Both the position numbers and the translations under genes were made by a program. A stretch of 34,780 nt of DNA from Collinsella tanakaei. GTDB taxonomy: Bacteria > Actinomycetota > Coriobacteriia > Coriobacteriales > Coriobacteriaceae. The stretch covers positions 1 through 34,780 of the forward strand of contig NZ_JACJMB010000021.1 of NCBI RefSeq assembly GCF_016902615.1, written 5' to 3'. Positions 1 through 34,780 of the stretch are shown here, piece by piece. Positions within the stretch are counted from its first letter, which is position 1. The number at the start of each line of letters is the position of its first letter. The notes under the pieces are model-generated. The model did not search any database. It was not told the origin of the DNA and was given only the letters and a program-made list of their open reading frames with translations.

Positions 1-1033
1 CCACGTCGTCCGGCGAGGTGACGATCCGCATGCCCAAGCTCAAGGGCATGAGGTTCACGACGGCCATCATCGAGCGCTACCGCCGCCGCGAGACCTCGGT
101 CGAGGAGGCGATGATCGAGATGTACCTCGCGGGCGTCTCGACGCGCAGGATCGAGGACGTCTCCGAGATCCTGTGGGGATCGTCCGTGTCGGCGTCAACC
201 GTCTCCAAGCTGAACGAGAGGGCGTTCGCGTCCGTCGAGGAGTGGCGCAACCGCCCGCTCGACCGGGCGTACCCCTACGTCTACGTCGACGGCATCTACC
301 TCAAAAGGTCGTGGGGTGGCTCCTACGAGAACGTGGCCGTGATGGTGGCCATAGGCGTCAACGACGACGGCTACCGCGAGGTCATCGGCGCGGCCGAGGG
401 ATTCACGGAGTCGACCGAGTGCTGGCGGGAGTTCCTCTCGTGGCTGAAGTCCCGAGGCCTGCGCGGCGTGAGGATGTTCACCGGCGACAAGGCGGCCGGC
501 ATGGTCGGCTCGATCGCCGAGGTGTTCCCGGGGGCCGCCTACCAGCGCTGCACGGTCCACTTCTACCGCAACGTGCTGGCCAGGGTGCCCAAGTCCAAGC
601 GGCCGAGGGTCGCCGCGATGCTGAAGGCCGTCCACGCCATGGAGTCGCGCGAGGCGGCCGAGGCCAAGGCGCTCGAGGTCGCGTCCGAGCTGGAGGCGTC
701 AAAGCTCGGGGAGGCCGCCAAGGTCGTCCGCGAGGGGTACGCGGAGACCCTGACCTACACGCGCTTCCCGCGTGAGCACTGGCGGCGCATACGCACCAAC
801 AACGCCATAGAGCGCCTCAACCGGGAGATTCGCAGGCGCACCCGCGTGGTGGGCACCTTCCCCGACGGGAGGTCCGCCCTTATGCTCGTGACCGCCAGGC
901 TCAAGTACGTCGCCGAGAGCGAGTGGGGCTCCCGCCGCTACCTGGACGTGACGCTGCTGGACGAGTAACCGCACCGGACGGCGGGCCTAGGGGCTGTCGG
1001 AAAGTGCGCAAGAATCTTGACGGTACCACCCCG
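1..1033 (+). mobile_element. IS256-family insertion sequence, right part (left end outside window)
   Basis: The transposase gene fills most of this stretch and is open to the window edge, so the left end and the first part of the gene are missing. After the stop codon at 966-968 there are about 65 bases. From about 993 they contain GGGGCTGTCGGAAAGTGCGC followed by the small palindrome CAAGAATCTTG, which looks like a terminal inverted repeat of a mutator-type element. The exact right boundary is inferred, because the left inverted repeat is not visible for comparison. The element ends only about 40 bases beyond the 3' end of the convergent rsmB gene, so it appears to have landed between genes. 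Confidence 0.7.
3..968 (+). CDS. IS256-family (mutator-type) transposase, 5' truncated by window edge
   Basis: DDE-type cut-and-paste transposase that moves the surrounding insertion sequence. The reading frame is open from base 3. A GTG at 18 lies in frame, but residues before it still match the family (a SGEVT-like stretch before PKLKGMRF), so the true start lies upstream. Numbered from that GTG, the catalytic triad is visible: D91 in YVDGIY, D157 in FTGDKAAG and E265 in NNAIERLNRE. The family's CxxH motif is C178-H181. About 316 residues are seen against roughly 400 in full-length relatives, so 80-90 N-terminal residues are off-window. The frame is uninterrupted, so the copy may be active. 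Confidence 0.92.
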   Translation, partial: TSSGEVTIRMPKLKGMRFTTAIIERYRRRETSVEEAMIEMYLAGVSTRRIEDVSEILWGSSVSASTVSKLNERAFASVEEWRNRPLDRAYPYVYVDGIYLKRSWGGSYENVAVMVAIGVNDDGYREVIGAAEGFTESTECWREFLSWLKSRGLRGVRMFTGDKAAGMVGSIAEVFPGAAYQRCTVHFYRNVLARVPKSKRPRVAAMLKAVHAMESREAAEAKALEVASELEASKLGEAAKVVREGYAETLTYTRFPREHWRRIRTNNAIERLNREIRRRTRVVGTFPDGRSALMLVTARLKYVAESEWGSRRYLDVTLLDE

Positions 1034-1060
1034 TCCCCCCAGAGGACACCCGTCCCCGAT
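1022..1060. repeat. Degenerate fragments resembling the window's long palindrome family
   Basis: Two imperfect pieces sit between the IS end and rsmB. One runs ACCCCGTCCCC then AGAGGACAC; the other is CCCGTCCCCGATAC. Both resemble the right arm of the palindromes at 29603-29692 and 31112-31201, which contain CCCCGTCCCCGATGGAGACA. The match is short and broken, so this could be a decayed copy, part of the IS end, or chance in GC-rich DNA. Confidence 0.3.
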
Positions 1061-1071
1061 ACTTAGAAACC

Positions 1072-2394
1072 TTACGCGCCGGCCTGCATGATCGCCATGA
1101 AGTGGCCGTCGTAGGCACCCGGTGCGGGCATCGTCTGGCACGCCGACTCGACGGCAGAAAAGCGCCTGCCCGCGTCCGTTGCGAGAAACGCCTCGATGAC
1201 CCGCTCGTTTTCAGAAGCGAGCACCGAGCAGGTGGCGTATATGAGCACACCGCCCGCCGCGACGCGGTTCGCCGCCGCAGCCAGCAGGCTCACCTGCAGC
1301 TCGGGCAGCACTCGCAGGGCATCGTCCGCCTCGAGCCGCCAGGGGATCTCCGGATGCCGACGCATCGTACCCGTGCCCGAGCAGGGCGCATCGATAAGCA
1401 CCGTATCGAAGCGACGGCACTCCCCCGCCTCCGCGTCGAGCGGTGCCAAAACGCTCTCGAGCTCGCAGCCGTCGCCTGCCACGATGCGCACACCCGCGGC
1501 AAGCCCGGCCGCCTCCAGGCGCGCGCGGTTGGCGGCGCACTTGCCGGCGCTGAGCTCGACGGCCACGTGCTCACGGGTAAGGTTCGCACGCACCGCGCCG
1601 GCAGCGATCATAAACGTCTTCGTACCGCGTCCGGCACCGATCTCAAGGCAGCTTCCCGGACGGACGGCAGCGGCTGCCACGCGCTGCGCGCTCACATCCG
1701 ACACGACGGCGTCTCCGTGCGCCAGGGCCCCCGACGCCAGCAGCGCGGGACCGTCCACGTCGGCAACACAGCCGGGAATACCATCCACCGCGTGCCCGCC
1801 TATGCCCGCGATCTCCTCGACGCGGGGATTCAGGCACACGGCGATGGGCGCGGGCTCGAACTCGCATGCAACCAGCCCTGATGCGGCCGCATCCCCGCTC
1901 GCCTCGCGCACGGCATGCACCAGCCACTGGGGCAGACCGCCCCTGCGAGCGAGGCGGACCTCATCAAGCAGAGACGCATCGACGTCATCCGCCGCGAGAA
2001 ACGAGGCGCGCCCGTCCGCGACGCGCCGCAGCACCGCGTTCGCCAGACCGCTCGCGCTGCGCGCGCAGGAGCGCACGAGCTCCACGCCCTGACTCACCGC
2101 AACCTCCGGCGAGGTGCCGAGATACAGCAGCTCGAAGGCGGCGATGCGAAGCGCCCAGCGCACGCGGGGCGCCACCCTCTTCGGGCGGGACAGATAGCGA
2201 TCGAGCGCCTCGTCAAGGGTGCCCGATGCCGCCGTGGCGCCCAAGGCGAGCCGCAGGGCGAGCCCGCGGTCGCGCGCGTCGAGTGCGCGCATGCGCGCCG
2301 CATCCCTCAGCACCTCGCGCACGTAGGCGCCGTCGCGGTCGGCGGCAACGAGCGCCTCCAACGCCGCCCGACGTGCAGGCGAAAGCTTGCTCAC
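1072..2394 (-). CDS. rsmB: 16S rRNA (cytosine-5)-methyltransferase, RsmB/Sun family
   Basis: SAM-dependent methyltransferase that makes m5C in 16S rRNA (C967 in E. coli). The 440-residue product has a NusB-like RNA-binding N-terminus (about 1-130) and a Rossmann methyltransferase domain (about 150-440). Visible motifs are CLEIGAGRGTKT (SAM loop), DAPCSGTGTMRRHPEIPW (motif IV) and YATCSVLASENE (motif VI). The TCS cysteine is the expected nucleophile and the PCS cysteine the release residue. A longer start at 2442 is possible, but GTG at 2394 overlaps the fmt stop as GTGA and has a GGGAG site eight bases before it. I therefore chose the translationally coupled start. It is last in the def-fmt-rsmB series. 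Confidence 0.93.
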   Translation of the reverse strand: MSKLSPARRAALEALVAADRDGAYVREVLRDAARMRALDARDRGLALRLALGATAASGTLDEALDRYLSRPKRVAPRVRWALRIAAFELLYLGTSPEVAVSQGVELVRSCARSASGLANAVLRRVADGRASFLAADDVDASLLDEVRLARRGGLPQWLVHAVREASGDAAASGLVACEFEPAPIAVCLNPRVEEIAGIGGHAVDGIPGCVADVDGPALLASGALAHGDAVVSDVSAQRVAAAAVRPGSCLEIGAGRGTKTFMIAAGAVRANLTREHVAVELSAGKCAANRARLEAAGLAAGVRIVAGDGCELESVLAPLDAEAGECRRFDTVLIDAPCSGTGTMRRHPEIPWRLEADDALRVLPELQVSLLAAAANRVAAGGVLIYATCSVLASENERVIEAFLATDAGRRFSAVESACQTMPAPGAYDGHFMAIMQAGA

Positions 2395-3314
2395 GAGAGC
2401 TTCTCCCACAGCCCGTCGGCCTCGCGCAGACCAGCGGCCCACGCGCTCGCATCCATGGCGCGCTTGCCGTCGGGCTTCACGCTCACAAGCTCGAGCGCGC
2501 CATCCGCGCAGCCGAGCAGCACGCGCTTGCCCGTCTTGGCGAACCTGCCGGCCGCAGGTGCCGTCACGCCCCCAGCGGGCGCAGCCGCGAGCACGCGAAG
2601 CGCCTTGCCACAGACGACGCAGCGCGCCGGCGCCGCATCGGAGGAGGCGAGGATGCGCCGGGCGTTATCGACGACCGTCGCTGCCGGGTCGAGCATGAGC
2701 TCGGCCTTCTCGATCTTGGGCGCATGGGTCACGAGGCTCTCGTCCTGCTCGGTCCAGGTCGCAGAGCCGTCGGCGATGGCGGGAAGGGTATCTGTCAGAA
2801 GCTTGCCGCCCAGCTCCCCGAGCTCGCAGGTCAGCTCGTCGGCGGTCTTGCCCGCGACCGTGCAGCTCGCCTGCGCGCAATACGCCCCGGTATCCACCCC
2901 GTGCCCGATGCGCATGATGGAGACGCCGGTGCACTCGTCGCCCGCAAGGATCGAGCGCTGGATCGGCGCCGCGCCGCGCCAACGCGGCAAAAGCGACGCG
3001 TGCACGTTCACGCAGCCGAGCGGCGCCATGGTAAGCACTTCATCGGGCAGGATGCAGCCGTAAGCGGCGACGCAGAAGACATCGGCCTTCGCGGCTCGCA
3101 GCGCCTCGAGCACCTCCGGCGTCATGCGCTTCGCCTCCACGACGGGTAACCCGAGCTCGAGGGCGGCCGTCTTCACCGGCGAGGGCTCGAGCTTCTTGCC
3201 GCGGCTGCGCACGGCATCGGGGCGCGTGAGGACGAGCGCCACCTCATGGGCGGCGGCGAGATGACGCAGCGACGGGACCGAAAACGACGGGGTTCCCATA
3301 AACACGACGCGCAT
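2391..3314 (-). CDS. fmt: Methionyl-tRNA formyltransferase
   Basis: Transfers a formyl group from 10-formyl-tetrahydrofolate to Met-tRNAfMet for translation initiation in the cytosol. At 307 residues it has the usual length. It begins MRVVFMGTPSFSVPSL, typical of the family. The core CVNVHASLLPRWRGAAPIQ holds the catalytic Asn and His, and the Asp lies in GHGVDTG. The ATG at 3314 is preceded by AAAGGAGG five bases away, so a longer upstream frame is rejected. It follows def by 81 bases and overlaps rsmB by four bases, giving a compact initiation/ribosome-maturation cluster. Confidence 0.96.
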   Translation of the reverse strand: MRVVFMGTPSFSVPSLRHLAAAHEVALVLTRPDAVRSRGKKLEPSPVKTAALELGLPVVEAKRMTPEVLEALRAAKADVFCVAAYGCILPDEVLTMAPLGCVNVHASLLPRWRGAAPIQRSILAGDECTGVSIMRIGHGVDTGAYCAQASCTVAGKTADELTCELGELGGKLLTDTLPAIADGSATWTEQDESLVTHAPKIEKAELMLDPAATVVDNARRILASSDAAPARCVVCGKALRVLAAAPAGGVTAPAAGRFAKTGKRVLLGCADGALELVSVKPDGKRAMDASAWAAGLREADGLWEKLS

Positions 3315-3360
3315 GCGCGCCTCCTTTCGACGACTCGGGAACATCCTCCCACCTCAGGGC

Positions 3361-3386
3361 CGCAGCGCCCCGAACGGGGCGCTGCG
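3361..3386 (-). other. Stable hairpin between def and fmt
   Basis: CGCAGCGCCCC, the loop GAAC, then GGGGCGCTGCG form an 11-bp perfect stem in the 81-base gap. No T tract follows on the minus strand, so it is not a standard intrinsic terminator. It could slow transcription or protect transcript ends between def and fmt. Confidence 0.4.
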
Positions 3387-3395
3387 CGCGCATCA

Positions 3396-3932
3396 CTAGG
3401 ACGTCTCGCCCGGCTTGGCGCCATGGGCGAGGGCCTCCTGGTAGTCGTGCATCGCGGCCATGCGCTTACCGGGAGCGAGCCGCTCGAACATCGTGATGCC
3501 GTGCAGGTGGTCGATCTCGTGCTGCAGGCATACGCACATGAGGTCGCCCTCCGCCTCGTAGCGAATGAGGTCCGCGTTCAGGTCGTAAGCCTCGACGACC
3601 ACGCGGTCGGGACGCGCGATCTCGACGTTGATGCCCGGGATGGACAGGCAGCCCTCGGAAAACGGGCGCGTCGTGTCGGAGGTCTCTACGATGCGCGGGT
3701 TGATGAGGACGTAGGGGTCGTAATCCTTCTCCGAGGTGTACTCGGTATCGATGACGACGAGCTGGATGAGCTCGCCGACCTGCGGGGCCGCCAGTCCGCA
3801 CCCGCCGTTTTCGAACATCTGGCGCTTCATCTGCTCTGCGAGGCGCTCGATATTGCCGTCGATCTCCTCGATCTCGGCGCACTCCTGGCGCAGGCGCGGG
3901 TCGGGCGACACGACGATGCCGTTGATCTCCAT
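3396..3932 (-). CDS. def: Peptide deformylase
   Basis: Metal-dependent hydrolase (normally Fe2+) that removes the N-formyl group from nascent proteins, the reverse partner of the adjacent fmt. All three family motifs are present in the 178-residue product: GCGLAAPQVG (motif 1), EGCLSIPG with the metal-binding Cys (motif 2), and QHEIDHLHG with two metal-binding His and the catalytic Glu (motif 3). The ATG at 3932 has GAAGGAG nine bases upstream. An IR-containing leader (3963-3985) precedes it. Confidence 0.97.
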   Translation of the reverse strand: MEINGIVVSPDPRLRQECAEIEEIDGNIERLAEQMKRQMFENGGCGLAAPQVGELIQLVVIDTEYTSEKDYDPYVLINPRIVETSDTTRPFSEGCLSIPGINVEIARPDRVVVEAYDLNADLIRYEAEGDLMCVCLQHEIDHLHGITMFERLAPGKRMAAMHDYQEALAHGAKPGETS

Positions 3933-3962
3933 GGGTTATGGCTCCTTCTCAGAATTGATGTC

Positions 3963-3985
3963 ATACGGGTCTATCTTACCCGTAT
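3963..3985 (-). promoter_or_regulatory. Inverted repeat in the def leader/promoter region
   Basis: ATACGGGT and ACCCGTAT form a perfect 8-bp inverted repeat with a 7-base spacer, about 30 bases before the def start codon. Read on the minus strand, TAAGAT within the spacer could be a -10 element, making the repeat operator-like. No convincing -35 is visible. It could also be a short RNA hairpin. Confidence 0.3.
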
Positions 3986-4053
3986 CCGACGCAGGCGTCG
4001 TGCTCGGATGCGTCCCAGCGCCGGCATCACCGAACCTGCCGAAGCCTGGCGCG

Positions 4054-6447
4054 CTACATCAAGTCGTAGGCGTCCACGTCCACGCTCAGCTTCACGCCCG
4101 GCTTGGCCCCCACCCGCTCGACGGCGCGGAAGAGCGCCCCCGAGATGTCGAGCCCCGGGGCGCTCTTGATGATGAAGTGATGGCGGTACTGGTCCTTGGC
4201 GCGCTCGATGACGCAGCTCGTGGGCCCGAGCAGGCGCACGGGCTCCTCACCTGTACCCGCACCGGCACCCAGCGCATCGGCCTCATCCATGACGGCACGC
4301 GCCACCGCACCGATGTAGGCGCGCACGCGCGCATCGTCCCGACCGCGTACGACGACGTTCGTCAGCCGCACATAGGGAGGATAGAGGGCCTCAGCGCGCT
4401 CGGCGTCGTCATGGGAGGTGAAGATGGCGCGGTCGTGCGCGGCGACGGCGCGGATCACCGGGTCGTCGGGCAGGTAGGTCTGGATGATGACCTTGCCCGC
4501 GCGCTCGCCGCGGCCCGCGCGCCCCGCCACCTGCTCGAGCAGGTCGAAGGCCCGCTCGGAGGCGCGGAAGTCCGGCATCTTGAGCGCGTAGTCCGCGATG
4601 ACGACGCCGACGAGCGTGACCTCAGGGAAATCGAGTCCCTTGGCGATCATCTGCGTGCCGAGCAGCACCGCGCTCTCGGCCGCATCGAACTCCTCGAGCA
4701 GCCGTTTGTGCGCGTCCTTGCCGCGGGTTGAGTCGGCGTCCATGCGGATGACCTTGGCCTCGGGCGGCATGAGCTCGATCAGGGCATCCTCTACCTGCTG
4801 GGTCCCCATGCCCATCTTCGCGAGGTAGCGGCTGCCGCATTTGGGGCAGGCGCTACCGGGTGCGGGATAGGGCTGCACGCGGTAGGTGGCGCCGCAGGTG
4901 TGGCACTCGAGGGTATGCGTCCGCTCGTGGTAGGTGAGCGCCGTCGAGCAGTGCTTGCAGGTGGGCACGCATCCGCAGTCGCGGCACATGAGGAACGGGG
5001 CGAATCCGCGGCGATTGTGCAGAAGCACGGCCTTCTCGCGGCGCTCGGCGACCTCGAGCAGCGCCTCGCGCAGCGGCCGCGAGAAGATCGAGCGCGCACC
5101 TCCGGCGAACTCGCGACGCAGGTCGGCCACGATGACATCGGGCAGCCTTCCGGCTCCGGCGCGCTCGGGCATCTCCACGCGACACCAGCGCTGCCCGAGG
5201 TACTCCCCCACCCGGCAGCGGTGAAGCGCCTCGGCAGAGGGCGTGGCAGACCCCAGCACCAAGGGGAACCCGCCCAGGTGCGCCATCTGCGCGGCGACCT
5301 CGCGCGCGTGGTAGCGCGGGCTCGACCCCTGCTTGTAAGACTGCTCGTGCTCCTCGTCGATCACAATGAGGCCGAGGTCGGACAGCGGGCAGAACAGCGC
5401 CGAGCGCGCCCCCACGACGACGCGTGCCGCGCCGGTGCGCACCATATCCCATTGGTCGAGCCGCTCGCCGGCCGACAGCCGCGAGTGGAACACCGCGACC
5501 GCGCCGCCGAACCGCGAGCGGAAGCGCCCGACCGTCTGCGCCGTGAGCGAGATCTCCGGCACGAGCACGATCGCGGTCCTCCCCGCGGCGAGCACGTGCT
5601 CGATGGCGGCGAGGTAGACCTCGGTCTTGCCCGACCCGGTGACGCCGTCGACGAGGATGACATCGTCCGCCCCGTCGTCCACGGCGCGCTCGATCTCGCC
5701 CAGCGCCGCGCTCTGACCGGCCGTGAGCGCCGCCGGGGCGCTCGAGCGAGCCGAGGAGAGCGTCGTCTGGTCGTCGATGCCGCGCCAGGCCCTGCGCTCG
5801 CGCACCTCGACGACGCCTCTCTTCTCGAGGGCGCGGATGGCTGCCGACAGATCGGTATACAGCAGGTTCAGCTCGCGCGTCGTCACCGGACCGCAGGCGA
5901 GCGCCTCCATGAGCTGCCGCTGCCGCACCGCGCGCGCCGGCGGCAGGTAATCGGCGGCCGCCGGCGTGAGCGACACGACGCGCTCGCGCACCTCCGGAAC
6001 GGCAGGGGGCTCAAGCTCGTAGCTTCCGTCTGCGGCATGGCGCAGGCGCGGCGTGCCGCCGGGCGGCAGAAAGAGGCGCAGGCACTCGGCGAGCGGCGCC
6101 ACGTACTCGCGGCTCATCCAATAGGCCACGGCCCCGGCATACGCGGAGCACACCGGCTCGGTCAGCACCGCGTCGATCGCGCGGATCCGCTTGCCGGCAA
6201 GCCCCTCTGCCCCGGGCAGCTCGTCAATGCTGTCCGCGAGCGCCACGACGTAACCGATCGCGGGGCGATGCCCGAACGCCACGAGCACCGCGCACCCGAC
6301 GGCGATATCGCCCGCAAGGGCGGGGGCGACCTCGTAGGCGAACGGGTCGGAGAGGGCGCGGGCGGGAATGTCGACGACCACGGACGCATAGGCGGCAGGC
6401 GCAGCGCCGTCCGCGGCAAAAAGGCTTTCAGTCCGTCCGTCCATCAT
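4054..6447 (-). CDS. priA: Primosomal protein N' (replication restart helicase PriA)
   Basis: Superfamily 2 3'-5' DNA helicase that recognises stalled forks and reloads the replisome. The 797-residue protein starts with a PriA DNA-binding domain (DIPARALSDPFAYEV). It has Walker A GVTGSGKTEVY, the DEEH box, and a zinc region with four Cys pairs (CRDC, CKHC, CHTC, CPKC) giving two zinc sites inside the helicase core. Late helicase motifs include GTQMIAKGLDFP and EQVAGRAGRGER. Length and motif order are normal and the zinc ligands are complete. It lies 121 bases upstream of def on the same strand and 167 bases downstream of metK. Confidence 0.96.
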   Translation of the reverse strand: MMDGRTESLFAADGAAPAAYASVVVDIPARALSDPFAYEVAPALAGDIAVGCAVLVAFGHRPAIGYVVALADSIDELPGAEGLAGKRIRAIDAVLTEPVCSAYAGAVAYWMSREYVAPLAECLRLFLPPGGTPRLRHAADGSYELEPPAVPEVRERVVSLTPAAADYLPPARAVRQRQLMEALACGPVTTRELNLLYTDLSAAIRALEKRGVVEVRERRAWRGIDDQTTLSSARSSAPAALTAGQSAALGEIERAVDDGADDVILVDGVTGSGKTEVYLAAIEHVLAAGRTAIVLVPEISLTAQTVGRFRSRFGGAVAVFHSRLSAGERLDQWDMVRTGAARVVVGARSALFCPLSDLGLIVIDEEHEQSYKQGSSPRYHAREVAAQMAHLGGFPLVLGSATPSAEALHRCRVGEYLGQRWCRVEMPERAGAGRLPDVIVADLRREFAGGARSIFSRPLREALLEVAERREKAVLLHNRRGFAPFLMCRDCGCVPTCKHCSTALTYHERTHTLECHTCGATYRVQPYPAPGSACPKCGSRYLAKMGMGTQQVEDALIELMPPEAKVIRMDADSTRGKDAHKRLLEEFDAAESAVLLGTQMIAKGLDFPEVTLVGVVIADYALKMPDFRASERAFDLLEQVAGRAGRGERAGKVIIQTYLPDDPVIRAVAAHDRAIFTSHDDAERAEALYPPYVRLTNVVVRGRDDARVRAYIGAVARAVMDEADALGAGAGTGEEPVRLLGPTSCVIERAKDQYRHHFIIKSAPGLDISGALFRAVERVGAKPGVKLSVDVDAYDLM

Positions 6448-6556
6448 CGATCATCCCCCTCAAATCCTCGAGACGCGCGATGCTCCTACGCCCTGCGCAT
6501 CATACACCGGCGAGCAGACAGATGCGCGTCGAAGCGCGCCCGGGCACCAACGGGAA

Positions 6557-6589
6557 GGGGCCGGCCCCGCGCGCAGCGAAGCCGGCCCC
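6557..6589 (-). terminator. GC-rich stem-loop downstream of metK, possible terminator
   Basis: GGGGCCGGC and GCCGGCCCC form a perfect 9-bp stem with a 15-base loop, 26 bases after the metK stop. On the minus strand only TTCCCGTT follows, so the U tract is weak. Termination here is plausible but not certain. Confidence 0.45.
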
Positions 6590-6614
6590 GGCTGGCAAAC
6601 ATAGCGTGGGCGCC

Positions 6615-7889
6615 CTACCTGCCGCAGGCAGCGCGCAGCTCCTCCACGCGGTCGCAGCGCTCCCAGGTGAAGTCGGGATCCTCGCGGCCGAAGTGACCAT
6701 AGGCGGCCGTCTTCTCGAATATGGGGCGGCGCAGGTCGAGGTCGCGGATGATCGCGCCCGGGCGCAGGTCGAACACCTGCTCGATCGCGCGCTCGATGTC
6801 GGCCACGGGCACATGCTCGGTGCCGAACGTCTCGACCATGAGCGACAGCGGGTGCGCCACGCCGATGGCATAGGCGAGCTGGACCTCGCAGCGGTCGGCG
6901 AGCCCTGCCGCGACGACGTTTTTCGCCACCCAGCGCGCCGCGTAGGCAGCCGAGCGGTCGACCTTCGTGCAATCCTTGCCGGAGAACGCGCCGCCGCCGT
7001 GACGGCCCATGCCGCCATAGGTGTCGACGATGATCTTGCGGCCGGTAAGGCCGGTGTCGCCCATGGGGCCGCCCACGACGAAGCGGCCGGTGGGGTTCAC
7101 GTAGATGGTCGCGTCGCGCCACGCGATGCCCTCTGCCTCCATGACGGGTGCGATGACGTGCTCGATGAGGTCGGCGCTGATGTGGTCCATGCTCTCGATC
7201 TCCGGCGCGTGCTGGGTGGAGATGACGACGGTCTCCACCGCCACGGGACGGTCGTCCTCGTAGCGCACGGTCACCTGCGTCTTGCCGTCCGGGCGCAGAT
7301 ACGGCAGCGTCCCGTCATGGCGCACCGCGGCGAGCTTCTCGGCCAGGCGGCTCGCCAGATAATGGGGCATGGGCATGAGGGTCGAGGTCTCGTTCGACGC
7401 GTAGCCGAACATCATGCCCTGGTCGCCCGCGCCGATGAGGTCGAGCGGGTCTGCGGCGCCGTGCTGAGCATCGAAGCTCTGGTCGACGCCCTGGGCGATG
7501 TCGGGGCTCTGCTCGTGAATCATATTGATGACGCCGCAGGTCTCGGAGTCGAAGCCGAACTTCGCGCGCGTGTAGCCGATGCGCTCGATGACGCGGCGGG
7601 CGATCTTCTGCACGTCGACGTAGGCTTGGCAGCGGATCTCGCCGGACACGATGACCGAGCCGGTGGTGACGAGCGTCTCGCATGCGCAGCGGACGTTCTC
7701 GAGGAGTGCCGGCACGCCCTTGTGGTCCACATAGCCCTGTGCCTCGAGCTTAGCCTCCTTGGCGAGGATGGCGTCGAGCACGGCGTCGGAGATCTGGTCG
7801 GCGATCTTGTCGGGATGCCCCTCGGTCACGGATTCGGACGTGAACACATAGGTGCGGGGTTCCTGGGTGGAACGAATCTGATCTGGCAT
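6615..7889 (-). CDS. metK: S-adenosylmethionine synthase
   Basis: Makes S-adenosylmethionine from methionine and ATP, supplying the methyl donor used by enzymes such as the nearby RsmB. The 424-residue product carries [20 protein letters not shown] at the N-terminus, the [15 protein letters not shown]-binding motif and the [10 protein letters not shown]-loop-like motif. It is slightly longer than the common 380-400 residues. ATG at 7889 has AAAGGGG five bases upstream, so an upstream 20-codon extension is rejected. A hairpin lies in the short leader. Confidence 0.97.
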
Positions 7890-7910
7890 AACGCCCCTTT
7901 CAACACTCCG

Positions 7911-7960
7911 CCCGGCGACCGTTACCATTCCGCCGGGCCTCAAAAGCACAGGCCATTGTA
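7911..7960 (-). promoter_or_regulatory. metK promoter -10 and leader hairpin
   Basis: On the minus strand TACAAT (7955-7960, within TATACAAT) is a good -10. Downstream, CCCGGCG (7911-7917) pairs with CGCCGGG (7931-7937), placing a hairpin about 20 bases before the start codon. The leader would be only about 60 nt, too short for a SAM-I riboswitch, and I recognise no SAM aptamer. The -35 is poor. Confidence 0.35.
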
Positions 7961-8039
7961 TACCGTGCGCATCATATTTGCGCCTGCGCCGCCCATGACC
8001 TCAGAAGCGCCATGCATGAAGGAGCCGGCGGACGCGCGC

Positions 8040-8075
8040 GGAGAAAAAGACGGGGGTCCCGATCGGAACCCCCGT
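8040..8075 (-). terminator. Intrinsic terminator of the YhgE operon
   Basis: ACGGGGGT (8050-8057) and ACCCCCGT (8068-8075) form the stem. On the minus strand the stem is followed directly by CTTTTTCTC. It lies 32 bases after the YhgE-like gene's stop codon, a normal terminator position. Confidence 0.82.
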
Positions 8076-8107
8076 ACCATACCCCCGATGCGCATGCGGG
8101 CGCGCCG

Positions 8108-10654
8108 TCAGATGCGCACAAGCGAGCGCCGGCGCGCGCGCAGCCCCGAGCAGCACAGGGCGATGAGCGCGAAGACGGCGAGCACGACAAGCGCCGTGCC
8201 GACCCCCGCGGTGACGCCGGCAAGCGCCCGGCGCAGGGCGTCGACGAGGACGGGCACCGGGAGCGCGTCCCCCAGCATCTGGAGCGGGCCCGCCGAAAGC
8301 GAGGCGGGAACGACGCTGTTCGCGCACGCGAGCTGCAGCGCGAGCAGGCCCAGGGCCACCGGCGTCGCCGCGCGCCCGAACCAGATCCTGAGCGCCTGCG
8401 CGATCATGGCGAAGGCGAGCGCGCACACGATGAGCAGCACGGCCGTGGCCGCAAGGTTTCCGACCGAGACGCCGGCAAGCATCAGCACGACCATGCCGAG
8501 CGCCGCCTGCACGATGCTGAAAACGCCAAGCGACACCAGGGGCGCGAGCACCGCCTGCCCGTAGCGCCCCGCCGCGACGACGCGCATGTCGAGCACGGGC
8601 ATGATCGCGCAGGCGAGGATGCTGCCGAGCCACAGCGCGGACACGAGGATTGCCGGCGCGACCTGGGTCGCCGAGCTCACCGGCGCCACGCGCGTCGTCG
8701 TGAAGGCGACGGAGCGGGCGGCGACCTCGGCGCGCTCCGAACGGTCGCGGGAAACGTCGGACAGGGTATCGCCCGCCTCGGCCATGCTGTCGGCGATCTG
8801 GGCCGTGGCATCCCCGAGCTGCCCGGCGCCATCGGCGAGCTGATCGGTCGCCGTCGCCATGGCCGCGATGCCCTCGCCCAGGCCGGACGCGCCGCCGGCC
8901 ACGCCCGAGAGCGCTTCCGCGAGCGCCGCGTTGCCCGAGGCCAGCTGGCCGGTCGCCTCGGCCATGGGCGTCAGCGCCTCACCGAGCGCCGAGGCGCCCG
9001 TCGCCAGCGCGGACACGCCCGAACCCACGGCGCCGGTTGAGGAGAGCTGCCCGGCGAGCGACGAGACGCCCCGGCCGAGCGTGGTCACCGTGTCGGCAAG
9101 ACCGGGGGTGTACCCCGCGGTGCCCGCCTCGCCGACGCCGGCAAGCGTCGCCTGCGCCGTCGCGACGCCGCGCGCAAGCGAGCCAGCCGAGGTCGCAGCG
9201 GAGGTCGCCGCTCTCACGAGCCCCTCGACCGGCTCGCTCACGCCCGCGGTCGCTTCGCCGAAGCGCTGCGTGGCCGCCACGAGGTCCTCGTTGGCAGCGA
9301 CGGCGCCGTCGAGCGCCTCCACGGAGGACCCGGCGGTCGCGACGAGGCCCGTCGCGGTATCGGACGCCGCCTGGAGGCGCTCACCCAACGCATCGCGCTC
9401 GGAAGCGAGCTCGGTCAGCTGGTCGTCGATTTCCTCCACGCGCGCCGCGCGGTCCTCTGCGGAAAGCTCGGCGTCGGAGGCGACCTCGCGCAGCTGCGCG
9501 ACCAGCTCGTCCTCGGCTGCATCGAGCGCCTTCGCCTGCTCGACGATACCAGGCGCCTGCTCATCCTCACAGGAGAGCTCTCCTGCGAGCGCAGCGGCCG
9601 CGTCGGAGGCGGCCTTCGCGCCCTCGCTCGCGGCCGTCACCCCGCCGGAGACGGTGGCGGCTGCCGTGGCGACCTCCCCCATGGGCTCCGTCACGCTGGA
9701 GAGCGCCTGCGAGAGAGCCTCGCCCTGTTGGCCGATCTGGCCGGCGGCCGTCCCGAGCGCGGCGACATCATCCATGTTCTGGCCGAGCGCGTCCGCGACG
9801 CCCGACAGCGCGCCGCCGACCTGCTCGACGCCCGAACCCAGGGACTGCGCCGTGCTGGAGATCGTGTCGAGGCCGGAGAGCAGCGCGTCCGCGCCGGCGG
9901 CGAGCGGGGCCGCCGCCTGGTCGCGGATCGCCGTCAGGCCCTGGCCGAGCGCCGCGGCGCCCGAGCCCGCCGCCTCGACGCCCTGGGCGATCTGGTCAAG
10001 ACCGCTTCCGAGCTGCTCGGCCCCGCTCGCGGTGGTGCTGAGTCCTTGGGAGATGGCGCCCGCCCCCTCGACGATACCGTCGAAACCGGCATCGAGCATC
10101 GTCGAGCCGTCGGCGGTGAGCGTCAGGCGCGACGCCTCCTGCTGCACATCGGAGAGAACCGACACGAGGTAGTCCTGACCCAGATCCGCGCGCAGGCGGC
10201 TCTGCACCTGCTTCAGCACGGCCGAGCCCGCGCTGGTGGCGAGCGCGTTCTCGCCGCCGTTCGAGATGATCTCGACCGTCGCCTGCTGCGGGTCGTCGCC
10301 GGACACGCTCTCGACGCTGGCGGAGTAGTTCTCGGGGATCTTCACGACCAGCGCGTACGTCCCCCGCTCGAGACCGGAGGTCGCCTCGTCCTCATCGACC
10401 TCGGTCCAGATAAGGTCGGTGGTGTCGCCGAGCGAGTCCACGAGGTCCTCGCCCGCGTGGATGGAGCCGCCCTCATCGAGGTTGACGACGGCCACGGGGA
10501 CCGCGCCCGCACCGGAAAGCGCCGGCGCGAGCCCCCACACGAGCACGGCCGCGAGCGCGATCGGCACGACGAGCGCGACGGCTGCGATCACGGCGCGACG
10601 CGAGCGGAGCGCCGAGACGACGGCGAGTCGGATCGATTCGAAGATGCCGGACAT
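8108..10654 (-). CDS. YhgE/Pip-family membrane protein
   Basis: 848-residue membrane protein of the YhgE/Pip (phage infection protein-like) family, related to ABC-2 type permeases. There is one N-terminal membrane segment (about 23-45). A long extracytoplasmic region follows, starting with VPVAVVNLDEGG and continuing with many short Ala/Gly/Ser-rich helical repeats (GLDQIAQGVEAAGSG-like). Five C-terminal membrane segments lie between about residues 655 and 840. Family members are linked to export, envelope functions or WXG-type secretion (established for some relatives only). GGGAGG lies ten bases before the ATG. It is 21 bases downstream of an ABC-ATPase-like gene, which suggests a complex, but that partner lacks catalytic motifs. 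The substrate is unknown. Confidence 0.85.
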   Translation of the reverse strand: MSGIFESIRLAVVSALRSRRAVIAAVALVVPIALAAVLVWGLAPALSGAGAVPVAVVNLDEGGSIHAGEDLVDSLGDTTDLIWTEVDEDEATSGLERGTYALVVKIPENYSASVESVSGDDPQQATVEIISNGGENALATSAGSAVLKQVQSRLRADLGQDYLVSVLSDVQQEASRLTLTADGSTMLDAGFDGIVEGAGAISQGLSTTASGAEQLGSGLDQIAQGVEAAGSGAAALGQGLTAIRDQAAAPLAAGADALLSGLDTISSTAQSLGSGVEQVGGALSGVADALGQNMDDVAALGTAAGQIGQQGEALSQALSSVTEPMGEVATAAATVSGGVTAASEGAKAASDAAAALAGELSCEDEQAPGIVEQAKALDAAEDELVAQLREVASDAELSAEDRAARVEEIDDQLTELASERDALGERLQAASDTATGLVATAGSSVEALDGAVAANEDLVAATQRFGEATAGVSEPVEGLVRAATSAATSAGSLARGVATAQATLAGVGEAGTAGYTPGLADTVTTLGRGVSSLAGQLSSTGAVGSGVSALATGASALGEALTPMAEATGQLASGNAALAEALSGVAGGASGLGEGIAAMATATDQLADGAGQLGDATAQIADSMAEAGDTLSDVSRDRSERAEVAARSVAFTTTRVAPVSSATQVAPAILVSALWLGSILACAIMPVLDMRVVAAGRYGQAVLAPLVSLGVFSIVQAALGMVVLMLAGVSVGNLAATAVLLIVCALAFAMIAQALRIWFGRAATPVALGLLALQLACANSVVPASLSAGPLQMLGDALPVPVLVDALRRALAGVTAGVGTALVVLAVFALIALCCSGLRARRRSLVRI

Positions 10655-10675
10655 GCGGCATCGACCTCCCTTACG

Positions 10676-11368
10676 TTAACGATGGGCCCGCAGGCCCTCG
10701 AGCGCCTCGGCGGACGGGATATCGAGAGGGAACGCCATATCGGCCGCGGCGGCGACCACAGGGTCGCTCGTCGCCACGGCGACCGTGCAGCCGCTCTTGT
10801 GCGAAAAGCTCGCGATGGCCGCCATGACCTCGCAGGCATCGGCGGCGGACAGCCCGCGCAGGCACGCATCCGAAATGTCGAGCGCGGCGACGCGCACCTC
10901 GCCCGCGCAGGCAAGCGCCCCCGAAAGCCGCGCGCGGGAGGCGGCGTCTATGTCGTCGGCGCGCTGCTCCGCGCGCGTCGCCACGCCGAAGCAGGCAAGG
11001 TACTCGAGGACATCGGGCGCCCCATGCGCGCCCAGGCGCAGGCGCATCTCGCGCGAGACCAGCTCGTCGACCGTGAGCTTCAAATCGACCGGATAGAACT
11101 CCGAGAAGATGCCGATGCCGCACACCCCGCGCGAAAGCCTGCCGCCGCCGGTGATATCGACCCCGTCGATGACAAGCGAGCCGGATGTGGGCACCAGATG
11201 CCCGCCGATCGCGAGCGCGAGGTCGCGTGCGGGCTCGGCGTCTTCACTCAGAAGAGCGCAGAGCGTCCCCGCGGGCACCTCGAGCGACGCGAACTCGAAC
11301 GAGCGATGACCGCGCGCCGTGTACCCCGCGTCGACCGCGACGATGCGCGCCTGCCGTTCGTGTTCCAT
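10676..11368 (-). CDS. Degenerate ABC-ATPase-like protein, partner of YhgE protein
   Basis: The 230-residue product aligns by eye along a whole ABC ATPase: PAGTLCALL, GGHLVPTSGSLVIDGVDITG, LTVDEL, a signature-helix region, and ALDISDACLRGLSAADA. The nucleotide machinery is gone. The Walker A site reads LSEDAEPARDL (about 40-50) with no GKS/T. The LSGGQ site reads DAASRARLSGAL. The Walker B end reads ALDISD instead of LLDEPT. The switch His is replaced (ATSDP, 200-203). The frame is intact and the start (ATG 11368, GGAAAGG upstream) looks functional, so it is not an obvious pseudogene. I infer a structural or regulatory subunit for the YhgE protein made from the same transcript. Confidence 0.75.
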   Translation of the reverse strand: MEHERQARIVAVDAGYTARGHRSFEFASLEVPAGTLCALLSEDAEPARDLALAIGGHLVPTSGSLVIDGVDITGGGRLSRGVCGIGIFSEFYPVDLKLTVDELVSREMRLRLGAHGAPDVLEYLACFGVATRAEQRADDIDAASRARLSGALACAGEVRVAALDISDACLRGLSAADACEVMAAIASFSHKSGCTVAVATSDPVVAAAADMAFPLDIPSAEALEGLRAHR

Positions 11369-11431
11369 AGGAGCGCCGCCTTTCCATAGCGTACCTGTCA
11401 TTCCTACCCGGAAGCGGGCGGATAAACCATC

Positions 11432-11437
11432 ATTGTA
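11432..11437 (-). promoter_or_regulatory. Candidate -10 for the YhgE operon
   Basis: Minus-strand TACAAT, about 64 bases upstream of the ABC-like gene's start. The matching -35 position (TGCGCC) is weak, so this rests mainly on the -10. Confidence 0.35.
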
Positions 11438-11548
11438 TCGAACTGGTGGCGATCGGCGCACCTCGCTGAGGCCCGGCGGGCGCATCGCGGCAGATTTGCT
11501 CATATCCCGCAAATCCGCACGGACGCCGCGGATGCGGGACGGCTGCCA

Positions 11549-11554
11549 TATAAT
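11549..11554 (+). promoter_or_regulatory. Candidate -10 of gltX
   Basis: A perfect TATAAT 40 bases before the gltX ATG, in otherwise GC-rich DNA. It predicts a leader of roughly 35 nt. No good -35 is visible. Confidence 0.5.
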
Positions 11555-11594
11555 GCTTGGGATTGACTGCAACCGAACCCCATGAGGAGCATCC

Positions 11595-13076
11595 ATGAGC
11601 TCAAACGTCCGCGTGCGCTTCGCGCCCTCGCCCACCGGCAAGCTGCACATCGGCGGCGCCCGCACCGCCATCTACAACTGGGCCTTCGCCCGCGCCAACG
11701 GCGGCACGTTCATCCTGCGCATCGACGACACCGACCCGACCCGCTCCACGGCCGAGAACACGCAGATCATCCTGCGCGCCATGCGCTGGCTCGGCCTCGA
11801 CTGGGACGAGGGCCCCGAGGTCGGCGGCGACTTCGGCCCCTATGCCCAGACCGAGCGACTCGACCTCTACCGCGAGGCCGCCGAGCGCCTGCTCGACGAG
11901 GGCCGCGCCTACCCCTGCTTCTGCACGCCCGAGCAGCTCGAGGCCGACCGCGAGGCGGCCCGCGCCCGCAAGGACCCCTTCCAGGGCTATCAGCGCCGCT
12001 GCCGCGACATCGACCCGGCTGAGGCCCGTGCGCGCATGGACGCCGGCGAGCCCTACACCCTGCGCATCAAGGTGCCCGAGGACCGCGGCGACGTCGTGAT
12101 CGACGACGCCGTGCACGGTCGGGTGGTCTTCGATGCCAAGGAACTCGACGACTTCGTGATCTTCCGCTCCGACGGCACGCCCACCTACAACTTCGCCACC
12201 GTCGTCGACGACGCCGCCATGGGCATCACCCACGTCATCCGCGGCGACGACCACCTCTCCAACACCCCGCGCCAGGTCATGGTCTACGAGGCCCTCGGCG
12301 CCCCCGTGCCCACCTTCGCGCACATCTCCATGATTCTCGGCGCCGACGGCAAGAAGCTCTCGAAGCGCCACGGCGCAACCTCCGTGGAGGAGTACCGCGA
12401 CGCCGGCTACCTGTCCGACGCCTTCGTGAACTACCTGGCCCTGCTCGGCTGGTCGCTCGACGGCGAGACCACCGTCATCCCGCGCGACGTGCTCGCCCGC
12501 GAGTTCTCGCTCGAGCGCATCTCGAAGAACCCGGCAACGTTCGACCCCAAGAAGCTCGACTGGATGAACGCCGAGTACATCAACCGCATGGACGACGAGA
12601 CGTTCACGGATGAGATCATGCTGCCGCAGCTCGCCGAGGCGGGCATCCCCGCCGTACGCTCCGAGCACGACGACGCTTGGTGGAACCTGCTCGCGAGCAT
12701 CGTGCGCCCGCGCACGAAGATGCCCGCGGACGCCGCGGCGGTAGCCGCCCCCGTCTTCGCCACGGCCGACACGCTCGCCTACGATGAGAAGTCCGTTGCG
12801 AAAGGCCTCGCCAAGGAGGGCATGGCGACGATTCTCGACGCCGCGCGCGTGGCGCTCGGCACCCTGGCTGCGGGCGACTGGCGCGCCGAGGCCATCGACG
12901 CCGCGCTCGAACCGCTGCCCGAGGCGCTCGACGCCAAGAAGCGCATCGTGTTCCAGGCCATCCGCGTGGCCGAGTGCGGCAACATGGTGAGCCCGCCGCT
13001 CGGTGAGACCATGCAGCTCATCGGCCGTGACGACTGCCTGGCGCGCATCGACCGCGCCCGCACGATGGCGCTCTAG
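11595..13076 (+). CDS. gltX: Glutamate--tRNA ligase
   Basis: Class I aminoacyl-tRNA synthetase that charges tRNA-Glu in the cytosol. Two candidate substrate genes, both tRNA-Glu(CUC), lie in this same window. The 493-residue protein opens RFAPSPTGKLHIGGARTAI (HIGH-type motif at 18-21) and contains DGKKLSKRHGATS (KMSKS-type motif), with the Rossmann core and a helical anticodon-binding C-terminus. Length is standard for a discriminating or non-discriminating GluRS; I cannot tell which. GAGGAG lies five bases before the ATG. A strong terminator follows. Confidence 0.97.
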   Translation: MSSNVRVRFAPSPTGKLHIGGARTAIYNWAFARANGGTFILRIDDTDPTRSTAENTQIILRAMRWLGLDWDEGPEVGGDFGPYAQTERLDLYREAAERLLDEGRAYPCFCTPEQLEADREAARARKDPFQGYQRRCRDIDPAEARARMDAGEPYTLRIKVPEDRGDVVIDDAVHGRVVFDAKELDDFVIFRSDGTPTYNFATVVDDAAMGITHVIRGDDHLSNTPRQVMVYEALGAPVPTFAHISMILGADGKKLSKRHGATSVEEYRDAGYLSDAFVNYLALLGWSLDGETTVIPRDVLAREFSLERISKNPATFDPKKLDWMNAEYINRMDDETFTDEIMLPQLAEAGIPAVRSEHDDAWWNLLASIVRPRTKMPADAAAVAAPVFATADTLAYDEKSVAKGLAKEGMATILDAARVALGTLAAGDWRAEAIDAALEPLPEALDAKKRIVFQAIRVAECGNMVSPPLGETMQLIGRDDCLARIDRARTMAL

Positions 13077-13138
13077 CGATCATCTTGTTCGAGGTCGCCC
13101 GCGCCCACGCGCCGCAGCCACGGCGATGACGATGAAGG

Positions 13139-13196
13139 ACGTGCCGAATGCCTCGCTCAGGGACCTCCTGAGCGGACGTTCGGCACGTTCTTTTTT
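13139..13196 (+). terminator. Intrinsic terminator of gltX
   Basis: ACGTGCCGAA (13139-13148) pairs with TTCGGCACGT (13179-13188). An inner perfect stem, CGCTCAGG with CCTGAGCG, extends the hairpin. TCTTTTTT follows immediately. It lies about 60 bases after the gltX stop. Confidence 0.92.
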
Positions 13197-13404
13197 GGAG
13201 CGGTGGGCGGCTGCGGGCCGCATGGCATGCGCCCCGCCGCAGCCTGCGCTCGCGACATCTGCCAGCGCGCCCCAAGCGCCTTATGGGAGACTTCCTGCCA
13301 TTTAGGCCAAAACGGAAATCTCTCGTGCCCGCGAGGGGCGCGAAGGGTGACAATAGGCCGTGCCGCGCGAGAGACCGACGCGCGGTGTTATCGGTAGAGA
13401 CGCG
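13197..13404. other. Intergenic leader before the serine dehydratase gene
   Basis: The 328-base gap between gltX and the serine dehydratase gene holds the gltX terminator and then this stretch. I see no gene, no recognised riboswitch and no convincing promoter hexamers. A GTG at 13360 is in frame with the enzyme but precedes the conserved region and lacks a ribosome site. Confidence 0.4.
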
Positions 13405-15024
13405 ATGGAGCAATTGATGGCAGGAAAACCGCAAACCTTGGCAACGACTTCGGCATTCGAGATCTTGGGGCCGATCATGGTGGGCCCCTCCTCGTCGCAT
13501 ACGGCGGGCGCGCTTCGGTGCGCGAGCGTCGCGGCCTCACTCGTCGAGGGCACGGTCCGAAGCGTCCGCTTCACCCTCTGGAACAGCTTCGCGCATACCT
13601 ACCGCGGGCACGGCACCGACCGCGCCCTCGTGGCCGGCATCCTCGGGCTTTCCACCGATGATGAGCGCATCCGCGACGCCTTTACACTCGCCGACGAGCG
13701 GGGCCTCTCCGTCAACTTCGAGATCGGCGGCGACGATGCGAGCATGCATCCGAACACCGTCGATATCGACATGCGGGCTGATGACGGCTCCCATGTGACC
13801 GTGCGCGGCGAGAGCCTCGGCGGCGGCCGGATGCGCATCTCGCGCATCAACGGGGTGGGCGTCGACATCTCGGGCGCCTACTGCACCCTGTTCGTCGCCC
13901 ACCGCGACGCCCCGGGCGCGCTCGCCGCGCTCACGGCGCTGCTCGCCCGCTGCAACGTGAACATCGCCTTCTGCCGCACCTATCGCACCGAGGCGGGCGG
14001 TCAGGCCTATTCCGTGTTCGAGACCGACAGCGCCCCGGACGCCTCCGTCCTGCCGGCGATCCGCGCGCTCGACCTCGTCGACAACGCGACCTTCATCGAG
14101 CTTCCCGGCTCCGCCTCCTCGCTCGCCCCGGGCGTCTCCACGCCCGAGCTGTTCGATGACGGCGAGCAGCTGCTCGACGCCTGCGACCGACTTGGCATGA
14201 ACATCGGCGCCGTCATGGCCGTGCGCGAGGCCCACCTCGTCGGTGAGGACCGCTGCATCGCCTCGATGCGCCGCGTGCTCGCCGTCATGCGGGAGGAGAC
14301 GACCGCGCCCATCCGCAACCCGCAGATTTCGCTGGGCGGATTCATCGGCGGCGAGGCGCGCGACGTCGCCCTGAACGGCGCCGGACGTCTGTCGAGCGCC
14401 CTCATGGGCGATGTGCAGACCATGGCCGTCGCACGCGCGATGGCGGTGCTCGAGCGCAGCGCGTCCATGGGCGTGATCGTTGCCGCCCCGACCGCTGGCT
14501 CGGCGGGCATCGTGCCGGGCTGCGTGCTCGCCGAGGCCGAGCACCTGGGGCTCGACGACCACCAGGTCATGGACGCGCTCTTCTGCGCCGCCGCAATCGG
14601 CCTCAACCTGTCCACCTCCGCCTGCGTCGCGGGCGCCGAGGGCGGCTGCCAGGCAGAGGTCGGCAGCGCCGCCGCCATGGCGGCGGCAGCCCTCGTGCAG
14701 ATGCTCGGCGGCTCCCCCGCCTGCGCGCTCGACGCCGCCTCGATCGCCCTTTCGAACCTGCTCGGACTCGTCTGCGACCCGGTCGGTGGGCTTGTGGAGG
14801 TGCCCTGTCAGAACCGCAACGCCATCGGCGTCGCCGCCGCGTTCTCCGCAGCGCAGCTCGCCCTTTCCGGCGTCCACAGCCTCGTGCCGTTCGACGAGAT
14901 GGCGAAGGTCATGCTCTCCGTGGGCCATGCGCTGCCCGCGAGCCTGCGCGAGACGGCCAAGGGCGGTATCGCGACCGCGCCGTCGGCCCTCGCCGCCTGC
15001 GCGCGCTGCGGCATCTGCGGATAG
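13405..15024 (+). CDS. sdaA: L-serine dehydratase, iron-sulfur dependent, single chain
   Basis: Deaminates L-serine to pyruvate and ammonia using a [4Fe-4S] cluster. The 539-residue chain fuses what are two proteins (SdaAB and SdaAA) in Bacillus. An N-terminal beta domain (FEILGPIMVGPSSSHTAGA) comes first, then an ACT-like domain (CTLFVAHRDAPGALAAL), then the alpha catalytic domain. Likely cluster cysteines occur in IVPGCVLAE, EGGCQAEVGS and CDPVGGLVEVPCQNRN. The chain ends CARCGICG; a C-terminal Cys that plugs the active site is known in Legionella serine dehydratase. ATG 13405 is used here. ATG 13417, four codons on, has GGAG six bases before it and may be the real start. Confidence 0.92.
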   Translation: MEQLMAGKPQTLATTSAFEILGPIMVGPSSSHTAGALRCASVAASLVEGTVRSVRFTLWNSFAHTYRGHGTDRALVAGILGLSTDDERIRDAFTLADERGLSVNFEIGGDDASMHPNTVDIDMRADDGSHVTVRGESLGGGRMRISRINGVGVDISGAYCTLFVAHRDAPGALAALTALLARCNVNIAFCRTYRTEAGGQAYSVFETDSAPDASVLPAIRALDLVDNATFIELPGSASSLAPGVSTPELFDDGEQLLDACDRLGMNIGAVMAVREAHLVGEDRCIASMRRVLAVMREETTAPIRNPQISLGGFIGGEARDVALNGAGRLSSALMGDVQTMAVARAMAVLERSASMGVIVAAPTAGSAGIVPGCVLAEAEHLGLDDHQVMDALFCAAAIGLNLSTSACVAGAEGGCQAEVGSAAAMAAAALVQMLGGSPACALDAASIALSNLLGLVCDPVGGLVEVPCQNRNAIGVAAAFSAAQLALSGVHSLVPFDEMAKVMLSVGHALPASLRETAKGGIATAPSALAACARCGICG

Positions 15025-15086
15025 ACCCCTCCGCGCGCAGCATGGGCTGCAAACAGCCAAGACGGCCATGATGCACCCGACTGACG

Positions 15087-15128
15087 CCCCCGGGAAGCCT
15101 TCTCTCGTCGCTTCCCGGGGGTTTCTCT
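15087..15128 (+). terminator. Intrinsic terminator after the serine dehydratase gene
   Basis: CCCCCGGGAAGC (15087-15098) and GCTTCCCGGGGG (15110-15121) form a perfect 12-bp stem, followed by TTTCTC. It lies 63 bases after the stop codon. Confidence 0.88.
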
Positions 15129-15201
15129 ATACAAACGGTGAACATCGGGTCAAATCCCTGTGGAACCGCACCGGACGGGCGCGCCCGTCTGCGCGGGCGG
15201 G

Positions 15202-15207
15202 TATAAT
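15202..15207 (+). promoter_or_regulatory. Candidate -10 for the L,D-transpeptidase gene
   Basis: Perfect TATAAT 64 bases before the chosen start codon. No good -35 is seen 17 bases upstream, where the DNA is nearly all G and C. Confidence 0.45.
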
Positions 15208-15270
15208 CGGCGCTCGAACGACTTTTCGGGGCCATGCCCCGCGCCATACCGATGGGGGACCACGCCGTCT

Positions 15271-17109
15271 ATGGAACATTTCCCGAACCGCAGAACCAAC
15301 CGCACCCAGGGGGCCGACCACCTGGCGCCCGTCTCGCGCGCCCAGATCGATGCGAACCGCGCGCGCCACGCCGCGGCAGGTCAGCATAACGCGCCGCAGC
15401 AGGCGCCGTCCGCCGCGATCGACCAGGCCACGCACGCCATGCCGGCGACCCAGCAACCCACCCGTGCCATGCCGGCCGGCAAGCAGCCCGCCGACACCGC
15501 ATCCGCCACGCAGCAGCCGACCCGCGCCATGCCCGCCATGGCCGAGGCGGCCCGCCGCGCACGGGTCCGCACCGATGACGTGCCCCGCCCGATGATGCCC
15601 GCGGGCGCTCCCGGACCGTCAGCCAACACGGCGGACGGTGCCCCCGCCGCCCCGCGCAAGCACCACCGCGCCGTCGCCATCGGCCTCGGCGTGGTCGCGG
15701 GCGCGCTCGTCATCGCCTACGCTGCGGGCGCCGTCGCGTTCTCCAACACCTACTATCCCAACACGACCATCGCCGGTATCGACGTCTCGCTCACCGACGC
15801 CGCCACGGCCGCCGAGCGCATCGAGCAGTCCGTCGGCACCTACTCGCTTGACGTATCGGGTCTCGGCTTCACCTGGAGCTACACCCCCGAGCCCGGCACG
15901 TTCAGCGTGGACGCCGACGAGGAGGCGGAAGCGGTGCTCGCCGCCAACGACTCCCTGCTGTGGCCGGTGCACCTCATCGCGCACCTCACGGGCGCCGCCG
16001 ACGGCGCGGATGACACCGATGCGCAGGACTCCTTTGCGGTCACCTATGACGAGGCCGCCTTCGAGGCCGCCCTCGGTGCCGCCATCGACGAGTTCAACGC
16101 ACCCCGCGCCGGCACCTTCGACGCCGCCGGCGCCTACGACGAGGCATCGGGCCAGTTCACCGTCGCGAAGGCCCGCTCGAGCCAGCGCCTGTCGCGCGAC
16201 GCCGTCATCGCCGCCGCCAAGGATGCCGTCGGCCATGCCGAGGTCGCTCTCGAGCTCGACGACTCGATGTACGAGCCGCTCGCGGGCGGCGCCACCGACG
16301 AGCAGCTGCAGGCGGCCTGCGACGCCGCCAACCAGATCATCGGCGTGAACGTCACCCTGAAATACGGCGACACGCCCATCGCCACGCTCGACGGCAAGAC
16401 CATGACGCAGTGGATCACGTTCGACGAGAACCTGAACCCCGTCCTCAACTCGGACGGCCTGTCCGGCTGGATCCGCGACCTCGCGGTGAACGCCCTCGAC
16501 ACGGTGGGCACGGAGCGCACCTACACGCGCGCCGACGGCAAGCAGGTCACCGTCTCGGGCGGCACGTTCGGCTGGGTGAGCGACGAGGCGGCGCTCGCGC
16601 AGACCATCCAGGACGCCGTCGCCACGAAGCAGACGGGCGACATCCAGGTCCCCACGAAGCAGACGGGCGACCGCTATGCGGGCAAGGGTCAGCGCGACTG
16701 GGGCGCCTATGTCGACATCGACCTCACCGAGCAGTGGGTGCGCTACTACGACGAGAACGACAACCTGCTGTGGCAGTCCGGCTGCATCTCCGGAAGCCCC
16801 GTCGACAACAACTACACCCCCACCGGCATCTATTACCTGAACAGCAACAGCGGCGCGGCGACGCTCGTGGGCGCCGACGAGGACGGCGACGGCGAGCCCG
16901 ACTACAAGACGCCCGTGAAGTACTGGATGCCGTTCGTGGGCGGCGCCGTCGGCCTGCACGACGCGGACTGGCAGGACCCCGACAACTTCGGCAACCCGAC
17001 GGCCTACGAGTGGACCGGCAGCCACGGCTGCGTGAACCTGCCGCCCGAGAAGGCCGCGGAGCTCTCGAGCATGATCACGGTGGGAACCTGCGTCATCACG
17101 CATTACTAG
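15271..17109 (+). CDS. L,D-transpeptidase (YkuD) with peptidoglycan-binding domain
   Basis: Cell-wall enzyme forming 3-3 (L,D) cross-links in peptidoglycan. The 612-residue protein has a long Pro/Ala/Gln-rich cytoplasmic N-terminus with repeated ATQQPTRAMPA (59-69 and 79-89). One membrane anchor follows (about 134-157), then an extracellular putative peptidoglycan-binding region (PG_binding_4-like, about 160-470), then a C-terminal YkuD domain. The catalytic motif is GSHGCVNLP with Cys587, and the upstream His is in GLHDADW. The YkuD domain carries an acidic insert, ADEDGDGEPDYK, with a calcium-loop-like DxDxDG pattern. Before the domain PTKQTGD is nearly duplicated. ATG 15271 is chosen because upstream codons lack family character, but its ribosome site is weak. 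Confidence 0.92.
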   Translation: MEHFPNRRTNRTQGADHLAPVSRAQIDANRARHAAAGQHNAPQQAPSAAIDQATHAMPATQQPTRAMPAGKQPADTASATQQPTRAMPAMAEAARRARVRTDDVPRPMMPAGAPGPSANTADGAPAAPRKHHRAVAIGLGVVAGALVIAYAAGAVAFSNTYYPNTTIAGIDVSLTDAATAAERIEQSVGTYSLDVSGLGFTWSYTPEPGTFSVDADEEAEAVLAANDSLLWPVHLIAHLTGAADGADDTDAQDSFAVTYDEAAFEAALGAAIDEFNAPRAGTFDAAGAYDEASGQFTVAKARSSQRLSRDAVIAAAKDAVGHAEVALELDDSMYEPLAGGATDEQLQAACDAANQIIGVNVTLKYGDTPIATLDGKTMTQWITFDENLNPVLNSDGLSGWIRDLAVNALDTVGTERTYTRADGKQVTVSGGTFGWVSDEAALAQTIQDAVATKQTGDIQVPTKQTGDRYAGKGQRDWGAYVDIDLTEQWVRYYDENDNLLWQSGCISGSPVDNNYTPTGIYYLNSNSGAATLVGADEDGDGEPDYKTPVKYWMPFVGGAVGLHDADWQDPDNFGNPTAYEWTGSHGCVNLPPEKAAELSSMITVGTCVITHY

Positions 17110-17112
17110 GGA

Positions 17113-17140
17113 AAAGGGAGGCACGTCGCCTCCCTTTTTC
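17113..17140 (+). terminator. Intrinsic terminator of the L,D-transpeptidase gene
   Basis: AAAGGGAGGC and GCCTCCCTTT form a perfect 10-bp stem with loop ACGTC, followed by TTC. It starts four bases after the stop codon. Confidence 0.9.
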
Positions 17141-17163
17141 ATGCACGCGAAACGCAGGCGCCC

Positions 17164-17192
17164 TGTCGCGTATCCGCGTGCGCCGCTATGAT
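17164..17192 (+). promoter_or_regulatory. Candidate promoter of the two-component operon
   Basis: TGTCGC (weak -35), a 17-base spacer and TATGAT (-10, 17187-17192), ending 42 bases before the response regulator ATG. The motif shared by the two transporter operons is not seen here. Confidence 0.4.
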
Positions 17193-17234
17193 GGGAAGGC
17201 GTCACCCGCACCACCGAAATCGGAAGGGACCGCC

Positions 17235-17924
17235 ATGTCCGCTCGCATCCTGCTTGTCGAAGACGACCCGCTCATCACCGGGACCCTCACCGAGCTGCTC
17301 GCCGACGAGGGCTATGCCGTGGACGCCGTCCGAACGCAGCGCGATGCCGCAGAGCTCCTTGGCGGTGCTGCCGCTTCGCCCTACCAGCTGGTCCTGCTCG
17401 ACGTAAGCCTCGCCGAGGGCAGCGGCTTTGCTGTGTGCGCCTTGGCGAAGCAAACCCACCCCGACCTGCCCGTCATCTTCCTCACCGCCTCAGACGACGA
17501 GGTCTCGACCGTCACGGGCCTCACCATGGGCGCCGACGACTACATCGCCAAGCCCTTCCGCCCGCGCGAGCTGCTCGCCCGCATCCAGGCCGCGATCCGC
17601 CGGAGCCGCCCGATGCGCTCGCGTCTGCTAAGACTCGGCGCCATCACCATCGACCCGGACAGCGCGCACGTGGAGCGCGATGGCACCGAGATCGCCCTGT
17701 CCGCCCTCGAGTACCGCCTGCTTCTGCTCTTCGCGCGCCATCCGGGCAAGCTCATCACGCGCGAGGCCATGCGCGACGCCCTTTGGGACGAGGCGGGCGC
17801 CTATATCGAGGAGAACACGCTATCGGTCTACATCCGCAGACTGCGCAACAAGATCGAAGACGACCCCGCGTCGCCGCAAATCATCGAAACGGTCCGCGGA
17901 CTCGGCTACCGCGCTCGGGCATAA
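17235..17924 (+). CDS. OmpR-family response regulator
   Basis: DNA-binding response regulator of 229 residues. The receiver domain shows acidic D10/D11, the phosphoacceptor D56 in LVLLDVSL, T84 and K106 in AKPFRP. The C-terminal winged helix (LSALEYRLLLLFARHPG, TLSVYIRRLRNKIE, VRGLGYRA) is typical. GGAAGGGAC precedes the ATG. The kinase gene starts nine bases after its stop, so the pair is co-transcribed. Two transporter operons downstream carry a shared upstream motif (19062-19077 and 23225-23241). I infer they are its targets, as in BceRS- and VanRS-like peptide-resistance systems. Confidence 0.95.
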   Translation: MSARILLVEDDPLITGTLTELLADEGYAVDAVRTQRDAAELLGGAAASPYQLVLLDVSLAEGSGFAVCALAKQTHPDLPVIFLTASDDEVSTVTGLTMGADDYIAKPFRPRELLARIQAAIRRSRPMRSRLLRLGAITIDPDSAHVERDGTEIALSALEYRLLLLFARHPGKLITREAMRDALWDEAGAYIEENTLSVYIRRLRNKIEDDPASPQIIETVRGLGYRARA

Positions 17925-17933
17925 GGGGGCCGT

Positions 17934-19001
17934 ATGCTCCGCAACCCCGAACTCGCCCGCTTCGCCGCCTGCTACCTGGCAGCAGCCCTCGCCTGCTGCA
18001 TTGCCGCCCAGCTCACCGCAGGCAACCCCGCCGCGCTCAGCGTCGCTGCCGCCGCCGTCGTGCTCGGTGCCGTCGTCGCCCTGTTCACCCGCGCACGCTA
18101 CCGCGCGCTCGCCCGGCTCGCCGCCGAGCTCGACCGCTGCCTGTCCGCTGAACGCCCCATCCGCATCGAGCGCGTCCGCGAGGGTGAGCTCGCCATCCTG
18201 GAAAACGAGATCGCGAAGCTTCTGCAGAAGCTCTCCGTGAGCGTGGAGCAGCTCGAGCGCGAACGCGGTTTGCTCGCCGATGCGCTCGCGGATATCTCGC
18301 ACCAGCTCAAGACGCCGCTCACCTCGCTTCGCCTCATGACGGAGCTGGCGCGCAAACAGACAGCAGCACTCGAGGGCGTCGACGGGGATGCGCGCGAGGG
18401 CCTCATGCGCCGCCTGCGCGCGATCGAGCGGTTGCAGGAGCAGGTCATGTGGCTCACGACCGCGCTGCTGAAGCTCGCCCGCATCGACGCCGGCGCGATC
18501 GCGCTCGAGCGCACGCCCGTCGATGTCGGCGAGCTCGTGCGCCGCGCTGCCGAACCCCTCGCCATCGCCTTCGACCTCGCGGACGTGGAGCTCGCCGTCG
18601 ACGTCGAGGACGGCTGCTCGTTTCCCGGCGACCTCGCCTGGACGGCCGAGGCGCTCACCAACATCCTCAAGAACTGCCTTGAGCACACGCCGGCCGCCGG
18701 CTGCGTGAGCATCCGCGCACACGAGGACGCGCTCGCTGTGCGCATCCGCGTGAGCGACACCGGAAGCGGCATCGCACCCGAGGACCTCCCCCACATCTTC
18801 GAGCGGTTCTACCGGGGGCACCGGGAGATCTCCAATAGCGCCGGAGAGCCGAATCCGGGCGGCGTCGGCATCGGGCTCGCCCTCGCGCGAAGCCTCATCG
18901 CCGCTCAGGACGGCCGCCTCGTGGCGGGAAACGTGGCGGATGCCGTCGGCAACGTCACGGGCGCCTTTTTCGAGATCGCCTTCTTCAAGACCGTGGTCTG
19001 A
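17934..19001 (+). CDS. Sensor histidine kinase with very short extracellular loop
   Basis: 355-residue membrane kinase. Two membrane segments (about 9-27 and 33-51) are separated by only a few residues, so there is almost no extracellular sensor domain, as in intramembrane-sensing kinases that read the state of a partner ABC transporter. A HAMP-like/coiled-coil linker (about 55-115) leads to the H-box DISHQLKTPL (His123). Then come the N box (NILKNCLEH), the G1 box (DTGSGIAPEDLP) and the G2 box (GGVGIGLALA). The neighbouring FtsX-type transporter supports a role in sensing envelope-active peptides, though the stimulus is not shown by sequence. Confidence 0.93.
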   Translation: MLRNPELARFAACYLAAALACCIAAQLTAGNPAALSVAAAAVVLGAVVALFTRARYRALARLAAELDRCLSAERPIRIERVREGELAILENEIAKLLQKLSVSVEQLERERGLLADALADISHQLKTPLTSLRLMTELARKQTAALEGVDGDAREGLMRRLRAIERLQEQVMWLTTALLKLARIDAGAIALERTPVDVGELVRRAAEPLAIAFDLADVELAVDVEDGCSFPGDLAWTAEALTNILKNCLEHTPAAGCVSIRAHEDALAVRIRVSDTGSGIAPEDLPHIFERFYRGHREISNSAGEPNPGGVGIGLALARSLIAAQDGRLVAGNVADAVGNVTGAFFEIAFFKTVV

Positions 19002-19061
19002 GGGCGATAGCGGCAGGCCGCCGCACAGACTCCGCGAGACCCCGACAGCCGTACTCCTGCG

Positions 19062-19077
19062 TGACAAAACCGTCATG
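19062..19077 (+). promoter_or_regulatory. Candidate response-regulator site, copy 1
   Basis: TGACAAAACCGTCATG, ending 75 bases before the start of the first transporter ATPase. It matches the site at 23225 (TGACAGAACCGTGACAG) in 11 of the first 12 positions. A possible -10, TATCGT, lies at 19112-19117. Binding by the adjacent regulator is inferred. Confidence 0.45.
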
Positions 19078-19151
19078 TGCGGGTCACGTGCGCGCAAGGC
19101 GCGCCGTCCACTATCGTAGGTGACCTATCGGCCGCAACGGAAAGGCCAGCT

Positions 19152-19832
<681 letters not shown>

Positions 19833-19834
19833 GC

Positions 19835-22729
19835 ATGTCCGTGTTCTCCCGCTTCGCACTCCGCTCGCTTGCGCGCAACCGCACGCGCACCGTCGTCTCC
19901 ATCATCGGCATCGCCCTGTCCTGCGCCCTTATCTGCGCGGTGCTGACCACCGTCGTGAGCATGAGCGACATGCTGTACCGAAGGACCGCCATCGACGAGG
20001 GCGCCTGGCAGGTCGAGGCGCCCTCGATCACGGCGGACGCGCTGTCCGGCCTCGAGGGCGACGCCCGCGTGCGCGACCACATCGAGGTGACCGAGCTCGG
20101 CGCCGTCGAGCTCGGCGAGGCGAATGCCGCCGATTTCGGCCAGTGGCTGTTCGTCAAGACCTGGCCTCAAAACCCCGCTGACGAAGAGATCCTCCCGGCC
20201 CCCGAGATCACGAGCGGCCGAGCCCCGCGGGCAGCCGGCGAGGTCGTGCTCCCCCACTATCTGGAAGGCGCAAACCTCGAGCCATGCGGTATCGAGGCGA
20301 GCGGTCCCCTTGAGGTCGGAAGCGGCATCTCGATGCAGCTGGGCACGCGCACGGTTACCCTTTTGGGTTCCGACCATGACCCGACGGAGCAAGCCATCGA
20401 CGGCACATCGCGCAGCGGCGCCTATTTCGATGAGGCCGAGGCCACCCAGAGCTTCACCGCGGACCTCGGGCGCCTCGACCTCACCGTCGTGGGCTTCTAC
20501 CGCGCCTACGGCTACTCCGGAACCCGGGCGCTCCAGGGCAACAGCGCCTACGTGAGCGCCACGGGCGGCGAAGCGGCGGCGGCGCTGGCAGACGACTCCC
20601 CCGCCACCTGCGTCTTCTCCCTCATCACCGTCTGGAACCCGAACGACGCCCCGGCGCTTGCCGACGAGCTCTCGCACGCGGCCACCGACAGCACCGGGAA
20701 GGCCACCACGCACAACGCGCTGTTGCGTTGGCAGGGCGTCACGGGCGGCTCCGAGATCTGGAACACGCTCTACCAGATCGCCGCGGTGCTCTCCGCGGTC
20801 ATCGTCATCGCCGGCGTCTCGCTCGTCTACAATTCGTTCGCCATCTCGGTGGCGGAGCGCACGAAGATGTTCGGCCTTCTGGCGTCGCTCGGGGCGAGCA
20901 GGCGGCAGCTGCGCCGCTGCGTGCTCACCGAGGCCCTGATCTTGGCTGTCATCGGCATCCCCATCGGCATCGTGCTCGGCATGGCGGGCTGCTACGCCGT
21001 CTTCCAGCTGACCGGCACGGGGCTCGCCGCCATGTTCGACGTCGACGCCTACGGCATGAGCGTGCAGGTGAGCGCAAGCCCCGCCGCTATCGGCATCGCC
21101 GCCCTGCTCGCCCTCGTCACCGTGCTCATCAGCGCATGGGTGCCCGCGCGCCGCGCGAGCCGCGTGTCCGCGGTGGACGCCATCCGCCAGACGCAGGACG
21201 TGAAGCTCGGGCGCCAGGCGCGTCTGCGCCGGCGCAGGGGTACTACGGCGGGCATGGGAACGGGCGTGCGTCCACATGACCTGGCGTATCGCATCTGCGG
21301 CGTTCCGGGGTTCATCGCGCACCGCAACCTCGCCCGCGCATCCTCCAAGGGGCGCGTCACGGTCGCCGCGCTCGGCATCTCGGTCGCGCTTCTCATCATC
21401 GCGGGCATCATCGGCGAGACGCTCGGCTACGCAAGCGGCACCGCTCTCGATACGGCGGGCAGCATCGACCTGTCCGTACGCATCGACGCCACGAGCGCCG
21501 ACACGGGCTCAGGCCCGCTGCTGCGCGACGACGGCAACGTCAACGGGGCCGCGCTGCAGGATACCCTGGCGCGCCTCGACGCGGACGCCCGGGCGCTCGA
21601 CGGCGCGGAGTCGATGGGCTACCACACCTCCTACGTGTCGGATATCGTCGTGCCCACCGACATGGTCTCGGACGCATCGCGGGGTTTCTTCGGCGTCCTG
21701 CTCGCCGACGGCAGCTGGTCCGGCCCGGTGTACGTCGACTTCATCGACGACGCCACCTGGAGCAGCTACGTCGCCTCGCTTGGACTCGATGCCGCCCAGT
21801 TCGAAGACCCCGCGCATCCGCGCGCCATAGCCCTGAACGAATACGATCGCAGCGAAGGCGGCACGTACGGCAGCTACTCCCCGCTCGCGGGTCCCGGTGC
21901 GATCGACGCCCTGACCTTTGATTCGAAAGACGGCCTGTTCGTCGGCGGCGTCGTATCGGATGACGCCGGAAACCCGTGCGTCTGGTACAGCGCCCCGGAC
22001 GGATCGGAGCAGATGGTCCCGCTCGACGAGGCCGTCGCCACCCGGGACGCCATCGAAGTCGGCGCGCTTGCGGACAGGGCCCCTGCGGGCATCACAACGC
22101 ATACGAGCACGCTGCACATCCTGCTGCCCGCCTCCGCCATCGCGCTCGCCGAGAACATGGGGTTTGCCGACGCGCAGATGGATTTCACGACAGCGGGCGA
22201 CGCCGCGGCGGCGTCCCGGTTCGAAGACGCCTTCGATGATGTCGCCGCATCCTTTCCCGAACTCGATTGCCAGTACAACAACACCGCCCAGACCAAGCAG
22301 CAAACGCGCATGATGTCCGAGACCGTCCAGACCTTCATCTACTGCTTCACCGCCATCTGCGGCCTTATCGCCGTCGCGAACGTCTTCAACACGCTCACGA
22401 ACTCACTCATCTTGAGGCGGCATGAGTTCGCGGTGCTCCGCTCCATCGGCATGGGTGCCCGCAGCTTCCGGCGCATGATCGCCTACGAGTGCGCGAGCTA
22501 CGCGCTGCGCGGCCTCGTGCTCGGCATCGTCCTGGCGGGAGCTGTCGACCTCGCCATCGCAGCCTCCATGTCCTCGTCGTTCACGACGTTTACGCCCGTG
22601 GTGCCCTGGGCGAACCTGCTTGCCGCCGCTGCCCTGGTCATCGTGGTCATCCTGATCAGCGTCGCCTACGCCTTGCAGGTGAACCGCGCATCGAGCATCG
22701 TCGACGCCCTGCGCGAGGAAGCGATCTAG
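19835..22729 (+). CDS. FtsX-like ABC transporter permease, large double-module type
   Basis: 964-residue permease. It has two modules, each with one membrane segment, a large extracytoplasmic domain and three further segments. Segments lie near 20-42, 310-335, 365-392, 410-435, 500-525, 835-860, 890-912 and 925-948. FtsX signatures are visible after the first module (YNSFAISVAERTKMFGLLASLGASRRQLRR, quoted only for its key FGLLASLGAS core) and in the second (RRHEFAVLRSIGMG). The second module starts at HRNLARASSKGR. This differs from single-module MacB and is larger than BceB. With the preceding ATPase it probably moves or frees a hydrophobic substrate at the outer face of the membrane. Confidence 0.92.
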   Translation: MSVFSRFALRSLARNRTRTVVSIIGIALSCALICAVLTTVVSMSDMLYRRTAIDEGAWQVEAPSITADALSGLEGDARVRDHIEVTELGAVELGEANAADFGQWLFVKTWPQNPADEEILPAPEITSGRAPRAAGEVVLPHYLEGANLEPCGIEASGPLEVGSGISMQLGTRTVTLLGSDHDPTEQAIDGTSRSGAYFDEAEATQSFTADLGRLDLTVVGFYRAYGYSGTRALQGNSAYVSATGGEAAAALADDSPATCVFSLITVWNPNDAPALADELSHAATDSTGKATTHNALLRWQGVTGGSEIWNTLYQIAAVLSAVIVIAGVSLVYNSFAISVAERTKMFGLLASLGASRRQLRRCVLTEALILAVIGIPIGIVLGMAGCYAVFQLTGTGLAAMFDVDAYGMSVQVSASPAAIGIAALLALVTVLISAWVPARRASRVSAVDAIRQTQDVKLGRQARLRRRRGTTAGMGTGVRPHDLAYRICGVPGFIAHRNLARASSKGRVTVAALGISVALLIIAGIIGETLGYASGTALDTAGSIDLSVRIDATSADTGSGPLLRDDGNVNGAALQDTLARLDADARALDGAESMGYHTSYVSDIVVPTDMVSDASRGFFGVLLADGSWSGPVYVDFIDDATWSSYVASLGLDAAQFEDPAHPRAIALNEYDRSEGGTYGSYSPLAGPGAIDALTFDSKDGLFVGGVVSDDAGNPCVWYSAPDGSEQMVPLDEAVATRDAIEVGALADRAPAGITTHTSTLHILLPASAIALAENMGFADAQMDFTTAGDAAAASRFEDAFDDVAASFPELDCQYNNTAQTKQQTRMMSETVQTFIYCFTAICGLIAVANVFNTLTNSLILRRHEFAVLRSIGMGARSFRRMIAYECASYALRGLVLGIVLAGAVDLAIAASMSSSFTTFTPVVPWANLLAAAALVIVVILISVAYALQVNRASSIVDALREEAI

Positions 22730-22888
22730 GGAACCGCCGGCCAAAGGATTTCAGCGTTCGCCCGAGGCGGGGCCCGCCGGCGACGGAAATGAGCTCTCCG
22801 GCGGGCACGCGGCGCCGTGCGTCGACCGCGCGGCGCCGCGGACAGCGCGAACCAGGCTTGGAGCCTCCCGTTCCAGACACCCGCAGAT
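22730..22888. other. Gene-free stretch with two GC-rich stem-loops
   Basis: GCCCGCCGG (22772-22780) pairs with CCGGCGGGC (22798-22806), and CGCGGCGCCG (22808-22817) pairs with CGGCGCCGCG (22831-22840). Neither has a T tract, so they are not standard terminators, although the first lies about 43 bases after the permease stop. No coding region is supported in 22730-23302; open frames there lack ribosome sites and family similarity. Confidence 0.4.
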
Positions 22889-23055
22889 CCTCGAGGGCCC
22901 ACTTTCAGTACTTTTTTCAGGCCCTGCCGTCAAGCATGCCAGATGACCAGAATGGACACTAGGTTCTACCTGCGGTTTTATTGAACGCGTTGCCGCTGAG
23001 CAACGTCCTCTTGAGCATGTGCCCGCAAAAAAGTACTGAAAGTGGGCCCTCGAGG
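22889..23055. repeat. 167-bp element with perfect 29-bp terminal inverted repeats (MITE-like)
   Basis: Positions 22889-22917 (CCTCGAGGGCCCACTTTC, then AGTACTTTTTT) are the exact reverse complement of 23027-23055, with about 109 bases between. The centre has no open reading frame of note. Just inside both ends a TGC..TCAAG-like pattern recurs weakly. No target duplication is evident outside the repeats. The architecture fits a small non-autonomous transposable element. A paired regulatory or RNA-hairpin role is the alternative. The interior is less GC-rich than the flanking genes. Confidence 0.65.
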
Positions 23056-23100
23056 TTTCAGGAGCGAACCTGCCGCCATCCCGGACCGCCCCTGCAGGCC

Positions 23101-23135
23101 AAAAACGACGCCCCGCCCACTGGCACGAGGCGTCG
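23101..23135 (-). terminator. Minus-strand terminator-like hairpin with no gene upstream of it
   Basis: CGACGCC (23106-23112) and GGCGTCG (23129-23135) form a 7-bp stem. On the minus strand it is followed by TTTTTGG. No minus-strand gene ends here, so it may end a small antisense transcript or be a relic. Confidence 0.45.
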
Positions 23136-23224
23136 CGGTGTCTTGCAGCAGCCAAAGCGGACACGCAGCACCCTACTTACCCACCAGGCGATTCCATACC
23201 GTTCGCAGATTCGCCCCGCCGGCA

Positions 23225-23255
23225 TGACAGAACCGTGACAGTTCCTGCGTATGCT
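23225..23255 (+). promoter_or_regulatory. Candidate response-regulator site, copy 2, with -10
   Basis: TGACAGAACCGTGACAG contains TGACAG twice, 11 bases apart, the spacing expected of OmpR-type dimers. TATGCT (23250-23255) follows as a possible -10. The site ends 61 bases before the adaptor ATG and matches the site at 19062. Confidence 0.5.
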
Positions 23256-23302
23256 GAATCACAACGCTCACCGAATGCACCCCGACCGAATCGAGGGAGA
23301 TC

Positions 23303-24793
23303 ATGACCGACGACACCACGCCCGCAGCCCCCGCCCGCGACGCGCTGGAGACCCTGACGCCCGACACCGCCTCGCCCGAGGGCTTGAGTGCAACCGATGC
23401 CCAGGTGTACGACCAGCTGAAGCAGCGCCGGGCCGAACGCCGGCGCAAGAAGCTCATCCGCCGAGGCATCGCGGCGGGCATCGTCGCGGCGGTCATCATC
23501 GCCGGTGTCGTTGCGGTGAACGTCTTGACGCAGGAGCCCGAGACGGTCGCGGAGCCCGTGACCGAGATGGCCATGGCGGGCAGCTATATCGATGCCGTGG
23601 ACGCCTCCGGCTCGCTCGAGCCGCTCTCCTCCGTCGTGATCACCCCCACCGTCGACGGCACCATCTCCGAGATCCGCGTCGCTGCCGGCCAGCAGGTCGC
23701 CGAGGGCGACCTGCTCATGGTGATCGACAACCCCGACCTCGACTTGGCCGTCGAGGATGCGAAGCGCAACCTCGAGGCGGCTCAAGAGAGCCTCGCTTCC
23801 GCTCGCCGCGCACGCGACGACGCCTACGCCCAGGCACAAGAGGCGCGGGCCGCCCAGGCGCGCGCCGACGAGCTCGCGCTCCAGACCGCGCAGGCGCAGG
23901 CGCAGGCGCAGACGGACGGAAGCGATATCCAGTTGCTCGACAGCGCGGGTGCAACCACGGACGCCGCGCCCGCACCGGGCGGCACGGACGTCGTCGTCGA
24001 GGTCGATACCCAGGCGGCGGAAGATGCCGTCAGCGCAGCTGAGCGCGGCGTCGAGAGCGCCCAGGCGGCCCTTGACCAGGCGGTGGCCAAGGCGAACGAG
24101 CGCCAGGTCACCTCCCCGCTCTCCGGTAGCGTCGTCGTCATGAACGCGCAGGTGGGCGCCTCGCCCCTAGGTGGCGGCGAGGGCGGCAGCGCCGGCTCCC
24201 TCATGCAAATCGCCGACCTCTCCCAGATGAAGGTCACCATCCAGGTGAGCGAGCAGGACATCGCGAGCGTGGCCCAGGGCCAGACGGCCACCGTCACCTT
24301 CCCGGCCTTCGAGGACATCGTCTTGCAGGGCACGGTCCAAAACATCGCATCGGTCGCGTCGGGCTCGGGCAGCGTCGACATGTACACCGGGCAGAGCTCG
24401 GTCACCTTCGCGGTCGACATCCTCATCCCCGAACCCGACCCGCGCCTGAAGCCGGGCATGACTGCGCAGGTGAGCATCGTCACCCAGCAGCTCGACAACG
24501 TCGTGATGGTCTCGCCGATGGCGCTTCTGACCGATGACGGGGCAAGCTACTACGTCATGGTGGAGACCGACCCCGAGACGCATGCCGCCGAGCGCCGCGA
24601 CGTCGAGGTCGCGGCCCGAAACGAGAACTTCGCCGTCGTGGGCGCCGCCGACGGGGCCGCGCCGGGCGACCCGAACGCTCCAGATGAGGGCAACGGACTC
24701 GCGCCGGCGCCGATATCCGACGGCGACATCCTGATCATCTCGGGCGGCTCCATGGACCTCTCGATGACGGACATGGCTGCGAGCGCATCATGA
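23303..24793 (+). CDS. Efflux periplasmic-adaptor-like (MacA/HlyD) membrane-fusion protein
   Basis: 496-residue adaptor anchored by one membrane segment (about 55-75) after a charged cytoplasmic N-terminus. It has the usual order: first half of a lipoyl/barrel-sandwich domain ([20 protein letters not shown]), an Ala/Gln-rich coiled-coil hairpin (about 150-275, including AQAQAQAQ from a short in-frame DNA repeat), the second lipoyl half ([17 protein letters not shown]), then beta-barrel and membrane-proximal parts. GAGGGAG precedes the ATG. Its stop overlaps the ATPase start by four bases (ATGA). In a Gram-positive-type envelope it would couple the MacB-like pair to wall or substrate rather than to an outer-membrane channel (inference). 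Confidence 0.92.
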
Positions 24794-25539
24794 CGCCCGT
24801 CATCGAGATGCAGGGCATCCACCGCATCTTCGAGTCCGAGGCGGGCCTCGCCCACATCCTTCACGGCATCGACTTTCGCGTCGAGGCAGGTGAGTTCGTG
24901 GCGATCATCGGCCCCTCGGGTTCAGGCAAGTCTACGCTCATGAACATCCTAGGCTGCCTCGACACGCCCACCGCCGGGACCTACCGGCTCTCTGGCCTGA
25001 ACGTGGCGGAGCTCACCGACGACGAGCTCGCCGAGGTGCGGGCGCACGAGATTGGCTTCGTGTTCCAGAGCTTCAACCTCCTGCCGCGCCTGTCGGTGCT
25101 CGAGAACGTCATGCTGCCGCTCGCCTACACCGATTGCCCGCGGCATGAGCGAGAGCGGCGCGCCGTGCACGCCCTGCATGCGGTGGCGCTCGACGTGGGC
25201 CACTTCGACCATCGCGTAAACGAGCTGTCCGGCGGCCAGATGCAGCGCGTGGCCATCGCCCGCGCTCTGGTGAACGACCCCGCTATCATCTTGGCCGACG
25301 AGCCGACCGGCAACCTCGACTCCCACACCGGCGCCTTAGTCATGCAGACCTTCCACCGGCTGAAAGACGCCGGCAAGACCATCGTCCTCATCACCCACGA
25401 CGCGCACGTCGCCGCGGAGGCCGACCGCATGGTCACCATCCGCGACGGCCGCATCTACCATGGTGACGCGCCCTACGACGAAGTGCCCGAAGTCGTCATG
25501 GCGGCAGCGGACACCAGGCAGAAGGAGGCGACCCGATGA
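24790..25539 (+). CDS. ABC transporter ATP-binding protein (MacB type)
   Basis: 249-residue ATPase with all motifs intact: Walker [10 protein letters not shown] (41-49), Q-loop [10 protein letters not shown], signature [15 protein letters not shown], Walker [14 protein letters not shown] and switch His in ITHDAHVA. It overlaps both neighbours by ATGA, so adaptor, ATPase and permease are translated as a coupled unit. It is related to the ATPase at 19152, consistent with duplication of an FtsX-type transporter module around the same two-component system. Confidence 0.95.
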
Positions 25540-26783
25540 GCATACGTGACCTCATCCGCGAGGCCCTGCGCTCGCTCGAATCAAACCGGGGCCGCAGCCT
25601 GCTCACCATCCTCGGCATCGTCATCGGCATCGCCGCCGTCATCGCCATGACCTCGCTCATCGGCGGCGTGCGAAACTCGCTCATCTCGGGCCTCGGCCTG
25701 AACGCCGCACGCACCGTCCAGATCTCGTGCAGCTACCCCATGGATACCGACGACGTCGCCGACATCGCCCGGCTCATGCCCGAATACGAGGCACTCGAGG
25801 GGTCGGCCTACGGCTACACCCAGGCGCAGGGATCGAACTGTACGGTCGACGCGAACATCCGCGGCGCGGACTCCGCCTACCTGGAGATGACCGGCGAGGT
25901 CAAGCTCGCCGAGGGTCGCATGTTCACCTCGGCCGAGGAGCAGGCGGCCGCCCGCGTCATCATCCTCGACAAGTCGGGAGTGCAGGCGTTCTTCGGCACC
26001 CCGGACGCCCAGGTCGTGGGCAAGTCGATCAGGCTCGGCAGCCACGACTACCAGATCGTGGGCGTCGACGAAAAGATGCCCGCGAGCTCGACGGGCACCG
26101 AGAACGTCTACATCAGCGTCTACACACCGCTGCAGACCTGCCTCGATGACTTCAGCATGGGCTACCCCTATCTGTCGACCGTAACCGGTCTGGCGCGCGA
26201 GGGCACCGACATGGACGCCATCGTGGAGACGACCATGCAACAGGTCGCGAAGGTGATGGGAATCGATGAGGAGAACATTGCCGACAACGTGTACGTCTAC
26301 TCCATGAAGTCGACGGTGGACACCATGAGCGGGTTCATGAACTCGTTCTCCCTCATCATGGGCGCCGTCGCCGGCATCTCGCTTCTGGTGGGCGGCATCG
26401 GCATCATGAACATGATGCTCACGAACGTGACCGAGCGCATCCGCGAGATCGGCGTGCGCCGCGCGCTCGGGGCCACGCGCCGCGACATCACGCTGCAGTT
26501 CCTCATGGAGTCCGCCGTGGTCTGCGTGGCCGGCGGCATCCTGGGCACCGTCATCGGCTATCTGCTCTCCTGGGGACTCTCCGCCATCGCCTCGGCACTC
26601 GGGCTGCTCGGCAGCATGGGCATGACGACACCGGGGGCCACGGCAACGTTGACGCCCCAGATCTCTCCCGAGGCCATCGCAGCCGCCGTGGGGCTGAGCA
26701 TCGCCATCGGCCTCATCTTCGGCTGGTATCCGGCGCGCCGCGCCGCGAAGCTCGACCCTGTGGAGTGCCTGCGCTCGCTGTAG
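25536..26783 (+). CDS. MacB-like FtsX permease
   Basis: 415-residue permease with the compact MacB layout: one N-terminal membrane segment (about 22-44), an extracytoplasmic MacB_PCD domain, and three C-terminal segments (about 268-295, 322-350, 383-403). The FtsX core [20 protein letters not shown] is present and the protein ends [17 protein letters not shown] as usual. It starts inside the ATPase stop (ATGA). With the adaptor and ATPase it forms a MacAB-like exporter. Substrates of such systems include peptides and macrolides; here the substrate is unknown. Confidence 0.95.
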
Positions 26784-26802
26784 GAGAGCCGAAATGCCTA
26801 AC

Positions 26803-26852
26803 GGCGGGCCTGTCCCGGGGCAATCGCCCTGACAGGCCCGCCGCCTCATTTT
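26803..26852 (+). terminator. Terminator between convergent genes
   Basis: GGCGGGCCTGTC (26803-26814) and GACAGGCCCGCC (26831-26842) make a perfect 12-bp stem, followed by GCCTCATTTT. It lies 20 bases after the permease stop and just before the 3' end of the convergent hydrolase gene, so it may act on both. Confidence 0.78.
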
Positions 26853-26866
26853 GGCCACAGATAGCG

Positions 26867-27874
26867 TTACAGATAGCGGAAGAGGAAACCGCTCACCGTC
26901 TCCCAGTAGCGACCGGGGTCGCTCTGGGAGCTGGCCCCGTGTCCCGCGCCCTCGAAGGAGACCTTCTCCTTCACCTCGCTCGCGCAGGCATCATAGAGCT
27001 CATCGAGCATCCGATACGGCACGAACGTGTCGGCGGTCCCATGGATGAACAGCATCGGGACGCGTGCCCGGCGCAGGCGGTCGACCGCGCTCGCCTCCCT
27101 GAACCCGTAGCCCGCGCGCACGCGGCATACGCGCTCCGCGGCGTCGAGCAGCGGGTGGACCGGCAGGTGCATGAGGTCGCCCATCTGCTGGGCAAGCTCG
27201 TCCCACACGCTCGTGTAGCCGCAGTCCTCCACGATGCAGCGGACCTGTGGGGGCAGATCGAGGCCCGAGGCCATCATGACCTCGGCAGCACCCATCGACA
27301 CGCCGTAGAGCGCGATTTTCGCCTCGGGATCGAACGTGACGATCATCTGGATCCACCGCATCAGGTCGAAGGCATCGAGCCACCCCATGCCGACATACCG
27401 GTCGCGGTTGCGCTCGTGCCCGCGCGCCGCCGGCAGGATGACCGAGAACCCGGCACGATGCGCCAGCATCGCCTCGCCCGCCAGATCGGAGGGCTGCCCG
27501 CTGTAGCCATGGCACAAGATGAGGTAGCGATGCGCGGTGTCGGGGCTCTCCGGCGAGCGGCGGCCGTCATCTGAGGGCACCACGCCCGGACCCCAGATGC
27601 GCCAGCCATGGAGCACCCCGCCGCCTCGCGCCGCCTCGACCGTCGCGTCGCGACGCGCCTCGAGAAACCACGCGCGCGCCTCCTGGCGAAACGGGTCCTG
27701 AGCGTATGCCCCCACGTCGAGCCCGCTCCCCTCACCCGAGTTGATGCGCGCCATGATAGAGCGCTTGGAGGAGGGGTTCAGGGCGAAATCGAACAGCGCG
27801 TTGCCCACGGCCGTGAGCCCGGCGCCGCCGAGGGCCGCGGCGCCTGCGGTAATGGCTCCAACTATCTGAATCAT
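26867..27874 (-). CDS. Alpha/beta hydrolase (serine hydrolase, S33/Bem46-like)
   Basis: 335-residue protein with an N-terminal hydrophobic segment (about 3-30, membrane anchor or signal) and an alpha/beta hydrolase fold. The oxyanion region is LCHGYSGQPSD. The nucleophile is Ser193 in YGVSMGAAE, the acid Asp282 in HGTADTFVPY and the base His312 in GAGHGAS. ATG 27874 has GAAAGG ten bases upstream; a longer frame reaching 28030 is unsupported. It could be an esterase, peptidase or acyltransferase; the sequence does not choose between them. It lies 250 bases downstream of the membrane protein gene on the same strand, with no clear terminator between. Confidence 0.88.
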   Translation of the reverse strand: MIQIVGAITAGAAALGGAGLTAVGNALFDFALNPSSKRSIMARINSGEGSGLDVGAYAQDPFRQEARAWFLEARRDATVEAARGGGVLHGWRIWGPGVVPSDDGRRSPESPDTAHRYLILCHGYSGQPSDLAGEAMLAHRAGFSVILPAARGHERNRDRYVGMGWLDAFDLMRWIQMIVTFDPEAKIALYGVSMGAAEVMMASGLDLPPQVRCIVEDCGYTSVWDELAQQMGDLMHLPVHPLLDAAERVCRVRAGYGFREASAVDRLRRARVPMLFIHGTADTFVPYRMLDELYDACASEVKEKVSFEGAGHGASSQSDPGRYWETVSGFLFRYL

Positions 27875-28125
27875 CGGGATCGGACCTTTCGGAATCTTGT
27901 GCCGGAAGCGCACCGGCGATATCTGGGTGGGCGGGACGCGCTGCATATGCGCGACCCGCATGGGGATGAAAGCGGTGCGGACCGCAGGTTTTCGCAGGCG
28001 GAACCGCCGCTGCAAGGCACATGCACGCAACCGACGGCAAAGGGCGCCGACAGCACGCCGGAGCGAGCGCGCTCGCAGGTATCCGGCACGACGCCTGTGT
28101 ACCCGCCACCTTGGCGATCACCCGC

Positions 28126-29484
28126 CTAGCGCCTGTCGGCAGACGGCGGACGGCGCTTCGCAAGCGATGCCGGCGAGACCGTGATGCCGCCCTCCGCCTT
28201 GCGCACGCGGGTCCCCCGATGCCGCGCGCGGACCTCGGAGGGCTTCGGCGCAGCGGAGGTGGAGCCGTGCTCGATGGCCGCGCTCTCCGCGTGCTCGAGC
28301 GCGACGGTCTCCGCCGCCGACGCTGCCGCGGCCACCTGGGCGGGCGAGGAGTCGTGGCGACGGCCGCGCCCGAAGCGCGCGATGGCCCGGTCCCAGCGGT
28401 CGTGGATACTCGCGTTGTGGGAGCTCTTGAGACCGAGCAGCGGGGCTGCCAGGATCGTCGGGGCGATAAAGGTGATGAGGCGCCACAGCAGGTAGCCCGC
28501 CGTCGCGGCGCTGCCGAAGAAGTGGCCGAGGAACAGCGCGAAACCGCCCTCGGCGCCACCCGTGCCGCCCGGCAGCGGGACGGCGGAGGACAGCAGCTGG
28601 ACGAAGGCGCTCGCGGCCATGACCGAGAAGAAGTCGACGTCATGGTGGCCGAACGCCAGCATGAGGAAGTAGGGCACCAGATAGAAGAAGGCAAGCTGCA
28701 TCATGGTGATCACCACGGTGAGCGCCATGGAGCTCACGTGCCCCGCCGCGAGCTTGAACTTGACGGAAAAGGACATGACCTCGGTGTTCACGAACTCATG
28801 CCAGCGCGCGCACTTCTCGTGCGCCACGCCGGCGCGCTCCAGCACGCGGATGATCCAATGGGCGACGCGCATCACCATGCGCGGCATGAGCGCGATGGCG
28901 AAGATGCCCAGCAGGATGCATACGTGCCCACCGAAGCTGAACACGCTGATGAGCGTGATATCACCGTACTGCTTGGCGAAAAACGGCATGCGGGCGATCA
29001 TGAGGATCGCGCCCCAGGCGACGAGGCCGAACTGGTAGACGATGAAACGGGTGAACTGGATGGCGCCCGCCTCGCCCACGTTCTGACCGGCCTTCGTCAG
29101 GCGGTAGATCTGCGCCGGTGTGGAACCCATCATCATGGGCGTGAGGTTGCCGAAGAAGATGCCGCTCGCCTCGACGGAGATAAGGTCCCTGATGCCCACC
29201 GGGCTCACCGGATCGAGCCATACGGCGATGGCGTAGGCGGCGATACCGAAGATGAGATAGAGCACCATGCTCACGCAGGCCACGACGACCCAGCCTGTCT
29301 GGACGTTGCTCAAGGCGTCCCAGAACTGGGCAACCTGCCCGGTCACGACCAGATAGATAACGTAGGCCACGAGCACGAGACCGATAAAGATGGCGCCGCG
29401 ACGCGCGCCCTTGTGGTCGTCGCCACCGGACGGCTGCGCCACGACCTTCGGATTCGCCGTGCTCTTATTCGTGGAATCAGCCAT
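28126..29484 (-). CDS. LPG-synthase-TM / flippase-like integral membrane protein
   Basis: 452-residue protein with about eight membrane segments and the family motif SAVPLPGGTGGAEGGF. This places it with the membrane domain of lysylphosphatidylglycerol synthases (PF03706; YbhN/AglD relatives). It lacks the soluble aminoacyl-transfer domain of full MprF, so a lipid-flippase or glycolipid role is more likely than lysine transfer. The cytoplasmic C-terminus (about 380-452) is charged and low in complexity. GAGGGGG lies three to four bases before the ATG, rather close. Minus-strand TACAAT at 29535-29540 is a possible -10. Palindrome copy A lies about 120 bases upstream. Confidence 0.87.
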   Translation of the reverse strand: MADSTNKSTANPKVVAQPSGGDDHKGARRGAIFIGLVLVAYVIYLVVTGQVAQFWDALSNVQTGWVVVACVSMVLYLIFGIAAYAIAVWLDPVSPVGIRDLISVEASGIFFGNLTPMMMGSTPAQIYRLTKAGQNVGEAGAIQFTRFIVYQFGLVAWGAILMIARMPFFAKQYGDITLISVFSFGGHVCILLGIFAIALMPRMVMRVAHWIIRVLERAGVAHEKCARWHEFVNTEVMSFSVKFKLAAGHVSSMALTVVITMMQLAFFYLVPYFLMLAFGHHDVDFFSVMAASAFVQLLSSAVPLPGGTGGAEGGFALFLGHFFGSAATAGYLLWRLITFIAPTILAAPLLGLKSSHNASIHDRWDRAIARFGRGRRHDSSPAQVAAAASAAETVALEHAESAAIEHGSTSAAPKPSEVRARHRGTRVRKAEGGITVSPASLAKRRPPSADRR

Positions 29485-29602
29485 GGTCCCCCTCGATCAC
29501 TATCGCGCTGGACATCAAGCCGTCGCGTCCATCTATTGTAGGGCTCACGTTGCCTGCGGTCGTTGCCCCTATGGACCCCGAGAAGAAATCCAGACGTATC
29601 AC

Positions 29603-29692
29603 GTGTCTCCATCGGGGACGGGGCGGTTCGGTGCCACCGGGTAGCGGCCGCGACCCGGTGGCACCGAACCGCCCCGTCCCCGATGGAGACAC
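29603..29692. repeat. Long palindrome, copy A (40-bp perfect arms)
   Basis: The left arm (29603-29642) begins GTGTCTCCATCGGGGACG and ends GGTGCCACCGGGT. The right arm (29653-29692) is its exact reverse complement, around a 10-base loop AGCGGCCGCG. It sits between the tRNA-Glu terminator and the start region of the membrane protein gene. It differs from copy B only near the centre. It could form a cruciform or a very stable RNA hairpin, or be a non-autonomous mobile element. Confidence 0.9.
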
Positions 29693-29702
29693 CTCGATAT
29701 AG

Positions 29703-29725
29703 CAAAAGAGCTCCCGAAGGAGCTC
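29703..29725 (-). terminator. Terminator of the tRNA-Gln/tRNA-Glu unit
   Basis: On the minus strand GAGCTCC, TTCG and GGAGCTC form a UUCG-type hairpin, followed by TTTTGC. It lies 12 bases after the tRNA-Glu CCA end. Confidence 0.85.
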
Positions 29726-29736
29726 ATATAAGTTCT

Positions 29737-29813
29737 TGGTAGCCCGTACCAGATTCGAACTGGTGATCTCCGCCTTGAGAGGGCGGCGTCCTAAACCGCT
29801 AGACGAACGGGCC
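29737..29813 (-). tRNA. tRNA-Glu (anticodon CUC), copy 1
   Basis: 77 nt including an encoded CCA. The acceptor stem is GGCCCGT with ACGGGCT (first pair G-U). The D-arm is typical of tRNA-Glu (CGTCTAGCGGTTTAGGAC). The anticodon stem CCGCC/GGCGG encloses the loop CTCTCAA, and the T-arm has GTTCGAATC. Anticodon CTC reads GAG. It is second in a unit after tRNA-Gln. The gene matches the copy at 30982 on the opposite strand. Confidence 0.97.
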
Positions 29814-29825
29814 ATATGAGGTGGA

Positions 29826-29899
29826 TGGCTGGGATAGAGGGAGTCGAACCCCCATTGACGGAACCAGAATCCGCTGTCCTGCCATTAGACGATATCCCA
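29826..29899 (-). tRNA. tRNA-Gln (anticodon CUG)
   Basis: 74 nt with encoded CCA. The acceptor stem is TGGGATA with TATCCCA and discriminator G. The anticodon stem GCGGA/TCCGT encloses loop TTCTGGT, so the anticodon is CTG (reads CAG). The T-arm has GGTTCGACTCC. The first-pair U-A is usual for tRNA-Gln. It lies 12 bases before tRNA-Glu and shares its promoter. Confidence 0.95.
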
Positions 29900-29944
29900 A
29901 TGGCGCCTCCGTGCGCTCGGCGTTTCCGCTTCGCGCAAGAAAGT

Positions 29945-29973
29945 ATATTACGGAAGGCATCCCGGATACGCAA
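29945..29973 (-). promoter_or_regulatory. Promoter of the tRNA-Gln/tRNA-Glu unit
   Basis: On the minus strand TTGCGT (29968-29973), 17 bases, TAATAT (29945-29950). The surrounding GGGCTTGCGT and CCGTAATAT recur in the promoter of the second tRNA-Glu. Confidence 0.8.
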
Positions 29974-30028
29974 GCCCTAATTTTGAAAAAGTTCAACTCG
30001 TGAGGGATTCATGGAGTCCCCAGCTCAT

Positions 30029-30063
30029 GTCCTCATTGTGGACGGGGTAGTTTGGCGCCATCG
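30029..30063. repeat. Palindrome-family left half-copy D
   Basis: A 35-base left-arm-like sequence containing GGACGGGGTAGTTTGG. It matches the reverse complement of 30791-30825 at 30 of 35 positions. No right arm follows directly; the matching arm lies beyond the lipoprotein gene. Confidence 0.75.
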
Positions 30064-30183
30064 CGGATGAGCCCCTCCTCCAACGAGATGACGCGTCACC
30101 CCAAGCAGCCGCTCATGCACCAGCAACTTCCTGTACGGCACCGGCATGGTGAGCCGATACGCAAGGGAAGAAGCAAACGTCAG

Positions 30184-30642
30184 ATGAAGACAAGGTTATG
30201 TGTAGCCGCAGCGCTCGGCCTGGCGCTCGCCTCCACGGCGGGACTCACCGGATGTGGCAGCAACTACGCAGGCGGAGACGCGCCGGTGCAGGAAGCAGAA
30301 GAGCAGCAGGAGGCCGTGCTCGACCTCGCCGGCACCTGGAAAGTAGAGGGATCAGACCCTGACTCATGGCAGGAGCTCACGATCTCTGGCGACGTCATGA
30401 CAATAGACTGGGTTTCAGACGGAGGAGATACGCGCGCGCTGTACTGGGCGGGAACCTACCCAGCTCCCACCGAGCCATCCGACACATGGTCCTGGACGAG
30501 CGAGAACGACCATGAGCAGACGGGCACGGCGCTCATGGCTTCATCGGACGAGACGAAGGACTTCGAATTCGATGGCGAGCAGATCTCCTACTCGGTAAGC
30601 GCACTTGGGATTACCAAAACCGTGCATGCCGCCAGGCAGTAG
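30184..30642 (+). CDS. Small predicted lipoprotein of unknown function
   Basis: 152-residue secreted lipoprotein. A signal peptide (MKTRLCVAAALGLALASTAG) ends in the lipobox LTGC with Cys24 as the lipid-bearing residue. An acidic Gln/Glu linker follows, then a mature domain beginning LAGTWKVEGSDPDSWQELTI, which suggests a small beta-rich fold of the kind seen in lipocalin-like or DUF-type lipoproteins. I do not recognise a specific family. ATG 30184 was chosen for the signal peptide; the ribosome site (GGGAAGAAG) is distant. The 3' half looks less GC-rich than neighbouring genes. Inverted half-copies of the palindrome flank the gene on both sides, suggesting it moved as cargo. Confidence 0.8.
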   Translation: MKTRLCVAAALGLALASTAGLTGCGSNYAGGDAPVQEAEEQQEAVLDLAGTWKVEGSDPDSWQELTISGDVMTIDWVSDGGDTRALYWAGTYPAPTEPSDTWSWTSENDHEQTGTALMASSDETKDFEFDGEQISYSVSALGITKTVHAARQ

Positions 30643-30790
30643 TTTCGCTTTGCGGCTGGCATCCGACATCGCGCTTCGAGCACACGCCTTTTGCGATGCC
30701 ATGGATAATCGCGGAACTACACACGAAGCGGAATGTGCTGCCACGGAGAGCATCGGGGTTTGTCGAGCTCCATCGAAACGAGCAGCATCT

Positions 30791-30825
30791 CGGTGGCACC
30801 AAACTACCCCGTCCCCAATGGAGAC
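30791..30825. repeat. Palindrome-family right half-copy D'
   Basis: CGGTGGCACCAAACTACCCC then GTCCCCAATGGAGAC, oriented as a right arm. It pairs with the left half-copy at 30029-30063 at 30 of 35 positions, with the lipoprotein gene between them. Confidence 0.8.
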
Positions 30826-30924
30826 ATCGCGGGCAATGAGGCTGCGGCATGCTCCGCACGCTAGACTTATAGACCAGGCATCTTCGCAAGTCCTCCACAA
30901 CTCAAAGATTCTCAGAATTTGGGC

Positions 30925-30953
30925 TTGCGTGCCATGGGGGCATCCCGTAATAT
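30925..30953 (+). promoter_or_regulatory. Promoter of the second tRNA-Glu
   Basis: TTGCGT (30925-30930), 17 bases, TAATAT (30948-30953). Hexamers, spacing and flanks (GGGCTTGCGT, CCCGTAATATTCTTTCT) match the promoter of the tRNA-Gln/Glu unit, showing common origin. The 339-base gap after the lipoprotein gene otherwise holds only half-copy D'. Confidence 0.8.
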
Positions 30954-30981
30954 TCTTTCTGCGCAAAGGCGCAACACAGAC

Positions 30982-31058
30982 GGCCCGTTCGTCTAGCGGT
31001 TTAGGACGCCGCCCTCTCAAGGCGGAGATCACCAGTTCGAATCTGGTACGGGCTACCA
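30982..31058 (+). tRNA. tRNA-Glu (anticodon CUC), copy 2
   Basis: 77 nt with encoded CCA, identical in sequence to the minus-strand copy at 29737-29813. Anticodon loop CTCTCAA, acceptor stem GGCCCGT/ACGGGCT. It stands alone; no tRNA-Gln lies between it and its promoter. Confidence 0.97.
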
Positions 31059-31069
31059 AGAACTTACAT

Positions 31070-31094
31070 GAGCTCCTTCGGGGGCTCTTTTCTT
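31070..31094 (+). terminator. Terminator of the second tRNA-Glu
   Basis: GAGCTCC, TTCG, GGGGCTC hairpin followed by TTTTCTT, 12 bases after the CCA. It is nearly the same as the terminator of the other tRNA-Glu; the stem has one changed pair (A-U to G-U). Confidence 0.85.
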
Positions 31095-31111
31095 ATCTAC
31101 TGAGTATGAGC

Positions 31112-31201
31112 GTGTCTCCATCGGGGACGGGGCGGTTCGGTGCCACCGGGCCGCGGCCGCGACCCGGTGGCACCGAACCGCCCCGTCCCCGATGGAGACA
31201 C
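31112..31201. repeat. Long palindrome, copy B (39-bp perfect arms)
   Basis: The left arm (31112-31150) and right arm (31163-31201) are exact reverse complements, with a GC-rich centre CCGCGGCCGCGA. The arms match copy A. It follows the tRNA-Glu terminator and ends 15 bases before the 3' end of the ABC importer operon. Confidence 0.9.
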
Positions 31202-31216
31202 CTCGATTCCGAGCCG

Positions 31217-31849
31217 TTAAAGCTCAACGCGGCGCGTCGCGATGCAATCGATCAGAGCGGGCGCATGCGACACGACGACAAGCCCCATGTCGCGCTCACG
31301 GGCAATCTCGAGCACCGCATGCCAGACCTCTGCCTGCGTGAGCGCATCCAACATGGCCGTCATCTCGTCGCAGATGAGATAGCGCGGGTGCGCCAGCAGG
31401 GCGCGCGCGATGCAGAAGCGCATGAGCTCGCCGCCCGACAGCTCATGCGGAAGGCGGGCGTACCACTCGCGCCGAATGCCGAATGCGCTGACGAGCCCCT
31501 CGGACTCGGCCTGGGCAAGGGCCTCCTCGACAGAACGACCCACCGCCCCCTCGGCAAGCGAGCGCCCCATACGCATACGCGGATCGAACGCGAGCTCGGG
31601 ATGCTGCGCGATGAGCTGCACCGACAGCGCACATCCCGCATACGCCCGATGGCCCTTGCCATCGACCGTCACGCTCCCTGCCTGCGGCATCAGCACCCCC
31701 GCAAGGATGCGGCAGAGCGTCGTCTTGCCCGCACCAGACAGCGCCACGAGCGCCACGCGCTCACCCGGCTCGACCTCGAGCGAGAACCCGCGAAGAAGCG
31801 GCGATGCCTGCGGGTAGGCGAAGGTTATGTCATGGGCAACGAGGCTCAT
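31217..31849 (-). CDS. ABC importer ATP-binding protein, second ATPase (NikE/OppF type)
   Basis: 210-residue ATPase with Walker A ALSGAGKTT, signature LSGGELMRFCIARAL, Walker B YLICDEMTAMLD and switch His in VVSHAPAL. DEMTAMLD instead of DEPTSALD is typical of nickel/peptide importer ATPases. It is short: OppF/DppF proteins usually carry a C-terminal extension absent here, which is closer to NikE-like proteins. Its start overlaps the preceding ATPase stop by four bases. It is the last gene of a four-gene operon. Confidence 0.9.
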   Translation of the reverse strand: MSLVAHDITFAYPQASPLLRGFSLEVEPGERVALVALSGAGKTTLCRILAGVLMPQAGSVTVDGKGHRAYAGCALSVQLIAQHPELAFDPRMRMGRSLAEGAVGRSVEEALAQAESEGLVSAFGIRREWYARLPHELSGGELMRFCIARALLAHPRYLICDEMTAMLDALTQAEVWHAVLEIARERDMGLVVVSHAPALIDCIATRRVEL

Positions 31850-32826
31850 ACCGTCTCCTCCATATCCCCGCTCCGAACCGGGCTCGCGTCGGCATACTCC
31901 GCGGGGTTAACGATCGTGAATCCATTCTCCGGCAGCGCATGCCACAGGGCGCGCGAGAACGGATGGCGCAGGAGCGCCGGATCATCGAAACTCGCCGTCG
32001 CCGTCTCCTCCACAATCGTGCCGTCGTGAAACACCGCCACGCGATCGGCCACCGTAAGGGCAAGCTCGAGGTCATGCGTGATGAGCAGAACCCCTCCCCC
32101 ACCATCGGCGAAAGCACGCAGGTCATCGAGCGCATGCACGGCGAGCTCCAGATCGAGCCCGGGCGTCGGCTCGTCGGCCACGATCAGCCGCGGGTCGTCC
32201 ATAAGCGCGCAGATGAGCAGCACGCGGCGCGCCATGCCGCCCGACAGCTCGTGGGGATACATCCGCTCCACGTCCGCGGCAAGGCCATAGGATTCCAACA
32301 GCTCCCGCATGCGCGCACGTCGCCTCGTACGCACGGCCCCGCGGCATGCGCCCACGATCTGGTCGCCCACGCGCATGAGCGGGTCGAGGTGCGCCACGCC
32401 CTGCGGCACCAGCGAGATGCCGTGCCCGCGCAGGCGCTCGAGCGCACTCGCGTCCACAGGCTCACCGTCGAACCAAATCCGTCCGCGCACGCACGCGTTC
32501 GGCTCGAACAACCCCAAGATCGCATCGGCAAGCAGGGTCTTTCCCGACCCGCTTGCGCCCACGACGGCGAGCATCTCGCCCGCGTGGACGGACAGCGTCA
32601 GGTCGTGCAGCTGCACGCGCTCGACGCGCCCGGCACGAAAGTAGGGCGCCTCGGGGTCGTACATGTCGAACGACACGCTCAAGTCCTCCACCGAAAGCAG
32701 GTGATGGTTGCCCGGGTGGTGCGACGTCGGGGCATGCGAATGGTGATGATGGAGCTCCGCGTCCCCGTGCGGTCCATGGACAGGCGGGTGGGCGCCGGAG
32801 CGCGCCTGTGCGGCATCGTTCCTCAT
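31846..32826 (-). CDS. ABC importer ATP-binding protein, first ATPase, with His-rich N-terminus (NikD/OppD type)
   Basis: 326-residue ATPase with Walker A GASGSGKT, signature LSGGMARRVLLICAL, Walker B LIVADEPTPGLD and switch His in LITHDLELAL. Before the domain (LLSVEDLSVSFD, about 43-54) lies an unusual tail with twelve His in residues 13-42, including HHHHSH, HH and HH. Such tails bind Ni2+, Co2+ or Zn2+ in metal chaperones, so a metal substrate or metal-sensing role is inferred. ATG 32826 overlaps the permease stop (ATGA). A longer frame reaching 33612 is antisense-type noise over the permease gene. Confidence 0.9.
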   Translation of the reverse strand: MRNDAAQARSGAHPPVHGPHGDAELHHHHSHAPTSHHPGNHHLLSVEDLSVSFDMYDPEAPYFRAGRVERVQLHDLTLSVHAGEMLAVVGASGSGKTLLADAILGLFEPNACVRGRIWFDGEPVDASALERLRGHGISLVPQGVAHLDPLMRVGDQIVGACRGAVRTRRRARMRELLESYGLAADVERMYPHELSGGMARRVLLICALMDDPRLIVADEPTPGLDLELAVHALDDLRAFADGGGGVLLITHDLELALTVADRVAVFHDGTIVEETATASFDDPALLRHPFSRALWHALPENGFTIVNPAEYADASPVRSGDMEETV

Positions 32827-33722
32827 GCCTGCACCTCCTCGGGCGTGAGCAGCCGGCGCAGCCCAGCGCCGACGCGGTCGAACAGCAGGACCACGAGCAG
32901 CAGCGACGCCCCCGGGAAGACGGCGAGCCACCAGGCACCCGCCGTGAGGTAGCCCATGGCCTCGGAGAGGATCACGCCGATGGCCGGCATCTCCGGGGAC
33001 AGGCCGAACCCCAGAAACGTGATGGACGCCTCGTGCAGGATCGCATGCGGGAAGAGCAGCACGAGTCCGACGAGGAACTGCGGCGCCACCGTGGGGACGG
33101 CGTGTGTGAGCGCGAGCCGGCATCGCGAGACGCCGAGAGCGCGCGATGCCGCCATGAACGGCTGGGTCATGAGCTGCAAGATCTCGGCACGCAGCACGCG
33201 GGTGAGGCTCGGCCAATGCGTGAGGGCCACCCCGATGCACACCCCGAGCGCACCGCGCCCGAGCGCATAGCTGATAAGGATCAGCAGCACGATGTGCGGG
33301 ATGCCCATCGCAAGGTCGATAAGCCAGCTCACCAGCGCATCGACGCTCCTGCCGCCCAGGGCGGCCGCGCAGGCGAGCGCGAGCGCCACCACCGCCGAGA
33401 CGGCCGCTGAGACGATCCCGATTACGATGGAGGTCGAAAGGCCCGCCAGCGTCCGCGCGAGCATGTCTCGGCCCATCCAGTCGGTCCCGAACGGATGGGC
33501 GAGCGAGGGGGCGAGGTTTTTCGCAGTGAAGTCGGTCGCCACCGCCGCGCCCTGGCATGCCGCGCCGGCAAGCCCGATGCCGACAAGGACGAGCGCCGCC
33601 CCGACGCACCATGCGAGCGCCGCCCGGCGACTCCCCCCGTGCGCGCGGGCACGCGGTGCATGGAGAAGCGGAACGTCGTATCCGACGGCGGCAGGCCGGG
33701 ACAGGCGATCAGCTACGTCCAC
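32823..33722 (-). CDS. ABC importer permease (NikC/DppC type)
   Basis: 299-residue inner-membrane permease of the binding-protein-dependent peptide/nickel class. One N-terminal segment (about 37-57) and about five more follow. FGTDWMGRDMLARTLAG is the hallmark of DppC/NikC proteins, and the EAA loop contains ALGVSRCRLALTHAVPTV. HEASITFLGFGLSPEMP near the end is also typical. It overlaps the upstream permease by 14 bases and the ATPase by four, so the operon is tightly coupled. Confidence 0.92.
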   Translation of the reverse strand: MDVADRLSRPAAVGYDVPLLHAPRARAHGGSRRAALAWCVGAALVLVGIGLAGAACQGAAVATDFTAKNLAPSLAHPFGTDWMGRDMLARTLAGLSTSIVIGIVSAAVSAVVALALACAAALGGRSVDALVSWLIDLAMGIPHIVLLILISYALGRGALGVCIGVALTHWPSLTRVLRAEILQLMTQPFMAASRALGVSRCRLALTHAVPTVAPQFLVGLVLLFPHAILHEASITFLGFGLSPEMPAIGVILSEAMGYLTAGAWWLAVFPGASLLLVVLLFDRVGAGLRRLLTPEEVQA

Positions 33723-34698
33723 GGGCCACCTCCCCTCTCATGCGGGGGTCGACAAGGCCGTACAGCAGGTTCGCCGCGAGGTTGCCGAAAAAGACGAGGG
33801 CCGCCGTGGCGAGCGCAAGCCCCACGAGCAGCGGCGCGTCGCCGCCGAGGCCCGCCGTCACGGTCGCCTGGCCGAGCCCGGGATACGAGAACACCTGCTC
33901 GACGAGAACCGATCCGCCGATGATCTCGCTCACCGAGGAGCACTGCAGCGTGAGAGCCGGCAGGGCGAGGTTGCGCAGCCCATGGCGGGCCACGATGGTC
34001 CAGCGGCCCTCGCCGCGCGTGGCGGCGAAGCGCACGTAATCGCTCGCGAGCACGTCGACGGTCTTCTCGCGCGTATGCAGGGCGATGTTCGCCACACCCG
34101 TCACCGACAGGGTGAGGGCCGGCAGCACCAGGTGGTGCAGGCGGTCGGCAAAAGAAACCGACGCCGCCGAGACGCCGATGGGCACCGAGAAGCCCACGGG
34201 AAACCAGCCGAGCGATACGGCGAAAACCATCAGGACGATGATGGCGAGCCAAAACGTCGGCGTCGCCGACAACAGGTAGCACCACAGGCGCACCGCCCGA
34301 TCGACGACCCCGCCGCGCATCGCGCCCGCGATGACCCCGAGCGCCGTCCCGAGAACGCCGGATATGATCCACGAACTCGCCAGAAGCAGCGCCGAGCCCG
34401 CAAGCCGATCGGCCACGACCACGGTGACCGGCGCGTTGAACCGCAGGCTCTCGCCGAGATCACCGTGCACGGCATCGGCCGCCCAGTCGAGGTAGCGCTC
34501 CCACACCGGCACGCCCACACCCCAGCGCTCGGCCAGCTGCTCGCGCTTCTGTGCGCTCATCGTGAGCAGCGCCGTCTGCCCCGTGTTCGCCTGCACCGGG
34601 TCGATGGGCGAGGCGCCCACCAGCGCGAAGGTGATCGCGCTCACAGCGACCATGAGCGCGCAGAAGCGCGCGAGCTGCCCTATCGCGTATCGCAGCAT
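33709..34698 (-). CDS. ABC importer permease (NikB/DppB type)
   Basis: 329-residue permease, first gene of the visible operon. N-terminal membrane segment (about 10-30), then SAQKREQLAERWGVGVPVWERYL and GDLGESLRF, standard for DppB/NikB. The EAA loop contains RGEGRWTIVARHGLRNLALP, and the protein ends LLYGLVDPRMR. The ATG at 34698 has AAAAGGAGGG just upstream; an extension to 34770 would run through palindrome copy C and is rejected. No substrate-binding protein is visible; it may lie beyond the window. Confidence 0.92.
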   Translation of the reverse strand: MLRYAIGQLARFCALMVAVSAITFALVGASPIDPVQANTGQTALLTMSAQKREQLAERWGVGVPVWERYLDWAADAVHGDLGESLRFNAPVTVVVADRLAGSALLLASSWIISGVLGTALGVIAGAMRGGVVDRAVRLWCYLLSATPTFWLAIIVLMVFAVSLGWFPVGFSVPIGVSAASVSFADRLHHLVLPALTLSVTGVANIALHTREKTVDVLASDYVRFAATRGEGRWTIVARHGLRNLALPALTLQCSSVSEIIGGSVLVEQVFSYPGLGQATVTAGLGGDAPLLVGLALATAALVFFGNLAANLLYGLVDPRMRGEVARGRS

Positions 34699-34710
34699 AT
34701 CCCTCCTTTT

Positions 34711-34780
34711 GTCTCCATCGGGGACGGGGTAGTCCGGTGCCACCGGGGCGCGGCCGCGCCCCGGTGGCACCGGACTACCC
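34711..34780. repeat. Long palindrome, copy C, cut by window end
   Basis: It begins GTCTCCATCGGGGACGGGG, then TAGTCCGGTGCCACCGGGG around a CGCGGCCGCG-like centre, with the right arm complementary up to the last base. Compared with copies A and B the inner arm differs (TAGTCC in place of CGGTTC), and the change is matched in the other arm. It ends four bases from the ribosome site of the importer operon. Confidence 0.88.

Follow-up and report, generated by a model that had tools for sequence, protein, structure and literature searches.

A conserved ABC ATPase-like protein that lacks key ATPase motifs is paired with a YhgE/Pip membrane protein in Collinsella and its relatives

One gene in a 34,780-nucleotide stretch of DNA (the window) from the gut bacterium Collinsella tanakaei encodes a protein with the layout of an ABC ATPase but without its catalytic motifs, and is followed by a gene for a YhgE/Pip membrane protein. 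Why would a membrane protein keep an ATPase that has lost these motifs? Our answer is that the ATPase-like protein, here called pNBD, is probably a conserved pseudo-ATPase, which would serve a YhgE complex resembling a type V ABC exporter as a docking, structural, gating or regulatory subunit, with the signature missing from every relative examined and the P-loop lost later in several lineages.

The pNBD frame lies on the minus strand, with an ATG at 11368 and a stop at 10678-10676, and is open over 230 amino acids. Hence, the intact frame reported in an earlier note on this sequence was recovered. The same note had placed yhgE 21 bases after pNBD with one terminator for both, which agrees with the gap at 10655-10675 and with a terminator-like site at 8075-8050. 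This site falls between yhgE and metK and is the sole one in 6400-11700. Because shuffled sequence yields a mean of 1.3 such sites, the terminator argument rests on position and stem length and not on the count. Throughout the window's family (f1), the pair is flanked by gltX and metK. Among named genomes, the closest gltX listed comes from an uncultured Collinsella (91%, L275), followed by those of Olsenella, other Atopobiaceae, Slackia and Eggerthella types, in a comparison that may omit the window's own record; the host is thus a coriobacterium of the Collinsella type. Eight loci are 100% identical to named records: G008 and G030, with the genus code of the window, correspond to Collinsella sp. 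BRZ_FC bin3 and C. phocaeensis, G210 and G213 of a sister genus code also bear the name Collinsella, and G084 of f5 belongs to Atopobiaceae. Family f1 is probably Coriobacteriaceae and f2 probably Eggerthellaceae. The coordinates are given in Table 1, where metK is represented by its longest open frame; its true start is probably downstream of 7949.

Table 1. Features of the pNBD-yhgE locus and its flanks, in window coordinates.
Feature	Position	Strand	Remark
metK, longest open frame, downstream flank	6615..7949	-	other conserved flank of the pair
Intrinsic-terminator-like site 3' of yhgE	8050..8075	-	11-pair stem + CTTTTTC
yhgE/pip gene, 848 aa	8108..10654	-	N-terminal elbow helix, TM1, large extracellular coiled coil, further C-terminal TMs
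Predicted coupling helix of YhgE, TM2-TM3, residues 690-694, invariant R691	8573..8587	-	
Pseudo-ATPase gene pNBD (ABC NBD-like, 230 aa)	10676..11368	-	
Switch-histidine position, S201	10766..10768	-	
Walker B equivalent RVAALDISD: D164 kept, glutamate gone	10868..10894	-	
Signature position, IDAAS replaces LSGGQ	10937..10951	-	
Q-loop position, E90 replaces Gln	11099..11101	-	
Walker A equivalent, residues 41-48 (SEDAEPAR)	11225..11248	-	lysine position = A47
gltX, divergent neighbour, upstream	11595..13076	+	flanks the pair throughout the window's family

The ABC ATPase layout, first proposed from the letters, was borne out by structure prediction. The pNBD model, built from a 62-row alignment, is a confident ABC NBD fold (mean pLDDT 95.6, pTM 0.92), and all 50 rows listed in a comparison with the PDB (VIA) are ABC NBDs (Z 17.9-20.2). 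A phmmer search of the PDB matched YtrE (E 5.7e-5) and FhuC (2.1e-4), and the NCBIfam match was likewise FhuC (4.4e-5). The ABC origin of pNBD is not chance. Pfam ABC_tran gave no match to the window protein at E <= 1, and matched one relative each in families f2, f5 and f29. PADLOC reported nothing for pNBD.

Motifs were read from an alignment of the window protein with six ordinary ABC ATPases, in all of which LSGGQ, the Walker B D-E pair, the switch histidine and the Q-loop glutamine are present. The Walker A stretch of the window protein, ALLSEDAEPARDLALAIGG, is without the lysine and does not match GxxGxGK[ST], a pattern found at none of the 27 places of its family. Its aligned Walker B letters are ALDIS, and the letters around the switch histidine are ATSDP. 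Thus, the losses listed in the earlier note (Walker A lysine, LSGGQ, Walker B glutamate and switch histidine) all reappear in the alignment. Without LSGGQ the ordinary ATP sandwich cannot form. Judged from its sequence, the window protein is unlikely to hold ATP without a P-loop, and ATP hydrolysis is presumably absent.

A pNBD profile was used to search 395 genomes of the order for orthologues. Profile matches are at about 1e-47 or lower for whole copies and at 3e-26 or higher for ordinary NBDs, while copies cut by the search or by a contig end score 6e-40 to 3e-23 a piece and were assigned by place and frame. Among the matches listed, at least 88 of the 395 genomes have an orthologue. These 88 genomes contain 90 pNBD places; one genome (G013) has the gene in two parts on separate contigs, and another (G316) has an additional, near-identical copy that a contig end truncates. 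The frame is open at all 90 places, three of which are cut by contig ends. YhgE comes next on the same strand at 88 places, and the other two (L143, L147) are contig ends, so the pairing that the earlier note had singled out is constant in the order. The conserved domain of YhgE begins 39-208 bases (median 67) past the pNBD stop at the 88 places, which had been located with the NBD profile alone. A chance open reading frame was considered as well and rejected.

The 90 places and 8 relatives from outside the order gave a set of 98 sequences in which the motifs could be compared. LSGGQ occurs in none of the 98 relatives, whereas it occurs in all six ordinary NBDs. The Walker B D-E pair and the aligned Q-loop glutamine are likewise found in 0 of 98, the switch histidine by aligned column in one (L082), and the rough pattern TH[DE] within the last 140 residues in two. 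The Walker A lysine is kept in 60 of the 98, none of them in the window's family. It is present in 33 of 33 members of f2, 22 of 23 of f5 and one of two of f9, and in the single members of f3, f7, f10 and f66. It is absent from all 27 members of f1 (one being a fragment without the region), from both members of f4, which have a lysine one place off, and from all seven of f29, which have arginine. Intact motifs in sister species, which the earlier note regarded as a sign of recent decay, did not appear: the motifs are gone in 9 of the 9 pNBD-bearing genomes of the genus, and Walker A occurs only in other families.

An NBD tree was built without the motif columns from 62 of the 90 places, after removal of near-copies and of the fragments L143, L147 and L148, together with the 8 further relatives and the six ordinary NBDs. 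The 70 partners stand opposite the six ordinary NBDs on this tree (100/99), and the Walker A lysine underwent at least four changes. Since LSGGQ is absent throughout and the lysine is patchy, the signature and the histidine either disappeared before the P-loop or never existed in this lineage, and the losses of the P-loop are later and repeated. The lineage as a whole thus lacks the signature, and its P-loop has disappeared independently on several branches, one of them being the window's family.

A good Walker A is common outside the window's family (e.g., GRNGSGKT), which implies that nucleotide binding may matter there. One could suppose that ATP serves as a regulatory ligand in the families with a P-loop, and that the window's family binds another ligand via R48-D49 and D164. 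Conservation lends this some support, as a G (0.97) and a K (0.94), followed by LLLTLAGRM with its M at 0.97, are strongly conserved outside the window's family, and R48 and D49 are newly conserved within it (0.95 each). A new conserved pair at the old P-loop is also unlike what decay gives. Yet, the lysine position is occupied by A, V, E, L, S, P or G in all 26 rows of f1 that have a letter there, and f29, f34, f19, f44 and f68 have likewise lost Walker A or carry an altered one. We consider such non-canonical use of nucleotides or other ligands unlikely.

The missing motifs could also be filled in by an ordinary ATPase encoded elsewhere, with pNBD as one half of a heterodimer. In the literature, heterodimeric ABC exporters with one degenerate site are well known, and CydDC, PatAB and MsRv1273c/72c resemble our case in the loss of motifs from a retained NBD. 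Moreover, additional ordinary NBDs are encoded in the genome, and the window contains two of these. The literature, however, describes one impaired and one working site in these transporters, in which one composite site thus stays complete, whereas the window locus cannot complete any. With the Walker A/B/histidine side and the signature side both gone from one chain, both composite sites would be broken. In addition, a second NBD (E <= 1e-15) is present in only 2 of the 90 fetched stretches (L147 and the window), at least 7 kb away. A heterodimer of this kind seems improbable to us.

The reading of pNBD as a conserved subunit of a YhgE complex gains from the way in which the two genes are inherited. 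Within the genus of the window, pNBD is present in 9 of 43 genomes, with an identity of 44-53%. According to TIGR03061, three YhgE genes are present in exactly these 9 genomes, two in 32 and none in 2. It is the third YhgE that adjoins pNBD in the 9 genomes, although the partnered copy of G013 scores under the TIGR03061 cut-off. The other two copies form a tandem. Unlike the partnered YhgE, these tandem copies are without an NBD partner: among 36 stretches, most of which extend just 0.5-1 kb past the YhgE genes, an NBD (E <= 1e-4) was found near the ordinary copies in one only, as an ordinary NBD on the opposite strand at the stretch end. We fetched 30 of 42 gltX loci, 8 of which have the pair. 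In 20 of the 22 examined genus genomes that lack the pair, gltX and metK are no more than 1.5 kb apart. The genes are thus lost jointly, leaving an empty site. Their divergence is also correlated: the distances of pNBD and YhgE, corrected for gltX, have a partial r of 0.57 over 21 loci, and none of 999 permutations reached a value as high.

Synonymous and non-synonymous changes, which the earlier note had suggested comparing, were evaluated by NG86 with our own script. In five close pairs of the window's family, omega of pNBD is 0.15, 0.23, 0.27, 0.31 and 0.47, and omega of YhgE is 0.07-0.25, below that of pNBD in each pair. Comparison of the window with its nearest relatives, at a dS of about 1, gave 0.42 and 0.54 for pNBD and 0.43 and 0.43 for YhgE. 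Hence, pNBD is under purifying selection, less tightly than YhgE in close pairs, and its higher omega together with the window values of 0.42 and 0.54 implies that the constraint is not tight. The high divergence within the genus and the higher omega of pNBD are what one would expect of recent decay, with a dying ATPase kept by chance. Nevertheless, the frames are open at all 90 places, omega is below 0.5 in the five close pairs, the same motifs are lost in all members of the window's family, and pNBD is missing only along with the adjoining yhgE. We therefore rejected recent loss or decay, which we regard as highly improbable.

YhgE/PIP proteins are described in PMC4999554 as having a six-TM topology and a domain without known function, and as phage receptors in Gram-positive bacteria. 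The window YhgE matches TIGR03061 with 102.7 bits, above the cut-off of 96.15, and TIGR03062 with 73.1 bits (E 2.4e-20), below the cut-off of 102.2. Pfam ABC2_membrane_3 was matched with 46.3 bits (cut-off 31.6; 4e-12). The likeness to ABC-2 exporters that the earlier note had mentioned is upheld by this last match and by the ABCG and ABCA rows of the fold comparison. The model of YhgE, from an alignment of 38 selected sequences, is fair overall (pLDDT 73.3, pTM 0.47) and poor in the coiled coil. An elbow helix and TM1 come before a large extracellular part, after which TM2 leads to a short helix at 690-694 and then to further TMs. VIA-align returned ABCH, ABCG, ABCA and Pdr5 rows at Z 15-20. 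The ABCG, ABCA and Pdr5 rows have Z 15-19 and an rmsd of 3.5-4.2 over 203-239 residues, and the ABCH rows an rmsd of 12.5-12.9. Hence, the predicted fold of YhgE is exporter-like. Foldseek alone returned nothing at E <= 0.001 for this model; its best row was 3cni (E 6.5e-3), a Thermotoga ABC-2 transporter domain. PADLOC gave a single weak match of YhgE to ZorA (E 0.0056), which is probably due to the coiled coil.

On a quick tree without bootstrap, 89 partnered and 7 unpartnered sequences are split by a branch with an SH-aLRT of 100. The TM2-TM3 loop has an arginine in 89 of 89 partnered YhgE, typically as PLNxR or xxDxR, and the window YhgE is of this partnered type. Unpartnered YhgE often have KLEVDxEG instead. 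An arginine stands in the loop column of 14 of 67 such sequences in one alignment and of 15 of 67 after re-alignment, for the most part in a different setting, e.g., VDREG; the set of 67 counts one gene twice (L334, L092) and includes two partial sequences (L339, L340). Among sequences fetched later, the arginine is present in 12 of 13 partnered YhgE. The exception (L404) has it displaced by one residue, and its partner is weak (18 bits). Ten further YhgE without a detected partner include four with the arginine, one in IDREG and three in PLPAR. The latter three belong to f11.

Three small f11 genomes of the same class (L377, L378, L380, L408-L410) contain a lone YhgE with the partnered-type loop and no NBD-like gene upstream, perhaps because the partner has been lost completely. 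Given these f11 sequences, a partner cannot be strictly predicted from the loop type, and the arginine was discarded as a perfect partner marker.

The pair is not confined to the order. Among 296 genomes drawn from Actinomycetota, seven of f29 and one of f66 have a pNBD-YhgE pair, and 83 have TIGR03061 matches, 44 of them over the cut-off. We examined the best-scoring 30 of these matches, about one per genome and not a random sample, and found an NBD-like open reading frame just upstream of YhgE in 19 of the 30 loci and none within 1.5 kb in the other 11. None of the 19 upstream partners has LSGGQ or TH[DE], and three have GK[ST]. The P-loop pattern is missing from the partners of f44, f68, f19 and one case of f34. 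Pfam was blank for 7 of the 9 scanned partners of f19, f34, f44 and f68, and the other two, both of f34, matched ABC_tran. The partners L379 and L381-L385 (f68, f44, f19), with neither a P-loop pattern nor a Pfam match, are probably annotated as hypothetical. Since Pfam is blank for the window protein as well, standard annotation can miss pNBD.

In one actinobacterial genus (g270), an NBD domain was found in 21 of 37 genomes. At the 20 loci that were fetched, the domain follows in frame after at least 509 residues (to the stretch end) and precedes YhgE, with GK[ST] kept and LSGGQ missing. All 8 frames that were scanned matched both MMPL and ABC_tran. The signature-less NBD is thus in frame with an upstream MMPL (RND-type) transporter and directly before YhgE (L190:4778-7888, minus strand, and L342-L361).

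MMPL pumps are proton-driven. This fusion would suit an arrangement in which an MMPL pump is the real motor and pNBD the adaptor that connects it to YhgE. Yet, a search of the window genome gave no MMPL match, and MMPL was found in 4 of the 43 genus genomes (3 over the cut-off) and in only one of the 9 that have the pair. Given this negative result, an MMPL motor does not explain the window pair and was rejected for it, but it was kept as an idea for g270. As a general account of these pairs we hold it to be improbable, too.

We return to pNBD as a conserved pseudo-ATPase subunit. In the mechanism that we propose, pNBD and YhgE would form one membrane complex, for which YhgE would provide a membrane part of type V (ABCG/ABCA-like) and a long extracellular coiled coil. 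The former ATPase would dock on the cytosolic side, at the coupling loop between TM2 and TM3 of YhgE. If the analogy with type V exporters applies, the membrane part may consist of two YhgE, each with one pNBD held under its coupling loop, i.e., a 2+2 stoichiometry. Lacking LSGGQ and a P-loop, pNBD would lock, gate or anchor the complex rather than drive it, as a scaffold or gate. The earlier note had suggested a transporter-derived complex with a drive or gate other than ATP at this subunit. The retained pseudo-ATPase, the exporter fold of YhgE and the purifying selection are in line with this suggestion, but the drive or gate other than ATP had been deduced from the motif loss and is kept here as a proposal.

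That related actinobacterial pairs are also motif-less suggests that a membrane machine has kept its motor as a structural part. In a broader and more tentative version, an ABC-exporter-like lineage across Actinomycetota may have become independent of ATP as a whole. Its NBD might then be a clutch or adaptor on the YhgE loop, free for other motors such as MMPL, or might hold a cell-wall-spanning conduit open or shut. We find this version possible, but rather doubtful.

Several known systems share parts of this architecture. Type V exporters (ABCG2, ABCG5/G8, ABCA1/A4, Pdr5) have the elbow helix, the short TM2-TM3 helix and the NBD fold of the partner in common with the pair. They differ from it in that none of the 98 aligned partners has a complete ATP site and in the very long extracellular coiled coil of YhgE. 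YhgE/Pip (TIGR03061/TIGR03062; Pip of Lactococcus and Enterococcus) and EsaA/YueB of type VIIb have the same order of TM1, a large extracellular domain and further TMs. However, the window YhgE scores 53.1 bits with the EsaA model TIGR03929, below its cut-off of 122. In type VIIb, a relative of YhgE also has a pseudoenzyme partner, the pseudokinase EssB/YukC, which occurs with YueB/EsaA. As described in PMC9600267, EssB/YukC has a kinase fold instead of an ABC fold, and its contact with YueB is thought to be made via TM regions.

The fold, the YhgE family and degenerate NBDs are known already. New, as far as the searched literature shows, is a whole lineage without a competent NBD that is paired with YhgE; our search, which covered papers outside subscription journals and bioRxiv, found no description of the pNBD-YhgE pair. 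A dedicated upstream partner at 19 of the 30 examined actinobacterial YhgE loci makes the pair an experimental handle on the role of YhgE. Furthermore, the families form a natural series, from an intact P-loop through a change of K to R to a missing P-loop, for studying what an ABC exporter does without hydrolysis.

Two observations concern the neighbourhood of these genes. TetR genes are common beside ligand-induced exporters. A TetR-family gene directly follows the pair at L108, L079, L128, L083 and L068 (f2, f5, f10), that is, in 5 of the 6 downstream neighbours that were scanned; the sixth (f29) matched nothing. Furthermore, in many Olsenella/Atopobiaceae records (L236-L257), a YhgE without pNBD, often as a tandem pair, lies directly upstream of gltX, at a spot that adjoins the site of the pNBD-YhgE pair in the Collinsella-family genomes.
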